From NCBI RefSeq assembly GCF_007752345.1, contig NZ_CP036299.1:2061001-2125000 (forward strand): a stretch of DNA of 64,000 nucleotides, given 5' to 3'. A program made the translations under genes and the position numbers. The notes under the pieces are model-generated. The model saw only the letters and a list, made by a program, of their open reading frames with translations, was not told where the DNA came from and did no database searches. Source of the stretch: Planctopirus ephydatiae. Its GTDB lineage: Bacteria; Planctomycetota; Planctomycetia; Planctomycetales; Planctomycetaceae. This document shows, one piece after another, positions 1 to 64,000 of this stretch. Each line of letters begins with the position of its first letter. The stretch's first letter is position 1.

Positions 1-591
1 GTCTTTCAGGAAAGTTTTCTATTCAGCAATACGGTCTCGAACAATATTGCCTTTGGTAAGCCCTCGGCGACTCTCGATGAAATCGAATTTGCGGCCCGCC
101 AGGCGGCTGCGGAAGAATTTATCTCGGCCATGCCCGGGCAATACCAGAACGTGGTTGGTGAGTATGGCACTAACCTTTCGGGTGGTCAGAAACAGCGAAT
201 CTCACTGGCGCGTGCGTTGATCCTTCGTCCGCCGGTCCTGATTCTTGATGACGCCACAGCGGCTGTGGATTCTGAAACCGAGCATGCCATCCAGCAGACG
301 CTTGATCGACTTCGCGGCGAACGAACAGTCATTCTCGTTTCGAGTCGAGTCAGTACGTTAAGACATGCAGATCAGATTTTTGTGCTGAATGCCGGGATGC
401 TGGCTGAAACGGGCAATCATCAGGAATTGATGCAGAAGCATGGCCATTACTTCCAGATGGCCCAATTGCAGGCGTGGGAACAGACACTGACTGAGCCTGA
501 AGATTCGTTACCAGAGGATCGTGAAGCCAGTTCGTGGCCCAGTGCGCAAGGAGCGGCCTTTCCGCAAACGAAAGGGATCCGCAACGTATGA
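1..591 (+). CDS. ABC exporter half-transporter, degenerate-site subunit (5' truncated)
   Basis: This is the C-terminal end of an ABC exporter nucleotide-binding domain. The frame is open to base 1, so the N-terminal membrane domain and Walker A lie outside the window. In the visible 196 residues the Q-loop Gln is residue 3, a canonical LSGGQ signature is at 59-63, and Walker B reads LILDD at 80-84. The catalytic Glu is therefore Asp84, and the switch His is replaced by Ser115 (VSSRVST instead of the usual AHRLST pattern). The TGA overlaps the ATG of the next gene (ATGA), so the two are translationally coupled. The complementary non-canonical signature in the next gene indicates a heterodimeric exporter of the BmrC/BmrD or TM287/288 kind. 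The substrate is unknown. Confidence 0.93.
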   Translation, partial: VFQESFLFSNTVSNNIAFGKPSATLDEIEFAARQAAAEEFISAMPGQYQNVVGEYGTNLSGGQKQRISLARALILRPPVLILDDATAAVDSETEHAIQQTLDRLRGERTVILVSSRVSTLRHADQIFVLNAGMLAETGNHQELMQKHGHYFQMAQLQAWEQTLTEPEDSLPEDREASSWPSAQGAAFPQTKGIRNV

Positions 592-2435
592 AGTCATCTG
601 CTCCGCAAGCGATCATCGGGGATCTTCAAGGACTGACGCAGGTTGTGCGTAAGGAGGAATCCGAGGCACAGACCAGGCCTCTGGATTTCCGGCTGATTTC
701 CCGAATTCTGACTTATATGCGGCCCTATGCAGCCAAACGGAATGCACTTCTGGTGGCGGTAGTGCTCCGAGCGATTCAGCTACCGGCATTGACCTGGGCG
801 ATTGCACTGACCATCAATGGCCCTGTCACATCACGAGATATTCCAGGGGTCTGGCTGGCTGCGGGGGGATTTTTCCTTCTGGCACTTTCGACACAGTTCG
901 TGATGCATTTTCGACAGCGTTACGCCCTCGAACTGGGTGAACTTGTCGTTAAAGATCTCCGCAATGAGTTGTTTGCACATCTGCAGAACATGCCCTTGAG
1001 TTTCTTTAACCGTACAAAAGTCGGGCGAATTATCAGCCGCATGATTTCGGATATGGAAGATGTGCGTGTCGGTGTGCAGGAAGTGTTGTTTGTCAGCCTG
1101 GTGGCGTTTGGACAGTTGCTCGTCGCGGCAGCCTGCATGCTCTATTACGACGTGGGACTGTTTCTTCTGGTGCTGGGGATGGCCCCGATTCTGTGGTTGA
1201 CCAATCGGTACTTCCACAAGCTGATGAGTGAACTATTGCGGCAACTGCGGGAATCTTTCAGCCGGGTGACAGCCACTTTGGCGGAATCTGTCCTGGGCGT
1301 GCGAGTTACGCAAGGGTTCAGTCGGCAGGATGAAAATGCGAGATTGTTCAAGTTACTGGTGCAGGATCATTCGAAATACAACACGCGTGTGATGCAGGCC
1401 CAGGGGCTCTTTTTGCCACTGCTGGAATTCAACAGCCAGTTCTTTGCGGTGCTGCTTTTAATTGTCGGGAGTTACCGCGTTTTACAACCCGATTCGACAC
1501 TGACCATTGGCGAACTGGTCGGTTTTTTCTTTATGGCGAACATGTTCTTCTCGCCGATTCAGATTCTTGGCAATCAGTACAATCAGGCACTGACAGCGAT
1601 GGCCGGGGCTGAGCGATTGTTTGCACTGCTGGATACGCCGCCGGAATGGACAGATTTGCCAAATGCCCGGCCCTTGCCCGATGTGCGAGGACAAGTCGAG
1701 TTCGACAATGTGTGGTTCAGTTATGAACCTGGCCGGCCTGTTTTGAAGGGGATCAACTTCAAAGCCGAACCGGGTGAAACGATTGCTCTGGTGGGACATA
1801 CCGGAAGTGGCAAGACGTCGATCATCAATCTCGTGGCCCGCTTCTGGCTCCCTGACTCTGGCCAGATCCGCGTGGATGGAGTCGATCTGCGGGGAGTGAC
1901 GAGTGAATCTCTCCATAGGCAGATTGGAATTGTCCTGCAAACCAATTTCCTCTTTGCGGGAACGGTGCTGGATAACGTCCGGTTTGCCCGGCCCGATGCC
2001 TCTTTCGAAGAGGTGCAACGTGTCTGTCGGCAATTGGGTTGCTGGGAGGAATTCAGCGGGTTATCGCAAGGTCTTGAAACGCCGGTGGGAGAACGTGGTG
2101 CCCAGCTTTCGCTCGGGCAGCGGCAAATGGTCTGTTTTGCCCGGGCATTGCTGGCCAACCCGCGAATTCTGATTCTTGATGAAGCGACGAGCAGCATCGA
2201 TATCGTGACGGAAATTCGTCTGCAACAGGCACTCAAAGTGGTGATGCAGGGCCGCACCTGTTTTGTGGTGGCCCACCGGCTCAGTACCATTCGTGAGGCC
2301 AGCACCATTCTGGTTCTCGATCATGGGGAAATCATCGAGCGGGGAAATCATCACCAGTTGCTAGCCAGGCAGGGGCATTACGCCCGGTTGTACGAACGAT
2401 TCTCCCGTGCCGTCACGCTGCCGCCTGCGGGCTGA
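588..2435 (+). CDS. ABC exporter half-transporter, partner subunit
   Basis: A 615-residue exporter with an N-terminal six-helix ABC membrane domain (about residues 40-335) and a C-terminal ATPase. Walker A GHTGSGKT is near 403-410, Walker B LILDE near 528-532 and the switch His at 563 are all canonical. The signature is LSLGQ (507-511), with the second position of the usual GG pair changed to Leu-Gly. The degenerate ATP site of the dimer would thus be built from the upstream protein's Walker B/H-loop and this protein's signature, while the other site is fully canonical. The ATG at 588 overlaps the upstream stop and is preferred to the in-frame ATG at 534, which lies inside the upstream gene. 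The role is drug, lipid or peptide export; the substrate cannot be read from sequence. Confidence 0.93.
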   Translation: MKSSAPQAIIGDLQGLTQVVRKEESEAQTRPLDFRLISRILTYMRPYAAKRNALLVAVVLRAIQLPALTWAIALTINGPVTSRDIPGVWLAAGGFFLLALSTQFVMHFRQRYALELGELVVKDLRNELFAHLQNMPLSFFNRTKVGRIISRMISDMEDVRVGVQEVLFVSLVAFGQLLVAAACMLYYDVGLFLLVLGMAPILWLTNRYFHKLMSELLRQLRESFSRVTATLAESVLGVRVTQGFSRQDENARLFKLLVQDHSKYNTRVMQAQGLFLPLLEFNSQFFAVLLLIVGSYRVLQPDSTLTIGELVGFFFMANMFFSPIQILGNQYNQALTAMAGAERLFALLDTPPEWTDLPNARPLPDVRGQVEFDNVWFSYEPGRPVLKGINFKAEPGETIALVGHTGSGKTSIINLVARFWLPDSGQIRVDGVDLRGVTSESLHRQIGIVLQTNFLFAGTVLDNVRFARPDASFEEVQRVCRQLGCWEEFSGLSQGLETPVGERGAQLSLGQRQMVCFARALLANPRILILDEATSSIDIVTEIRLQQALKVVMQGRTCFVVAHRLSTIREASTILVLDHGEIIERGNHHQLLARQGHYARLYERFSRAVTLPPAG

Positions 2436-2477
2436 ACAATGCAGCCTGATTTCTTCGGCACTGTTTCGTTTGCAAGC

Positions 2478-3311
2478 TCAAGAACTGGCACTGCGATACT
2501 GGGTCAGTGCGAACTGAAATATCCAGCGCGAACATAAGAGCGAAAATCCAGCAGCTACTAAGGTCAATAACGTCCACAGGGATGGTGCCGTAATCATGGA
2601 CATGACGACCTGCGCGGGGACAGTCACAACCAGCAGAATGGGAATCACGAACTGGAATGTGAACCGTATGAGTTCTCCAATCGGCGAACCGCTGTAAATG
2701 CTGGCCGGGTAGCGAGCAAAGACGGTCACATAGAACCAGAAATCGAGCAGACCCTGGTTTCTGCCCAGCCAGATACTGGACGCTGCCAGTGCCAGCATGA
2801 GGCTGTAGAAAAAGGCGACAGCCGAGAGCAGCAGTAACGGATAGATTACCAGCACCCATCCCGAGGGCCAGACACCATTCTGATAGATCGCATAGCCCAG
2901 TAACCCGCTGGCGAACACAATCTGGTTCGCCATGGAGAGATCCATTTTTTCAAAAGAGACGAGGAACTGGGTATCAATCGGCTTGAGTAAGGCAAAATCG
3001 AGTGACCCCGTGCGGATCATCTCGCTGAAGTTGGCACAATTGGGCATGAAGATCGCCTCGACAATCGCGTTGATCAGCATGCCTGTGGCCATAAAGCCAA
3101 AGTATTCGGCTCTCGTCCACTCGTTGATTTGCGGGACGACGCGAAATATCAGATCGAACATCACGATTTGAGCCGCAAACCAGAAAAGTCGCGAGAACAA
3201 CGTGATCATGAAGTTGCTGCGAAACGAGAGTTCACGCACCAGAGCATTGCGGACGAAGACCATCAGCACTCGCAGATAGTTGGCCTGGAGCTGCCGATTT
3301 TCAGTTGTCAT
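2478..3311 (-). CDS. ABC-2 type transporter permease
   Basis: A 277-residue hydrophobic protein with about six predicted membrane segments. The stretch RTGSLDFALLKPID near residues 101-114 is typical of the COG3694/ABC2_membrane_6 permease family, which normally works with a second permease and an ATP-binding protein. Its ATG overlaps the purM stop by 4 bp, so it is translated as part of a purM operon. No cognate ATPase or partner permease lies beside it; the convergent exporter at 0.6-2.4 kb carries its own ATPase domains and is not an obvious partner. The purM coupling is presumably historical rather than functional. Family assignment is good; substrate unknown. Confidence 0.85.
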   Translation of the reverse strand: MTTENRQLQANYLRVLMVFVRNALVRELSFRSNFMITLFSRLFWFAAQIVMFDLIFRVVPQINEWTRAEYFGFMATGMLINAIVEAIFMPNCANFSEMIRTGSLDFALLKPIDTQFLVSFEKMDLSMANQIVFASGLLGYAIYQNGVWPSGWVLVIYPLLLLSAVAFFYSLMLALAASSIWLGRNQGLLDFWFYVTVFARYPASIYSGSPIGELIRFTFQFVIPILLVVTVPAQVVMSMITAPSLWTLLTLVAAGFSLLCSRWIFQFALTQYRSASS

Positions 3312-4372
3312 CCCACGTACTCCACGCCGGCTTCGCCACTTTTGACTTCGCCAATACGAACCGGATTTTCGCCCAGAGCGACAAGCTGCTTTTCAATACT
3401 GGCTGCGAACTGCGGTCTGACAATCAGGACAAACCCGATCCCCATATTGAAGACTTTATACATCTCTTCTCGGTCGATACGACCTAAGGACTGTAACCAG
3501 CCGAAGAGTGCCGGGACTTCCCACGATTTTCGATCAATCACCACATGGGCGCCGGGAGGCAGAAATCGCTCGATATTATCGCGAAGACCACCACCTGTGA
3601 TATGCGCCAACCCGCTGACCGCAATTCGGCTGGTGTATCGCCGCAAGACACTCAGCACCTGACGGACATACAGTCGTGTGGGCTTGAGTAAGGCTTCGCC
3701 GACCGTAGTGCCGAGTTCGGGAATCTGTTGATCGACCTTGAGTTTGGCGACTTCGAAAACCACCTTGCGCACGAGGCTGTAACCATTCGAGTGGAACCCA
3801 CTGGAAGGCAAACCAATGAGCACATCGCCTGGTTTGACCGCTTTTCCGTCGATGAGCCGCTTACGCTCGACGACACCTGTGCAAAAACCAGCCATATCAA
3901 AATCGCCAGCGGCGTAGATATCCGGCATAATAGCTGTTTCGCCACCTAAGAGAGCTGCTCCACATTCTTCGCAGCCTTTGGCAACTCCTTCGACGAGGCT
4001 GGCGACAAGGTCCGGATCGTCTTTTCCTAATGCGAGGTAATCGAGGAAGAAAAGAGGCTCGGCTCCCATGCAGAGCACATCGTTGACAGACATCCCCACC
4101 AGATCGATACCAACCGTCTTATAGCTCTTGAGCTGAATGGCCACTTTGAGTTTGGTGCCCACGCCATCGGTACCCGAAACCAGCACAGGGTCTTCGTAAC
4201 TGTGCTGTCCTGGTTTGCGGCTGTGATTGAGACGGAACAATCCGCCAAAGGCGTCGTTGATTGCCACAACCCGCGGTGTATGAGTTCGAGCCATGAGCGC
4301 GGGCAGTCTCTTCATCGCCTCGTCGTAAAGCTTGAGATCAACCCCTGCAGATTCGTATGTCAACGAAGCCAT
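3308..4372 (-). CDS. purM: Phosphoribosylformylglycinamidine cyclo-ligase
   Basis: PurM (AIR synthetase) closes the imidazole ring in step five of purine synthesis, using ATP, in the cytoplasm. The 354-residue product begins MASLTYESAGVDLKLYDEAM. It contains the conserved DGVGTKL segment, GIDLVGMSVNDVL, LGGETAIMPD and the C-terminal GLAHITGGGLRDNI block, all hallmarks of the family, and is close to the usual length of about 345. The frame stays open upstream to an ATG at 4564, but family similarity begins only at the ATG at 4372. There is no strong ribosome-binding site there. The stop overlaps the start of the ABC-2 permease downstream. Confidence 0.96.
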   Translation of the reverse strand: MASLTYESAGVDLKLYDEAMKRLPALMARTHTPRVVAINDAFGGLFRLNHSRKPGQHSYEDPVLVSGTDGVGTKLKVAIQLKSYKTVGIDLVGMSVNDVLCMGAEPLFFLDYLALGKDDPDLVASLVEGVAKGCEECGAALLGGETAIMPDIYAAGDFDMAGFCTGVVERKRLIDGKAVKPGDVLIGLPSSGFHSNGYSLVRKVVFEVAKLKVDQQIPELGTTVGEALLKPTRLYVRQVLSVLRRYTSRIAVSGLAHITGGGLRDNIERFLPPGAHVVIDRKSWEVPALFGWLQSLGRIDREEMYKVFNMGIGFVLIVRPQFAASIEKQLVALGENPVRIGEVKSGEAGVEYVG

Positions 4373-4620
4373 TGTATTTGCACCGAAAAGGCTAAGGAAA
4401 GCGTCCCGGCGTAGTATAACCCGACAGAGGTAGGCTCGCACAGCGAACGGCAAGTTCCTGATAAGACGCTGGCTGGCAGGCTTAAATTGGCTGGAATTCG
4501 CTGGAAGAGATGCGAAAACCCGTCGAAAAATTGAGAACCTGTGACCGGATCGCACTGTCAACAAATGGCGTTCTGATAAAGACTCCAGCGAAAAGGATCA
4601 TCGAATTGAATCGTCCGGCC

Positions 4621-4965
4621 ATGCGACAAGAATTGATCACCTGGGAAGATTTTGAGCAGGTCGAACTTCGTGTGGGAACGATCGTCGAAGTCTTCGATTT
4701 TCCCGAAGCTCGAAAGCCGGCTTATCGATTGACCATCGACTTTGGCGAGACCATTGGGCTGAAGAAATCGAGCGCCCAGATCACAACCCGGTATGAGAAA
4801 GAGCAACTTCTCGGAAAGCAGGTCATTGGCGTTGTCAATTTTCCTGTGAAACAGATCGGCCCAGTCCGGTCGGAATGTCTGGTCACAGGATTTTACCATC
4901 CCGATGGATCGGTCATTCTCGCTGTTCCTGATCAAGCGGTGCCGAATGGCTCCAAACTCGGCTGA
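4621..4965 (+). CDS. csaA: tRNA-binding domain protein, CsaA-like
   Basis: A 114-residue protein consisting of one tRNA-binding OB-fold domain. Visible hallmarks are [11 protein letters not shown] near the N-terminus, RLTIDFG, the SSAQIT motif and a C-terminal [17 protein letters not shown], all matching the CsaA family, described as a small export-related chaperone and tRNA binder. The length matches stand-alone CsaA. An in-frame TTG at 4606 has an AAAAGGA ribosome-binding sequence about 8 bases upstream and could be the true start, adding five residues. The gene stands alone, divergent from purM and convergent with the antiporter. Confidence 0.88.
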
Positions 4966-5005
4966 GCCACCAGGAACACCCGCAACAATCCCATACTGAT
5001 GTGTT

Positions 5006-6493
5006 TCAATTGAGGGATGGCGGACTGGATTTTTCTTTCCGGTCGATCCATGCGAGCCAAGGGCCGGTCATCATCGTGGTGACAATAGCCATGATGACCA
5101 GCATGGTGAACAGTTTCGGAGAAAGGACCCCCAGATCGAGGCCCAGATTCAAGACGATCAACTCCATCAACCCGCGGGTGTTCATCAGCGAACCAATGCG
5201 CAATGCATCGAAGTGCGAAACGTTCGTCCAGCGAGCCGCCAGATAGCTGCCGCCGAATTTTCCCAGAATTGCCAAGGCGATGAGCGTCAGACAGATAAAA
5301 ATATCGGCGAATGAGGAGAGCAGACCGATTTGTGTGCGCAGACCCGTGATGGCGAAAAACGCGGGGAGCATGACAGGTGCGAAGGAGTTGAGCAGACTGG
5401 CGAGTCCCTTCCCTGCGGCCGATTGGTGCGAGATCAGGGCACCGAATAGAAACGCACCAAAAAGTGCATGAATCCCGATCATATCAGTGATTCCAGCCGA
5501 GATGAGCCCCATGGCCAGCAGGAAGATCACCTTGCTTGAAGTGCGGCTTTCGACTGTGGCTGATGCAGCAGAATTCTGGGGCCCGACCAGAGTCGATGGT
5601 GTTGTCATGCGGGTTAACAAGGGCTTAAAGGCCAGCAGCATCACTAAACAGAAGATGACGGCACAGCTGACCACCCAGATGGCATCGGCCGCAGTCGATT
5701 GGACGATGCCAATCACAATCGCCAATAGACACCAGGCGGTTACATCATCCGCAGCGGCACAAGTGAGTGCCATGACACCTAGCGGAGTCTGTGACATCCC
5801 GCGATCGGCGAGAATGCGAGCCAGGACAGGAAAAGCCGTAATCGAAAGACTGACACCCACAAATAAGACAAAGGGAGTAAAACTGGCGTCCTCACCAGCC
5901 AGTGAAGGATAAAGGCCCATTGCAGCCATGCAGCCGAGAATCATGGGGAGAATAATGCTTCCATGAGAAATGGCGAGGGACTGATGGCCTTTCGAACGAA
6001 GTGCTGAGATGTCGAACTCCAGGCCCACGTTCAGCATGTACAGGATCACGCCGAATTGGGCAATCACACCGAGGGCTGGCATGACTGTGTCAGGAAAGAG
6101 CGTGGCTGTAGCGGGTGGGAAAATGGCTCCGAGCAGTGATGGGCCCAGGGCAATGCCGGCAAGAACTTCACCAATCACAGCCGGCTGATTCAACCATTGG
6201 CACACCTGACCCAGGCAGCGACCGACCAGTAAAACCGTAGCCATGGCGAACATCAGTTGTGCCACCAGATGAACGGCATGTCCCTGAGGTTTGGCGGTGG
6301 TTAAGTCCTGAGGTTCGTCGGAGATACTGTTGACTGAATGACTGCGATTCACCAGCAGCTGTTCGCCAGTCTGGCAGATGATGACCACAATGAAGATGGC
6401 GACGACAATCGTGACCAGATAGGTGGCCCAGAATTTCCACACGTTGATCTTTAACGCGCTGTGAGCCGGAGGATTGCTGGATGGAATCTCCAT
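5006..6493 (-). CDS. CPA2-family monovalent cation:proton antiporter
   Basis: A 495-residue membrane protein. A first hydrophobic segment (about 20-43) is followed by a roughly 40-residue polar stretch, then the 10-12 helices of a Na+/H+ exchanger (KefB-like, CPA2) domain. Recognisable parts are QPAVIGEVLAGIALGPS, LEFDISALR, SLSITAFPVLARIL, and the ion-binding Asp pair in TCAAADDVTAWC. No C-terminal TrkA-N/RCK domain is present, so it resembles short CPA2 antiporters rather than full KefB. The extra N-terminal helix with a loop is slightly unusual. A perfect 14-bp palindrome about 56 bp upstream of the start could be a regulatory site. Confidence 0.92.
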   Translation of the reverse strand: MEIPSSNPPAHSALKINVWKFWATYLVTIVVAIFIVVIICQTGEQLLVNRSHSVNSISDEPQDLTTAKPQGHAVHLVAQLMFAMATVLLVGRCLGQVCQWLNQPAVIGEVLAGIALGPSLLGAIFPPATATLFPDTVMPALGVIAQFGVILYMLNVGLEFDISALRSKGHQSLAISHGSIILPMILGCMAAMGLYPSLAGEDASFTPFVLFVGVSLSITAFPVLARILADRGMSQTPLGVMALTCAAADDVTAWCLLAIVIGIVQSTAADAIWVVSCAVIFCLVMLLAFKPLLTRMTTPSTLVGPQNSAASATVESRTSSKVIFLLAMGLISAGITDMIGIHALFGAFLFGALISHQSAAGKGLASLLNSFAPVMLPAFFAITGLRTQIGLLSSFADIFICLTLIALAILGKFGGSYLAARWTNVSHFDALRIGSLMNTRGLMELIVLNLGLDLGVLSPKLFTMLVIMAIVTTMMTGPWLAWIDRKEKSSPPSLN

Positions 6494-6548
6494 GATGAGT
6501 ACAAAATCCTCGGACCACCCTGTTAACTTACCAAGCTGCGAAACGTCT

Positions 6549-6562
6549 ATTGTTTAAACAAT
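6549..6562. promoter_or_regulatory. Perfect 14-bp palindrome upstream of antiporter gene
   Basis: The sequence attgtttaaacaat is its own reverse complement, embedded in an AT-rich stretch 56-69 bp upstream of the antiporter start. A related half-site with the core ttgtttaaca lies near 6612-6622. Size and placement suit a repressor or activator dimer site acting on the antiporter promoter. No regulator is identified; this is inference. Confidence 0.4.
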
Positions 6563-6655
6563 AATTGTCACAACAACTGTATGCAAGCAGAAGATACGGA
6601 AAATGTCACAAGTTGTTTAACAGTAAGGGATTGATAACAAATATCCACTGGAGTT

Positions 6656-8098
6656 TTAATCGCCGGCTGGAAGATCGACGTCATTCGGGATAGCGACTGC
6701 GCGCAAGTCGTAACCGTCGCGAGCCGTAATCTCGACGGGAATCATCTGCCCGGCGCGCAGGTTTTCACCAGTCACGAAGACATTGGCATCGATATCCGGC
6801 GCATCGAAAAAGCAGCGGCCCAGCCAGGTCTGGTCATCGATCTTGCGGTCGAGAACGGCGTCGAGTTCATAGCCGATCCATTGATCAGCAAAAGCAAACG
6901 CATGCGGCTGCTGAATTTCCATGAGTCGATCACGCCGGGCTGCTTTGACATCTTCGGGAAGATGATCGGGGAGTCGCACGGCTGGTGTTCCGGGCTCATA
7001 GGAATAGGTGAACGCTCCTAATCTGGCAAAGCGACCTTCATCGACAAACTGGCAGAGTTCTTCAAACTGGGCATCGGTCTCTCCCGGGAAGCCAGTGATG
7101 AAGGTGGTACGGATCGTAAGATTCGCAATCCGATCCTGAAGTTTATCGAGTAATTCCACTGTGGCAGCCCGATTCGTGCGCCGCTGCATTCTCCGCAGCA
7201 TCGTGTCGTTAATGTGCTGCAAGGGGAGATCGAGATAAGGCAGAATCTTGCCTGAGCCGGCAATGGTATCAATGAGATCATCCGTGAAGTGAATCGGGTA
7301 AAGGTACATCAGGCGGATCCACTGAATGCCCTCGACTCTTTCCACCTCTCGAAGCAGTTCTGCCAGACGCACTCGACCATACAGATCGAGTCCATAGTAG
7401 GTCGTATCCTGGGCCACAAGAATCAGTTCTTTGACGCCATCCGCAGCCAGCTCCCGAGCTTCCTGAATGACCATCTCGATTGGCTTAGTGATGTGCTTCC
7501 CACGCATTTTAGGAATGGCACAGAAGGTACAAGTCCGATCACAACCTTCTGAGATTTTCAAATATGCAAAGTGTTTGGGAGTGACTCTTAAACGCAATCG
7601 GTCATCCATGGCCCGGATGGGGGCTGGACGGAAAACTTCGCGTTGTTCGCGTGCTCCACCGACCATTCGATCGGCGACTTTGCCAATTTCTTCCCGGCTG
7701 AAGACACCCATGACATGGTCGATCTCCGGGATTTCCTGCAGGAGTGCGCCACCCATACGTTCTGGCAGACAGCCAGCGACGATGACACCACGAGTTCCGC
7801 CGTGAGACTTGAGCTGGAGCATTTCGCGAATGACCGATTTTGATTCTTCGCGGGCACTGTCGATGAAGCCGCAAGTATTGATGACGACGAAATCTGCTCC
7901 TTCGGGATCAGGAACCAGCGAGTAGCCTTCCTCGGAGAGTGTGCCGAGCATGCGCTCGCTATCGACCAGATTTTTAGGGCAACCCAGGCTGACGAAGGCG
8001 TAGGTCCCTTTCGAGTTGGTTTGCGGGCCAGTGCTGGCTTGTGGCAAGCTGTGCGTTTCGTCGAGCGAGATGATCGGCAACTGCATTGTCTGGTTCAT
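6656..8098 (-). CDS. rimO: Ribosomal protein S12 methylthiotransferase
   Basis: RimO is a radical-SAM enzyme that adds a methylthio group to Asp88 of ribosomal protein S12. The 480-residue product has the N-terminal MTTase domain (FVSLGCPKNLVDSERM, VINTCGFIDSAREES, Cys in GCLPER), the radical-SAM cluster motif CDRTCTFC near 186-193, and a C-terminal TRAM-like segment. SLGCPKN and the wording around CAIPKMRGK are those of RimO rather than MiaB. The N-terminus carries about 30 extra residues before the domain. It is a single gene in a minus-strand run, with the Uma2 gene upstream. Confidence 0.95.
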   Translation of the reverse strand: MNQTMQLPIISLDETHSLPQASTGPQTNSKGTYAFVSLGCPKNLVDSERMLGTLSEEGYSLVPDPEGADFVVINTCGFIDSAREESKSVIREMLQLKSHGGTRGVIVAGCLPERMGGALLQEIPEIDHVMGVFSREEIGKVADRMVGGAREQREVFRPAPIRAMDDRLRLRVTPKHFAYLKISEGCDRTCTFCAIPKMRGKHITKPIEMVIQEARELAADGVKELILVAQDTTYYGLDLYGRVRLAELLREVERVEGIQWIRLMYLYPIHFTDDLIDTIAGSGKILPYLDLPLQHINDTMLRRMQRRTNRAATVELLDKLQDRIANLTIRTTFITGFPGETDAQFEELCQFVDEGRFARLGAFTYSYEPGTPAVRLPDHLPEDVKAARRDRLMEIQQPHAFAFADQWIGYELDAVLDRKIDDQTWLGRCFFDAPDIDANVFVTGENLRAGQMIPVEITARDGYDLRAVAIPNDVDLPAGD

Positions 8099-8172
8099 TT
8101 CAACGAAAATGTAACTTTATTGATAAATGCGAAGAGAGTCTGGCTCAACTGAGAAAGTCAGTCTCATAGGGA

Positions 8173-8730
8173 TTATTCAAACAGACTGCCCACGACAATT
8201 TCGAAGCCGGGCAGGAGATCGGAGAAGGTTAAAAGGTCGGCACTGGTCAAAATCCTGGCTTCCTGATCGGCTGAATAAACATGGACATGTCTGGAGCTGG
8301 GGTCGATGACGGCCACTGTGAGAACATTAGCATTCAGGTACTCAGCCACCTTTTGCAGGATGTCTTTCCAGCGGTCGCTCTGAGAGCGAATCTCGATGAC
8401 CAGTTCGGGACTGGCTGGCCAGTATCCCTCTGGTAATGAACCTGCCGGGATTCGTTGATAGCTGTAATAGGCGAGATCCGGGCCACGTACAGTATCGGGA
8501 TCGTGTTGTGTCACGACCCCCGCATCACCTCCGACGACCCGCCCCAAGTTATGTTTCTGCACATAAGACCACAGGAGGGCGTTGATCCGACTTAAGTAAA
8601 AGCCATGCGATGTGAACGGACGATTGATCTCGACAACTCTCCCACGGACAAGTTCTGTCAACCGGCCGTCGTTATCCAGTCGGCCGTATTCGTCTGCGGA
8701 GAGTAGTTTTGAGCCCAGCAGTGTTGTCAT
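8173..8730 (-). CDS. Uma2-family (DUF820) restriction-endonuclease-fold protein
   Basis: A 185-residue protein matching the Uma2/DUF820 family with a PD-(D/E)XK nuclease fold. It starts with the typical LLSADEYGRLDNDGRLTELVRGRVVEI segment. The catalytic-type residues fall in GPDLAYYS (near 83-90) and ELVIEIRSQSD (near 108-118), where Glu and Gln/Ser replace the canonical ExK spacing seen in true nucleases. The family is greatly expanded in cyanobacteria and planctomycetes, its cellular role is not established, and most members occur as single genes, as here. One copy of the dispersed hairpin repeat lies just upstream. Confidence 0.9.
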   Translation of the reverse strand: MTTLLGSKLLSADEYGRLDNDGRLTELVRGRVVEINRPFTSHGFYLSRINALLWSYVQKHNLGRVVGGDAGVVTQHDPDTVRGPDLAYYSYQRIPAGSLPEGYWPASPELVIEIRSQSDRWKDILQKVAEYLNANVLTVAVIDPSSRHVHVYSADQEARILTSADLLTFSDLLPGFEIVVGSLFE

Positions 8731-8849
8731 GACGGATCGTTCCCCTGCAAAACGGGCTCGGTCTTCGATTACATCCTTATTCTATCGCAATGGAGGCCCG
8801 GCGGGAATCACCCACTTGAAATCGAGAATGATTCGCTCGGTCATTGAAT

Positions 8850-8925
8850 TCCCAGGAAATGACAGCACGGTGTGGATTGCGAAGACATGCTTGCTCGGAG
8901 TCGCAAGCATGGCACACATTGTGCC
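8850..8925. repeat. Dispersed hairpin repeat, copy A
   Basis: The core at 8886-8911 is catgcttgc, an 8-nt loop, then gcaagcatg: a perfect 9-bp stem. It is preceded by the conserved cccaggaaatgacagc and followed by gcacac, as in the other copies at about 19.8, 28.1, 36.2, 37.3, 39.7, 45.3 and 54.2 kb. It lies in the gap between the Uma2 and adk genes. Confidence 0.85.
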
Positions 8926-9000
8926 TTTTACTCCTGGCATCTATTTTCGTTCTTTGGAGGGGTGAACTCTGTAATCGATGAATCGAGAAGAGATCATGAC

Positions 9001-9639
9001 TTACGGTGTCTCGTCCAGTGATTTGAGCCAGTCAGCCTGTACGGGAATGAGAATCTGCAGAATATCTGACAAGACTTTTGATGGTCTCTGCAAAGCATCC
9101 ACGAATGCCACTTTGTCCGAGTCGTAACAATTAATCACAGGGTCGCTTTCGCGGCGGTAGACCTCGAAGCGTCGCCGGATCACCTCTTCCGAAGCGTCGT
9201 CGGCCCGGTTTTCACGGATGGCCCGGCGTTTAATGCGGTCAATCATCTGTTCATGATCAGCACAGATAAGATGAATGACCTTCAGGACGTTGATCGTTGA
9301 GTTGAGAATTTCCGCCTGAGTCACCGTTCTGGGAATTCCATCCAGAATCAGAATTTCTTCGGGCGGTCGAAAACGTGAGACAGCAATGTGCCCCAGGAGC
9401 GCCTTATTCCAGACGCGGACTGTCAATTCATCCGGAACGAGTTCGCCGCGCGAACTGTGGTCATAGATTTCCCGGCCTTCAGGAGAGCGGATGTTGAGCG
9501 AACGGAAAACATCGCCACAGGCCAGATGAAAGAACCCGGGAATCTGACCCAGAATTGTGCCTTGCGTCCCTTTCCCCACACCTGGGGCACCGAACAAAAG
9601 AATAGTGGGATATCGATCATCGGACATAAGTGTGCCCAT
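9001..9639 (-). CDS. adk: Adenylate kinase
   Basis: A nucleoside monophosphate kinase interconverting ATP, ADP and AMP. The P-loop GAPGVGKGTQ is near residues 17-26. The NMP-binding motif ILDGIPRT and the following Arg-rich LID region (RIKRRAIREN and RRRFEVYRRESDPVI) are intact. The length of 212 fits. The LID is of the short type without zinc-binding cysteines. Start is at ATG 9639 or at MSDD (ATG 9627); neither has a clear ribosome-binding site. It lies downstream of rpsD, separated by a strong hairpin that probably ends the rpsD transcript. Slight divergence from standard Adk (GIPRT instead of GFPRT) is the only oddity. Confidence 0.88.
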   Translation of the reverse strand: MGTLMSDDRYPTILLFGAPGVGKGTQGTILGQIPGFFHLACGDVFRSLNIRSPEGREIYDHSSRGELVPDELTVRVWNKALLGHIAVSRFRPPEEILILDGIPRTVTQAEILNSTINVLKVIHLICADHEQMIDRIKRRAIRENRADDASEEVIRRRFEVYRRESDPVINCYDSDKVAFVDALQRPSKVLSDILQILIPVQADWLKSLDETP

Positions 9640-9734
9640 CAGCAGAAGATTCGGCAGAACGCCTGGGACTTCGTTTCAGTTGAACTCAAGACAATTTGAC
9701 CAAAGACCAACTCACGATCGACAACAAACAATAA

Positions 9735-9760
9735 GCCCCCGAAGGATGATCCTTCGAGGG
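9735..9760 (-). terminator. Rho-independent terminator after rpsD
   Basis: Read on the minus strand this is an 11-bp stem (ccctcgaagga / tccttcggggg, one mismatch, 3-nt loop) followed by a T-rich run (gcttattgttt). It lies about 95 bp after the rpsD stop and before adk. Confidence 0.75.
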
Positions 9761-9854
9761 CCTAATGATGATTTCCGCAGGCATGTCGAAATCCGAAATC
9801 AAATTTCACAGCCAGAATGCACGTGTCGTGACGACTCGTCATCGCGACAACTGA

Positions 9855-10463
9855 TTACCGTGACATGAGGGCGACGACGAGACCAATCTCGACGGGCAAA
9901 CTGATGTCAGTAGCTGTCGGCAGAGCCATGACGCGGATCTCAAACCCGCTGCGATCAACAGCCAGCCAGTCGACTGAAGGAAGAGAGGCACTCTCGACGA
10001 GGTCGGCATAAAGTTCTTTAACGTTTGGACGGTTCCGCAGAGTGATCACGTCGCCTGGCTTGACCAGAATTGACGGAATGTCAACGGTGTGGCCATTCAA
10101 CTGGAAGTGACGGTGCACAATCCCCTGGCGTGCCTGGAGGCGGCTCTTGGTGAAGCCAGCGCGACGGACAATATTATCCAGACGACGCTCACAGGTCAGG
10201 AGGAGAAACTCTCCGGTATTCCCCTTCTTGGCGCGGGCCATTTCGAAGTATTTACGGAGCTGTGCTTCACGCAAGCCGTAGTAATACTTGATCTTCTGCT
10301 TTTCGAAGTGAGCTGTCCCGTAGGCTGACAGTTTTCTTCTCCGCTCGGCCATACCTGGCGGAGTATTACGACGCTCCAGCGCACGAATGGCACCGGCATT
10401 TTCGAAAACGATTGCACCCAACCGACGATTCACACGTCCCTTAGGACCCGTATAACGACCCAT
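9855..10463 (-). CDS. rpsD: 30S ribosomal protein S4
   Basis: S4 is a primary 16S rRNA-binding protein that nucleates assembly of the small-subunit body. The 202-residue product begins MGRYTGPKGRVNRRLGA. It has the S4 RNA-binding domain with RRLDNIVRRAGF and the RQ(G/x)IVHRHFQLNGHTVDIPSILVKPGD hairpin, and a full-length C-terminus. The N-terminal zinc-binding cysteines of C+ S4 proteins are absent, so it is a C- form. It stands apart from the large ribosomal operons, with a terminator just downstream. Confidence 0.97.
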   Translation of the reverse strand: MGRYTGPKGRVNRRLGAIVFENAGAIRALERRNTPPGMAERRRKLSAYGTAHFEKQKIKYYYGLREAQLRKYFEMARAKKGNTGEFLLLTCERRLDNIVRRAGFTKSRLQARQGIVHRHFQLNGHTVDIPSILVKPGDVITLRNRPNVKELYADLVESASLPSVDWLAVDRSGFEIRVMALPTATDISLPVEIGLVVALMSR

Positions 10464-10618
10464 GCACCAGACTCCTGCACGACCTTAATCGTGCGCACCC
10501 AAAAGCTCTTGATGGTTCAAAGCCAGAAACCGCGAATCATGGCGATTGCTCCGCCTGTCGTCAACCATACAGGGGATTTGATCCCGACTGAATCTCGTCC
10601 CCAGAGGTGACGTTTCTG

Positions 10619-10653
10619 CGAAGTAACATCTTTGCGGGCAACATGTTACTTCG
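10619..10653 (-). terminator. Hairpin spanning the SET gene stop codon
   Basis: A perfect 11-bp inverted repeat (cgaagtaacat at 10619-10629, atgttacttcg at 10643-10653) with a 13-nt loop. The stop codon of the SET gene (10646-10648) sits in one arm. There is no strong U-run after it, so it may protect or terminate the transcript only weakly. Confidence 0.5.
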
Positions 10654-11131
10654 TGTTTTGTGGAGCCTTGGCACGTTCCGTCAGTTTTTTCTGCTTTTTC
10701 AATAACTTGGGAAGCTGCTCGGGATCGACAATCCAACCCCTGCATTCGCTGGCGCCGCATAAGCAAGGAATTGCGCCGACGATGTCCCAGGCGTAGTCAA
10801 TTCGGACTTCTTCCTCGGGCTCAATCATGCGAAGGGCCTCGACTGTCACTTCCGTGGGGCCAGGTGTGCCGTCTTCATAGACAGTCTCATGCAGAAACAA
10901 TTTCGCATTGGGCTCGCAGCAATGATTCAAATAGCGAAAGGGCCCTCGTGGCTCTAACGACTTGACCCCATCTCCCAGATCGATGCAATAAGTCGAAGTG
11001 TACTCCGGATCTTCGATCACTTTTCCGGTGACCTTGCCGATCGTCTCACCTGCGGCAATCGTCCGGATGGCAAAGACACCTTTCCCGTAAGGAACTTTAC
11101 CTACTCGAATAATCTCATACCAAGCCGGCAT
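10646..11131 (-). CDS. SET-domain protein (putative protein-lysine methyltransferase)
   Basis: A 161-residue protein made almost entirely of a SET domain. It shows the N-terminal GKGVFAIRTIAAGETIG segment, the pseudoknot motifs RYLNHCCEPNA and EEVRIDYAWD, and a post-SET-like CLCGASECRG cysteine cluster. These residues bind SAM and the target lysine in characterised SET enzymes, so catalytic activity is plausible; the substrate is unknown. The start at 11131 is preferred because AAAGGACAGCAAG precedes it, whereas the upstream ATG at 11158 has no ribosome-binding site. Flanks are rpsD and the NfeD-type protease. Bacterial SET proteins are known but uncommon. Confidence 0.88.
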   Translation of the reverse strand: MPAWYEIIRVGKVPYGKGVFAIRTIAAGETIGKVTGKVIEDPEYTSTYCIDLGDGVKSLEPRGPFRYLNHCCEPNAKLFLHETVYEDGTPGPTEVTVEALRMIEPEEEVRIDYAWDIVGAIPCLCGASECRGWIVDPEQLPKLLKKQKKLTERAKAPQNTK

Positions 11132-11355
11132 CTTGCTGTCCTTTTCTCCGGGCCGCACGTTTCACGGAATTGTCTCGAACATTGACCCGGTATGGATGAT
11201 CCCGATCTCCGATGGATCTATCAACTCTCGGCAACAATCAACACACAGTACCAATCGGCTGCGCGTGAGTCAGCGGGGAGCATCACCTGCATGCGGCGTT
11301 GTTCACAAAAATCACTTAGGTCACGGCAGCAAAAAGTATAACTTTGTGGCTGAAA

Positions 11356-13857
11356 TTACACCGGGTGACTTTCTGAAGGTCGAACGACGATCCGCACTCC
11401 ATCGACAGAAATGACTTCGACGAGAGTTCCCGGTTGAACAAAGCCGCCATCACTGACCACATCCAGAATCTGCTGCCCGACTCGAGCCTTACCAGAGGGC
11501 CTTAGCACAGTGGTGGCCACACCATGAGCTCCCAGCAAGTCTGCAGAGATTGCCTGGAGTTCGTCATGGCGCAAACGAGGCCTGCCTGTGGCTTCGATTG
11601 CCCCTGCGCCACCCGGAGGTGCCAGGATCATGGCTTCCATCCAGGGGAGGTTCGGGAGGTACTTGCTCACGAAAAATCCAAAGATCATCACACCCACCAT
11701 CGCAGCCGAGATGGTGCCCAATCCATGAGCGATATTGATGGAGGCCCCCCAGGCATCGACATGGCGAAACGATTCAATGGCCATGACCAGCGAAGTCAGC
11801 ACCAGAAGGATCCCTGAGATCCCGGTGACTCCAAATCCTGGTATCACGAAAATCTCCATAGCAATCAACACCACTCCCAGGAGGAAGAGCGAAACTTCGA
11901 GCCAGTTGGCTGTTCCTCCCAGAAACGCAGCCCAGAAAAACAGCGTAAAGCTCGTGGCGGAGAGAATACTCAAAATCCCGGTGAAGAAGTGAGCTTCGAG
12001 GTAAAGTGCCCCCAGTGCCACCATCAACAGCAGAACCTTCATGGGGGTGGTATTCAACACAAAGACCAGTGAATCGACCCAACTGGGTTTGATCGGCTGG
12101 AGCCTGAGGTCTGCGGAAATCCCCAGTTTTTCCTTGAGGGCATCCAGATCCGGCACAATGCCGTCTGCCATTTTGAGTTCAACAGCGCGTGGCGCCGTGA
12201 GCGTGATCACCATTTCGCCGCGAGTCTCTTCGAGTTGTGGCCCTCGTTCCCACAAATCGCCAGCGGCTTCGGCCTCTTCTTCTGTCATAAACCACACACG
12301 TCCCGAAGATTTTTCCCGCATGCGGAACACTCGCGTTCCCCGGTCAGCCATGGCGGCAGCAATGGCTTCGGGCCGCCCTTTTTGCTTCGCGAGTGCCAGC
12401 AACGTGGCCCTGATCACGGTCATCACTTTATCGGGAACACGTTCAAAGGCTTCTCCCGGGCGAGCTTCAATCGGCTGTACATCCCCCATCTTGGCATTTG
12501 GAGCCATGTAGATTTCATCGCAGCCCAGTGCGACCATGGCGGCACCACTGATCGCCTGCCGGGGAATCCACGCCACTGTCCGGATCTTCTCTTCGGAGAG
12601 ACTGGCTACCAGTTCGGCCAACTCAGAACTGACGGTCGCCAGTCCCCCGGGCGAGTCAATTTCGATAATCAGCAGTTCGATCCCCTGGGCCTGATATCTG
12701 GCAATTTGCCGACGCAGAAAGGAACCATTCATCTGGTTAATGACACCATCCAGTCGAATGATCCCCACCTTCTGCTGCTCTTCTGCCGGCCTCATCCGCA
12801 TGGATTCTTTGGGCAGATGGTAAAGATCGGCCACTTCGGTCTTGTTCTCGGCTGTCTGTGTGCAAACCATGCCCCAGCTTCGCAAAGTTTCACCGCTGAA
12901 TCGCCCCACCAGACCGGCTTCTTTGAGCCGCTGAGTTTCCAGAATGACGGCTTGCGATGCCTGGAGCTGTTTTAGTTCTTCCGCATCGACAAAACGGATG
13001 TCTGTCCCTTTTTCACCACCAGCACCCGGTTTTTCGACAGTCACCTTCCACAGTACTGCTTCCCGACTGGTCAGACTCGACAAGACGGCTGAACTTACGC
13101 GCGGGTTGACCCGCCGGGAGGCAATCATCTGCAAGAGTTGCTGATCTTCCTCGGGTAATTTCTCGCCACGACCTAAGTCTCCCAACTCGGCATCTGGCTT
13201 CATGACAACATCCTGGCAGGCCAGTGCGACCATCGCCTGCCGACCGGTCACTGTCTGGGGAACCCACGCCACAAATCGCACACGCGGGGTCTGTGCCGAA
13301 AGCAGGAAACGAACCAGCCCCTGCACCTGATGCGGTGGGCTGACTCCCGGCTCGATTTCGAGCACCATCACCGCTGGGCGATTCTCAGCAGTGGCTGTCG
13401 CCTGGAGTTTTTGTGCTGTCCCGGTGATCTGATTGAAGACCACATCGTTGATTGGTGCTGTCACACGGACGAACTGCCCCAGTGGTTGACCAGCCAGTGG
13501 TTGACCAGCGAGAGGAGCATTTCCATTGGCAATTGATAATCCATCTTTTTCCGCGGGGGCCACACCCTGAGGGATGAGTGGTGCACTGGGAGACTTAGCT
13601 TCAGCACCTGAACTTTTCGCACCTGAACCCTCAGGAATTGGTGCGTCTTCACGAGGTGGTGCGCCAGGCACTGGATCGACGGCAGCAAATCCTGCCTTTG
13701 GTGTCAACCACAAGCATCCACTCAAAATCAACAGCAGCAGGCATTTCGGCTGCAGAAACCACACTTTCGAGGCTCTGCTTACTGACAGAGTTTCTGGTCG
13801 TGGAAGCCTCGCCTGATCGGATGAGATCATTAAGCTGCCATACGAACTCGCACTCAT
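11356..13857 (-). CDS. NfeD-type membrane serine protease with two ClpP-like domains
   Basis: An 833-residue exported/membrane protein. A signal or anchor helix at about 36-58 is followed by a Pro/Ala-rich linker and a first ClpP-like domain (about 125-300). A second ClpP-like domain (about 360-560) comes next, then four to five membrane helices (about 600-730) and a C-terminal NfeD OB-fold (about 765-830). The second domain retains the NfeD protease Ser (Ser437 in AISGAA) and a Lys 40 residues on (Lys477). The first has Thr204 at the Ser position and no obvious Lys, so it is probably inactive. ATG 13857 has AGGAG 9 bases upstream and is preferred to 13905. The family is proposed to act in membrane protein quality control, often with stomatin partners; none is adjacent. 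Confidence 0.88.
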   Translation of the reverse strand: MSASSYGSLMISSDQARLPRPETLSVSRASKVWFLQPKCLLLLILSGCLWLTPKAGFAAVDPVPGAPPREDAPIPEGSGAKSSGAEAKSPSAPLIPQGVAPAEKDGLSIANGNAPLAGQPLAGQPLGQFVRVTAPINDVVFNQITGTAQKLQATATAENRPAVMVLEIEPGVSPPHQVQGLVRFLLSAQTPRVRFVAWVPQTVTGRQAMVALACQDVVMKPDAELGDLGRGEKLPEEDQQLLQMIASRRVNPRVSSAVLSSLTSREAVLWKVTVEKPGAGGEKGTDIRFVDAEELKQLQASQAVILETQRLKEAGLVGRFSGETLRSWGMVCTQTAENKTEVADLYHLPKESMRMRPAEEQQKVGIIRLDGVINQMNGSFLRRQIARYQAQGIELLIIEIDSPGGLATVSSELAELVASLSEEKIRTVAWIPRQAISGAAMVALGCDEIYMAPNAKMGDVQPIEARPGEAFERVPDKVMTVIRATLLALAKQKGRPEAIAAAMADRGTRVFRMREKSSGRVWFMTEEEAEAAGDLWERGPQLEETRGEMVITLTAPRAVELKMADGIVPDLDALKEKLGISADLRLQPIKPSWVDSLVFVLNTTPMKVLLLMVALGALYLEAHFFTGILSILSATSFTLFFWAAFLGGTANWLEVSLFLLGVVLIAMEIFVIPGFGVTGISGILLVLTSLVMAIESFRHVDAWGASINIAHGLGTISAAMVGVMIFGFFVSKYLPNLPWMEAMILAPPGGAGAIEATGRPRLRHDELQAISADLLGAHGVATTVLRPSGKARVGQQILDVVSDGGFVQPGTLVEVISVDGVRIVVRPSESHPV

Positions 13858-14064
13858 GGGCACTGCTCCTGCCAATAGTTGTGAAGGGCTGCCACTGCTC
13901 ATCAATCACTCATGCTGAAAATGCGTCGTCGGTTTTCTGATAACAGTCGTTTGAATTATATCCAATTCCAGCGAGCAAAGTGTGAGTGCTTCCAAGATTC
14001 ATATCGGTTTGCAAAATGACCTGAGAGCCCGAATGCCACGACGGAGATTCTTCGAATCGACTTC

Positions 14065-15099
14065 CTAAAAAACGAGATAGATCTTGCCGGATTTCTGCGG
14101 AGCTTCTGCCGCGACCACAGCCTGATGAACTTCATCGATTGGAAACTGCAATCTCACTTCGGTTCGCAGAATTTTGCGTTCCTGGAGATAACGGATGGTC
14201 TTCACGAGAGAAAGTTTCTTCCATAAATTCATCCTGGCCATCTCAGCACCGAGCCAGAAGCCCCTCACGCTGGCTCCGTACGTCATTAATGAACGTGGGG
14301 AAAAGCTCATCGGTTCATGCGAAAGTGTCCCATACAGGACAATCTGGCCAGATTCACCCAGCATTGAAACCAGTGTGGCTGCCAACTCTCCGCCGACAGG
14401 ATCAATCGCATAACGTATGCGGCCTCCCGGTAACTGCTGCTGAAGCTCTTCTTTCCACTGGCCTGCGTCGTCTGTCACAATGACGGCATCGCCACCAGCC
14501 CGCTTCACAATCTCTATGGCGCTGGCCGATCTCACCAGATTCATGGTGCGGAAGCCGTAGTGCTTCCCGAGGGCACAGACCATCTGCCCAACGGCCGAAG
14601 CTGCTGCCGACTGTACAATCCATCCACCCTGAGGAATCGAAAGGATCTGATTGGTCAATAACCAGGCGGTTGCGGGGTTCACAAAAAAACTGGCCGCTTC
14701 GAGGGAATTGAGTTTAGCCCCGACGGGGATCACATTTTTGGCTGGCAGTTCCAACTCTTCGGCCCATGTGCCACCATCTGCGGGGAGCACGGCGACACGC
14801 TTCCCGACCAGCCATCGTCCATACAAACCGGCATTCGCCGCACTCACAATCCCTGCACCTTCATAGCCAATGCGAGCCGGAAGGGGTGGCTGCCTGGTGT
14901 AACGGCCGCGAATCGTCATCAGATCCGATGGATTGATTGGTGCTGCTTCCATCCGGACACGCACCATGCCTTTTGCTGGCGATTGAGCAACCTGGGCAAA
15001 AGAAGAACTCGCTTCGGCAGGTGGTGCGTTTGTGGGGATGAATTGAATTTCAATCACATCTGCGGGTTCACCTGTTCTACGAAAAATCGCAGCCTGCAT
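14065..15099 (-). CDS. Zinc-independent MDR oxidoreductase, 2-enoyl thioester reductase-like
   Basis: A 344-residue medium-chain dehydrogenase/reductase. The N-terminal catalytic fold contains INPSDLMTIRGRY, similar to the mitochondrial enoyl reductase (MECR/ETR) signature, and GYEGAGIV. The Rossmann part has QSAAASAVGQMV, the NADPH-site segment of this subgroup. No structural or catalytic zinc cysteines are present. Likely reaction: NADPH-dependent reduction of a 2-enoyl thioester or a quinone. It stands alone between the NfeD-type gene and the lpx cluster. Subfamily assignment is from motif likeness; a generic quinone oxidoreductase is the alternative. Confidence 0.82.
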   Translation of the reverse strand: MQAAIFRRTGEPADVIEIQFIPTNAPPAEASSSFAQVAQSPAKGMVRVRMEAAPINPSDLMTIRGRYTRQPPLPARIGYEGAGIVSAANAGLYGRWLVGKRVAVLPADGGTWAEELELPAKNVIPVGAKLNSLEAASFFVNPATAWLLTNQILSIPQGGWIVQSAAASAVGQMVCALGKHYGFRTMNLVRSASAIEIVKRAGGDAVIVTDDAGQWKEELQQQLPGGRIRYAIDPVGGELAATLVSMLGESGQIVLYGTLSHEPMSFSPRSLMTYGASVRGFWLGAEMARMNLWKKLSLVKTIRYLQERKILRTEVRLQFPIDEVHQAVVAAEAPQKSGKIYLVF

Positions 15100-15204
15100 G
15101 TTACCGCCTTAGGAATGTTGGGGGTTTGAACACGTTTGTATCTGAAATTGTGGTTGGTATGCGGTGAGGGCAGCTGTTTATGGCAAAGATGGATTTGTAA
15201 TCAG

Positions 15205-15275
15205 GGTCTCAAATGCTTCCCAGAAATCAAAGGCTCGTTGGGGGCTTTCTAACATCCCTGCTCGGAGCCTCGAGT
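15205..15275. repeat. Degenerate copy of the dispersed repeat; otherwise empty gap
   Basis: In the 336-bp gap between the MDR gene and the Gfo/Idh gene, gcttcccagaaatcaaaggc and ccctgctcggagc near 15207-15270 match parts of the dispersed hairpin element, but the 9-bp stem is destroyed. The rest of the gap holds only the terminator listed next. Confidence 0.45.
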
Positions 15276-15367
15276 ATGATACACGAATTGCTGTTCAATC
15301 TTAGAATCCGCATCAGAACTGGATTCGGGGCAAGATGAGCTTTACTTTGGCGGAGCCCTGAAACGTC

Positions 15368-15401
15368 AAGAGACCCCGGAAAGATCATTCCGGGGTCTCT
15401 T
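15368..15401 (-). terminator. Terminator of the lpxC-lpxA-Gfo/Idh operon
   Basis: A perfect 13-bp stem (aagagaccccgga / tccggggtctctt) with an 8-nt loop, 35 bp past the stop of the last gene of the minus-strand lipid A cluster. The downstream T-run is weak, but stem strength and position support termination. Confidence 0.75.
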
Positions 15402-15435
15402 AGATGAGTAATCGACTGACAGAGTCGTGATTCGC

Positions 15436-16515
15436 TTAAGCGGCGACTCGCAAGCGTGGTGTGGTGTGCCAGGGAGTTGGGCCTGTGGGGCCATCGGGAA
15501 CGCCATTCCACTGATGTTTGTGGAGGCTTTCGAGCACCATCTGTGCGGTTTTCATGGCCGCCACGCCTTCATCGCGACCCACCAGAGGTTGTTGCCCAGT
15601 CTGCACACAGCGGACAAACTGCTTGAGTTCAGCCGTGAGAGCATCTGCTTCAGCGACTGGCAATGTTTCCGGGTGCAGATAACGAGTGAAAACTTCTTTT
15701 TTCAACTGTTCGATATTCGCGCCAGGTTCTTTCGAACGAGCCAGAGGAGATGCCCCCTGCAGCAGTTCGAGCGAAGGAGTCATCCGCCAGACTGTCCGGG
15801 CATGCAGATCGACATGAACGGTGCCTTGCAGGCTGTAGGCTTCGATTTTTCGAGAAGCTGTGGGATGGACGCGGTTGGCTGTGAGATCGGCAATGCAGCC
15901 ATTGGCGAAATAGAGACGGGCCTGTGCCATGTCTTCATGCTCGCCCATGACGGAAACACCCAATGCTTCGACGTGTTCGACTTCATTCGAGCCAGCCAGC
16001 CAATGCATCAGATCGATATCGTGAATCATGAGGTCGTGAACGACGCCGATATCTGTCGAGCGGAACGCATAGGGGCTGACGCGTTCAGCCTTCAGGTAGC
16101 GAGGTGTATCGATGTAAGGCTTGGCAGCGACCATCGCGGGGTTAAAGCGTTCAATATGCCCCACCTGCAGGAGTGTACCCATCTGGCGTGCCAGTTGAGA
16201 AATCTGCTGGGCGTCGGAGAGGTTTCCAGCCAGCGGTTTTTCGACAAGTACCGAGACGCCCGCACGGAGGAAATCACCGGCGACACTGAGGTGGGCAAAC
16301 GTGGGCACCACAATTGAGACGGCATCGACCCGGTCGAGGAGATGCTTGTAGTTCGATACCCAGCGGGTACGACACTTCTCGGCCACTTCCTGACCACGTT
16401 CGGCGTGACTGTCAACAACAGCCACGAGGTGAACATTGGGAAGTTCGCTGAGAATACGGGCGTGATGCCGACCTAAAGCACCGACACCAATAACTGCCAT
16501 TCTGACTCGGCTCAT
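15436..16515 (-). CDS. Gfo/Idh/MocA-family oxidoreductase, candidate UDP-GlcNAc 3-dehydrogenase
   Basis: A 359-residue NAD(P)-dependent sugar oxidoreductase. The Rossmann motif VIGVGALGRHHARIL is at the N-terminus, EKPLAGN (with the family's catalytic-region Lys) lies near 92-98, and the C-terminal half includes HDLMIHDIDLMHWL. Its ATG overlaps the lpxA stop by 4 bp, so the two are co-translated. In Acidithiobacillus ferrooxidans a Gfo/Idh protein of this type, GnnA, oxidises UDP-GlcNAc at C3 and sits beside lpxA, feeding the aminotransferase GnnB to make diamino lipid A. The context here suggests the same role. No GnnB-like aminotransferase is in the window, so this remains inference. Confidence 0.9.
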   Translation of the reverse strand: MSRVRMAVIGVGALGRHHARILSELPNVHLVAVVDSHAERGQEVAEKCRTRWVSNYKHLLDRVDAVSIVVPTFAHLSVAGDFLRAGVSVLVEKPLAGNLSDAQQISQLARQMGTLLQVGHIERFNPAMVAAKPYIDTPRYLKAERVSPYAFRSTDIGVVHDLMIHDIDLMHWLAGSNEVEHVEALGVSVMGEHEDMAQARLYFANGCIADLTANRVHPTASRKIEAYSLQGTVHVDLHARTVWRMTPSLELLQGASPLARSKEPGANIEQLKKEVFTRYLHPETLPVAEADALTAELKQFVRCVQTGQQPLVGRDEGVAAMKTAQMVLESLHKHQWNGVPDGPTGPTPWHTTPRLRVAA

Positions 16516-17360
16516 GCCGCTCTCCGTAATGGATGGGGATTGGCAGGGCGACTGCGGACGGCTTCGCGAGCACGTCCCTGCTTGCCCTGTCGCTGCTGCT
16601 CCAGAAAATCGAGCAGGTTCGTAAGTTCCCAGGGAATTACATCGTCACAGGCTGCCAGTAAAGTGTGCCTGGCCTCATCGAGAGGCTTGTGCTCACGGAA
16701 TAAGAGGCGATGTGCCTGACGAATAATGTTGATTGTCGAATCGGGTAAGCCGCGTCGCTTGAGGCCGATGAGATTGACAGAAACAATCTTGGGCTCATCG
16801 CTCCCGGCAGAGATCATGTAGGGAGGAATGTCTGTGGGAGCCCGGCAGCCACCGGAAAGAAACGCGTGTGTTCCAATCGAAGCGAACTGATGGACGACTG
16901 AATTTCCCGAGACGAACGCGTGGTCATAGACATGAACATGCCCGGCCAGCAGACTGCCGTTCGCCAGAATAATGTGGTTATGCACATAGCAGTTATGTCC
17001 CACGTGGCTGTTGGCCATGAGGTAGTTATGACTGCCAATGCGGGTGATGTAGTCTTCTTTTTCGGCACCGCGATGGACAGTCACACCTTCGCGGAAGGTA
17101 TTGTCATCGCCGATGTCCAGGTAAGTTGGAGCACCGGAGTAACCGAGATCCTGCGGTTCACCACCCAGTGCGACAAACGGATGCATACGATTCCGCTGGC
17201 CAATAATCGTGTGACCAGTGATCGTGACATGACTATCGAGTTGACACTCCGAACCAAGCGTTACATGAGGACCAATCACGCAGAAAGGGCCAATATGTAC
17301 GTTGTCGCCGATCCTGGCATGGGGATCGATCTGGGCAAGTGGTGAAATTCTTGAGGCCAT
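16512..17360 (-). CDS. lpxA: UDP-N-acetylglucosamine acyltransferase
   Basis: LpxA transfers a 3-hydroxyacyl chain from ACP to the sugar nucleotide, the first step of lipid A synthesis. The 282-residue product has the left-handed hexapeptide-repeat helix (repeated I/V-G-x4 units) and the catalytic region NSHVGHNC (His119, His122, matching E. coli His122/His125). It also has NSVVHQFASIGTHAFLSGGC and a helical C-terminus with LIGLKRRG. The frame opens upstream to 17444, but similarity begins at MASRISPLAQIDP (17360). It lies between lpxC and the Gfo/Idh gene, overlapping the latter by 4 bp. If the oxidoreductase makes a 3-amino sugar, this LpxA would form an amide rather than an ester. Confidence 0.95.
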   Translation of the reverse strand: MASRISPLAQIDPHARIGDNVHIGPFCVIGPHVTLGSECQLDSHVTITGHTIIGQRNRMHPFVALGGEPQDLGYSGAPTYLDIGDDNTFREGVTVHRGAEKEDYITRIGSHNYLMANSHVGHNCYVHNHIILANGSLLAGHVHVYDHAFVSGNSVVHQFASIGTHAFLSGGCRAPTDIPPYMISAGSDEPKIVSVNLIGLKRRGLPDSTINIIRQAHRLLFREHKPLDEARHTLLAACDDVIPWELTNLLDFLEQQRQGKQGRAREAVRSRPANPHPLRRAA

Positions 17361-17565
17361 GCGGCGACATCCTTGTCTAACGCATGACGCGGGGCGGATG
17401 GAGAAGTCGGGTTGCGGAATGTTGAGTTCTGCAAGCTGCTTCACGAAGGGCCGCAGCGTCTTTCATGTGGTGGGAAGGTGGTAAATGTGCTTTCTGCGGA
17501 TACTCTCGGTCAATTTGTAAACGTGATTATTCTCGTTTTCACATCAAAGGTTATACGCAATCAAC

Positions 17566-18513
17566 CTAGGACTGTAAGGCCAGCTCTTGCGATAGATCCT
17601 TTAAAGGGAAGTGGGGTTGAAAACATACATATTCGGGCGCCCGAATAATTTCGTGAGTCTGTTTGATGCGTTCAATAATCTGGTGATTGTGATGGTGCCC
17701 GGTGCGGAAGGCCCGGAAGTGGCCATGCAGATCACAGCCGATCAAAGCGAAATCGCCAATACAATCGAGAATCTTGTGGCGGACACATTCATCACGCGTC
17801 CGCAGTGCGTTTCCAATCGGGCCATCGGGGCCAAAAATGAGGAGATCTTTTTCTGTGACACGCTGGCCGTAGCCCTGGCTTTGAAGATATTTGACTTCCT
17901 CTTCAGCGACGAAGGTACGAGCAAAAGCCACCAGGGTGATAAATGTTTCGGGGGTGACTTCCAGCGAAAAGGATTGAGGTTTGATTGGTGAGCGCGGGCC
18001 GTAATCGAGTTCGTAAGTAATCACCAGGCCATGTCGGCTGATGGGGCTGGCAGACAAGGCGACAGAGTCGTTTTCGGTAACAATCGCCTGAGGCTGGGTG
18101 ACCACGATCAGGTCGCGATAGGCATTCTGTTCGACAATCCCACCATCGAGCAGGCATTGAACGAAATCGAGGCTTGATCCATCACAGCCTGGAGGTTCTG
18201 GAGCATTGAGACGTACCAGGCAATTATCAATCTGCAGACCAGCGAGGGCAGCCATCACATGTTCGATCAGCTCGACAGTGACTCCACCCTGTGAAATGGC
18301 TGTGCGACGCTCTTTGCGGATGACGTTCTCAATACGAGCCTGCACAGGGCCTGTGGATTTGAGATCTGTCCGCTGGAAGCTGATCCCCATCCCTTCGGCC
18401 TGCGGATGAAACGAAATGGTGACATCAGCATTCGTAAAGAAGCCGATCCCACTCATTTCAACGGCCCGTTCCAGTGTTCTCTGGCGTCTGGGCGCGCGCA
18501 TGACCTGCTCCAT
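17566..18513 (-). CDS. lpxC: UDP-3-O-acyl-N-acetylglucosamine deacetylase
   Basis: LpxC is the zinc-dependent deacetylase that commits material to lipid A. The 315-residue product shows the zinc-ligand His in LIEHVMAAL, a second His and the Asp in VRHKILDCIGDFAL, a catalytic His in the HHHN segment, and the GCDGSS substrate loop. The N-terminal RTLERAVEMSGIGFFTNADV matches the usual RTL...GxGxH region, with Phe-Phe in place of GlyHis. The chosen start is MEQVMRAP (18513); MRAP at 18501 is equally possible. The ORF extending to 18615 has no family similarity. It is the second gene of the skp-lpxC-lpxA-oxidoreductase cluster. Confidence 0.93.
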   Translation of the reverse strand: MEQVMRAPRRQRTLERAVEMSGIGFFTNADVTISFHPQAEGMGISFQRTDLKSTGPVQARIENVIRKERRTAISQGGVTVELIEHVMAALAGLQIDNCLVRLNAPEPPGCDGSSLDFVQCLLDGGIVEQNAYRDLIVVTQPQAIVTENDSVALSASPISRHGLVITYELDYGPRSPIKPQSFSLEVTPETFITLVAFARTFVAEEEVKYLQSQGYGQRVTEKDLLIFGPDGPIGNALRTRDECVRHKILDCIGDFALIGCDLHGHFRAFRTGHHHNHQIIERIKQTHEIIRAPEYVCFQPHFPLKDLSQELALQS

Positions 18514-18675
18514 CGGGGAAGAAGACCGGTTAAACACGCTACATCGTAATTGAGGATGCAGCAGGAACTCGCAAGCGATGCAACGTGAATCTGAGTCTGT
18601 AAATATCTTAGTCACGAGAGCAAGTTAGCCACAGGTCATAATGACTTACAACCTGTGGCGTGGTTTTGCTTTGAA

Positions 18676-19353
18676 CTAGCGCGATGTTCCAGGGCGGGTG
18701 GCTTCGGCAGCTCGTGGGGCTGCTGCGCCAGCGGCACCTGTGAACTTCTGGTTCAGATACTTCAGCACTGGCTGAGTAATATCGTTTTCGGCTTCGAAGT
18801 AGACGACCTGGCGGTTCATGCCCTGGATCAATCCCTGAGGATTGTCACGATCGAGCTCTTCGCTGCTGAACCGCAAGACCAGTGTGTACTTGTAGTACTG
18901 GGCGTACTTGGCAACGGCGTCAGTCACTTCGAGGTAGACAGTGTGATAGATTTCGCTTTCCTTTTTGAGGAACTCACGCTGGGCGGAGCGGCGAAAGGCT
19001 TCGAATTCGGCAGATGATGTGGCGAGTTGCTTTTCGGAAGCCGAGAACTCGGGGCTGCCTTCTTTGAAGCTCTTCATTTTCTGCTGAAGGGCCTGGAGGT
19101 TGGTGGCCATTTCCTTGGCTTTGACTTCGCTTTGCTCAATTTCGGCCTTGAGGTCTTCGCGGAGGACTTCAAACTTCTTGTACTGCTTGAAGATCACCGC
19201 CATGTCGATCAGTGCCACTTTATGAGCACGGGCGGCATCCGCAGCAGGTGCCTGTGCCAATGCTGGCTGGCTGATGTTGATGGCGGCAAAAGAGACAGCC
19301 AGAACAAGGGCCACACGGGCCAGTTGATGTAGCGGACGAATAACGATGTTCAC
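18676..19353 (-). CDS. OmpH/Skp-family periplasmic chaperone-like protein
   Basis: A 225-residue exported protein. Its signal peptide (about residues 8-34) ends near ALAQA. The OmpH body begins with HKVALIDMAVIFKQYKKFEVL. A long charged helix follows (about 60-140), rich in Glu/Lys/Gln, expected to form the coiled-coil tentacles that hold unfolded outer-membrane proteins. A C-terminal Ala/Pro tail is extra. The start is taken as GTG 19353 because AAAGGAG lies 10 bases upstream; the ATG at 19389 has no ribosome-binding site. The position upstream of lpxC/lpxA parallels skp-lpxD-fabZ-lpxA in proteobacteria. Confidence 0.87.
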   Translation of the reverse strand: MNIVIRPLHQLARVALVLAVSFAAINISQPALAQAPAADAARAHKVALIDMAVIFKQYKKFEVLREDLKAEIEQSEVKAKEMATNLQALQQKMKSFKEGSPEFSASEKQLATSSAEFEAFRRSAQREFLKKESEIYHTVYLEVTDAVAKYAQYYKYTLVLRFSSEELDRDNPQGLIQGMNRQVVYFEAENDITQPVLKYLNQKFTGAAGAAAPRAAEATRPGTSR

Positions 19354-19756
19354 GGCGCGGGCACTCCTTTGCAAGCCGGGTTTCAACATTCACAATGCGG
19401 TGCAGATCCGCCGTAGATCAAAAACTGGTCAGCCAAGACACAGATCTGATACTGCAGAGGCCCGTTTCTTCCAACATGCCTTCATGGCAAGTTTTCGGGA
19501 ACGTATGCCCGCTCGTTCAGGGAATTTCCCAAAGGAGTCGCGAATCGTCAAGACGAAGAGAAGAGCGGAATAGCCGTTCTGTCGGCAAAAATGGCCGATG
19601 AGTGGGCGATAGGATCGATTTCATCGGTAAAGTCAGGTGAGATTGACGTGGAATCTGTACATAAGAATACATGTTGCTCGTGAGAATAGATTGCCTGCGG
19701 ATTTCAGCAGTTACCAGTGCGAACGCAGCCTGGAAGAGGAGTAAGCGGATAAGTCA

Positions 19757-19830
19757 AAGGCTTCCCAGGAAATAACAGCGAGTTGTTGGTCGCGAAGACA
19801 TGCTTGCCCAGAGCTGCAAGCATGGCACAC
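19757..19830. repeat. Dispersed hairpin repeat, copy B; rest of the 540-bp gap empty
   Basis: The core at 19799-19824 (catgcttgc / gcaagcatg, 9-bp stem) is preceded by cttcccaggaaataacagcg and followed by gcacac. It lies between prfA and the skp-like gene. I see no coding potential in the rest of 19354-19890, which must hold the promoter of the skp/lpx cluster. Confidence 0.85.
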
Positions 19831-19890
19831 AGCGGTGATGAGCGATGAGCAGATGAGTCTGCAGTACTTGAAGCCATTCCGGGAATTGCT

Positions 19891-20982
19891 TCAAGTACTG
19901 GGCGCCACATTGCCCTTGAGGCGTTCTTCGCGATCGAATGCCAGAATCGGATTGATCAGTTCATCAAGGTTCCCCTGCATGATCTGATCGAGTTTGTAAA
20001 CGGTCAGTCCAATGCGATGATCTGTGAGGCGATTCTGGGGGAAGTTGTACGTGCGGATGCGTTCGCTCCGATCGCCGGATCCCACGAGAGTTCGCCGCTG
20101 TTCGGCACGGACTGCGTGAGCCTGAGACTCCCTTAATTCCATGAGCCGGGATCGCAGGACGCGCAGAGCTTTGGCTTTGTTTTTGTGCTGACTTTTCTCA
20201 TCCTGAATACGCACCACCAGGCCCGATGGGATGTGGGTAATACGTACGGCAGATTCGGTCTTGTTCACTTTCTGACCACCGGGGCCGCCGGCACGCATCG
20301 TATCGATCCGAAGATCTTCATCACGGATCTCGACATCGATTTCACTGGCTTCAGCCATGACGGCGACGGTTGCAGCACTGGTGTGGACACGTCCCTGAGT
20401 TTCCGTTTCGGGAACGCGCTGGACACGATGCCCGCCACTTTCAAACTGCAAGCGGTGATAGGCACCGGAACCGGTGATGGTGATTACGACTTCCTTAAGA
20501 CCACCCAGTTCGGACGTAGTCAACTCCATGACTTCGTATTTCCAGCCCTGGAGATCGACATACCGGGTGTACATTTCATAGAGATCGCGGGCAAACAGAG
20601 CGGCTTCATCTCCGCCTGTTCCCGCACGAATTTCCATGATCAGGCTGCCGCGAGTGAGCGAATCGCCGGCGGTCACCATGTCTTCGAGTTCGGTCTTCAG
20701 TGGTTCGAAGCGAGGCTTCAGCTCATCGATTTCGGCTTGCGCAATTTCCTTGGTTTCATCATCGGTGGCTTCGGCCAGCATGGTTTCGGCAGCGAGCAGA
20801 TCGTCCTGCAAGGTGTTGAATTCCCGAACGGTCGAGGCAATTTTTGACAAGCCCCCGTGCTCTCGCTGAATTTCCAGCATCTTGCTGACATCGGCCAGCA
20901 CTTCCGGATCCTGAAGTTGTGCTTCCAGCTCTTCGAAACGTGCCAGCTTGGCCTGAAGTGTGGGGAACATGCGGGTTGTCAT
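19891..20982 (-). CDS. prfA: Peptide chain release factor 1
   Basis: RF1 reads UAA and UAG and triggers peptidyl-tRNA hydrolysis. The 363-residue product has the N-terminal helical domain ([15 protein letters not shown]) and [20 protein letters not shown]. Its catalytic GGQ is in [25 protein letters not shown], with the RF1-type sequence following. The frame stays open to 21177, but [12 protein letters not shown] at 20982 matches the family N-terminus. It lies downstream of rpmE on the same strand, a common bacterial pairing (often followed by prmC, which is absent here). Confidence 0.96.
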
Positions 20983-21216
20983 GGCAAAAATCCGGACGAC
21001 AGAAGGACAAGAGATGATCAGAGCAGCGAATTGCTCATGGAAGCAGGAATCTGGTGTTGATTGTGAGCTATACCGATGGATCGAGAACTCACTCTGATCA
21101 GCCACCAGAAAACGGCAATGCCGTCGGATCAGCCGACCCGACGGCAATGAGGTACGGTGGCAACCGGCCGGAACCATGAAAACAGCCCAGCCAACAGCCC
21201 CGGAGTACTCTGATCA

Positions 21217-21474
21217 CTACTTCTTTTCGCGTTTATCCCAGTTGTACTTCTTCTGGAACTTCTCAACGCGACCAGCAGTATCGATGAACTTCTGCTTGCC
21301 GGTGAAGAAGGGATGCGAGAGCGAGCTGATGTCGACTGTCACCAGTGGAAGCTGTCGCCCTTCATATTCACCGGTTTTTTCGGTCTTGATCGTCGAGCGA
21401 GTGACGAACTTTTCGCCCGTGGACATGTCCAGAAAGACAACTTCGCGATACTGGGGGTGAATGTCTTTTTTCAT
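21217..21474 (-). CDS. rpmE: 50S ribosomal protein L31, zinc-free (type B-like)
   Basis: An 85-residue L31 beginning [23 protein letters not shown]. The CxxC zinc ligands of type A L31 are missing, and the VVFLDMSTG segment resembles type B (YkgM-like) proteins. The [25 protein letters not shown]-terminus is the conserved L31 end. In many bacteria the zinc-free form is induced under zinc starvation, but it appears here in the normal rpmE-prfA position, so it may be the sole L31. The ATG at 21474 fits the family start; the ORF to 21519 is an upstream extension. Confidence 0.93.
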
Positions 21475-21917
21475 CGGCCTAACCTTGAATTCTTCTCTAT
21501 TTGAAGAGCCACCACCCAACGAGCGGGGAGCAATATCCTGAATTTTGACTCACAAGTGTTCAACTGCCATGTGAGATGCAAATGATTTTGTGCAGGCTGT
21601 GCTCGAAAAAACACAATTCCACCAAACTTTTGCGGTATGGAGAGTGTAACTTCCACAAAATCGAGTCGCAAGGAAGCGGGCTGTTTGCCGTAAACTCATA
21701 AATCAAAGAGGTTTGCAATGACCAGTCGTTCACAGAATCTCAGTTCCAGTGGTTGTTCAAACTTCCGGAATGTCGATTTGTCAGGGGAACTGGGCACTGT
21801 GAAGCATTAAAGTGACCATTGAATACGCGTTACGAGTGTGTGGCCGTTTCGGATGATCATGATGCAAAGAATTTCTGAAACGAACCTGACCATCGTCCTT
21901 CAGCGAAAGTCAATTTG
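21475..21917. other. Divergent intergenic region, nothing recognised
   Basis: This 440-bp region separates the minus-strand rpmE-prfA pair from the plus-strand NDH-2 gene and must carry both promoters. I could not identify convincing -35/-10 boxes, hairpins, repeats or short coding sequences. Confidence 0.5.
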
Positions 21918-23249
21918 ATGAGCCTTTCTGGTAAGCATCGCGTGGTGATTGTGGGCGGCGGATTTGGCGGCCTGACCACGGCCAAAGCTCTGCGGAAAAC
22001 TCCGGTTGATATTACGCTGGTGGATCGCCGCAACTTTCATCTTTTTCAGCCGCTGCTTTATCAAGTGGCGACGGGGGGGTTGTCTCCCGGGAATATTGCC
22101 GCCCCTTTGCGTTCGATTTTTTCTCGGCAAAGAAATGTCCATGTGGTCATGGATGAGGTGATCGGGTTTGATCTGCCGAGGCGACGGGTTCTGCTCCTGG
22201 AAGGAGAACTCGCATTTGATTCGCTGGTGGTGGCTGCGGGTGCGAAGACAGGCTACTTCGGTAACGATCAATGGGCTGAAAATGCACCTGGTCTGAAGAC
22301 TGTCGAGGATGCCATCGAGATTCGGGGGCGTGTCCTGACGGCTTTTGAAGAAGCCGATAAGCTGCCGACGCCTCAGGCCCGCGAACATCTGCTGACGTTT
22401 GTGGTCGTGGGTGCCGGCCCGACGGGAGTTGAACTGGCGGGAACTCTCGCTGAAATTGCCCGTCATACACTCAGGCATGATTTCCGCATTATTAATCCTG
22501 CAGAGACCCGCATCATTCTGATCGATGCGGCCCCGCGCATTCTCATGGCGTATGCCGAAGACCTTGCGCTGAATGCGCAGAAGAAACTGATGGAGATGGG
22601 GGTTGAAGTCCGCACGCAGGTCAAAATTCAAAAAGTGGATGCCTCGGGTGTGGAAGTGATGACGGCGCAGGGAGTCGAACAGATTGCTGCGGCGAATGTG
22701 CTCTGGGCGGCGGGTGTGACGGCTTCACCACTCGCAAAATTGCTTTCGGAAGCCACTGGTGCGTTACTGGATCGTCAGGGACGGATTGAAGTTCAAAGCG
22801 ATCTCACGCTACCGGGACATCCTCAAGTTTATGTGATCGGGGATATGGCCCATTTTAAACTTCCCAGTGGGCAGGCCGTTCCTGGTGTGGCTCCGGCGGC
22901 GATGCAGCAGGGGAAGTATGTGGCTAAAGCGATTCAATCGCGCTTTCAGAACATTTCTTTACCACCATTCACCTATACCGATCTGGGGAGCATGGCCACT
23001 ATTGGCCGGAAGGCAGCGATTGCGCAGATTGGGACATGGAAGTTCACGGGACTCATTGCCTGGATCCTGTGGCTGTTTATTCATCTGATTCAGATCGTCA
23101 GCTTTGAAAGCCGCATCCTGGTGCTGATTCAATGGGCGTGGAACTATCTCACGTTCAGTCGCTCGGCCCGGTTGATTACGCAAAGCGGCTACACCCACGG
23201 CGGGCATCTGCGAGCCACCCATGTCACCAATTCGGCGGATAACAGTTAG
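21918..23249 (+). CDS. ndh: Type II NADH dehydrogenase (NDH-2)
   Basis: A single-subunit flavoprotein passing electrons from NADH to quinone at the inner face of the membrane without pumping protons. The 443-residue product has the FAD-binding motif VVIVGGGFGGLTTAKAL at the N-terminus, the NADH-binding VVVGAGPTGVELAGTL near 157-171, and the quinone-site region PGVAPAAMQQGKYVA. The C-terminal hydrophobic hairpin AWILWLFIHLIQIVSF anchors it to the membrane. The ATG at 21918 follows an in-frame TTG. It stands alone with no complex I genes nearby. Confidence 0.93.
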   Translation: MSLSGKHRVVIVGGGFGGLTTAKALRKTPVDITLVDRRNFHLFQPLLYQVATGGLSPGNIAAPLRSIFSRQRNVHVVMDEVIGFDLPRRRVLLLEGELAFDSLVVAAGAKTGYFGNDQWAENAPGLKTVEDAIEIRGRVLTAFEEADKLPTPQAREHLLTFVVVGAGPTGVELAGTLAEIARHTLRHDFRIINPAETRIILIDAAPRILMAYAEDLALNAQKKLMEMGVEVRTQVKIQKVDASGVEVMTAQGVEQIAAANVLWAAGVTASPLAKLLSEATGALLDRQGRIEVQSDLTLPGHPQVYVIGDMAHFKLPSGQAVPGVAPAAMQQGKYVAKAIQSRFQNISLPPFTYTDLGSMATIGRKAAIAQIGTWKFTGLIAWILWLFIHLIQIVSFESRILVLIQWAWNYLTFSRSARLITQSGYTHGGHLRATHVTNSADNS

Positions 23250-23721
23250 CTAGTTGGTGAACGCGATGTTGTTGGTTGGATAAAAGGTTGCTCTGTGTAC
23301 GGAGACATTGTCACTGAAGGTGGTGCCGTGTTGCATCGGGACGAAGAGGAGATCTGACGTTAGCCACCGCAGTAAAGACCACGCCCTTCCGCTGTGTTTT
23401 GATTTCTGGGCCTCCATGGACGTGCCACCCAAGGGTTTGTCAAGGGTTGTGGCATAACACGCACGTGGCCGGGCCACCCGTCACCACTTTTGTTGGCGTG
23501 ACGATAACATCAGGTGGTGGTTCTGATGATCGAAGTTTGTTGGCGAATGGGCTGGGAATAAACAATTTATTCGCTGCTGAAAGTGTTTATTCGGCGAGAT
23601 GAACAATCGCGAGGCTTTGCTCGTGACAAACTGCTTCGTGAGGCAGAGAATCAGCGATGTCTTCACAGCATGGTGATCATGCGGATGTCTCGCCAGTTGC
23701 TACACACCAGGAGAAGCTCTC
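23250..23721. other. 470-bp gap without recognised gene
   Basis: Between NDH-2 and the exported SnoaL-like protein. Small ORFs occur on both strands but none has plausible composition, a ribosome-binding site or recognisable similarity. Its end carries the promoter and CAGGAG ribosome-binding site of the next gene. Confidence 0.4.
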
Positions 23722-24675
23722 ATGCGTACTCGATTTGTGTTCGCTTTGCTGGCTGTTTTTACTTTGTGCCTCACGGTATGGCAGGCACAAAGTCTTGAAC
23801 CAGCCAATTCCCAAGAGGTTCCTCAGTCGAAAAAGCTGAATGAGTCAATCGATCTGGAGGAATTGAAAGCCTCTGCCGCTGCATTTGAAAAAGCTTTTAA
23901 TGCAGGAGATGCGAAAGCGATTGCCGCGCAATTCACAGAGCTGGCTGAGACCGTGGATGAGGAAGGGAACATTCTGGAAGGTCGTGCGAATATCGAAAGC
24001 CGCTTTGCAGAATTGTTTAAGGATTATCCCAAAGCTCAGATCGCCGTCACGCTGACATCGCTGCGGTTGATCGGCCCGGATGTGGCGGTTGAAGATGGGT
24101 ACAGCCTGACGACGCTGGATCCGAGCCAGCCAGGTTCTCGATCTCCGTATGCAGTGGTGTATCTTAAACGTGACGGTAAATGGCTGATGGCCAGTGTCCG
24201 TGATTTTCCGGCTGAATCGACAGAGGCGACTGCCCATGAAGAGCTTCAGGCCCTGGGATGGCTGGTTGGTCACTGGGTTGACGAAAGTCCTGAGGGACGT
24301 GTCGAAACCACCTGCCAGTGGTCAGAAGACAGCAATTATCTGATGCAGGATTATGTTGTGAAGTCGCGGTGGGGAGGTGTGACGAAAGGATCGCAGCGTA
24401 TTGGCTGGGATCCCTTGCGGCGCACCGTGCGTTCGTGGGCGTTTGATCAGAGTGGGGCTTTTACTGAAGCGACGTGGACTCCTCTGGAAGATGCCTGGGT
24501 CGTGAATGCAGAAGGTGTCACGCCAGATGGTCGTCGAGTCTCGGTTACGCGGCAGATCACGTTATTTGACAACGACTCCTTCCAGATCGATTCGAGGAAT
24601 CTTCTGGTAGGCAATGAAATCCAGCCTGATGCATCGGTACGGGTGGTTCGCCGCCCACCGGCACCATTGCAGTAA
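23722..24675 (+). CDS. Exported SnoaL-like/DUF4440 (SgcJ-EcaC type) protein
   Basis: A 317-residue protein with a signal peptide (about 1-24, ending near AQS). An N-terminal NTF2/SnoaL-like cone domain (about 45-165) follows; AAAFEKAFNAGDAKAIAAQFTE is the typical first helix and DGKWLMASVRDFP the typical last strand. A second domain (about 170-317) is a beta-rich DUF1579-like fold with LGWLVGHWVDESPEGRVET. This two-domain form is frequent in planctomycetes and is annotated after SgcJ/EcaC, though no enzyme activity is established. A CAGGAG ribosome-binding site lies 9 bases before the ATG. It is 47 bp upstream of a low-complexity exported protein and likely co-transcribed with it. Confidence 0.8.
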   Translation: MRTRFVFALLAVFTLCLTVWQAQSLEPANSQEVPQSKKLNESIDLEELKASAAAFEKAFNAGDAKAIAAQFTELAETVDEEGNILEGRANIESRFAELFKDYPKAQIAVTLTSLRLIGPDVAVEDGYSLTTLDPSQPGSRSPYAVVYLKRDGKWLMASVRDFPAESTEATAHEELQALGWLVGHWVDESPEGRVETTCQWSEDSNYLMQDYVVKSRWGGVTKGSQRIGWDPLRRTVRSWAFDQSGAFTEATWTPLEDAWVVNAEGVTPDGRRVSVTRQITLFDNDSFQIDSRNLLVGNEIQPDASVRVVRRPPAPLQ

Positions 24676-24722
24676 TGGTCTTGATCGACTGATGAATTGA
24701 ATTCACAACCGGAGACATCCCG

Positions 24723-26729
24723 ATGAAGACTTATGCATGGATTCTGACAGGTTTGGTGATCGCAAGTGTGACGATGCTTGTTGAAACACAGGTTTTTGGG
24801 CGCGGTGGTGGCCGTGGCGGTGGAGGTGGTGGCGGCGGTGGTCGAGTCGGTGGTGGTGGCGGATTCAGTGGAGGCGGCGGTGCGAGGCCATCTGTGGGGA
24901 GTTCACCTTCCTTCAGCCGTCCTTCGCCACCGGCGGCCAGTCGACCATCGGCACCCGCAGCTCGGCCAGCGGCTCCACAAGCTCGTCCCGCGACACCTGC
25001 CGCCAGACCTTCCATCCCAAATGCTGGTGCAGGCGCGCGGCCGAGTATTGGTGGCAGCAACATTGGCTCGGGAAGTCGCCCAGCAGTTCAACCTGGTACT
25101 CGACCCAACATTGGTGCTGGCGGCAGTTCGATCGGTGCACGCCCTTCACAGCTGCCATCAACCCGGCCAACGACTGGCATTGGCTCTGGGTCAGGAATCG
25201 GATCGGGCTCAGGTATTGGCACTGGCCCCGGTATTGGCGCTGGCCCCGGAGGTGGAGCCATCGGAGGTGGAGCCATCGGAGGGACTCGACCTGGTCAGTT
25301 GCCGGGTTCGCGGCCCGCTCAATTGCCGGCGACCAGGCCAGGTGCTGGTGGTGCTGTCAACCGCCCCGGGACAGGTCAGGGAATCAGCAATCGTCCCGCT
25401 CAATTGCCAGCCCGTTTGCCGGGGTTAGGCGGGGGTGATGTCGCCCAGCGACTTCCGAATCAGGGGGCTCGGGTCCAGGATCGAATGGGGGATCGTCCTT
25501 CGGTTCAGGATCGACAGAATAACCTGAGTGACCGCATGGCGAATCGGGGTGATTGGCAGGAGAACCGACAGGGACTACAGGATGATCGTCAGGATTGGAG
25601 AGATCAGAATCGTGAGGACTGGCAGAACTGGGGTGACAATAAGCTCGAAAACTATGGGGACTGGTATCACGATAGTTGGCATCCCGGGTCTGGCTGGGGC
25701 TATATGTGGGATAACTACCCCGTGGCAGCCGCCATCGGTCTGACTGCGTGGGGTATTAACCGCATTGGCTATGGCTGGGGTTACTGGAATTATGCGAACC
25801 CTTACGCTTCCAGCGGTGGTTCTTACGGCTACGACTATTCGCAGCCTCTGGTCTCTGCGGAAAGCTATGCCGTGGCAAGCGACCCGGGTGCCAGTGCGGA
25901 GGCGACACAGGCAGCGTCACAGCAGCCAACCGATGAAGGACTGGCAGCTTTCGAAGCCGCACGGGAGGCATTTCGAAGCGGTGATTACAAAGGAGCACTG
26001 GCGAAGCTCGATATCACACTTAAGACGATGCCGAATGATACTGTTGTGCATGAGTTTCGCAGTCTCGTGCTCTTCGCCCTGCAGAAGTATCCGGAATCCG
26101 CGGCGGCGATCTATGCTGTTCTGGCCGCCGGCCCGGGTTGGGACTGGACGACGATGATCAGTCTCTACCCCTCTACCGAGACATATACAGAGCAGCTACG
26201 AGTGCTGGAAGCTTTCGTCAAAGCCAACCCGATGTCAGCTGATGGGCACTTCCTGCTGGGTTATCACTATCAGACGATGAAACATGACAGTGCGGCAGCG
26301 AAACAGTTCAGTCTGGCATCGAACTTATTGCCAAACGATCAATTGATCAAACAGCTTCTCGGGATGACCACACCTCCTGAGGAGGCGACAAAATCGACTG
26401 TTCCTTCAGTTCCTCCTGTGGTTCCTGCAGAGAAGGTGCTTCAGGCGGATCAATTCATCGGCAACTGGAAGGCCAGTCAACAGGGTGCGACATTTGAACT
26501 CGATATGACGAAATCTGGTGTCTATACATGGACTTATGCTCAAGGCAAACGTAAACAGTCTGTCAAAGGTGTGTTTGCTGTCGATCAGAACAATCTGGCC
26601 CTGGAAACTGATGATGGCGGGGAAACGATGCTGGCGGAGGTTCAATTCATCAGTCCGACAGAATTCCAGTTCAAGATGATTGGTGACAGCGAGAAGAGCC
26701 CGGGCTTGAAGTTCACCAAAACGCAGTAA
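24723..26729 (+). CDS. Exported low-complexity protein with TPR-like region
   Basis: A 668-residue mosaic. The signal peptide (1-25) is followed by a Gly-rich stretch (26-58) and a long Pro/Ala/Ser/Gly-rich segment (60-245) with short tandem units such as GSGIGSGSG and AIGGG. A Trp/Asp/Asn/Arg-rich segment (about 255-325), rich in DWQ/DWR repeats, and an aromatic Gly/Tyr/Trp stretch with a hydrophobic helix (YPVAAAIGLTAWGI) come next. TPR-like helices lie at about 400-560, and a C-terminal beta domain (580-668) starts FIGNWKAS and resembles lipocalin-like/TIGR03066 modules. Proteins of this plan are common in planctomycetes; function is unknown, with envelope association likely. It probably forms an operon with the gene before it. 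Confidence 0.8.
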   Translation: MKTYAWILTGLVIASVTMLVETQVFGRGGGRGGGGGGGGGRVGGGGGFSGGGGARPSVGSSPSFSRPSPPAASRPSAPAARPAAPQARPATPAARPSIPNAGAGARPSIGGSNIGSGSRPAVQPGTRPNIGAGGSSIGARPSQLPSTRPTTGIGSGSGIGSGSGIGTGPGIGAGPGGGAIGGGAIGGTRPGQLPGSRPAQLPATRPGAGGAVNRPGTGQGISNRPAQLPARLPGLGGGDVAQRLPNQGARVQDRMGDRPSVQDRQNNLSDRMANRGDWQENRQGLQDDRQDWRDQNREDWQNWGDNKLENYGDWYHDSWHPGSGWGYMWDNYPVAAAIGLTAWGINRIGYGWGYWNYANPYASSGGSYGYDYSQPLVSAESYAVASDPGASAEATQAASQQPTDEGLAAFEAAREAFRSGDYKGALAKLDITLKTMPNDTVVHEFRSLVLFALQKYPESAAAIYAVLAAGPGWDWTTMISLYPSTETYTEQLRVLEAFVKANPMSADGHFLLGYHYQTMKHDSAAAKQFSLASNLLPNDQLIKQLLGMTTPPEEATKSTVPSVPPVVPAEKVLQADQFIGNWKASQQGATFELDMTKSGVYTWTYAQGKRKQSVKGVFAVDQNNLALETDDGGETMLAEVQFISPTEFQFKMIGDSEKSPGLKFTKTQ

Positions 26730-26848
26730 TTCTCTATCGAAGTCCCTCTCTGTCATTAGCTCTCGATGACACTTCGATTGTGTTGTTGTGGTCTGCTGCG
26801 CGGTCATCTCGTTTGGACAATTCTCTCCATCGAACGAAATGAGGCATT

Positions 26849-27094
26849 ATGATCCGCAAGGAAATTATTGATCTCTTTCGAATCCGACCGGGTAAACCCT
26901 TTCGACTGAATGATCACGATCCCGGCTGGGCACCCTGGTATGTGATTCCGGCCGATCAGAAGTGGGTGACGAGAGCGGTTGTCGCAGATATCATCACGAC
27001 AACAATTCATTCACTCCAACTCCGATACCCCGAAGTGACCGAGGTTCAACTGGTCGAGTTTGCCAAATTGCAGGAGCAGTTGGGAAACGAGTAG
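26849..27094 (+). CDS. Small protein resembling the N-terminus of polyphosphate kinase 2
   Basis: An 81-residue protein with no signal peptide. RIRPGKPFRLNDHDP near the start recalls the RVKPGKKFRLKDxDP entry motif of PPK2 enzymes, and the end, LVEFAKLQEQL, recalls their LxxLQExLYA helix. The middle does not match, and the whole kinase domain (Walker A, lid) is absent. It may be a stand-alone domain or a remnant. GAGG precedes the ATG by only 4 bases. It lies 120 bp after the low-complexity gene. Similarity is by eye and weak. Confidence 0.6.
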   Translation: MIRKEIIDLFRIRPGKPFRLNDHDPGWAPWYVIPADQKWVTRAVVADIITTTIHSLQLRYPEVTEVQLVEFAKLQEQLGNE

Positions 27095-27335
27095 TGCATT
27101 GCCTGCAATTCATCAATTCCCAATCGAAGTTTTTCACAGCGTTGAACTCTGTGGATGCTGACGTTCTTCTGACGTCGGCTTGCCGGGGATACGTTGGGTT
27201 AGACGCTGTGGTTTCGCAGCCGTTGTTTCAACGTTTTTGTTTCAACGCTTTAGTTTCTCAGTGATGTCGCTAAAGTTCATGGGGCAGCCTGTGCTGATGA
27301 ACTGTTCCTGCAGTGTTTCCTGAGAAAGACGATTG

Positions 27336-27974
27336 ATGCGACAAGCCCCACCTGCGAATGTCTGTCGGATGCTTCTTTGCCGGCATGGAGCGACGGCTGC
27401 GAATGAGATGCGTCCCTACATTTTGCAGGGGTGCGAAATGAACGGGCCTCTCACGGCGATTGGTGAAGCACAAGCCCGATCGCTCGCTGCGGCATTAAGT
27501 GGCTTTCTTGTTGCAGGGGTTTATGCGAGCCCACTTCAGCGGGCCCATCAGACCGCAGAGTTTATTGCGAAGAGTCATCAGTTGAAGGTAGAAACTGATG
27601 CGAACTTACGGGAATGCAGCGTCGGTCGCTGGGAAGGGCTCGACTGGGAAACGATCCGGACAAAGGACACAGAGGCTCACGATCATTTTTTTGCTGATCC
27701 CGCCACCAATCCTCACCCGGGAGGCGAATCCTACTCTGATGTGCTCAACCGTGCTGAGCCGACTCTCAAGCAACTGGCTGAGCGGCATCAGGGTGAGAAC
27801 ATTGTGGTGGTCGCTCACAATATGCTCAATCGAGTGATTCTCACGCCGCTGCTGGGTTTATCACTGCGTATGGCGCGTCAGGTCAAGCAGGCCAATTGCT
27901 GTATTAATGTGATCGAGTGGACGACTGACCGAGCTGAACTGATCACGCTCAATAGTGTACTTCATCTCGATTGA
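27336..27974 (+). CDS. Histidine phosphatase (phosphoglycerate mutase-like)
   Basis: A 212-residue cytoplasmic protein of the histidine phosphatase superfamily. The catalytic RHG is in LLCRHGATAAN near residue 16. Conserved Arg lies in YASPLQRAHQTAEFIA, a Glu in LRECSVGRWEG, and the second His in VVVAHNMLNRVIL. The GRWEGLDW segment is typical of the cobalamin phosphatase (CobC) / phosphoglycerate mutase-like branch. Substrate (alpha-ribazole phosphate, a sugar phosphate or other) cannot be assigned because no cobalamin genes are nearby. ATG 27336 is used; a TTG precedes it directly. Confidence 0.88.
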   Translation: MRQAPPANVCRMLLCRHGATAANEMRPYILQGCEMNGPLTAIGEAQARSLAAALSGFLVAGVYASPLQRAHQTAEFIAKSHQLKVETDANLRECSVGRWEGLDWETIRTKDTEAHDHFFADPATNPHPGGESYSDVLNRAEPTLKQLAERHQGENIVVVAHNMLNRVILTPLLGLSLRMARQVKQANCCINVIEWTTDRAELITLNSVLHLD

Positions 27975-28012
27975 TTGCATGGAAATTGAGCAGCGAGCCA
28001 GAAAACCTGTTG

Positions 28013-28095
28013 TTTATCATCCCAGAAGTCAGAGGCGTGTGGAGAGTTTGTCAAGCATGCTTGCTCGGAGTCGCAAGCATGGCACGCTAGGCATG
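28013..28095. repeat. Dispersed hairpin repeat, copy C
   Basis: The core at 28056-28081 (catgcttgc / gcaagcatg) has the same tcggagtc loop as copy A and is followed by gcacg. It lies between the convergent histidine phosphatase and membrane glycosyltransferase genes. Confidence 0.85.
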
Positions 28096-28206
28096 TTCGC
28101 CATCAACGATCAGAGTCCCATGACCTGGGGGCAAACCTGGACGTTTGATCCCAGCCACCCCATACCGACGAGCAGAGTTTATTTTTGGTATCTGTCTCGG
28201 ATCGAT

Positions 28207-30126
28207 CTATTGCTTGAGTAAAGACTGGGTTCGGGCTTTCTCATGCTCTTGAATGGCTTGTGCAAAGGCCGCTTTTCGTTCGGGAGTATCGAGTCGATAG
28301 AGATTGATAGAATAGCCGGCCCGCGCATCGGGCTGCCAGGTGCGGAATTTCTGATAGGGGTCGTTGCCGAAGACGTAAAGTCCACCCAGGTGGGTGACAG
28401 AAATCGCCAGAAGTTCATAGTCCTCCAGTGGTTGTCGCAGTGCTTTGGTGGGGTCGGCCTCAATGCCATAAGCGGTTGGTAACGCCGTCCCGAAGTATTG
28501 CAGAGCGACTTTCGACGAGTCTTCGCTGGAGAGTAACTGCTGCAAGGTGGGGAGATCCTGGCCCCAATCGATATTTGAATCGAGGAGCAACCTGCCACCC
28601 TGCTCCGGCCCACCACAAAGCCCATTAAAGTAGGAGAGGGCGTGGGGCTGTATCGACCATGAACTCCAAAACTGCATAGCCAACAACAGGCTGGTACTCA
28701 ATGTGAATATTATACGAGGCCAATGGGCTTTCGAGGTACCATTCGTATTAGGGAAGCGATCTATATAATTACGATAAATCATGAAGATCGTATCAATGCC
28801 CAGCATGATGAAAAGTGGGTAGAGGATCAATACATAGCGATGGCCGATATTGATGCGGGCAAAGAGCAGGAGTGCTGCCAGCACAGCGAGAGAAAGCCAT
28901 AAGCAGCGCCGGGAGAAATCGAGTTTACTCCAACTTATGCAACCAGCCAGCCTCAGAGAAATCGTGCCAAAAAGCAGCAGAGCGATCAGAATCAGTTCGG
29001 AGGGTGTGCTTTTGAATCCGATGGTGCAGGGGAAGTATGTTCGCCAACCAGTCAGTGAGGTTTCACCCATCAGAAAGGCTGTATGTCCGCTTTTGTTATG
29101 GAGGTATTGAAAAAGGACACCCGCAATCGGAGCGGGCCGTTTCCAGCGACGATGGGCCTGATCCATGATCCAGTCTGCCCAAGGCCCGCGACCAAGCATT
29201 TCGACCCAGGGTGAATCGGGCGGCGTGACTTCCAGTGGAACATTTTTCAGAGGGCCAGTGAACGAGAAGCCATGAAAGGCCCACCACAGGGGGATCACCA
29301 GCAACAGCAGTAACGTATAGGTGACGAAAGTCTGGCGGACGACGGGCCACCATCCCTGCGATAGCTGACTGACAGAAGCGGACTCGACGGACTTCTCTGT
29401 ACTGGTTTCGTTTGTTGGGGTCAGTTTCTTTTTGGTCACGTTTTGGTCTCGAAGAGCCCGCCCGAGGAACATCAGTCCGGCCACGGGAAAGAGGAAGACC
29501 CCCGAGTATTTTGCAGAAAGGCAGGCGGCCATGGCGATGGCGAGGATTCCAAGCCGCACCCAGGTTGGCCTTTCGAGATAGTGGGCTAACGCCAGAATTC
29601 CCAGCAATCCGAACAAAGCGAAGCTCAAATCGGTCGTCGCAAGGGCGGCATGGGCTTGAATCGTGGGGGAGGTGGCTGTCATGAGGACACCCAGGGAGGC
29701 ACCGGCAGGCCCGCACTTTCTGCCCAGCCATAACCAGATGACAATGAGCAGGGGCATACCGACGAGAAGTGTGTTGAGGCGGCGAGGCCAGATGATCAAC
29801 TGAGGATCGTCATTTTGTCCGACCCAGACTTCATGGCGATACTCATTTCGAGAGAGGAGCAGTGGTGGAAGATAGCAGATGATGATGGGGAGAGGCGCCA
29901 CGCCGCAATCACAGATGGCAGGATCGAGTGTTCCTGAAGCCACAGTCCTCACGCCGGCATTGAGATAAAATGTTTCGTCGAACGTGATGCTCGATGTCGC
30001 TTGAATCTGGAAGCTCGCATAGCCCAAAAGCCCCATCGCCAGAAATAAGGCCAGCCATGAATAGACCGGAATTTTGTGCCTGATGGCTGAGAGAGTCAGA
30101 TTTGGCTGAGAGGCCGTGGCTATCAT
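28207..30126 (-). CDS. GT39/ArnT-like membrane glycosyltransferase
   Basis: A 639-residue polytopic membrane protein. The first external loop carries ITFDETFYLNAG, the acidic DE motif of the PMT/ArnT (GT-C fold, PMT_2) superfamily. Further conserved-type segments are LSAKYSGVFLFPVAG and INIGHRYVLILYPLFIM. The C-terminal domain (about 490-639) is soluble and contains DSNIDWGQDLPTLQQLL, a segment common in planctomycete members. Such enzymes use polyprenyl-phosphate sugars to glycosylate proteins or lipids on the outer face. No adjacent glycan genes reveal the acceptor. Confidence 0.85.
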   Translation of the reverse strand: MIATASQPNLTLSAIRHKIPVYSWLALFLAMGLLGYASFQIQATSSITFDETFYLNAGVRTVASGTLDPAICDCGVAPLPIIICYLPPLLLSRNEYRHEVWVGQNDDPQLIIWPRRLNTLLVGMPLLIVIWLWLGRKCGPAGASLGVLMTATSPTIQAHAALATTDLSFALFGLLGILALAHYLERPTWVRLGILAIAMAACLSAKYSGVFLFPVAGLMFLGRALRDQNVTKKKLTPTNETSTEKSVESASVSQLSQGWWPVVRQTFVTYTLLLLLVIPLWWAFHGFSFTGPLKNVPLEVTPPDSPWVEMLGRGPWADWIMDQAHRRWKRPAPIAGVLFQYLHNKSGHTAFLMGETSLTGWRTYFPCTIGFKSTPSELILIALLLFGTISLRLAGCISWSKLDFSRRCLWLSLAVLAALLLFARINIGHRYVLILYPLFIMLGIDTIFMIYRNYIDRFPNTNGTSKAHWPRIIFTLSTSLLLAMQFWSSWSIQPHALSYFNGLCGGPEQGGRLLLDSNIDWGQDLPTLQQLLSSEDSSKVALQYFGTALPTAYGIEADPTKALRQPLEDYELLAISVTHLGGLYVFGNDPYQKFRTWQPDARAGYSINLYRLDTPERKAAFAQAIQEHEKARTQSLLKQ

Positions 30127-30212
30127 GTTTTCAAGTATTTCCCATGGTCATTTTACTACCGGCTGGTCAACGATTGGCGAAGTTCGAGTGGAAGAGCGAA
30201 CCTGCTGGAGTG

Positions 30213-32819
30213 CTATTTGAGACAGAATGTTTCGCTGGTGGCAATCGATTCGAGCATGGCGGATAAACGGTAGTTATCGTCGCGAGCGGCTTGCACAATG
30301 CGGTCGATGGCGGGTTGATCGGAGAGACCCAGTTCTCTGCCGAGTGCGTAAGTGAGCAGGCGTTCTGCCAAGGCTTTGACGAATAGATCGTGGCGCTGGT
30401 AGAGAGCTTGCTGCAATCCGCGAACGCCGACGATGTTTGTCCCGTCGGGCATGCGGGATGAGGCATCGATCAGTGGATCATTGGCCTGGATTCTGCCCTG
30501 GTAGCCAAACCCTTCGCGGTCGCGCCAATCACCGGCGGCATTGAAGTTTTCGAGTGCGAACCCTAAGGGATCGATCTTATTGTGGCAGCGGGCGCATTGA
30601 GGCAACTCGCGATGGATTTCCAGCCTCTGGCGAACGGTGGCTTTGTCGATGCCGGGGACTTTGGGGGCAATTTCGCCGGCATTGGCGACAGGGAGGCCGG
30701 GATCTGTCCCCAATAATGTCTTGAGAATCCAGGTTCCTCGTTTGACGGGAGAGGTGCGAGTTCCGTTAGAGGTCAGGCATAGAATCGAGGCCTGCGTTAC
30801 GATTCCGCCGCGGGGGATATCGCTGGAAACTTGGACGCGCCGGAACTGATCGCCGCGGACTCCATCAATCTCATAGAAGCGGGCGAGTCGTTCGTTGATG
30901 ACGACAAAATCGGACTGGATCATTTGCCGGACATCGAGATCGTGTTGCAGAAACTCCTGAAAGTAGGCCAGTGATTCTTCGATCATCGATGTTTCGAGAT
31001 GACGGTCGTACTCCGGATAGAGATCTTTGGCGGGTGGATTGGCCCCGACTTGCCTTAAACCCAGCCATTGGCCGGCGAAGTTTTCGACAAAGGCTCGCGA
31101 ACGAGCATCTTTGAGCATTCTTGCGACCTGGCTTTTGAGGACTTCTGGCTGTGAAAGCCGCTTTTCGGCTGCGAGTTGCAAGAGTTCATTATCGGGCATA
31201 CTTGACCAGAGCCAGAAGGAAAGTCTGGTGGCCAATTGATAGTCATCGAGTGGCTGGGCGGGGTTTTGTACGGGATTTTCGACGAGATATAAAAAGTTGG
31301 GCGACGTGAGAATCGAGATCAGTGGCAGCTTGAGGGCTTCGATGAAGGTGCGAGATTTGCGGGCGGCGATAAACTGAGCCAGACGCTGCTGTACTTCGGC
31401 TTCGTCGGGTGGCCGACGATAGGCCCTCAGCATCATGTTCCGCAGAATGGAGGTGACGGCGGATACTTCATTGTCTGCGGAAGGATTTTCTTTCCCGATG
31501 ATCAGCTGATGACTAGGTGGTGGCCAGCTTTCGACGACTGGTCCTTCGATCTCGAACCAGTCGACCAATAATTCGGGACGAGCAAATTCCAGTGATGATT
31601 GCAGCCAGAAGTTTTCCAGTTCGCGCGGAATCGAATAGGCATACTCGAAAGAGATGCCTGCCGTTTCTGTCGTCATACGGGTCAAAAATGTTTTGATCTC
31701 GGGCAGTTCCCGGGTCCCTTCGATATCGAACTCGGCAATGGTGCGAGGCTGTGAACCCAATTGAACATTAAGTTTGGCGCGGACTGGCCCGTAATCGTAG
31801 ATCCGGGATGTTTCGAAGTGCTGGAGATCTCGCTGGTACTGCTCTTGATGCTGTCGGGTTCGTTCGGGATGTTTAGCGATCTGCTCGTCGCGCCGCTTGG
31901 CCAGAATTTTTGTGGCACTGGCAATGACTTCCTGGCGAGTGGGTTTTGTCCCGGCCAGTTGCGCCCGGATGCGATAGGTGCCGGCAATGGGAACTCGAAA
32001 ATCGCGAGCCCCGACATTTGTATCCCACGAGGCGTGGTGCACAGCCACCCATTCGCCTTGCTGCCGATTGTTACCACCATTGACCAATGGGTTGTTTTTG
32101 GGATCGAGCCGCAGACGGACTCGATCGGCAGGGCCGACCTTCGGGTCGAATTTCCAGCGGATCGTCGGAGGTTGTTCCCCCTCGACCAGTGCGCGATCGA
32201 GAATCTGCCTGGCTGAAGCGAGGTAGAGTTCCATGTGCATGGGGGAGATTGTCAACGCACTTCCGTTGTTATCGAAGCCTCCAGCGGCGGGGTCTTCCGG
32301 GAATGCCGAGACATCGAAATCAATTCCCACGAGATCGCGAATTGTGCGGCGGTATTCATCGCGTGTCAGGCGTCTTAAGACATTGGTTTGTTCTCGCGAA
32401 AATTTCTCTGCACGGACGGCTTCGGCTGTCACCCAGTCGACAACGGCGGCGACTTCTTTCGCCTGTGGCTGACGACTTTCTTCGGGTGGCATTTCGTGGG
32501 AGTTGAGCACATTGACCACTTCCCGCCAGCGGGCTTTGGCCACGGGATCTGTCAATTGATTCTTCAGTTGTGCTGCATCAAGGCTGAATTCGCCTTCGGG
32601 TTTGTCCCCTGAGTGACATTCGCTGCAATACGATTTGAAAAAAGGGGCGACAAGCTTTTGGTAACCTTGCTGATCGGGGACGAACTCTGTGGTTCCATGC
32701 TCGGCAGCCCATACCGTGGGCTGCATGCTGAAGAGGAACAGGCTGCAGAGGGTGAGCCAGAAAGGATTTCGCCCTTTCAAACCACACAAAGTGATGGAAA
32801 ACTGATAGGTTTTCAGCAT
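30213..32819 (-). CDS. DUF1592/1588/1587/1585 planctomycete cytochrome-like protein
   Basis: An 868-residue exported protein with a signal peptide ending near VWAAE. An N-terminal PSD1-type cytochrome c haem motif CSECH lies near residue 60. DUF1587 (RRLTRDEYRRTIRDLVGID) and a carbohydrate-binding-like insert (about 220-420) follow. DUF1595/DUF1592 (YRRPPDEAEV and FLYLVENPV) come next, then DUF1588 with a second CARCH motif in CARCHNKIDPLGFALENF. DUF1585 is at the C-terminus. This architecture is almost restricted to planctomycetes and related phyla and is usually paired with a DUF1552 gene. The only DUF1552 gene here lies 22 kb away at 55.3 kb. Function is unknown; a role in periplasmic redox or polymer oxidation is speculation. 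Confidence 0.92.
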   Translation of the reverse strand: MLKTYQFSITLCGLKGRNPFWLTLCSLFLFSMQPTVWAAEHGTTEFVPDQQGYQKLVAPFFKSYCSECHSGDKPEGEFSLDAAQLKNQLTDPVAKARWREVVNVLNSHEMPPEESRQPQAKEVAAVVDWVTAEAVRAEKFSREQTNVLRRLTRDEYRRTIRDLVGIDFDVSAFPEDPAAGGFDNNGSALTISPMHMELYLASARQILDRALVEGEQPPTIRWKFDPKVGPADRVRLRLDPKNNPLVNGGNNRQQGEWVAVHHASWDTNVGARDFRVPIAGTYRIRAQLAGTKPTRQEVIASATKILAKRRDEQIAKHPERTRQHQEQYQRDLQHFETSRIYDYGPVRAKLNVQLGSQPRTIAEFDIEGTRELPEIKTFLTRMTTETAGISFEYAYSIPRELENFWLQSSLEFARPELLVDWFEIEGPVVESWPPPSHQLIIGKENPSADNEVSAVTSILRNMMLRAYRRPPDEAEVQQRLAQFIAARKSRTFIEALKLPLISILTSPNFLYLVENPVQNPAQPLDDYQLATRLSFWLWSSMPDNELLQLAAEKRLSQPEVLKSQVARMLKDARSRAFVENFAGQWLGLRQVGANPPAKDLYPEYDRHLETSMIEESLAYFQEFLQHDLDVRQMIQSDFVVINERLARFYEIDGVRGDQFRRVQVSSDIPRGGIVTQASILCLTSNGTRTSPVKRGTWILKTLLGTDPGLPVANAGEIAPKVPGIDKATVRQRLEIHRELPQCARCHNKIDPLGFALENFNAAGDWRDREGFGYQGRIQANDPLIDASSRMPDGTNIVGVRGLQQALYQRHDLFVKALAERLLTYALGRELGLSDQPAIDRIVQAARDDNYRLSAMLESIATSETFCLK

Positions 32820-32983
32820 GGGATCGTATCCAGAAGCATGGCTGATTCGTCATGTCGCAAATGTCTGACGTGGGATGAGCATCGCATCCACGTTTTGTTA
32901 TACAATGCCGATGAACCAAAAGGCAGCACTCCATTTTCAGAGTCTGGCTTTTGAGAAAATGGAATGCTTTCTGTGGATTTACT

Positions 32984-34120
32984 ATGCCGGATGCTCTCTC
33001 ACCAACACCTGCTCAATCCAGCGCAGCACCTGGGGTTCAGAAATTACCTGCCTGGCGGTGGGGCCTCCTGCTGTTATTGGTGGGAGTTGTTCTGGGAGCC
33101 GGCATGCTGGCCAATCCATGGATCATGGCCAATAAAGTCCGAGGTGAAAAAAGTGGCCCGCCAGAAGGTGTGATGGCACCTGCGGGGATGGTCTGGATCC
33201 CTGGTGGTGAATTTCGCATGGGCTCGAATGATCCACTGGCGTGGGATGATGAACGCCCGACACATCCTGTTTCTGTGGAGGGTTTCTGGCTTGATAAGCA
33301 CGAAGTGACCAATCGGGAGTTTGCCGAGTTTGTCAAAGCAACGGGCTATGTGACGACCGCCGAAAAGGCTCCGACAGCCGAAGAGATTCTGGCCAACAGT
33401 CCTCCTGGCACACCAGCACCAGATCCGGCAGTGCTGGTGCCGGGTTCGTTAGTGTTTACTCCGCCCGATCATCCGGTCCCTTTGAATGATTTTTCGCAGT
33501 GGTGGGTCTGGACACCTGGTGCCAACTGGCATCATCCCGAAGGGCCGGATTCGAATATCGACGAGCGTATGGATCATCCCGTGGTGCATGTCTCGTGGGA
33601 TGATGCCAGTGCCTATGCCCAATGGGCCGGCAAGCGGTTGCCGACTGAAGCTGAGTGGGAACGGGCGGCGCGGGGAGGCAAAGAGGGTTTGCCGTTTGTC
33701 TGGGGGACAGCGCCCCCCAGTGAAACTTCACCACAGGCGAATCTGTGGAATGGAAAGTTCCCTTATGAGAATACTGCCAAAGATGGCTTTACTCGCACGG
33801 CTCCGGTCAAATCATTCCCGGCCAACGATTACGGGCTGTACGATATGTCTGGCAATGTCTGGGAGTGGTGCCAAGACTGGTACGACCGGGAGCTTTACTC
33901 GAGACGGCCACAATTGACAGTCACAAAAAATCCCGCTGGGCCCGAGAAAAGCCACGACCCCACGCAACCTTTCCAGCAGTTGCGATCTCAGCGTGGCGGT
34001 TCGTTTCTATGTAACGATAGCTATTGTTCACGCTATCGCCCCAGTGCCCGGCATGGCTGCAGCCCTGATACCGGGATGTCGCATGTGGGCTTCCGCTGTG
34101 CAAAGTCGGTGGCCCCATGA
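32984..34120 (+). CDS. Membrane-anchored formylglycine-generating enzyme (FGE)
   Basis: A 378-residue protein. A single hydrophobic helix (about 23-45) anchors the N-terminus. The FGE-sulfatase/SUMF1 domain follows, from [18 protein letters not shown] through [14 protein letters not shown] and [11 protein letters not shown] to the C-terminal [16 protein letters not shown]. The last block retains both cysteines at CxxxxC spacing (Cys343, Cys348). These match the Cu(I)-binding, catalytic pair of human FGE (Cys336, Cys341), which most bacterial SUMF1-like proteins lack, so it should convert sulfatase Cys to formylglycine. The ATG at 32984 is preferred to the upstream TTG at 32951. It is translationally coupled by an ATGA overlap to a P1B-ATPase. 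Confidence 0.92.
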
Positions 34121-36081
34121 CAGCTCCCAGACAGAAAAAATCGACTGCTGAACCCACGACTGAAAACAGCAATCGATGGCTCACTGAGGGACAACTGCAA
34201 ACATCGATTGCCGGTCTGGCGATTGTGGCGATGCTCGTGTGGGGAATCATCGCCTATGCCCTACCCAGTTTTACCATTTACGGTTCGATACAGGTTGCTG
34301 ATCTGTCACTGCTGGTGGCCTTACTGCTGGGTGGTGGCTATCTGGTGGCTGGGCTGCTGGGGAATCTTTTCCGGGGAGAGTTTGGCTCGGATCTGCTGGC
34401 TGGAATCTCGATTGTGACCTCTGTGCTGCTGGGGGAATATCTGGCAGGGACGCTGGTGGTGCTGATGCTTTCTGGCGGTGAAGCACTTGAAGCTTACGCT
34501 GTCCGCCGGGCCTCCAGTGCGCTCGATGCTTTGGCGAAGCGGATGCCGACTGTCGCCCATCGGTTGATTGATGGCCACCTGACGGATGTCCCGCTTCAAG
34601 AGGTGCAAGTGGGAGAACTCCTGGTTGTGCTGCCACACGAGTTCTGTCCGACTGATGGCACCGTGACTGCAGGGCAGGGGACGATGGATGAATCGTTCCT
34701 TACGGGCGAACCTTACCTGCTCCCTAAAGCGGTGGGTGCCAGTGTGCTTTCGGGTGCGATCAATGGAGAGGCAGCACTGACGATTCGTGTCGATCAACCT
34801 GCCAGTGATTCACGCCATGCCAAAATCATGGAAGTCATGCGGGCTTCTGAGCAACAGCGACCCCGTCTCAGACGTCTGGGTGATCAACTGGGAGCCTGGT
34901 ACACACCATTGGCTGTTAGCATTGGGATTGCGGCGTGGGTCATCAGTGGTGAAGCGGTTCGATTTCTCGCTGTCCTGGTGGTGGCGACTCCCTGCCCGCT
35001 GCTGATTGCGATCCCGGTGGCGATCATCGGTGCGGTTTCACTTTCGGCCCGCAAAGGGATCGTCATCAAGGATCCCGCTGTACTCGAAACGGTCACGCAG
35101 TGCCGGGTGGGAATTTTTGATAAAACGGGAACGCTGACCTACGGCCGCCCTGCCATGGTCGAGTTGACGCCACTTTCAGGTTTCGACCGCAACAACGTTC
35201 TGCAACTGGCAGCCACACTCGAACAGTATTCGAGACATCCACTGGCGATGCCATTTCTGGAAGCGATTCAGAAAACGGGTTTGCCATTGCTGGAAGTTTC
35301 GAGTGTGGCGGAACTCCCCGGGCAAGGGCTGACAGGGCTGGTTCAAGGTCATCAGATCGTCGTTACGGGACGTGCGAAACTTCAGAAAAATCAACCAGCT
35401 CTGGCCGAGCAATTACCACCCACACAAGGGGGGCTGGAATGTATCATTCTCATCGATGGCCAACTGGCGGCTGTGACGAGTTTTCGTGATCGACCCCGGG
35501 ATGACGGCAAGCGATTTATCGATCATCTTCGAGAACGGCATCATTTCCAGAAAGTGATGATCGTTTCGGGAGATCGTGAAAGCGAAGTGAAGTATCTGGC
35601 CGATTCCGTCGGGATCTCGGAAATCTATTTCTCTCAAACCCCCGAGCAGAAGGTGGCGATTGTTCGAGCCGAAACCCGGAAGGCGAAAACCGTTTATGTG
35701 GGTGACGGAATCAACGACGCACCGGCATTGTTAGAAGCGACGGTGGGGTTGGCGTTTGGTCGTGGCAGCGATGTGACTGCTGAGGCTGCCGGCGCTGTGA
35801 TCCTGGATGGGAATCTCAAGCGGGTCGATGAGTTTCTGCATATCAGTCGGCGTTTGCGAACGATTGCCCTGCAAAGTGCTGTGGGGGGGATTGTTTTGAG
35901 TCTCACCGGGATGAGCTTCGCAGCACTGGGATACCTACCCCCGGTGTTTGGCGCGATTCTTCAAGAAGTGATCGATGTGATTGCTGTCCTGAATGCGTTG
36001 CGCGTCGGTTTTCCTGCAGGATCTTTGGTTGATTATGACTCATCGGATTCCGGGGGAAGTTCCGGGAATGTTCAGTCATGA
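34117..36081 (+). CDS. Heavy-metal P1B-type ATPase
   Basis: A 654-residue metal-exporting P-type ATPase. There is no N-terminal HMA metal-binding domain; the sequence begins with a short polar tail and then the first helices. Motifs in order are TGEP in the actuator domain, [11 protein letters not shown] in the ion-pathway helix, DKTGTLT phosphorylation site, SRHPLA (the His-Pro locus of P1B enzymes) and [10 protein letters not shown]. The intramembrane motif is TPC rather than the CPC typical of copper or zinc exporters, so the metal cannot be assigned. The ATG overlaps the FGE stop, implying joint expression. Because aerobic FGE needs copper, this pump may supply it outside the cytoplasm; this is inference. 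Confidence 0.92.
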
Positions 36082-36124
36082 GAGCCAGCTTCTGATAGCT
36101 GATTGAGTTTTGATGTAAAATGCA

Positions 36125-36195
36125 TTCCGGAAATCAATGGTGAGTTGAGGGACGGTGAGGCATGCTTGCCCAGGGCTGCAAGCATGGCACGGGAT
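36125..36195. repeat. Dispersed hairpin repeat, copy D
   Basis: The core at 36161-36186 (catgcttgc, loop ccagggct, gcaagcatg) is preceded by a divergent attccggaaatcaatgg block. It lies between the convergent P1B-ATPase and Zn-MDR genes. Confidence 0.85.
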
Positions 36196-36234
36196 GCACA
36201 AAACCGGGGCACCCATCTGAAGATGTTTTCTGGT

Positions 36235-37194
36235 TTATGATGGTTTCAGCAGAATTTTGCGGGTGCCGGGCTTTTGAGCGTGAGCCAGAGCTTCTCGGCC
36301 TTCGTGAAGGTAGTACGTTTTTTCAATGAGTGGTTGCAGGATTGAACCTTGCTGAATGAGCCAGTCCAGAGCTTTGGCGAAGGGGCCGCAGCGTGAGCCA
36401 ATGACCTGGATTTCGTCGATCACGACAGGTGTGAGCGAGAGCTGATGCGGCGCGGCGACTGTCGTTTTGAGAACGACAACCCCTTCGGGTTCCACCAGGG
36501 GCAAGGCAAACTCAAGACCTTCCTTGCGACCTGTCGTCTCGATGACGACCTCCCACTTTCGCTGTGCGGGAAGTTTGTCTTTGAGATAGGTCGTCAGCCC
36601 GAGTTCATTGGCGAATTGCAGTTTTTCGGGATGTTTGCCGACGACAGCAAGCTCCCCAGCCAAAGGGAACAAGGCGGCGGCACATAAGCTTCCCAAGCGG
36701 CCATCACCCACGACCAGCACACTTTTCCCGGCCAGATCCAGTTGCTCAGGGATTCGAAGTGCGGCCGCCAGTGGCTCAGTGAGAACGGCCAGATCATCCG
36801 ACAGGCTCTCCGGAACCACATGCAGATTTCTGGCTGGGAGTGAGAACCTCGATGCGAACGCACCGTGACGGCGGTAAATACCCAGGACAGTTCGATGCGG
36901 GCAGTGCGAATTCTGGCCTCGCTGGCAATAGACGCATTGACCGCAGGGACAGTTGATCTCACCAACGACGCGCTTCCCGGCGAATGGGCCATTGAGGGCG
37001 GTACCGACAAATTCGTGGCCTAAAACCCCTTCAAAACCCATGTAGCCGGAGATGAGCTGCAGGTCGGTTTCGCAAATACCGGCGAGCCTCAATTCGATGA
37101 TGGTTTCGTCAGTGGTACTGGATGGGGAGAGGAGAGCCTCGTCAACCGAAGAATCAATGACGATGTTGCCGCGAGAAAGAACGATCTTGGTCAT
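36235..37194 (-). CDS. Zinc-dependent MDR alcohol dehydrogenase-like protein
   Basis: A 319-residue medium-chain dehydrogenase. The catalytic-zinc region shows AGICETDLQL and GHEFVGTAL. The four structural-zinc cysteines are in CPCGQCVYCQRGQNSHC, and the Rossmann motif is VLVVGDGRLGSL. The overall pattern resembles threonine/sorbitol dehydrogenase-like proteins that carry PFAG(K)RVVGEIN. Expected reaction: NAD(P)-dependent alcohol oxidation; substrate unknown. The start at MTKIVLSRG (37194) is chosen because the extra 40 codons up to 37314 translate the dispersed repeat copy E. Single gene. Confidence 0.9.
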   Translation of the reverse strand: MTKIVLSRGNIVIDSSVDEALLSPSSTTDETIIELRLAGICETDLQLISGYMGFEGVLGHEFVGTALNGPFAGKRVVGEINCPCGQCVYCQRGQNSHCPHRTVLGIYRRHGAFASRFSLPARNLHVVPESLSDDLAVLTEPLAAALRIPEQLDLAGKSVLVVGDGRLGSLCAAALFPLAGELAVVGKHPEKLQFANELGLTTYLKDKLPAQRKWEVVIETTGRKEGLEFALPLVEPEGVVVLKTTVAAPHQLSLTPVVIDEIQVIGSRCGPFAKALDWLIQQGSILQPLIEKTYYLHEGREALAHAQKPGTRKILLKPS

Positions 37195-37231
37195 GACTTG
37201 TTCCGGGGCTCTTTCGTGAGGGTGCCTTATC

Positions 37232-37350
37232 ATACGTTTCGCAGACAAAAAACATCGGGCTTTTGGTTGCGAAAACATGCTTGCCCAGTATGAACTCAGG
37301 CAGGCTGCAAGCATGGCACATAGAGCGTGATTGTTTCATGGAAAGCGTAT
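37232..37350. repeat. Dispersed repeat copy E with inverted-repeat ends
   Basis: A nearly complete element. The left end atacgtttcgcagac and the right end tttcatggaaagcgtat form imperfect inverted repeats. The hairpin core at 37276-37315 has the usual catgcttgc/gcaagcatg stem, but the loop is enlarged to about 22 nt by an insertion. It lies between the Zn-MDR and ABC exporter genes. Confidence 0.8.
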
Positions 37351-37404
37351 CAACTGATGCCCGGTCAAACAGCCATTCAGCAAGCTCGTCGAGCAATGGT
37401 TATC

Positions 37405-39444
37405 TCAGGCGGCGTGGGCTTGTTCGCGCTGGGCGGCGAACAGATTTCGATAGATCGGGCAGGTTTTCAACAGTTGGGTATGTTCGCCATGTGCGATGAT
37501 CTGACCATGATCCATCACCACCACTCGATCCACAATTTTCAGCAGTGTGTCGGTCAGGGAATGTGTGACAATCAGCACGGTGCGGTTCTGCTTGTGGTGG
37601 GCGAGTGCCTCGTAAATCTGTGTTTCGCTCTCGCGATCAATGGCTGATGTGGCTTCATCGAGAATGAGAATGGCAGGATCGCGCAGGAGTGCTCTTACGA
37701 GGGCGATGCGTTGTCTTTGACCACCGGAAAGCCGTTGACCCCGCTCGCCGACGGAGGTTTCGAGACCATCGGGGAAACGACTGGCAAAGGAATCGACGGC
37801 AAAATCATGTGCCAGTCGAGTCACCTGGTCAGCGGGAGCATCCCAACTGCCATAGCGCAGGTTTTCGGAGATGGTGCGGTTGAAGAGCTGTGTTTCCTGA
37901 GGGACAACGGCAATCTGTTTTCGTAACAGTGCCAACTGAGTGTGGCGAACATCAATTCCGTCAATGCGCAGGATGCCGAAATCCGGGTCGTAGAGCCTTG
38001 GGAGGAGGTTGACGAGTGTAGATTTTCCAGAGCCGTTCCCACCGACAATGGCCAAGGTTTCGCCGAAGGCAATCTTCAGGGAGACTCGGTCAAGAGCCGG
38101 CGGACGTGCCTGATTGCGGTCTTCGGCAACGGGATGAGTATAGGTGATGTTTTCGAACTCAATCTGGTCGGTGTGGCGAGGTAATGGCACCCATTGTCGA
38201 TCCTGCTGTAAACGGGTGTGGGTCTTTAAAAGTCCAAAAACACGATCACTAGCGGCGGAAGATTTTTTGAACTTGGGATAGACGGCTGCGAGTTTGCGGG
38301 CCGGGTCGAGAAGGCCACCCATGAGCGTGTAAAGTAACGCCAGTTCGGCGATATCGAGGGGCCCTTCGGAGAGTTGAATCCCGAAAATTTCAGACTTCTG
38401 GCGGAGCACCATGTAAGCTCCCGGAAGCAGCGCCATGCAGGCTCCCAGTGTGGCGAGAATTTCTGTGGTGGGGCTGGAGAGCGCATCCATCCGCAGGATT
38501 TTCATCGTTTTTTCGAAGGCCACTTTCTGTTCGCGATGAAAGCTTTGCCGCCTTTGCCTTTCGAGACCAAAGGCGAGAATTGTGCGAAATGACCTGAGCG
38601 TCTCTTCGAGTTGAGTGAAGATCCGCGACATGCTTTCCATCTGTTTGCGGCTGGCTTTTTTGATTTTTTTGCCATAGCGGCCAAAAAGTAATGCTCCGAG
38701 CGGGACGACGATTAGCGAAAGGGTTGTTAATCGCCAGTTCACGAGAAAGCAGCAGATCAGCACGCTGAGAATCTTTAAAGGTTCGACGACTAAACGCCCG
38801 CCGAACAAGGTGAGCCCTGTCCCTAACTGTTGCAGGTCATAGGTGAAGCGTGCCATCAACTGCGGCGTGCCGAGGAGACTTAAGGTCACATGGTCGAGCC
38901 GGAGTACGTGCTGGAACATGCGTTGGCGGAGCATGACCATGGTCGATTCGACGGCGATACCGACCAGATTTTCCTGCAGGTAGACCGTTAAACCTTTAGC
39001 CAGCGTGACCAATGCCAACAAGGCGAGGAGCAGGACGAGCGTGGGAAATGCCTGCTCGGGGAGCCACGTGGAGAGCTGTTTGGTGAGCCAGGTGCAGAAC
39101 ATGAGCCGCCAGCCCGAAGAGGCCAGTTGCCTCTGGGCGCGGTCGAGGCTTTTGAGCAGACTGATTTTTTCGGAGGATGAGACATTCGGGTCGAGCTGGT
39201 CGAGCTGATGCTGAACTCGGGCGGCTTCTGCCTGATGCTGGGCTGTTTCGGTTTCGGCTTTCTGGGTTTCTTCCGTCAGATAAGCCTGGAGACTTTGGCC
39301 TTGTAAGAGAACTTTGACGAGAGGATAAGAGAGCATCAGCCCGGCTGACCAGAAAATGGCCACCAGCAGGGCTGCGATTGATGAGCCAATCAGATATCCC
39401 CGGACACGCCAGAGATAAGGGGCTAGTTGGTTCAGGCTCTCCAT
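37405..39444 (-). CDS. ABC exporter with coiled-coil insert (MsbA-like half-transporter)
   Basis: A 679-residue half-transporter expected to act as a homodimer. TM1 (about 20-45) is followed by a 60-80 residue charged insert (LTEETQKAETETAQHQAEAA onward) predicted to be a coiled coil on the outer side before TM2; most MsbA-type exporters have only a short loop there. The remaining membrane helices run to about 400. The ATPase has Walker A GGNGSGKST, signature RLSGGQRQRIAL, Walker B LILDEATSAID and switch His in THSLTD, all canonical. The start at MESLNQLAPY (39444) is preferred to 39468. Lipid, glycolipid or peptide export is plausible; the substrate is not shown. Confidence 0.92.
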   Translation of the reverse strand: MESLNQLAPYLWRVRGYLIGSSIAALLVAIFWSAGLMLSYPLVKVLLQGQSLQAYLTEETQKAETETAQHQAEAARVQHQLDQLDPNVSSSEKISLLKSLDRAQRQLASSGWRLMFCTWLTKQLSTWLPEQAFPTLVLLLALLALVTLAKGLTVYLQENLVGIAVESTMVMLRQRMFQHVLRLDHVTLSLLGTPQLMARFTYDLQQLGTGLTLFGGRLVVEPLKILSVLICCFLVNWRLTTLSLIVVPLGALLFGRYGKKIKKASRKQMESMSRIFTQLEETLRSFRTILAFGLERQRRQSFHREQKVAFEKTMKILRMDALSSPTTEILATLGACMALLPGAYMVLRQKSEIFGIQLSEGPLDIAELALLYTLMGGLLDPARKLAAVYPKFKKSSAASDRVFGLLKTHTRLQQDRQWVPLPRHTDQIEFENITYTHPVAEDRNQARPPALDRVSLKIAFGETLAIVGGNGSGKSTLVNLLPRLYDPDFGILRIDGIDVRHTQLALLRKQIAVVPQETQLFNRTISENLRYGSWDAPADQVTRLAHDFAVDSFASRFPDGLETSVGERGQRLSGGQRQRIALVRALLRDPAILILDEATSAIDRESETQIYEALAHHKQNRTVLIVTHSLTDTLLKIVDRVVVMDHGQIIAHGEHTQLLKTCPIYRNLFAAQREQAHAA

Positions 39445-39666
39445 AGATCCCGCACATCCCTGTGCCAAGGGCCGACGATTGTCTATGGGCCCAGGTCAAA
39501 TGTTCGAAAAGTCTTTCCTGATCTTTGGCGGGGAGCTTTTCTTACGAAAAGTCGCACGCTGTAAGACTTTCGCAGAAGTGGCGAAGGTGGGCAAGAAGAG
39601 TTCTCCAGCCGTTTGAAGTCACAGAAAACAATGAAACTGGGAAATAGCAGGTTTTTGAGTCGACTT

Positions 39667-39781
39667 ATGCGTTTCCCAGAAAACAACAGCGCGCTTTTGG
39701 TTGTGAAGGAATGCTTGCCCAGAGCTGCAAGCATGGCACACCGAGCATGGCACGCAGAGCCATCTTATTTCTTGGAAAGCG
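39667..39781. repeat. Dispersed repeat copy F, best-preserved full element
   Basis: About 115 bp. The left end gcgtttcccagaaaa and right end tttcttggaaagcg are inverted repeats sharing TTTCC-AGAAA. The core at 39710-39735 is the 9-bp stem hairpin (left arm begins aatgcttgc). A partial direct duplication of gagcatggcac follows. It sits between the ABC exporter and the sulfatase and ends 3 bp from the sulfatase stop. Confidence 0.85.
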
Positions 39782-39783
39782 AC

Positions 39784-41223
39784 TTATTTCGTCATGGGAG
39801 TGGGATCTTCCATCTTGGAGCCTCTCCAGAGGGGCTCGATATTGGATTGATTCCACTTCTCCCAGGAAGTTTTCAGACGTGCGACCGTTTCGGGATGAGC
39901 TTCTGCCAGGTTGTTTTTTTCGCTGATGTCTGTGGAAAGGTCATAAAGTTCCCAGCCACTGCTATTTGAGGCTGGAAAATCTCGCCAATCCACCAGCTTC
40001 CAGTTTCCTGCGCGGACAGCCTTTTGGGGGCCAAATCTCCAGAAGAGAGATTCGTGAGGAGATCCCGAACGCTGCGCCAGCCAATAGGGCAACAGATTGA
40101 CACCATCGATGCCTTGAGGAAGTGGCTGTGGTTTTGCGGGATCTTTGGCGGCCAACTGGCAAACCGTGGGCAGAATATCCAAAGAAATGATGGGCTGCTC
40201 ATAGATGGTGCCTGCGGGAAGCTGCCTGGGCCATGAGACAAAGAACGGCACGCGGATGCCGCCTTCGAGAGTTTGCCCTTTATCTCCGCGCAGGGGATGG
40301 TTGAGCCCGGAGTTGTACGCCAGTATTGGTGCGCGTCCCGACCCGCCGTTATCACTGAGGAATATGATGAGTGTATTCTCGCGGAGCCCGTTCTGACTGA
40401 GGTGCTGCATGATCCTGCCAATCGAATCGTCGAGACCTGCGAGCAAGGATAGATAACTTCGGCGAGCCGGGAGTTTTACAGACTCTGGGATTCTCTTCTG
40501 CAGATGCGGGGCGATTTCGAGTGGTGTGTGGACGGCATTGTACGAAAGATACAAGAACCAGGGTTTGTCGGGAGGGCCACTCATCCAGCGAAGGGCTTCG
40601 TTGGTGAAGAGATCTGTCGCGTAGCCTTCCTGTGGTTCGACTTCGCGGCCCCGATAGATCATGTCGTGTGAGTGAGCACTGCCAAACCTGGGTTTGACAT
40701 CTTTATGTAGCAGGTAGTTGTGACCACCGACAAGAAAGCCGAAAAACTCATCGAACCCCCGGCTTTGGGGATGATGATCTTTACTGAAACCTTGGTGCCA
40801 TTTGCCGATCAGGGCCGTGCGATAGCCTTCTTTTCCCAATAAACTGGCGATCGTCACTTCTTCGAGCGGCAAGCCGAGTTTCGCTTCTTCGCCCACGTGG
40901 GGATTGAACTCGTGTCCAAAGCGAGTCTGGTACTTCCCGGTGAGAAAGCCCGCGCGGGAGGGGCTGCAATAAGGTGCGGAAACGTAAGCGTTGGTGCAGC
41001 GAATGCCACTGGCCGCTAATTGATCCAGGTGAGGCGTGGGAATTTCGCAGCCTCCCTGAACCCCCAGATCAGCGTATCCCAGGTCATCTGCCATGATGAC
41101 GAGAATGTTGGGACGCCCGGGTTGGCTGGTTTGATTTACATCCTCGGCAGCTGAGAGGGTTTGTGAACAGAATGCCACAAGAGCCAACCAAAGTGCGATA
41201 GCCGGGTGACTTCCTAATGACAT
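39784..41223 (-). CDS. Exported formylglycine-dependent sulfatase
   Basis: A 479-residue arylsulfatase-family protein with a signal peptide (about 1-25, ending TLSAAED). Metal-binding NILVIMADDLGYADLG opens the domain. The modification motif is APYCSPSRAGFLTGKYQTR, with Cys in the CxPxR context that FGE converts to formylglycine, and IGKWHQG and SDNGG carry further active-site residues. Likely role: hydrolysis of sulfate esters from polysaccharides in the periplasm or outside. ATG 41223 is preceded by AGGAAG at good spacing; an ATG at 41229 is an alternative. The window also encodes an FGE at 33 kb that could activate it. Confidence 0.94.
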   Translation of the reverse strand: MSLGSHPAIALWLALVAFCSQTLSAAEDVNQTSQPGRPNILVIMADDLGYADLGVQGGCEIPTPHLDQLAASGIRCTNAYVSAPYCSPSRAGFLTGKYQTRFGHEFNPHVGEEAKLGLPLEEVTIASLLGKEGYRTALIGKWHQGFSKDHHPQSRGFDEFFGFLVGGHNYLLHKDVKPRFGSAHSHDMIYRGREVEPQEGYATDLFTNEALRWMSGPPDKPWFLYLSYNAVHTPLEIAPHLQKRIPESVKLPARRSYLSLLAGLDDSIGRIMQHLSQNGLRENTLIIFLSDNGGSGRAPILAYNSGLNHPLRGDKGQTLEGGIRVPFFVSWPRQLPAGTIYEQPIISLDILPTVCQLAAKDPAKPQPLPQGIDGVNLLPYWLAQRSGSPHESLFWRFGPQKAVRAGNWKLVDWRDFPASNSSGWELYDLSTDISEKNNLAEAHPETVARLKTSWEKWNQSNIEPLWRGSKMEDPTPMTK

Positions 41224-41542
41224 GAGCATCTTCCTAATGGTGCGAATCGGTGATGCCTCCGTCATATCAACGCGATCTCATGCGATCAATCCTTTGGTTT
41301 GCCGATCTCAAACATTTTGGAGGACTGGAAGAATCAGCGACTTGAGAAGCCTGGCCAGGATGTGCAGGTCGGGTGATGGTTCTGCTGATCCTGACGATTA
41401 CCGGTGACAGGTTGTCTTTTCGTGGGAGAAGAGGCTGGGAATGCCGATCTTTGGAGGGGTGAGGGAAATCAGGCTCCGATTCGAATGCCGCAAAATAGGT
41501 AGACTAGGGGCTGTGCTTCCGCTGCCAAGGAGTTTTTCGGCA

Positions 41543-41660
41543 GTTTTTGCCACTCATGGGCAAAAACAATCCAGAAATGCCGAATCGGGACTTTTGCGAA
41601 AAAAAAATCCAACTTTTGTCTCAAGCCTCGTGAGGGGGCCGTCGATGTAGACGATGAGAC
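41543..41660 (+). promoter_or_regulatory. Two inverted repeats upstream of the Cys-rich gene
   Basis: In the 513-bp gap before the Cys-rich gene, gtttttgcc (41543-41551) pairs perfectly with ggcaaaaac (41559-41567) around a 7-nt loop. Further on, ttgtctca (41616-41623) pairs with tgagacaa (41653-41660). The first resembles an attenuator or operator and the second could fold the leader. The remainder of 41224-41736 shows nothing else I recognise. Confidence 0.4.
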
Positions 41661-41736
41661 AAGTTGTCTTCTGGCACCTGCGAACAAATGCCGGGGGATA
41701 GCTTCACGCCGTTCTGACAGGAACAAGGATCGAGCG

Positions 41737-43116
41737 ATGAAAATTGCGTCCATGATGGTCGCTCTGGGAGGCCTGCTGGCCTTCGGACTGGCAGATGTTG
41801 CCGAAGCAAAATACTGCGGTGCCGCAAGGTATCGCTGCTGTCCTACTGAGGCCTGTGCCCCGGCTGGCGATTACTGCGCCGCCAAGGCCTGCCCCACCAC
41901 GTGCTACCAGACCGTTCAGGAAACGGTTTGGGATACGAAGCAGTACCAGTGCTGCCGCACGGTGTACGATCAGGTGACTTGCCAAGTGCCAGTGACCTGC
42001 ACCCGTACCATCCGCGAGACCTGCTATCGTGAAGAGTGTTACACCGTGTGCAAGCCTGTTTATCAGACTTGCTACCGGGAAGTGACCTGCACGATCAAGA
42101 AGCCGGTTTACCAGACCTGCTACCGCGACGTGACCTGCACAATCAAGAAGCCGGTCTACCAGACCTGCTATCGCGATGTCTGCTACACCAAGTGCCGTCC
42201 TGTGTTCCAGACCTGCTATCGCGATGTGACCTGCACAGTCAAGAAGCCTGTCTGCGAAACGCATTATCGTCAGGTCTGCTGCACAACTTATCGGACAGAG
42301 ACCGAGACCTGCTATCGCGATGTCTGCTACACCGTCTGCAAGCCCGTCACAACATACAAGACTGTGGAAGAGTGCACTGGCGAATGGGTCACTGAGACCT
42401 ATCAGATCCCTGGCAAAATGGTGCAGAAGTGCGTGCAAGATCCCGGGACATGGGAATGGGATCCTTGTGCCTGCAAGTGTGTTTATCGTCCTGGTTGTGC
42501 CCGGATGGTTTGCGAGCAGTGCCCACCAACAACCTGCTGCAAGCGAACATGGGTTCCCCGTAAGGTTTGCAAGCAAGTTCCCTGCACGACGTATGTCCGT
42601 GAGACACAAACCTGCAAGCAGCCTTATACTGTTTGCCGACGAGTGCCTGTGCAGTCTGTGAAGCAGGTTCCTTACACCTGCGTCCGCTGGGAAAAGGAAT
42701 GCGTGACGAAGCGAGTTCCTTACACAACCTGCTCGATGGTTCGCGAAACATGCACGAAGCGGGTGCCATACACGACTTGCTCGTGGACGTCTGAATGCAT
42801 CACCAAGCGAGTTCCCTACACAACTTGCTCATGGACCACAGAATGCATCACCAAACGGGTGCCTTACACGACCTGCTCGATGACACGTGAAGTGAAAACC
42901 CGTCAGGTGCCTTATACGATTTGCCGCCAGGTCTGTGAGACCAAGATGGTGACGAAGACCAGTTGCGTGCCACGTAAAGTGGTCGAAACCAAGACGGTCT
43001 GTGTCCCACGTACAGTTTGTCGCCGGGTGCCTGTCACGGCCTGTGCCGCTGTTGATCCGAGCTGTGCAGTTCCTGCAGCCACGGCTCAGGCTCCCTGCAG
43101 TACATGCACCAAGTAG
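41737..43116 (+). CDS. Exported Cys-rich repeat protein (planctomycete YTV-like envelope protein)
   Basis: A 459-residue protein with a clear signal peptide (1-24, cleaved after AEA) and about 61 cysteines. Residues 75-205 repeat a roughly 16-residue unit of the form PVYQTCYRDVTCTIKK. Residues 300-410 repeat another 16-residue unit of the form KRVPYTTCSWTTECIT. Y-T-V/T and V-P-Y-T motifs recall the YTV repeat proteins known from planctomycete cell walls. Dense paired Cys suggests extensive disulphide cross-linking of an insoluble envelope layer. A strong terminator follows directly. Base composition is shaped by the repeats, and the large antisense ORF here is a shadow. Confidence 0.85.
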   Translation: MKIASMMVALGGLLAFGLADVAEAKYCGAARYRCCPTEACAPAGDYCAAKACPTTCYQTVQETVWDTKQYQCCRTVYDQVTCQVPVTCTRTIRETCYREECYTVCKPVYQTCYREVTCTIKKPVYQTCYRDVTCTIKKPVYQTCYRDVCYTKCRPVFQTCYRDVTCTVKKPVCETHYRQVCCTTYRTETETCYRDVCYTVCKPVTTYKTVEECTGEWVTETYQIPGKMVQKCVQDPGTWEWDPCACKCVYRPGCARMVCEQCPPTTCCKRTWVPRKVCKQVPCTTYVRETQTCKQPYTVCRRVPVQSVKQVPYTCVRWEKECVTKRVPYTTCSMVRETCTKRVPYTTCSWTSECITKRVPYTTCSWTTECITKRVPYTTCSMTREVKTRQVPYTICRQVCETKMVTKTSCVPRKVVETKTVCVPRTVCRRVPVTACAAVDPSCAVPAATAQAPCSTCTK

Positions 43117-43130
43117 GTTTTCTCCCATAA

Positions 43131-43178
43131 AAAAAATCAGCCAGGTGTTGCCCCACGGCCTCCCTGGCTGATTTTTTT
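43131..43178 (+). terminator. Strong bidirectional rho-independent terminator
   Basis: The arm aaaaaatcagccagg (43131-43145) pairs with cctggctgatttttt (43162-43176) around a 16-nt loop, with a T-run after and an A-run before. It starts 15 bp after the Cys-rich gene stop. The remaining leader to 43519 holds nothing else recognised apart from the promoter of the next gene. Confidence 0.92.
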
Positions 43179-43519
43179 TCTGGAATCGTGGCCTGAATAT
43201 TGAGTTGGTTTTCTGGGCAAGCCAACCTTCAAACATCCCCCAAAAGCCACTTTTGGAGAGAGGTGCAGTTGTCAATGGCCTGAAAGTTTCAAGAGAGGAT
43301 TTGTGGTGATTCCTGCTGATTCTTGAAAGTTTCTTTAGTGTTTCTTCTGCATATCTGCTGGGATCAAACGATCAAAGAACCGAGTTTAGGTTGACAAATA
43401 AGTTGACAGTCGGTGAACCTAAGCATTCCTGGAAACTTTGTGTACTGGCTTAGGCAAGTATTCAATGCCACCAAATGGAGTTCACCTGAGAAGCGCTGTA
43501 AGCGAAGGGAGTCTCATCC

Positions 43520-45262
43520 GTGTTGCAGATTCAACTGGGTAAGTGGTCTACGAAGTGCTTTTCTGCTCTGGCACTTGGCGCCAGTCTCCTGGCAGCCACG
43601 ATGGTGACGCGGGCTGATGAACCACGCATTACTTTTGTGCAACCGGGTGCTGACCGACTTCGGGAAGATCTGAAGTATCTGGTGAATCTGGCCCCCACGC
43701 CGGCACTCAAGAAGGAATGGGAAAACCTCGACGCCACACTTGAAAGCTTTCTGGCTGGTGTGGATGGCAAAACGCCCATTCGCGTTGATTTGATCCTGGG
43801 TGATAAAGAGCTGATTTATCAGCTCAACTTCCCGACGACCAAGCTCGAAGGCCGAGATGGCTTTTTGGACAACGTGGCCTCGTTTGGTTACACGGTCAAA
43901 AAGAATGCTGCCGGTCATTATGATCTGACTGAGCAAGGGGCTTCGAAGCGCAAGTATTTTCTGCGGGCCAATGGCAAGTATGCCATGCTCAGCCAGCGGT
44001 TGCAGGATATTCCTGCGAATGCACCGGATCCCGGGAAGCTGGCACAGAATCTCCTCAGTGGGTCACAGGATATTGTGGCTGACCTGAAGAATGATCCCGC
44101 CACCATCACCCAGCGACAAGCCGACTTCACCAAGCTGCGCACAGAACTTGAAGCGGCCGTTAAATTCAAACGAGACGAGGCCAAAGAAGTTTTTGAGCTG
44201 CGCAAGCTGGGGACAAACCACCAGTTGTCCGAACTCGAACGGTTTATCGTTCAGTCTGAGCATCTGCAGGCGACGTGGACCACAGATATTGAGGCGGGGA
44301 AAGGTTCAGGGACATTGCTCCTGACGGCTCTTCCGGGGACTGAGCTTGAAAAGAGCATTGCCTTACTCGGAACCAAACCGAGTGCCTTTTCAGCCATCAA
44401 GCTGCATGATCAGCCCGTGATCTCGGGTAAGACCTGCTTTGAACTCGACGACATGCGGCAGAAGCAATTGATCGAGTTTTATCCGGTGATGAATGCCGCT
44501 ATTGGCGTGAATATCGAGAACCGTCCGAATCTCACGGCGGAAGGCAAAGCGGCTGCTAAAGAATTTTCCAAGACACTCTTTGCACTTCTGACAGATGGTG
44601 TCTCGTTGGGTGTGGTCGATTCGTATATCGACCTGCATGCTGTCGAGGGGAATGTGCATAACATGACCTGTGGAATTCTGGCGAAGGAGACTTCGACGGT
44701 TCCCGCTCTGTTAGCACTCATGCCCAAGATTCGAGACGACTGGAAATACGAAGCCGATGTGGCGGAACATAACGGCGTGAAGATCCACAAGCTGACCTTC
44801 CCGGCTCGTCGCCTTGAAGGCTTCCAGTCGATCTTTGGGAAAGATCAAAGCGATCTTTACATTGGTGTCGGGAAAGAGATCGTCTGGGGTGCGGCTGGCA
44901 AAGGTGGCTTGGACGAACTGAAAGCTGCTATCGACCAGCAAGCCAGTGGGGAGAAGACAGTCAGCCCTGTGGTGCTCTCCGGTACGGTCAAGTTTGGGCC
45001 GACGGTGCAGCTCCTGGAAATCTTCCGTGGCAATACCCCTGTCTCGAAGACAGGGAAATCCAAGGCAGAACTCGACCGCATCAAGAAGATTGAAAACCTG
45101 CGAAAGATGGCTGTCGATGCCTTCGCCAGTGGCGACGACCTGCTAACATTCAGCCTGGAACGTAAAGACAGAGAAGTCGTGGGCCAACTGAATGCCAATC
45201 AGGGGATTCTGCGGTATGTCGGCTCAGTGATTGCGAACTTCTCGAAGGAAGCTTTGCGATAA
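43520..45262 (+). CDS. Exported planctomycete protein, paralogue of the 61.1-62.9 kb gene
   Basis: A 580-residue protein with an N-terminal signal peptide (about 10-33, ending TRADE). It is otherwise soluble, with no recognised catalytic motif. It aligns by eye with the protein at 61.1-62.9 kb over several blocks. FELRKLGTNHQLSELERFI matches YRLRRAGGESVIKQFERMV, and VWGAAGKGGLDELKAAIDQ matches IWFAAASKGQAIAALRKTID. Internal repetition suggests two related halves. The GTG at 43520 has AAGGGAG 8 bases upstream; TTG at 43523 follows directly. Function unknown; a periplasmic or outer-membrane-associated role is likely. Single gene preceded by a terminator. Confidence 0.85.
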   Translation: MLQIQLGKWSTKCFSALALGASLLAATMVTRADEPRITFVQPGADRLREDLKYLVNLAPTPALKKEWENLDATLESFLAGVDGKTPIRVDLILGDKELIYQLNFPTTKLEGRDGFLDNVASFGYTVKKNAAGHYDLTEQGASKRKYFLRANGKYAMLSQRLQDIPANAPDPGKLAQNLLSGSQDIVADLKNDPATITQRQADFTKLRTELEAAVKFKRDEAKEVFELRKLGTNHQLSELERFIVQSEHLQATWTTDIEAGKGSGTLLLTALPGTELEKSIALLGTKPSAFSAIKLHDQPVISGKTCFELDDMRQKQLIEFYPVMNAAIGVNIENRPNLTAEGKAAAKEFSKTLFALLTDGVSLGVVDSYIDLHAVEGNVHNMTCGILAKETSTVPALLALMPKIRDDWKYEADVAEHNGVKIHKLTFPARRLEGFQSIFGKDQSDLYIGVGKEIVWGAAGKGGLDELKAAIDQQASGEKTVSPVVLSGTVKFGPTVQLLEIFRGNTPVSKTGKSKAELDRIKKIENLRKMAVDAFASGDDLLTFSLERKDREVVGQLNANQGILRYVGSVIANFSKEALR

Positions 45263-45274
45263 GCTGGTGTCGAA

Positions 45275-45340
45275 AAAGTCGCATCGCGTCGTTGGTTGTG
45301 AAGGCATGCTCGCCGAGTGCGGCAAGCATGCCACGAGGTA
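45275..45340. repeat. Dispersed hairpin repeat, copy G (degenerate)
   Basis: The core at 45305-45330 reads catgctcgc / gcaagcatg, with one wobble in the stem, preceded by tcgttggttgtgaagg as in copies E and F. It lies directly after the exported-protein gene and 50 bp before the 250-bp direct repeat. Confidence 0.75.
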
Positions 45341-45378
45341 CCGACAGTTTGGAACTCCTGAGCGTGCCACCCCGCCCT

Positions 45379-45628
45379 GGGAGAACTCGTAGTTCGAGAC
45401 GGATTCGCTCCAGCCGGAAGTGTTGGTTTCTGTCCAGTTGCCGTAGCCTGCGAGGTTGACCCGCAGATTGGTAGTGGCTTCCTGTGACCAGCTGCGGCCA
45501 CCAATCACCACTTTTTCAGTCAAAGAACCGGCTTTGGTACGGGATTGCCCCTGACTTTAGGTGATCTCGTCATGCAATCCAAAACCAGAGGACGCCAGAT
45601 CAAACGTCATATCGGTGTGGAGATCGTC
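45379..45628 (-). pseudogene. 250-bp direct repeat R1, decayed gene fragment
   Basis: This matches 50374-50623 over 250 bp without gaps and with roughly 25 mismatches by eye. On the minus strand it reads DDLHTDMTFDLASSGFGLHDEIT, then a TAA, then in the same frame segments such as GGRSWSQEATTN and AGYGNWTETNTSGWSE. It is therefore a coding fragment interrupted by a nonsense codon. The parent protein is not recognised; an RHS/YD-type core is a guess from the GNWTET segment. It marks the left border of the glycosyltransferase/methyltransferase cassette. Confidence 0.75.
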
Positions 45629-45724
45629 GGCCGGCGTGAGCATCATCGAAGATGCGGCGGGGTGAGTGACGGGAGGAGCACGGGGTTGGTTGATGATCAG
45701 CCCTGAAGATCATCGGCGTGGGGC

Positions 45725-47668
45725 TCACGGCCGCGACGCGGGCGCGCGCTTGGTCAACACAATGAACCGCTCAAACTCTTCGGCATAACTGAAGGCTTCG
45801 GCAATTTTCAAGACCAACTCTTGTGGCCAGACCGGAGAGAATTCCGGGGCCCTGCTAATGATGACCATTCCAACCTGGTCGCTGTGAGCTAACTCAATGA
45901 GTTGGCTGAAGTACTCAGGGTCGGTCACAAAAATATCATACATGTAGGGCGTTGGATTTCTCCTTCCCGTTAGGAAGTAGATGTGAGGGCAGTCCGGCCC
46001 CGCGAGCACTGTCTGATCTTCGCTGAGAACCTCGTCTGCCAACTCGCGAAGGCGGTTGTACCCACTGGCGTAGACCGCGGGAACCGCAATGCCGGACAGG
46101 TACACCTGCCTTCGTTGACCCACGGACTCAAAGAACTCTCCATAAGTGCCATCGATGCCAAAACGCAGAAGGCAGAAAGCGGCCAAGACAATGACGGCGC
46201 CGGTTCCGGTATGTACCATCGCTCGGGGACCGGGTGCGGCAGTGGTCTCTGGGAGCGATGGATCAAAGAGCGAGAGCGCGACGGCAGCTAGGATCACCAA
46301 CGGAACACAGAAGAAGAAGTAGATAGGCTGGGCAAATGGATATTGGTTTAAGCTGAAACAAGCCGCGCAGATTGTCAGGCAATAGAGTCCAACTCGATGA
46401 GACAGCGGTGCCTGCGGAGATCTAGTGAGCACGACGCAGGTGATAGCACTTATGATCGGCAACACCCAACGCCAGGCTGACATGGCAGTGAGTAACCCGT
46501 CTGTGTGGAAACCCGAGGGTGACTTGTCGCCCAGACCGTACAGCATCAGAGATGTTAAGATCAACAGCCCGGTAATCCGCACGCCTGGTGCCCAGGGGTG
46601 GCGTATGGGAAGGAAGCAACAGACAGTAGGGATTGCAATCAGCAGGCCCGTCGCGGGTGGCGGAGGATAGTACGTCGTTCCTATCCGCAGTCTGGGGAGT
46701 TCGAACACTCCATGCCAGAAGTCTTGAATGGCACCTTCGAGCAACCAAGGAGTCAGCAGTAAGGCGATAGGAAAGGCGGTCCCAAAGCCGAGTACGGCGT
46801 AACGTCCGAACATACTCCAGCTGAGTCGTCCGCCACTGGAGACCAAAGTGAGCGCAGCAAAAGCGATCGGGAGCACGAAGTACATGAATGAGTGAATACT
46901 CAGATGTTGGCGGATGAGGACGACCGCCAATGCGATCATGAGAAGCGCCAGAGCACCCCGCCACAGTCGCTCGATCCATACGGCACCCGACAGGGGTCTG
47001 AAATCGAGATCGGGGTAAACTTGTGGGGAGGCAGGGTCGCCGCGGTAGGTGAGAGAGAGGCCGATGGCAGCCAGAGTGTAGAGGCCGGTGACTTTAACCG
47101 CTATCGCCAACCCGCAGCAGATCCCTGCAGCCAACACCCAGCCAAGGTGGGGTGACTTTGCGTCCTGAAGGAGAGCGGCAATCGCCAGGAGCGTGAACAG
47201 CATGAGGTACGAATTTGCCCAAGGAGCATGCATCGTCCCCAGGGATGTTGAGAAGAGGGCGACGGTCAACACGCAGGCCGCCCAAGGTGACAGTTTGAGG
47301 CCACGTAGAAGGTGATAGCTGACCACGGAAACGGGTATAGCCAGGAGGACGAGTGCATAACGAAGCATGTCGAGTCGATGGCCCGCGACTTGAAACACCA
47401 AGGCATTCAGATACGCCAGCCCGCCGGTATACATTTCGTGAAAATCGCGGTGTGGCAGTTCGCCAAGGAGGATGCGCTCCGCTCCCTGCGCGTATTGCCC
47501 TTCGTCGTGGAAGTACATTTGGTGCGGGACGAGGGCAAACAGCAGTGCGCCGGTCGCTATGGCGGCGATAGATCCGTAGATCCAGTCCGCCATCTGTATT
47601 GAGTGACTGCGGGTGAGTGGCTGCGGGGCGACGGAAGCGATTGAGGCGTTGCGTTGACCGGGTCTCAA
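45725..47668 (-). CDS. Polytopic GT-C fold glycosyltransferase (PMT-like)
   Basis: A 647-residue membrane protein with about 12 helices. The first outer loop has HDEGQYAQGAERIL and HRDFHEMYTGG, acidic pairs typical of the ArnT/PMT_2 superfamily. The C-terminal soluble tail (about 540-647) includes DQTVLAGPDCPHIYFLTGRRNPTPY. The reading frame extends to 47995, but the true start is probably TTG 47668. That TTG overlaps the TGA of the upstream methyltransferase (TTGA) and has AAGGAA about 7 bases before it. It is the last gene of a four-gene coupled operon with a polyprenyl-phosphate GT2, whose lipid-linked sugar it probably uses. Confidence 0.85.
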   Translation of the reverse strand: MRPGQRNASIASVAPQPLTRSHSIQMADWIYGSIAAIATGALLFALVPHQMYFHDEGQYAQGAERILLGELPHRDFHEMYTGGLAYLNALVFQVAGHRLDMLRYALVLLAIPVSVVSYHLLRGLKLSPWAACVLTVALFSTSLGTMHAPWANSYLMLFTLLAIAALLQDAKSPHLGWVLAAGICCGLAIAVKVTGLYTLAAIGLSLTYRGDPASPQVYPDLDFRPLSGAVWIERLWRGALALLMIALAVVLIRQHLSIHSFMYFVLPIAFAALTLVSSGGRLSWSMFGRYAVLGFGTAFPIALLLTPWLLEGAIQDFWHGVFELPRLRIGTTYYPPPPATGLLIAIPTVCCFLPIRHPWAPGVRITGLLILTSLMLYGLGDKSPSGFHTDGLLTAMSAWRWVLPIISAITCVVLTRSPQAPLSHRVGLYCLTICAACFSLNQYPFAQPIYFFFCVPLVILAAVALSLFDPSLPETTAAPGPRAMVHTGTGAVIVLAAFCLLRFGIDGTYGEFFESVGQRRQVYLSGIAVPAVYASGYNRLRELADEVLSEDQTVLAGPDCPHIYFLTGRRNPTPYMYDIFVTDPEYFSQLIELAHSDQVGMVIISRAPEFSPVWPQELVLKIAEAFSYAEEFERFIVLTKRAPASRP

Positions 47669-48411
47669 TTTGAGTTCCTTCCCATGGCGCCTGCGGGACG
47701 CGCAAGCATGAGCAAAGAGCTTCCGAAGGGTAATCCCAGACCTTTTCCGCGGCGCAGCTCCCAAGTGGTAAGGGTGCCCAGGAGTCGATTTATAAACGGA
47801 GAGGGCAGTTTCGGCGGGGACTGGTCTGGTCCCCGGACGCACTCCAGTCCGCGGATTATCAGCTTCGCGGCGGCCAGCCAGTGAAAGAGATAACGGGATG
47901 CAACGATCTCCAGTTGTGCCGCGTCGAGGACGGCCCGGAGCGTCGCACGTGTGAATCGCGTTCGATGCTGATTCATCGTATCGTGTCCGGTCCATAGGGT
48001 CTGAAAGGCAGGCACGGTCAGCACGAAGAGTCCGTCAGGAGTGAGTAACGTGCGTACGAGCTTGGCCGCAGCGGTTGGATCGTCGAGGTGCTCCAGAACA
48101 TCCAGCATCGTAATGAGCCGGTACCGGCGTGTGGTAACGAATGAGTCGTCGAATGGGCCAACATGGATTTGACGGCGATATGGTCCTGTTTCGGAAACGG
48201 CTAACGGATCGACCTCAATCCCTTCAACGCTTCCGAAATCTTTCAGCCGATCGAAGAACAGGCCATCACCACATCCGATGTCCAACACACAGTCGTCAGG
48301 ACTTGGTTCGTGAAACTCCCTTATGGCCCCTAAGACGGCTGTCTCCCGAGTCCGCCACCACCAGTGCTGATTGTAGAGCTGGCGATAGACTTGCACGTAA
48401 CCCGCGTCCAT
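47665..48411 (-). CDS. Class I SAM-dependent methyltransferase
   Basis: A 248-residue methyltransferase. Motif I is VLDIGCGDGLFFDRL near 41-55, the acidic end of strand 2 is EGIEVDP, and the post-motif region LITMLDVLEHLDDP matches the UbiG/Methyltransf_23-type family. The N-terminal HWWWRTRETAVLGAI helix is common in methyltransferases beside polyprenyl-phosphate glycosyltransferases. It begins 3 bp after the GT2 stop and its own stop overlaps the TTG start of the membrane GT. Probably methylates a sugar or lipid-linked glycan; substrate not shown. Confidence 0.88.
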   Translation of the reverse strand: MDAGYVQVYRQLYNQHWWWRTRETAVLGAIREFHEPSPDDCVLDIGCGDGLFFDRLKDFGSVEGIEVDPLAVSETGPYRRQIHVGPFDDSFVTTRRYRLITMLDVLEHLDDPTAAAKLVRTLLTPDGLFVLTVPAFQTLWTGHDTMNQHRTRFTRATLRAVLDAAQLEIVASRYLFHWLAAAKLIIRGLECVRGPDQSPPKLPSPFINRLLGTLTTWELRRGKGLGLPFGSSLLMLARPAGAMGRNSN

Positions 48412-48414
48412 CTT

Positions 48415-49446
48415 CTAAATCCTCTTTGTGAAGGCAGATAGACCTTGGATTGCAGGTGGCGTATCGTCTGGCCAAGCGGACGCACCAGTTTCGCTGGACT
48501 TGCGCACGACGTACAGGGGACGGTTCTTTACCTCCTCGTAAATGCGACCGACATACTCACCGATGAGTCCCAAGAACACGAGTTGCACTCCTCCGAAGAA
48601 TGCAATTGAGGTGGCGAGGGCGGTGAAGCCCTGGGGTGCGTAGTTCAGGCTCCAGGCCACAACCCAGAACAGCCCCAGGAACAGTGTCAGGGCAACAGTG
48701 GTAAGCCCCAGCCAGGTCGCCACGCGAATTGGTACGGTTGAGAAGGAGAAAATTCCGTCAAAGGCCAGCTGAAAGAGTTGGCGAAAGCCATACTTCGAAT
48801 CGCCAGCGGAGCGCGCATCACGTTCGACAAGAAGTGGTTCCTGTCTGAATCCTGCCCATGCGCGGAGTCCACGCAGATAGCGATGTTGCTCCCTCGTTGT
48901 GCGCATGACATCTGCCACCTCACGCGAGACCAGGCAGAAATCGCCGGAGTCGCGCGGCAACTTGAGGTGAGCAAGCCGCTCGATGACGCGATAAAAAGCC
49001 TGGTAGCATGTCTTGAGGAGCCACGTTTCTTTTCGACGGGTTCGCACAGCATAGACCACGTCCGCGCCGTCACGCCAAAGGGTGAGCATGTCGGGAATGA
49101 CCTCCGGACGATCCTGGAGGTCGCCATCCATCATCACCACCAAGTCGCCATCGGCATAGTCGAGTGCCGCCGTGAGCGCGATCTGATGTCCAAAATTGCG
49201 TGACAGAGCGACCGGAAGAATTCGCCGGTCGTGCTGGGCTGCCGCGCAAATGCAGGCAAATGTGCGGTCTCGGCTGCCATCGTCAACAAGCACCAATTGG
49301 TGCGGTCCGCCTGGAAGCCCGTCAAGAACGGCGAGAACACGTCGCATGAGCTCCTGAATGAGGGCCTCTTCGTTGTAGACAGGGATTGCTACGGAGACGC
49401 GTGGGGGAGTTCTCCCGATCGCCGTGTGTGGTTCATCCGAGGTCAA
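48415..49446 (-). CDS. GT2 polyprenyl-phosphate glycosyltransferase (DPM1/ArnC-like)
   Basis: A 343-residue enzyme. The GT2 catalytic domain starts SVAIPVYNEEALI, with nucleotide-binding LVDDGSRDRT, the DXD-type MMDGDLQDRPEVI, and SGDFCLVSREV. Two C-terminal membrane helices (about 235-300) follow, as in GtrB/ArnC-type enzymes, with GEYVGRIYEEVKNRPLYVV. It transfers a sugar from UDP/GDP to polyprenyl phosphate on the inner face. The start is taken as TTG 49446, overlapping the upstream TGA, with AGAGGA 8 bases before it; ATG 49482 lies inside the upstream gene. Second gene of the operon. Confidence 0.9.
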   Translation of the reverse strand: MTSDEPHTAIGRTPPRVSVAIPVYNEEALIQELMRRVLAVLDGLPGGPHQLVLVDDGSRDRTFACICAAAQHDRRILPVALSRNFGHQIALTAALDYADGDLVVMMDGDLQDRPEVIPDMLTLWRDGADVVYAVRTRRKETWLLKTCYQAFYRVIERLAHLKLPRDSGDFCLVSREVADVMRTTREQHRYLRGLRAWAGFRQEPLLVERDARSAGDSKYGFRQLFQLAFDGIFSFSTVPIRVATWLGLTTVALTLFLGLFWVVAWSLNYAPQGFTALATSIAFFGGVQLVFLGLIGEYVGRIYEEVKNRPLYVVRKSSETGASAWPDDTPPAIQGLSAFTKRI

Positions 49447-50045
49447 AGCGGCCGTCCTCTGAAATACATCATTTGCCAGCATGTGATACTCAGGAATTTG
49501 ACAGGGTACGGGGTGAAAGCGTCTTGAACGAAATGTTGCGACAAGAGGGCCTGCCATGCGCTCAAAGAACGAGGATAGTCGCCGCGGTCCGCGCGCGCTA
49601 AAAATCTTGCAACACTTGGCTGATCTGGCAGAACGAGGTCAAGCAGGTGGAGTTCACCGCTCGGCTTGAGGAGGCTAGCAGCACGCGCGAGCGTCCGTTC
49701 GACTGCTGCGTCATCGAGGTGGTGGAACAGGCTGTTGCAGAAAACGAGGTCGAACGGCTGAGAATCCTCAAGTACGAAGGAGGTTGCATCGCCCTGGATA
49801 AAGGTTCCACGATGTTTCTTTCGCGCGGTAGTTATGTACCGCGGATTGAGGTCGACGCCGACATAGTCGCATTGCCGGAACAGAGACGCGTTCGTACCTG
49901 GCCCACATCCGATTTCGAGCACTCGACCGGTTCGCATGGGGTCATGAACAGCCAGGAATGGAGCGACTTTCTGCGCTACGAACGGGAATTGCCAAGCAGA
50001 ATACAGCATCGGGTGATCGAGCAGTGAGCGCAGGTCCATTGTCAC
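49443..50045 (-). CDS. Class I SAM-dependent methyltransferase
   Basis: A 200-residue methyltransferase with motif I RVLEIGCGPGTNASLF near 40-55, YVGVDLNPRYI, and DLVFCNSLFHHLDDAAVERTL, as in Methyltransf_11/25 families. A C-terminal QALLSQHFVQDAFTPYPV segment completes the fold. It starts at GTG 50045 or ATG 50039; ribosome-binding evidence is weak for both. First gene of the coupled cassette, whose stop overlaps the TTG start of the GT2 gene. Promoter presumed in 50046-50370, where no clear elements are visible. Confidence 0.87.
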   Translation of the reverse strand: MTMDLRSLLDHPMLYSAWQFPFVAQKVAPFLAVHDPMRTGRVLEIGCGPGTNASLFRQCDYVGVDLNPRYITTARKKHRGTFIQGDATSFVLEDSQPFDLVFCNSLFHHLDDAAVERTLARAASLLKPSGELHLLDLVLPDQPSVARFLARADRGDYPRSLSAWQALLSQHFVQDAFTPYPVKFLSITCWQMMYFRGRPL

Positions 50046-50373
50046 AATTTAGCAATTCCTAGGCCGTAGGGGTGATAAATTTGCGTTAGCAACCGGTTAA
50101 GAAGGTGCTAAAAGACGTTCTGTTGGCGAGGGAGCCATCCTGAAGAATGCCGGTGATTGGATCACGCACGTTGTTCTTCAATCAAATAACAAGCCATGGC
50201 ATTGCGTTTTATCGTCGTTCCCGCAAGAGGTCAAGGACGGCGGCGACGTCGTTGCTGTGCGGGGTGCCAGAGACTCTTTCGCGGACGTGTGTGAAGCCTT
50301 GGGTTAGGTGGCCGCGGATGATCCGCATGCGGCGGCCAGTGTCGAGATCGCTATTCAAAACCTGCTGTCAGCA

Positions 50374-50623
50374 GGGAGAACTCGTAGTTGGAGACTGATT
50401 CGCTCCACCCGGAAGTGTTGGTTTCTGTCCAGTTGCCGTAGCCAGCGAGGTTGACCCACGGATCGGTGGTCGATTCCTGTGACCGGCTGCGGCCACCGAT
50501 GACCACTTCTTCAGCGAGAGAACCGGCTTTGATGCGGGATTGCCCCTGATTCTGGGTGATCTCGTCATGCAAACCAAAACCAGATGACGCCAGATCAAAC
50601 GTGATATCGGTGTGGAGATCGTC
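50374..50623 (-). pseudogene. 250-bp direct repeat R2, decayed gene fragment
   Basis: The second copy of the repeat at 45379-45628, in the same orientation and of exactly equal length. On the minus strand the frame is open throughout (DDLHTDITFDLASSGFGLHDEIT, then QNQGQSRIKAGSLAEEVV and AGYGNWTETNTSGWSE) but is closed just upstream by TGA and has no recognisable start. R1 and R2 bracket the four-gene glycan cassette. The adjoining 50046-50373 and 50624-50769 hold no other gene, apart from the short hairpin at 50695. Confidence 0.75.
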
Positions 50624-50694
50624 AGTCTGGGAGGTTCATGAGCCCACGACGGACGCCACTGAATGGGTGGTGCCCCAAAACCTCCTGTTGCGAA

Positions 50695-50736
50695 GCCACC
50701 CCGGTAGAAATCGGAATTTCAATCGGGTCCACGCTG
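50695..50736. repeat. Short imperfect palindromic repeat, partial copy
   Basis: Matches the 42-bp ends of the two 172-bp repeats at 51291 and 51938. The unit has ccccggtagaaat and atttcaaccgggg as arms around a short loop, forming a long imperfect hairpin. In this copy the right arm is degenerate (aatcgggtcc). Confidence 0.7.
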
Positions 50737-50769
50737 CCGTCGAAGAAGGCATAGTCGAATACAAATGCT

Positions 50770-51147
50770 TCAAGCATTCAAAGCCGAAGGTGTGTTCGCA
50801 ACCAATTCCAGTTCAACATCAGACCCGTTGACTTGGTCAATCGAACGAATTCGTGCCACATTGCCAATCTTCAATGATTGCAACCTCTCAACATATGACC
50901 TCAGCAAAGCCAGCGTCTCATCCACGTCTGGGATTACCGCCCCCGAATCTACCAATTTTGCAAACAAGTCATTTTCCGTGATGGAACGCCCGATAAAGAC
51001 CATCATCCCTAACGCGGACTCTTTGCCCGACTTCAGCCCAAGGAACACCCTCTGACCATCTCGACTCCATGGAATCAGGAAGTCAGTTGTCTGAGAATCT
51101 GGCTTAGTAGGATCGAACACTACGAGCATTTTCATTGTTGACGACAT
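50770..51147 (-). CDS. Unrecognised small protein, candidate immunity protein
   Basis: A 125-residue soluble protein with no signal peptide, starting MSSTMKMLVVFDPTK. ATG 51147 has GGGAG about 9 bases upstream, and this ribosome-binding site overlaps the stop of the preceding HNH-type toxin remnant. Composition is normal for a globular protein (alternating hydrophobic strands, one amphipathic helix near 75-95). I recognise no family. The position directly after an HNH toxin end is where the cognate immunity gene of a polymorphic toxin normally lies, so that role is inferred. Confidence 0.6.
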   Translation of the reverse strand: MSSTMKMLVVFDPTKPDSQTTDFLIPWSRDGQRVFLGLKSGKESALGMMVFIGRSITENDLFAKLVDSGAVIPDVDETLALLRSYVERLQSLKIGNVARIRSIDQVNGSDVELELVANTPSALNA

Positions 51148-51152
51148 TCTTG

Positions 51153-51533
51153 TTACTCCCATGGACGATAATACTTTTGATGTATGAGATGCAGGTCAGT
51201 TCCTTGAAGTCGCATGTTCACTGATGTATCCGGGCCACCAATTGACAACGGCTTGATGTGGTCAACAACGTAGCCGGGCGGCACACGCGGGGTGGCACAG
51301 GTTGCTCGTCTGCGAGTTATCTGTGTGCTGGAGGTGAAAGAGGTTTGGCTGCCGCAAGAACTGCCATGTGAGTCTCTGAGGATCGCAGATACAACTCTGC
51401 CAGTGCCTTCTTGTGGCTTGGCCACCCCGGTAGAAATCGGAATTTCAACCGGGGCCACCCTGCGTACGATTTCATGATTCTTCTTGCGAATCTGGCCAAG
51501 AAATGTCTTGATCTGCGATCCACTCAACATCAT
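51153..51533 (-). pseudogene. Remnant of a polymorphic-toxin HNH nuclease C-terminus
   Basis: The last 45 codons read PPGYVVDHIKPLSIGGPD, then NMRLQGTDLHLIHQKYY and a stop. This is a good match to the tip of HNH toxins (G-Y-V-V-D-H-I-x-P-L-x-x-G-G-x-D followed by an N and K-rich end). Upstream codons are not toxin: the frame runs through the 172-bp repeat L1 and then overlaps the next gene out of frame. No translation start fits, so it is a truncated cassette left behind when the body of the toxin was lost. The next gene downstream is the candidate immunity gene. Confidence 0.65.
51291..51462. repeat. 172-bp direct repeat L1
   Basis: Matches 51938-52109 over the same length without gaps, with scattered mismatches. 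Both begin ggtggc and end with the ccccggt...accgggg hairpin unit. L1 interrupts the HNH toxin remnant, and together L1 and L2 bracket the Imm1-like gene. Confidence 0.85.
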
Positions 51534-51918
51534 TTGAGGGTCGGGTCGGATCGATTAGGAATCCCTTCACAGCAGCCCAAGCTGTTACAGGGGGCAAAAT
51601 ACAACCTGTCGGATAAATAATACCGTCTGTCACCTCTTCAAAACATGACAACTTCGATTGATCTGACACAACGTAATTGCAAGAGACTGTCTTATCGACG
51701 GACAAATCTCGGCAATCGTACTGAAGAACAAAACCACGATTTGGCACGTGGACAATGACCAGCGAGTATCGCCTGCCATAATTGGAAAAGAACTGGAGGA
51801 CTCCATCGCTTTCGGACAACCACTCGGAAACGTCGTAATTCAAGAAGTATCGTTCCCAGTCTATTGGATCGACCCCTTGATTTCCGAAGGATCTAAATGT
51901 GGTATGAAATCGATTCAC
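51472..51918 (-). CDS. Imm1-like candidate immunity protein
   Basis: A 148-residue soluble protein from GTG 51918, which has GGAG about 8 bases upstream. The C-terminal third (IIYPTGCILPPVTAWAAVKG, then DPTRPSNDVEWI) resembles the Imm1 immunity family, whose members end in a P-x-x-x-x-W motif after a hydrophobic helix. The assignment is by eye. It is bracketed by the 172-bp direct repeats L1 and L2 and lies beside an HNH toxin remnant, consistent with a leftover immunity gene. No toxin body is intact. Confidence 0.6.
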   Translation of the reverse strand: MNRFHTTFRSFGNQGVDPIDWERYFLNYDVSEWLSESDGVLQFFSNYGRRYSLVIVHVPNRGFVLQYDCRDLSVDKTVSCNYVVSDQSKLSCFEEVTDGIIYPTGCILPPVTAWAAVKGFLIDPTRPSNDVEWIADQDISWPDSQEES

Positions 51919-51937
51919 TTGATCTACTCCACCGCAG

Positions 51938-52109
51938 GGTGGCCCACGTTGCTCGTCTGCGAGCTACCTGTGTGCTGGAGGCAAAAGAGGTTTGGTTCCC
52001 GAAAGAACTGCTATGTGAGTCTTTGAAGATCGCAGATACAACTCTGCCAGTGGCCTCTTGTGGCTTGGCCACCCCGGTAGAAATCGGAATTTCAACCGGG
52101 GCCACGCTG
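51938..52109. repeat. 172-bp direct repeat L2
   Basis: The partner of L1 (51291-51462), same orientation, equal length, ending in the palindromic unit at 52068-52109. On the minus strand both copies can be read as similar peptide (VAPVEIPISTGVAKPQE), but this is probably incidental. Confidence 0.85.
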
Positions 52110-52161
52110 AGTGTTGTGCACAACGATGCCTTGTGAGGGTAGTTTCTTGTGCCTGTCGTCA

Positions 52162-52187
52162 CCCAGACGTGCAAAGCCACGTCTGGG
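52162..52187. repeat. Perfect 10-bp-stem hairpin
   Basis: cccagacgtg (52162-52171), a 6-nt loop, then cacgtctggg (52178-52187). It lies downstream of lpxB on the minus strand and could terminate that transcript, but lacks a T-run; it may equally be another palindromic repeat. Confidence 0.55.
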
Positions 52188-52309
52188 CCACCCTGCCTGG
52201 GTAAACGACGGGAACAAGCCTCATTACCAATTGGAGACAAAGAAAGTGATCGGTGGTGGTGTGCGGAAGATGGTCCGCACAGCGGACCCTACTCGCTGAT
52301 CTTCACTGA

Positions 52310-53485
52310 TCATGCTGCGGATGAAAGCTGTTCGGTCTGGGCTTGATCTGTGGTGAGCCGGAGAATCAGATCGGCAGTGCGAGTCAAAGCTCCTACTTGA
52401 ACAACATCTCGCCTCAAGGCGTCGAGTTCTTCCAGCTTCATGGTCATCTGCTGAGGATCGGCCAGCCAGGGTGCAATGGCATCAGCCATCTGCCGGCCGG
52501 CTTCCGGGGCTTCTCCCACAAAGAGCAGTTCCGGGAAAATGCGCCGGTTGGCCATCAGGTTCGGGAGTGAAAAGTGCGGAATGTGAATAATCTGGCGGCC
52601 AATCCAGTGTGTCAGCTTACTGCAGGAGTAAAACGTGGCGTAGGGAGTGCGGCGGGCGAGAAGTTCGAGAGCGACTGAGCCTGAGACAACCAGGGCACAA
52701 TCGGCGATATCAATGATCTCGGGAGTGCGGCCAACGAAAAAGTTCATGCGTAATCCTCCGCCTGTGCGCACGAACTCTTCACTACACCATTGGCGCTGCT
52801 TCTCTTTGTAATTGGCGACATAAAAAGTGAGATCGTCAAACCGCTCGTGGAGCATACGGGCCGCTTCGAGCATGCGGGGCCAGTTATGGGTGACTTCATG
52901 GCCACGCGAGCCGGGGAGCAACGCGACCACGCGACCGGCCTGTGGTTTCCATTCTCGTACAAAAGATTGATCCAGTGGATGGTGGACAATCTCATCGAAG
53001 AAGGGGTGTCCCACATTGGTGACGGGAACATTTCGCTGGGCGTACCATTCGGTCTCGAATTGTAAACCCGAAATTACATGGTCGACCGTACGTTTGAGTT
53101 TGTGAATTCGCCAACCACCCCAGGCCCACATCTGGGGAGGCATGAAGTAGTAGACGGGAATCCCTAGCGACTTGGCCGCTTTGGCAATGTGCCAGTTGAA
53201 GCCGGGAAAATCGATGAGGACGACGGCATCCGGGCGGTGCTTCTGCAGGTGGGCTCGTGCCTGGCGAAACACTTTGTAGAAGGTGGTCAGGAGTGGGAGG
53301 ACTCGGAAGATGCCCATCACCGCCAGATTGGTGAGAGGGTAGATCACTTCACATCCAGCGACTTCCATGGCTGGGCCGCCCAGTCCACTGACTTTCAGGC
53401 CGGGATCACGATGCTGGAGCGCGCGAATGAGGTGAGCGGCATGCTGATCGCCACTGGGTTCGCCCACGGAAAAGAAGATATGCAT
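52310..53485 (-). CDS. lpxB: Lipid-A-disaccharide synthase
   Basis: LpxB joins UDP-2,3-diacyl-GlcN and lipid X to form the lipid A disaccharide at the inner membrane face. The 391-residue GT19 protein shows FFSVGEPSGDQHAA at the N-terminus, GGPAMEVAGCEVIY, PPQMWAWGGWRIHKLK, VGHPFFDE, LLPGSRGHEV and SGSVALELL, all family hallmarks. The ATG at 53485 has AGGGA about 9 bases upstream. Unlike lpxA and lpxC it stands apart, 34 kb away, directly beside the toxin-immunity debris. Upstream on the same strand is a short unknown gene. Confidence 0.96.
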   Translation of the reverse strand: MHIFFSVGEPSGDQHAAHLIRALQHRDPGLKVSGLGGPAMEVAGCEVIYPLTNLAVMGIFRVLPLLTTFYKVFRQARAHLQKHRPDAVVLIDFPGFNWHIAKAAKSLGIPVYYFMPPQMWAWGGWRIHKLKRTVDHVISGLQFETEWYAQRNVPVTNVGHPFFDEIVHHPLDQSFVREWKPQAGRVVALLPGSRGHEVTHNWPRMLEAARMLHERFDDLTFYVANYKEKQRQWCSEEFVRTGGGLRMNFFVGRTPEIIDIADCALVVSGSVALELLARRTPYATFYSCSKLTHWIGRQIIHIPHFSLPNLMANRRIFPELLFVGEAPEAGRQMADAIAPWLADPQQMTMKLEELDALRRDVVQVGALTRTADLILRLTTDQAQTEQLSSAA

Positions 53486-53681
53486 ATTGGTCGTCCCTGA
53501 CTGCCCGGTCGTCGTTCACCGGTTACAAAGGCTGTCGCTGGCATCGCTGACAAGCCATCGTCAACAATTTCGCCATCCGTCCGAGATCTGTGTTGCGACA
53601 GATCGTCCGATGGATGGCGTTTGCGGTCAAGGCGAGGTTTTGCTGGCCGATGAAAATGAGCCAGAGCGATCGAGACTGCCC

Positions 53682-53918
53682 TCAGGCAGCTTCGCGTTCG
53701 GCTGCTGCTGAGCGATTTTGGAGCAGTGGAACGACCTGTCCCAGGAGTCGCTTCATTTCGGCGATGACACCCATTTCGAGCTCATCGGTGGAAATCCCTT
53801 CACAGGCTTGTACGCAGGCGTAAATCCGGCGGACAAGTTCGCGATTTCCTTCCGTATCGACGCCATGCAGCTCGCCGTCGGTTGAAAGAACGAACATCGG
53901 AGCAGATGTCTGTTCCAT
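53682..53918 (-). CDS. Small protein of unknown function
   Basis: A 78-residue protein starting MEQTSAPMFVLSTDGELHGV. The start at 53918 is chosen because AAGGT precedes it by 7 bases; the ORF extends to 54104 without support. Content is acidic, with a probable helical C-terminus (ELEMGVIAEMKRLLGQVVPLLQ). There is no signal peptide and no recognised motif. It lies about 200 bp upstream of lpxB on the same strand. The well-placed ribosome-binding site and amino-acid composition argue that it is real. Confidence 0.6.
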   Translation of the reverse strand: MEQTSAPMFVLSTDGELHGVDTEGNRELVRRIYACVQACEGISTDELEMGVIAEMKRLLGQVVPLLQNRSAAAEREAA

Positions 53919-54154
53919 CGTCTTACCTTCTGTTGGGGGCCAATTTTCCATCATTTGCGACCACGGCCTCAAGTGACTCAGTGGCGACAGATGGAGATGT
54001 TTTCGGTGGAGATCGACAGCCAGACGACAATTCCGCAATATGAAATGTGGGACTTTAACGAATAGGACGACTTTCAGGTAAAACCTGCGATGGTTGTTCG
54101 GCACATTCTGCAGGAGGGCGGAGGACTCTCACTGAAACGGAATTTGCTGGTGAA

Positions 54155-54256
54155 ATGTTTCCCCGAAAGTGACAACGCGTTGAGGGTTGCGAAAACATGC
54201 TTGCCCAGGGCTGCAAGCATGGCACACATATCGCTCATATTTTATGGAAAGCGTAT
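54155..54256. repeat. Dispersed repeat copy H with inverted-repeat ends
   Basis: The left end atgtttccccgaaagtg and right end ttttatggaaagcgtat are imperfect inverted repeats. The core at 54196-54221 is the standard 9-bp-stem hairpin with loop ccagggct. It fills much of the 410-bp gap 53919-54329, in which I see no gene. Confidence 0.85.
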
Positions 54257-54329
54257 GAGATGTTTTTTCAGCTGGAAAAGACGAGCAATCTGATCAACAA
54301 TGTTTGATTGGTGAGACAGAATTTCTCGA

Positions 54330-55241
54330 GTGGCCCTGTGGATTGCCATTGTGACTCAGGAGAACATGCACTGGTTGCAGGAAGGACAGGGGCGACTCCC
54401 TGTCTGTCTCTGGTCGTTTACCACAGATGCGCCACTCGCGGATTTGAAGCTGGCTCGGGAGACTGGCGAAGTTGTGGCCAGCGATCATTCGGGTGGGATT
54501 TATCTGATCGATATTGAAGGGCGGGTGCGCGCACTGACCCGCTTAGGGCAAGTCGCCCGCGAAGTTGCTTTTGCTGATAATGGGGCCACGATTGCGGCAG
54601 TCTCCGGGCCGAGTTCGCTGTCTCTCATGAATCGAAAGCTCGCGTTCCAGTGGACGAGGCAACTGCCTGACAGCATTCTCGCGACTGCACTTGCACCTTA
54701 TGGTGAACATGTTGCTGTTTCGCTGACCGATGGCATGAATGCGATTTATACACTGGGGAATAAAAAGCAGGCGACTTTTCAAACGCCCAGACCGCTCAAA
54801 CATCTGGCGTTTCTGGGAACTGAAGCGGCATTGATAGGTGCGGCAGAGTATGGGTTGATTTCCAAAATCCGCCTGGATGGACAGATTCTGTGGTCTGAAT
54901 CGCTCTGGTCGACAGTGGGTGGATTGGCCGTTACCGGGAATGGCGAATCGATTCTGCTGGCGGGTTATATGCACGGATTGCAGATGTTCGGCAATGATGG
55001 TTCTGCGGCAGGAACTTTGATGCTCGACGGCACAGCGAGCCATGTGGGCCAGAGTTTTCATCAACATCGCATTTACTCTGCCACGCTGGAACAACATCTG
55101 GCCTGTCTGAGCAAAGCGGGAGATCTGGTTTATCTCTTAGGATTGCCTGAACCATTGCATCGTCTGCAGGTGACAGCGATGGGGGATGCGGTGATTGTGG
55201 GATTTCCCTCCGGACGCATTATGAAACTCGCGATGCTGTGA
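54330..55241 (+). CDS. Beta-propeller (WD40/PQQ-like) repeat protein
   Basis: A 303-residue protein of repeated four-stranded blade-like segments, for example GEVVASDHSGGIYLIDIEG, GATIAAVSGPSSLSLMN, GEHVAVSLTDGMNAIYTLG and GDAVIVGFPSGRIMKLAML. The pattern suggests six to seven blades of a WD40- or PQQ-like propeller. No signal peptide or catalytic motif is visible, so a cytoplasmic scaffold or sensor role is likely. GTG 54330 opens the frame; ATG 54366, preceded closely by CAGGAG, is a plausible alternative. It is 33 bp upstream of the DUF1552 gene on the same strand and probably in one operon with it. Confidence 0.78.
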   Translation: MALWIAIVTQENMHWLQEGQGRLPVCLWSFTTDAPLADLKLARETGEVVASDHSGGIYLIDIEGRVRALTRLGQVAREVAFADNGATIAAVSGPSSLSLMNRKLAFQWTRQLPDSILATALAPYGEHVAVSLTDGMNAIYTLGNKKQATFQTPRPLKHLAFLGTEAALIGAAEYGLISKIRLDGQILWSESLWSTVGGLAVTGNGESILLAGYMHGLQMFGNDGSAAGTLMLDGTASHVGQSFHQHRIYSATLEQHLACLSKAGDLVYLLGLPEPLHRLQVTAMGDAVIVGFPSGRIMKLAML

Positions 55242-55274
55242 TCGATCAGTGGTTTGTCAGAACGGAGTAAGGCT

Positions 55275-56618
55275 ATGCAGACATCCTCAACTCGAGTGTT
55301 ATCCCGTCGGCATCTGTTGCGGGGAGCGGGAGCCATGCTGGCGCTGCCACTTCTGGACGCCATGCTCCCTAGAACGTGGGGAGCACCTTCGCAGTTCAAA
55401 CCGTGGAATCGCTCGCATGGCCCACAGCCACGGATGATCTGCTGCTATATTCCGAATGGTGTGAATATCCTCGAATGGGTGCCCGAAACAACAGGGAAAG
55501 AGTACCAGTTTTCAAAGACTCTGCAGGTGCTGGAGCCTCATCGGGCTGATTTCACTGTCCTGTCGGGACTGGGGCATCCGGCTTCGCAAGGTGGGCATAG
55601 TGGAGCCGATACGTGGCTGACCGGGGCCAATCTGCAAGCGGTGCCGGGTGCCGATTATACGAATAGCGTGTCGATGGATCAGATCGTGGCGGATCTTCAT
55701 GGGCGGCACACGCGCTACGGATCTTTGCAGCTCAGCGATCAATCGGGAACGGGGAGTGCAGGGCATAGTCATACACTTTCTTTTGATGTTAACGGGACGC
55801 CACTTCCAGCCGAGAATTCGCCCCAACGATTATTCGAGCGACTGTTTGTTCCAGAAAGTGTGGCTGACAAAACGGCGACGCTTCGTCGTCTGGCGGAGAA
55901 AAAGTCGATCCTCGACAGCGTGCGTGAGGATGCGAAACGGCTGGAAAAGACACTCGGGAAGCGTGATCGGCAGAAACTTGACGAGTATTTCACGAGTATC
56001 CGCACGACTGAAGAGCAGCTCAGTCGGATGGAAGCGTGGATTGATCGGCCCAAGCCGGAAGTTCCACCCACGAATCTGCAACTAGGGAGTCAACCGGGCA
56101 ATGCCCATGATCGCCCGATGTGGATTGATGTGATGCTGGAGCTGGCTTATCTGGCTTTTCTGACCGATACCACGCGAGTCATCACCTTCGAATGGTCGCG
56201 CGAGGCGGGTGGATTTGGCGGTGGCGGTGAGAATCATCACGAGTATTCGCATCATGGTGGCGATGCCGGGATGCTGGCCAAGCTGGGGCAGATTGATCGC
56301 TTTCATTTGTCGAAGCTCGACCGCTTTATGAATCTGCTCAAATCGACGACGGAGGCCGACAGCCACATGCTTGACCAGACGATCATTGTTTATGGCAGTG
56401 GTATGAATTCCGGCAAAGGGGGCGAGCACTCACCGAAGAACCTGCCTCTGCTGGTGGCTGGTGGCAAGAAGCTGGGCCTGAAGCATGGACAGCATCTGGC
56501 GTTTAATTCTGATAAGCATCCTCCGTTGTCGAACGTGCTGCTTTCGCTGGCTCAGAAAATGGGTGTGGAATCGGACCGTTTTTCGGATGCCACGGGTACG
56601 CTGACAGGTCTGGTCTAA
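55275..56618 (+). CDS. Tat-exported DUF1552 protein
   Basis: A 447-residue protein with a twin-arginine signal (LSRRHLLRGAGAMLALPLL). The DUF1552 domain follows: MICCYIPNGVNILEWVPE, LSGLGHPASQGGHSGADTWLTG, YGSLQLSDQSG, EWSREAGGFGGGGENHHEYSHHGGD, and the C-terminal VYGSGMNSGKGGEHSPKNLPLLVAGG. The pattern, with conserved His/Asp/Asn, resembles alkaline-phosphatase-like DUF1501 relatives. DUF1552 genes usually sit next to a DUF1592/1588 gene, but here the neighbour is a propeller protein and the DUF1592 gene is at 30 kb. ATG 55275 has GGAG 8 bases upstream. Function unknown. Confidence 0.92.
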   Translation: MQTSSTRVLSRRHLLRGAGAMLALPLLDAMLPRTWGAPSQFKPWNRSHGPQPRMICCYIPNGVNILEWVPETTGKEYQFSKTLQVLEPHRADFTVLSGLGHPASQGGHSGADTWLTGANLQAVPGADYTNSVSMDQIVADLHGRHTRYGSLQLSDQSGTGSAGHSHTLSFDVNGTPLPAENSPQRLFERLFVPESVADKTATLRRLAEKKSILDSVREDAKRLEKTLGKRDRQKLDEYFTSIRTTEEQLSRMEAWIDRPKPEVPPTNLQLGSQPGNAHDRPMWIDVMLELAYLAFLTDTTRVITFEWSREAGGFGGGGENHHEYSHHGGDAGMLAKLGQIDRFHLSKLDRFMNLLKSTTEADSHMLDQTIIVYGSGMNSGKGGEHSPKNLPLLVAGGKKLGLKHGQHLAFNSDKHPPLSNVLLSLAQKMGVESDRFSDATGTLTGLV

Positions 56619-56649
56619 AGTCAAAGCCACTTGCTTCCGGAGAGCAAAA

Positions 56650-56686
56650 CAGCCGGTTGATAAGCACGACGCTCACCAACCGGCTG
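56650..56686. terminator. Bidirectional terminator between convergent genes
   Basis: cagccggttg (56650-56659) pairs perfectly with caaccggctg (56677-56686) around a 17-nt loop. It lies midway between the DUF1552 gene (+) and the DUF1559 gene (-). The U-run is weak. Confidence 0.7.
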
Positions 56687-56730
56687 CAAGGAACTCTGGC
56701 AATCAAGACTAGAATGCCGGGACTATCGAT

Positions 56731-57705
56731 CTAGTATTCGCCTACTGTTTCGCGACCACCTCGTGAACCGAGAGCGCGGTAGGTGGTGATGTCGATGTTC
56801 TCGGAAATGAACTTCACCGAACCATCGCCCATGGCAAAGAACGCACCACCTGTGTGCCAGCTGCCAAATCCGATCTGAGCGGCTTCACCACGGACAGTCA
56901 GGTCGAGAGCTGCATTGATTTTGACTGCAGCCGAGCCTGTGCATTCTGAAAACTCTGATCCACTCGTGTTGCCGGGAGCCCAACCACCTGATTGGGGGAT
57001 GGAGATGATCCAGTGATCAAAAGCAACACCATTCCGGCCGCCTGAGGGATTGGTGTAGAACTCACCAACCATAATGGTGTTCGATGTTCCATCGATAACA
57101 TCGCGAATGCGGACAGAACTGACTCCATAGCACATCCCGTCCGGGGCGGAAGCATTTTCGTGAGAGACCGCACCGGTGGGCGCACCAACAGTTGTTAATT
57201 CGGAATCCTGATCGGCGTAGACGTTGCTGCCCGAGCAGACTCCGTAGCTTAAAACCCCGCGACCAGGAATCGATTCGCTATCGATATTGCTGGCGACAGC
57301 CATACTGGGGCAGCGGAAGATGGGGATATTGGCACCGGAAGCAGCCATGTTTGCGACGCAGTTACTGTTATTCCAGTTACCGGGATCGCCTTCGGCTCGA
57401 ATGATCGTGTTGAATAGAGCTGTCTGTTCAATCTGAGGGAGGATCTGATTGGTCCAACTGCCTTCCAGAGTATCCCAGGCAAAAACAAACGTATTCGAGT
57501 TGTCGTGATAGTTATGCATCGCCAGAGCGAGGTTTTTCAGATTGTTGCGGCAAGCTGTCCTGCGAGCGGCCTCTCGTGCCTGTTGCACAGCGGGCAGCAA
57601 AAGGGCAATGAGGATCGCGATAATCGCAATAACGACGAGCAACTCGATGAGTGTAAAGCCATTTCTGGCAGGTTGGACGGTACGTTCCGACTTACGAATG
57701 ACCAT
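56731..57705 (-). CDS. DUF1559 pseudopilin-like protein
   Basis: A 324-residue protein of the planctomycete-specific DUF1559 (SBP_bac_10) family. The N-terminus has a prepilin cleavage and methylation motif (G, then FTLIELLVVIAIIAIL) and the family marker AVQQAREAARRTACRNNLKNLALAMHNY. The C-terminal FFAMGDGSVKFISENID block is typical. It would be processed by prepilin peptidase and assembled on, or exported by, a type II secretion-like system; the actual role is unknown. ATG 57705 has AGGAACGAA before it. It is the last gene of the operon with the lipoprotein and a second DUF1559 protein, to which it is highly similar. Confidence 0.95.
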   Translation of the reverse strand: MVIRKSERTVQPARNGFTLIELLVVIAIIAILIALLLPAVQQAREAARRTACRNNLKNLALAMHNYHDNSNTFVFAWDTLEGSWTNQILPQIEQTALFNTIIRAEGDPGNWNNSNCVANMAASGANIPIFRCPSMAVASNIDSESIPGRGVLSYGVCSGSNVYADQDSELTTVGAPTGAVSHENASAPDGMCYGVSSVRIRDVIDGTSNTIMVGEFYTNPSGGRNGVAFDHWIISIPQSGGWAPGNTSGSEFSECTGSAAVKINAALDLTVRGEAAQIGFGSWHTGGAFFAMGDGSVKFISENIDITTYRALGSRGGRETVGEY

Positions 57706-57774
57706 TTCGTTCCTAAAAGAATTTGAGAAGATCACGAGCAGAGCGCGCTTTTCAGGGAAACTCAGTGGGGAGTA

Positions 57775-58254
57775 TTAATACTGCCCCTGGGGAGTTGAAT
57801 AGAGTTCGAAGTTGACTTCATTCGGACCAGCCACGACATCCGCAGTTAATGTCGTTTTGTTATGGTAGATGGGGAGAAGCTTTTCGACAGGTTCTGGTGC
57901 ACCTTCAACGACAGGAGGAGGTGTGTACCCAGAGATTTCGGGTGGACTGAAGACGGTTCGAATCACGACAGATTTCTTACCGATGGCCGCCCCCTTCTGC
58001 TTCTGGTCGAAAATCAGTTCATATCGACCGTCGCTATCGGTGATGCCCCAGGAGCTGCTATAGCCTGCTTCGGAGAATGTGACCATGGCGTTGGGGAGCG
58101 GTGTGCCATCGAGAGTGACGCGGCCTATGACCGGTGCCCACTCAAACATCTGATAATTACCGGAAACATCGTTCGAGCAGCCTGATGCAAAACTTAGGAT
58201 ATATAGACACAGGCAACCTGTAACGAGCAGGGATCTCAAAAATCTTGCGTGCAT
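57775..58254 (-). CDS. Lipoprotein with carboxypeptidase-regulatory-like domain
   Basis: A 159-residue lipoprotein. The signal ends LSFASGC, a lipobox with Cys near residue 26. The mature part is a single beta-sandwich: VIGRVTLDGTPLPNAMVTFSEAG and GITDSDGRYELIFD are typical of CarboxypepD_reg/transthyretin-like domains that planctomycetes often place beside DUF1559 proteins. ATG 58254 has GAGG 8 bases upstream; the longer frame to 58482 runs into the neighbouring gene. It is between two DUF1559 genes on the same strand, so it probably works with them at the outer surface. Confidence 0.9.
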   Translation of the reverse strand: MHARFLRSLLVTGCLCLYILSFASGCSNDVSGNYQMFEWAPVIGRVTLDGTPLPNAMVTFSEAGYSSSWGITDSDGRYELIFDQKQKGAAIGKKSVVIRTVFSPPEISGYTPPPVVEGAPEPVEKLLPIYHNKTTLTADVVAGPNEVNFELYSTPQGQY

Positions 58255-58330
58255 CAATTGAACCTCGATATTGATGTGTGAAGTCTGGCCAGATAGCGAA
58301 CACCCAAGCGATGGATCACGTTGTCTAGTG

Positions 58331-59287
58331 CTAGTATTCGCCAACTGTTTCGCGGCCGGCTCGTGAGCCGATGGCTCGGTATGTTGTGAGGTCGATGTTT
58401 TCGGAGATGAATCTAACAGAGCCATCGGCCATCGCGAAGAAAGCTCCGCCCGTGTGATAGCTGCCAAAGCCGGCTTCGGCAAATTGACCGGGGACTGTCA
58501 GGTCGAGCCAGCCGTTGATTTTGGAGCCAGTTCCACCGATACATTCACTGAATTCCGTGCCGCCAGTGGTACTCGATGGTGCCCAGTTGCCGGATTGGGG
58601 GACGCAGATGATCCAGTGATCGAACGCCTGGCCATCACGACCGTTCATGTTGGTATAAAATTCTCCCAGCATGACCGTGTTAGAAGTGCCGTCGATGACG
58701 TCGCGAATACGGACGGAACTGCAACCCCAGAAGATCCCGTCGAGATCATTATCTGAGAGGGCCTTGGCACCGGCCGGGACGGGGAGTGAGGCCAGTTCGC
58801 TGGCATTGTCTGTGAAGACATTACCGCCGCCGCAGACTCCGTAGCTGGCAACGCCGCGATTGGGGATACTCTCATTGGTTAACTGAGGTGACATGGCTGT
58901 GCTGGGACAGAACATGACGGGAATTGAGGCTCCGCCAGCAGCGTTATTGGCAGGGCTGCTGGTGTTCCAGTTCCCTGGGTTTCCTTCGGCGCGGATGATC
59001 GTGCTGAACAGAGGTGCCTGGTCGATTTGCGGCAGAATCTGGCTCGACCAACTCCCTTCGAGTGAGTCGAAGGCAAAGACGAAGGTCCCATGCTGGTCAT
59101 GGTAGTTGTGCATGGCTAAGGCCAGGTTCTTCATGTTGTTCCGGCAAGCCGTCCGGCGGGCTGCTTCCCGTGCCTGCTGAACAGCGGGTAAGAGAAGGGC
59201 GATGAGAATCGCAATGATGGCGATCACCACCAGCAGCTCGATAAGTGTGAAGCCTGCTGAACGGTTCTTCTGTTGATTTATAGTCAA
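58331..59287 (-). CDS. DUF1559 pseudopilin-like protein
   Basis: A 318-residue paralogue of the protein at 56.7-57.7 kb, collinear over the whole length (FTLIELLVVIAIIAIL, AREAARRTACRNNMKNLALAMHNY, FFAMADGSVRFISENID). TTG 59287 is taken as the start because AGGAG lies 8 bases upstream and the resulting N-terminus (MTINQQKNRSAG) matches the paralogue's length; an ATG at 59326 would add 13 residues. First gene of the three-gene unit. The 424-bp gap upstream to 59711 holds an AT-rich promoter-like stretch near 59330-59400 and nothing else recognised. Confidence 0.94.
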   Translation of the reverse strand: MTINQQKNRSAGFTLIELLVVIAIIAILIALLLPAVQQAREAARRTACRNNMKNLALAMHNYHDQHGTFVFAFDSLEGSWSSQILPQIDQAPLFSTIIRAEGNPGNWNTSSPANNAAGGASIPVMFCPSTAMSPQLTNESIPNRGVASYGVCGGGNVFTDNASELASLPVPAGAKALSDNDLDGIFWGCSSVRIRDVIDGTSNTVMLGEFYTNMNGRDGQAFDHWIICVPQSGNWAPSSTTGGTEFSECIGGTGSKINGWLDLTVPGQFAEAGFGSYHTGGAFFAMADGSVRFISENIDLTTYRAIGSRAGRETVGEY

Positions 59288-59711
59288 CTTCGGCACTCCT
59301 GAGAATTTGAATTTCAGAACAAACAAAGAGTGCAGCTAAGAATAAACGCTTATATAAAAATTGTATTAATGCTCCATAAAGTTTCCTGAATATAAACTTT
59401 TGTGAATCAATCAACGTGTGGATGGCTCATCAATCGATTGTCAGATGCATGGCGGGGACTTCGAGTCGTGAGCTGATTCGGTGAAGGAAGACGGTGTGTT
59501 GACTTTTGGGAAACACGCCAGTCAGGTGCCGAATTGAGGGGGCCAACTCATCACACTGAGCTTGGGCCGAGTACAGTGTCCGTTTGGCGACAGATCCCTT
59601 TTGCAGATTGAGCCTGTCTCTGGTGAACTCGCGCGGTGTATGCTCAAAGGAGCTTTGTGCACCCTGCGTGACGCTCTGGCTTTTCCAAACAGTGATCGAG
59701 GAAGACGTTCG

Positions 59712-60350
59712 ATGGTCGTAAAAACTCCGGCTCGCAAATTGCGAACAAAGGTAAGCCAACTGTCTTCGGCAATCTTCCCGTCAGGGAGTCAAGATGCGGC
59801 CGGCAGTGCGGGCATAATCTCCGGGGAGATGATTCCTTATACGATCACTCCGACTGAGTTCGGGTTATTGATGGTCGCCGGTAGTTCTCGTGGACTTTTG
59901 TATGTCGCGATGAGCGGTGACGCGGAGAGTCTGGCTGAGGATTTTTCCCGCAGATTCGGAAAGAAAGGCCTGCAACTGGGTGTTCGCCTAACTGACTCCT
60001 CAGCGAGCAAACTCTTCCACTGGACTCAGCAGATTCTCGATTACCTTGCGGGAAAGCTGCAGGACTGGAGTCTCTCGTTGGATGTGCAGGGAACGCCATT
60101 TCAGCAGGAGGTGTGGGAGGCTTTAAGGCAAATTCCTTATGGTGAAACTCGCACATACGCTCAACTGGCGACGAGCATTGGCAAGCCGGCGGCTGTCCGT
60201 GCTGTCGCCAATGCCTGCGGGGCCAATCCATTGGTAATCGTGATCCCCTGCCATCGGGTGATTGGCAGTGATGGTCAATTGACGGGCTTCCGCTGGGGAA
60301 TCGAGCGTAAGGCGGCACTTCTCAAACTCGAACGGTTACTGGTTGATTGA
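59712..60350 (+). CDS. ogt: Methylated-DNA-[protein]-cysteine S-methyltransferase
   Basis: Repairs O6-alkylguanine by transferring the alkyl group to its own Cys. The C-terminal domain contains FQQEVWEALRQIPYGETRTYAQLA, the helix-turn-helix with the Arg finger (KPAAVRAVANACGANP), and the active-site IPCHRVIGSDGQLTGF. The preceding 90 residues form the ribonuclease-H-like domain. The start at 59712 gives 212 residues, longer than typical Ogt (about 170); GAGG lies 10 bases upstream. An ATG at 59826 is a shorter option. The frame to 59562 is unsupported. Single gene; no ada or alkA nearby. Confidence 0.92.
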   Translation: MVVKTPARKLRTKVSQLSSAIFPSGSQDAAGSAGIISGEMIPYTITPTEFGLLMVAGSSRGLLYVAMSGDAESLAEDFSRRFGKKGLQLGVRLTDSSASKLFHWTQQILDYLAGKLQDWSLSLDVQGTPFQQEVWEALRQIPYGETRTYAQLATSIGKPAAVRAVANACGANPLVIVIPCHRVIGSDGQLTGFRWGIERKAALLKLERLLVD

Positions 60351-61085
60351 TACCGCTTGTCTGGCGGATGCTAGAGAATGGCATGCTTTATAGAAGCATG
60401 AGGAGAATGATCGCTCGCTGGCTCTCCGAGTGACTTTTGGGGAGTCGGCGGTGGGGATGTGTGAGCGAGGCCGTTTGTTGCCTGGCTATTCAAAAAGAGG
60501 GGATGCTGAGCTACCACGAAGGTCGCGAAGAGCACGAAGGCTATGAGAGGTTGTTGTGAACCTGGGGAACGAAGTATTGGACGCCGGTCGTTTTTGAGAG
60601 GAGCACTGTTGGCGAGCCAGCAGTGGCACACGTTCGGCTTCAGCGGTCTTGCGGCCTCGCTTTCACATGAAGGCACGTGGAAGAGTAGCTGCTGGTGGGT
60701 TGCGCGGACTTAACCCACCCTACACGACTGGTAGATTGGCGCTCTGGCGTAAACGTTTATATCAAGACGCATCGGTTGGGAAGACCCTCACCAGGTTCTC
60801 TCTCGGAAGACCGGGAGAGGGTTCCAGAGGGGCCTGCTGCCGAAAAAGACTCTGAGTTTACCACGAAGGTCACGAAGAGCACAAAGGTTGGGGCAGAGTC
60901 GAGTGGGAGGTTGTTTGGTTTGGGGCTACGAGGAAATGTGATGTCGGGTGGATGGTGGGAGGAGCACTGCTGGCGAGTCAGCAGTGGCACCAGGAAAAAT
61001 GAGTTGGGTGGATATGAGTTGGACGTATATAAGTCAGGAAGGCAGGCGGGAGCCTGCCCTACATGACTGCCCTATGCTGAGTTGT
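60351..61085. repeat. 735-bp gap filled with repeat debris
   Basis: No gene is visible. Two copies of accacgaaggtcrcgaagag (60513-60540 and 60860-60887) match a motif that recurs in many bacterial genomes. Two copies of a 22-nt hairpin (cactgytggcgagycagcag, 60604-60625 and 60965-60986) have an 8-bp stem. A further hairpin with ggcaggc/gcctgcc arms lies near 61040-61060. The short ORFs here are translations of these repeats. Confidence 0.7.
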
Positions 61086-62894
61086 TTAGAGTTCGTTGCC
61101 GAGTTGACTGCGGGCGATGAGGCGGCCGAAGAGTTTAACGAGGCCGTCGTCGAATTCGAGCTGGAGCTTCAGGGCATCGCCGCTGGGTTTCATGCGGAAG
61201 CGAACTTGATGTCCGGTCCCCTTAAAGGCAATGGCCGATTCTTCTTTGAAAGTTTCCACGGCTCGTCCTCGACGATCAATCAAATCGACCCACCGGGAAA
61301 TTTCGGCAGTCACCAGGATGGGAGCACGTTCTGGTCGTGTGGTATCGTCGGCTGGTTTCGCAGCCTCATCGATCGTTTTTCGCAAGGCGGCAATCGCTTG
61401 ACCTTTGCTGGCCGCTGCAAACCAGATGGCTTCTGGAGTGGCGAGGAAAGCGAGTTCTCCACCGTCTTCGCCATAGAGGCGTCGATTGGCACCATTGGGA
61501 TCCAGAGTGGCGCGATGCACCGGAAAATCGTTGATGCGGGCGACATCGAGTTCGAGTTTCTGCAAGCGATCATTTTCGGGCTGGCGGTCTTTGATCAGTT
61601 GCACCAGTTTTTGAAGGGCGAGGGGAAACTCTTCGCCGCCGGGTAAACGAAAACCACCAACGACTTCGTATTGCGACCGTTCCGCTCCAATCATCTGGAC
61701 GAAAACATCGACCAAGCCCGCCTGGGTCGATCTCTGGAGGGCACCGAAGAGGGGTTGAAAGGCTTCGATATCTGTGGGAGCGCCGGGTTTTCCGGCAGCG
61801 ATCGACTTTTCGATTTCCTTCTTGAGGACTTGTTCGGCTGTCGTCCAGACCTGCTGAAGCAATGTCTGCTGCTCGGGCTCAAGGATCGTCGAGACACCGA
61901 CAGTGAGTGTGGTTTCCCGATCAAGCAAGGCTCCGAATTGACTGTGTCGACCAGGAAATGCACTGAAGGCTTTGACGAGTTTACTTTCGGGAGTGCCGAC
62001 GACTTCAAGTTCAATGGTGGCGACCATCGTGTCGCGATTGAGCCTGGCACCGATGGTGACTTCCTCGGTGTCGGAAACCATTCGCTCAAACTGCTTGATC
62101 ACGGATTCGCCGCCGGCACGCCTGAGGCGGTAACCCTCCGCAGGCTCGTTGTCTCTTTGCTGGAGATCTGCTCGTAAAGTGGTTTTGGCGAATTCGAGAA
62201 AGACACTTTTCAAACCTACGGGAATGTTCTTGAGCAAGCCACTGAAACTGGCATCGTAACGGGTGGCAAAGGGTTCGCTGAGCGGGCCAGGATCGGGGAA
62301 ATTCCGATCAACATGCTCTGCCTCACTGACCATGATGAGATAGTTGCCGCGACTGACAACGTGAATGGTCGTGCTTTCGCCGAAGACGACTTTCCAGCGA
62401 TCTGCCGAGCCTTCGACCTTTTGAAATGTTCCGGGAATGGGGGGCATGCTGCACATCCAGCCCAGGAACTCATCCACATTGGTGACGGGGATAAATGTGG
62501 CAGCCCACATGGGTTCCGTGAGGATGTCTCCGAGGTACATCATCATGCCCAGGGGACGTGTTCTGTCGACGCCCTTGAGCTCTTTGAGATCGTTCTTGAG
62601 CCACATTTCCATGGCGGGGATCATGTCTGGGCGTTCGCACTTCTCGAATAACGTCCGGCCATGATTTTCGAGAGTTTCCACATTGGCCACCTGGAAAAGC
62701 AGCAGTGGTTGATCAACACGTGCGGGCTTTTGTGGTGCATCTTGCGAAAAACCGGCGGTTGAAAACGTGCTGAAGAGGAGAATCAAACCCAGCAGCAAGC
62801 TATGGATTTGAAGTGGGCCCCGGGAAATCTGGCAGGGATTCGAAAAGCGACTGATGGATTGAACGGACGCTTGGAGCGAGGCAATCGATTGCAT
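61086..62894 (-). CDS. Exported planctomycete protein, paralogue of the 43.5-45.3 kb gene
   Basis: A 602-residue protein with a signal peptide (about 30-50, ending FSQDA). There is no recognised catalytic motif. It aligns by eye with the 43.5-kb protein: a block with YLIMVSEAEHVDRNFPDP against YAMLSQRLQDIPANAPDP, FERMVSDTEEVTIGARLN against LERFIVQSEHLQATWTTD, and a C-terminal domain with IWFAAASKGQAIAALRKTI. ATG 62894 has AGGGTGG just upstream and opens with a sensible signal; the frame to 63116 is unsupported. Function unknown; probably periplasmic. Confidence 0.85.
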   Translation of the reverse strand: MQSIASLQASVQSISRFSNPCQISRGPLQIHSLLLGLILLFSTFSTAGFSQDAPQKPARVDQPLLLFQVANVETLENHGRTLFEKCERPDMIPAMEMWLKNDLKELKGVDRTRPLGMMMYLGDILTEPMWAATFIPVTNVDEFLGWMCSMPPIPGTFQKVEGSADRWKVVFGESTTIHVVSRGNYLIMVSEAEHVDRNFPDPGPLSEPFATRYDASFSGLLKNIPVGLKSVFLEFAKTTLRADLQQRDNEPAEGYRLRRAGGESVIKQFERMVSDTEEVTIGARLNRDTMVATIELEVVGTPESKLVKAFSAFPGRHSQFGALLDRETTLTVGVSTILEPEQQTLLQQVWTTAEQVLKKEIEKSIAAGKPGAPTDIEAFQPLFGALQRSTQAGLVDVFVQMIGAERSQYEVVGGFRLPGGEEFPLALQKLVQLIKDRQPENDRLQKLELDVARINDFPVHRATLDPNGANRRLYGEDGGELAFLATPEAIWFAAASKGQAIAALRKTIDEAAKPADDTTRPERAPILVTAEISRWVDLIDRRGRAVETFKEESAIAFKGTGHQVRFRMKPSGDALKLQLEFDDGLVKLFGRLIARSQLGNEL

Positions 62895-63170
62895 GAGCCA
62901 CCCTGGTGAATCGAGTCGAAGAGATGATGAAGTGCTGCTAAACCATTGCTGATGAGAACTGCCACTGACAAATAATGCCGTTTGAGCAGACTCGTGAAGA
63001 GTACCCATGTGGGAGTCGGCAGGTTTCAGATGGTCTACTCGTAATCTGCGGAAGAATCCAGCAGGAAAACACTTCAAGCCACGTGTCAGGGGACTGGAGA
63101 GTCCCGAGGTTCTCAATCCGACCCGAGAAAGTGCAATTCAACCGGTTTAAATCTGTAGATCGCCCTGAAT

Positions 63171-64000
63171 TTACGAATACTCGACACCATTATGGGTGTG
63201 AATTCTGGCGGCGTGTTCAACCGAGAGAAAATGCGGAGCGGCCACGCTGGCTTTGGAAAGGCCTGAGAGAGTCGCGATTTTCTCGTTGAAATCGAGATCT
63301 GGAACCAGGCAAGGATGCTTGTATTGTTCGAGCGAGCCACCTTTGCGCTGGAGTCGATCCTGGCGAAAGGCTTGCCACGTTCCCTGGGGCACTGTGATCA
63401 CTTCGAGAGGCCCCAGCCTTTGAGATTCACGTTTGTCTCGATACTCGCAATTCGAGTTGATCAATTGGCAATCGATGGCCTTCGCCAGCCGAGAAGCAGA
63501 GACACCTTCAGCAAGACTTTCTGTATGCAACCTGTAGTGAGGGGGAGCCCCCCAAACAGGAGCGACAGTAAAACAACCGACTTCACAATGAAGCTCGCGA
63601 GACGCATGATGAACGGCGTTTACGACCTGGGACTCGGCAAGCTTCTCACCAGTGAGATTAGAGATATGGGCTCCCTTGTGGAGAAACTCCAGCATGGGAG
63701 TTTGATGGTAAAACCCCGTGCATCTCACGACATCGCGGATATCGTAACGATAAAGGCCAGACGTCGTTGTGAGGAGTATGTAGTAATCCTGCCCCAGTTC
63801 GAGTTCATGAGCCCCTAGAACGACAGGATTCGAGCGACCATACTCAGCTTCCGGGATGAATTCAAAGTAGTGAGTTCCGATATCCAGTACGCCAGAACTC
63901 GTTTCGTCTTCGAGAGGAATCGTCATGCGGCCTTCGCTGGCAGAAAGCCCGTGATCTCTCACAGGGACATCGCCATAGAGCTTTCTCATGGAAGGTAAAT
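63171..64000 (-). CDS. GH3-family (ANL superfamily) protein, 5' end outside window
   Basis: The C-terminal part of a GH3-like acyl-acid-amido synthetase or adenylating enzyme. The visible 276 codons include EFIPEAEYG, the nucleotide-binding GLYRYDIRDVVRCTGF, LEFLHKGAHISNLTGEKLAE (the hinge to the C-terminal lid), and a C-terminal DFNEKIATLSGLSKASVAAPHF. The frame continues past base 64000, so the ATG at 63989 is internal. Plant GH3 proteins conjugate amino acids to hormones; bacterial relatives are poorly characterised. The 276-bp gap to the neighbouring gene holds nothing recognised. Confidence 0.88.
   Translation of the reverse strand, partial: LPSMRKLYGDVPVRDHGLSASEGRMTIPLEDETSSGVLDIGTHYFEFIPEAEYGRSNPVVLGAHELELGQDYYILLTTTSGLYRYDIRDVVRCTGFYHQTPMLEFLHKGAHISNLTGEKLAESQVVNAVHHASRELHCEVGCFTVAPVWGAPPHYRLHTESLAEGVSASRLAKAIDCQLINSNCEYRDKRESQRLGPLEVITVPQGTWQAFRQDRLQRKGGSLEQYKHPCLVPDLDFNEKIATLSGLSKASVAAPHFLSVEHAARIHTHNGVEYS

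Follow-up and report, generated by a model that had tools for sequence, protein, structure and literature searches.

In Planctopirus ephydatiae, the gene for a formylglycine-generating enzyme (FGE) runs directly into a gene for a metal-exporting P1B-type ATPase, which raises the question of whether the pump supplies the enzyme with its metal. The pair lies in the window, by which we mean the whole stretch of 64,000 nucleotides that was analysed. The original prediction read it as a possible copper-loading unit, in which the pump would export Cu(I) from the cytoplasm and hand the copper to an exported FGE. Our analysis instead favours, with a probability of about 0.8, a genus-specific two-gene operon of two ordinary genes that are linked by co-expression and not by copper loading. 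The features concerned are given below; for comparison we used Nia of Sinorhizobium meliloti, which we take to be the TPCP gene on pSymA on the basis of its motifs, its hemerythrin domain and its locus.

32984..34120, + strand: FGE, 378 aa (PF03781, E=2.7e-88; solved FGEs up to 1.9e-80)
33059..33115, + strand: N-terminal hydrophobic segment of FGE, residues 26-44, probable anchor or signal sequence (hydropathy; segments and lipoboxes of relatives)
34010..34027, + strand: CNDSYC (C-x4-C), copper-binding cysteine pair of FGE, C343/C348 (alignment to solved FGEs)
34117..34120, + strand: ATGA overlap of FGE stop and ATPase start (kept in 4/4 genus genomes)
34117..36081, + strand: P1B-type ATPase of the TPC (P1B-5) class, 654 aa (motifs, tree; no HMA or hemerythrin domain found)
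34987..34998, + strand: TPCP, motif of the metal path, in the helix preceding the phosphorylation site (28/28 full-frame orthologue loci and Nia)
35119..35133, + strand: DKTGT phosphorylation motif (sequence)
35872..35913, + strand: P1B-5 motif QX4GX3SX3M in the next-to-last helix (motif published in PMC3573892; also in Nia)
35962..35976, + strand: QEVID, P1B-5 motif QEX2D in the last helix (28/28 orthologue loci and Nia)
39784..41265, - strand: CSPSR sulfatase (Pfam)

The FGE gene and its junction with the ATPase gene

The ATG-started upstream frame scored 296 bits against the PF03781 cut-off of 23.3. With aerobic FGEs (human SUMF1 and the solved bacterial enzymes) it shares this domain and the GGSFLCxxxYC segment, and its C-x4-C aligns with the cysteine pair of the solved FGEs, so that the two active-site cysteines of an aerobic FGE are present in the predicted catalytic spacing. 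The same pair was found in all 30 listed FGE homologues (the window FGE included) and in all 40 FGEs sampled from the phylum. The complete 5.2 Mb genome holds seven PF03781 matches, among which only the window FGE has C-x4-C; it is absent from the segments read of the other six. The anaerobic maturase model TIGR03942 gave zero matches in the six genomes tried, which included the window genome's congeners G001 and G003 as well as G000. As the sole C-x4-C FGE of a genome with no TIGR03942 match, the window FGE is the likely maturase for the genome's Cys-type sulfatases. Like aerobic FGE systems, this genome would then probably have one functional FGE copy for many sulfatases. In Rhodopirellula baltica, only one of six FGEs is reported as expressed on sulfated polysaccharides (PMC6388578).

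The overlap of the FGE stop with the ATPase start, as originally described, was confirmed in all four genomes of the genus. In one of these the junction is kept at 75% identity for FGE and 82% for the ATPase, with dN values of 0.21 and 0.14 and saturated dS values of 2.26 and 3.69, respectively. The remaining three are 93-94% alike, which means that the four genomes amount to roughly two independent witnesses. Both genes are full-length and conserved, and together with the retained junction this makes the arrangement more than a chance one, although four-base overlaps are common in bacterial operons. The gene 164 bp upstream of FGE (planctomycete-cytochrome/PSD) is oppositely oriented and a zinc-type dehydrogenase gene converges on the ATPase from downstream; FGE and ATPase are therefore a compact two-gene unit. 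Since the junction survived saturated synonymous divergence, the coupling may be under selection.

Metal class of the ATPase

FGE is described as a copper-requiring enzyme (PMC4505483), and in people ATP7A is tabulated as the copper source of SUMF1 (PMC8067471), which gives the idea of copper loading a eukaryotic parallel. The motifs of the window ATPase, however, argue against it. Its ion-path helix lacks the CPC of P1B-1 Cu(I) ATPases (CopA) and has TPC (34987-34995) in its place, and Pfam at E 0.001 detected no HMA domain, both in agreement with what had been noted beforehand. The published P1B-5 table lists TPCP, QX4GX3SX3M and PX5QEX2DX5N, and gives the metal specificity of this class as undetermined (PMC3573892). 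In the window ATPase the last of these reads PX6QEX2DX5N, one residue longer than printed and with spacing identical to that in Nia. While the TPCP and QEX2D motifs were invariant, QX4GX3SX3M occurred in 20 of the 28 orthologue loci, the remaining eight having E in place of Q. These counts cover 28 of 31 ATPase orthologue loci, as L013, L018 and L019 have a stop in frame and were left out, and three pairs among them share a contig (L003/L031, L004/L032 and L014/L036).

A tree of 24 rows, consisting of TPC pumps, E. coli CopA and ZntA, and planctomycete CPC, SPC and APC pumps, gave the same picture. All 14 TPC pumps, including Nia and the window ATPase, fell on one side of a branch with 100/100 support, opposite CopA, ZntA and the planctomycete CPC, SPC and APC pumps. 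Nia and the window ATPase thus have TPCP, QX4GX3SX3M, QEX2D and their side of this branch in common. They differ in that identity is 39.6% over 83% of the query, that the subclade of the window ATPase is separated from Nia by a branch 1.72 changes per column long, and that the C-terminal hemerythrin domain of Nia (PF01814) was not found by Pfam in the window ATPase. This domain is not known to be universal in the P1B-5 class. A second, partial P1B-5 ATPase copy (residues 71-279, 67% identity) was seen in another genome at G050:C1:2587476-2588096.

On its motifs and its place in the tree, the window ATPase is thus assigned to the P1B-5 class, that is, to a predicted nickel/iron rather than copper group; copper specificity was rejected on the same two lines of evidence. 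The metals of Nia are Ni(II) and Fe(II) (PMC4932525; PMC7558416), and the window ATPase would most probably export one of these two, a reading that stays tied to the class given the distance to Nia and the missing hemerythrin domain. The class hence suggests a metal with no known use in FGE, which is largely the outcome that the original prediction had named as speaking against it. The genome's other full P1B pump, located elsewhere at C1:1,054,303, is of the CPC type and groups with CopA, which further argues against a copper role for the pump behind FGE. The pairing of FGE, copper and P-type ATPases is absent from the titles and abstract openings of the literature searched.

Neighbourhoods of the two genes outside the genus

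If the pair formed a conserved module, it should recur in relatives, as the original prediction had proposed to check. ATPase orthologues (at least 57% identity) were present in 23 of the 59 nearest genomes, and FGE adjoined the ATPase in four of these 23, all members of the genus. No close FGE was found within up to ~7 kb of the ATPase at 19 non-genus loci and six others (L033-L038, of which L036 is on the same contig as L048); at L050 and L053 there were only FGE-domain ORFs of 28-30% identity, some kb from the ATPase. Among 392 genomes of the phylum, the ATPase (E at most 1e-120) occurred in 32, FGE (E at most 1e-75) in 75 and both in 8, against 6.1 expected (Fisher p=0.36; p=0.81 minus the genus), so that co-occurrence of two-Cys FGEs and TPC-type pumps is at chance level. 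The both-gene genomes beyond the genus (G021, G030, G031, G060, G332 and G388) have the two genes on different contigs or megabases apart. Within the 59 nearest genomes, FGE was present in 21 of the 23 with the ATPase versus 25 of the 36 others (p=0.06, or 0.18 once the genus is left out), a positive lean for which shared ancestry alone could be sufficient. A conserved FGE-pump module was rejected on these neighbourhoods and the chance-level co-occurrence, and the adjacent pair was found only inside the genus, which is largely the second outcome that the original prediction had named against itself.

Both genes have other partners elsewhere. The ATPase is coupled to a sigma-54 regulator in G035 and to a zinc-type alcohol dehydrogenase in Legionella, and FGE to the gene for a 203-aa protein in G016; no conserved neighbour of the ATPase was found among the planctomycete loci compared. 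At L045, L052 and L056, P1B-5 genes lie near stress-protein-like, sigma-54 regulator, NiFe-hydrogenase-like or molybdopterin oxidoreductase genes (several of these labels assigned by eye), neighbours that would fit a Ni/Fe role. TPC pumps adjoin related zinc-type alcohol dehydrogenases (45-57% between them) in Legionella, Corynebacterium and G036, at L110 4796-7695, L111 3919-7686 and L048 6633-9532. This linkage is wider than that of pump and FGE, and is a minor lead.

What lies behind FGE in its closest relatives suggests how the pair arose. The seven closest non-genus FGE homologues (G004, G014, G027, G033, G036, G037 and G048) have 63-72% identity, and in five of them (G004, G014, G027, G036 and G037) a same-strand sulfatase of the CTAGR family follows. 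The CTAGR motif itself was seen in four of these five sulfatases, the one in G004 being assigned by 74% identity. In G048 another gene follows FGE; the contig of G033 runs on for only 460 bases downstream. The tandem was found at none of 12 other FGE loci surveyed (L095-L107 minus L096; for L096 and L108 the ORF caller yielded no FGE). The tandems and the window have a close FGE homologue, the same strand and a short gap in common; their partner is a CTAGR-family sulfatase, whereas that in the window is the ATPase. In the genus, the closest homologue of the tandem sulfatase (58-61%) is located elsewhere, ~89 kb from FGE in the window genome. From this arrangement we infer that the ATPase came to stand behind FGE in the stem of the genus.

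Location of the FGE, its sulfatases and the role of the pair

The original prediction also held that FGE has an N-terminal membrane helix and faces the periplasm. A hydrophobic segment was found there: mean Kyte-Doolittle hydropathy over 19 residues (KD19) reached 2.04 at residues 26-44, while the catalytic domain did not exceed 0.85. An N-terminal hydrophobic segment was present in all 30 listed homologues (window and genus included; KD19 1.47-2.67), and in six of them (L073, L076, L080, L084, L087 and L088) a lipobox, identified by eye, closes it. In the phylum sample of 40 FGEs, 31 passed a threshold of 1.4 and 13 matched a loose lipobox pattern, while several of the nine below the threshold looked signal-like by eye. 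Most planctomycete FGEs thus begin with an anchor or a signal-like stretch, which in some includes a lipobox. Taken by itself, hydropathy tests export only weakly, since 95 of 177 control ORFs passed as well; the 61 of 70 FGEs that passed nevertheless exceed this control (Fisher p=4e-7), in an imperfectly matched comparison where the N-terminal stretch began at the previous stop for the set of 30 and at the first start codon for the set of 40, and comprised the first 90 residues for the control. Among six plasmid FGEs, those of Sinorhizobium and Rhodococcus had no such segment, two from Burkholderiales were above threshold, and two from Bacteroidota had short signal-like starts below it.

The presumed clients carry signals too: signal-like N-termini were found in 28 of 28 parsed sulfatases of the window genome (the 30 best of 47 fetched, two unparsed). 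Given the hydropathy excess, the lipoboxes and the signal-bearing clients, the window FGE is probably exported, with its catalytic domain outside the cytoplasm, and a periplasm-facing enzyme is in this respect probably right. This contrasts with the description of prokaryotic FGE as cytosolic (PMC4505483). An exported bacterial FGE did not appear in the titles and abstract openings of the literature searched on FGE export.

The CSPSR sulfatase 4 kb away, proposed as a client, proved uninformative. It is one of 47 PF00884 matches in the genome, 45 of them above the cut-off, and although it is kept beside the pair in G001, it was not found within ~8 kb downstream of the pair in G003, the most diverged genus member; a special client role was rejected on these grounds. 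At 41737-43116 of the window, a 459-aa ORF is built from numerous cysteine-rich repeats of the type KPVYQTCYRDVTCTI. A separate observation concerns G105, G126 and G234 of another genus of the same family (g53; L226-L242 and L244-L268). These have no FGE match at 1e-75, their best PF03781 matches being 1e-53 to 2e-59, and no TIGR03942 match; C-x4-C was seen in none of the 20 PF03781 matches read out of 53 in five genomes. Yet G105 has 96 PF00884 matches, and 24 of the 25 fetched have a Cys-type active site.

The favoured reading, a genus-specific operon, would work as follows. Owing to its N-terminal segment, FGE probably has its catalytic domain beyond the cytoplasmic membrane, and there it would act on the many exported sulfatases of the genome by oxidising their active-site cysteine. 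The ATPase, judged by its class, would serve homeostasis by exporting a divalent metal, with Fe(II) and Ni(II) as the likeliest candidates. Their junction would have arisen in the genus stem, since in most of the closest homologues outside the genus a sulfatase follows FGE and the ATPase lies elsewhere or beside other genes, and the ATGA coupling would give co-expression of a sulfatase maturase and an Fe/Ni-class exporter.

An indirect functional link, with the Fe/Ni pump limiting mis-metallation of FGE or sulfatase, or with both genes under a common oxygen/metal-stress signal, is unlikely: the coupling held through saturated synonymous divergence and P1B-5 orthologues occur near a sigma-54 regulator, a NiFe-hydrogenase-like gene (by eye) and a molybdopterin/ferredoxin oxidoreductase, but across the planctomycete loci compared no partner of the ATPase is conserved, and its linkage to FGE was not seen elsewhere. 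It is very improbable that planctomycete FGEs work outside the cytoplasm and that in this genus the co-translated TPC pump, which belongs to a subclade far from Nia, metallates the exported FGE in a copper-like or other role, as a bacterial counterpart of the arrangement of ATP7A and SUMF1 proposed in people; motifs, tree, neighbourhoods and co-occurrence gave no supporting evidence for metallation by the pump. Copper loading proper is likewise very improbable; it has the ATGA coupling and the probable export of a copper enzyme in its favour and against it the P1B-5 motifs, the clade with Nia, and a pair seen only in the genus with chance-level co-occurrence in the phylum sample.

It is the probable export of FGE that merits further study, and not the pump. 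Published genetic tools for Planctopirus limnophila (PMC4910669) make direct testing feasible; the main text of a Tn-seq paper (PMC10632474) does not mention sulfatase, formylglycine or P-type. If FGE is exported, the sulfatases of these bacteria would mature during or after export, as they do in the eukaryotic ER, and it has to be asked how copper is supplied beyond the cytoplasm, to which the window pair is probably not the answer.
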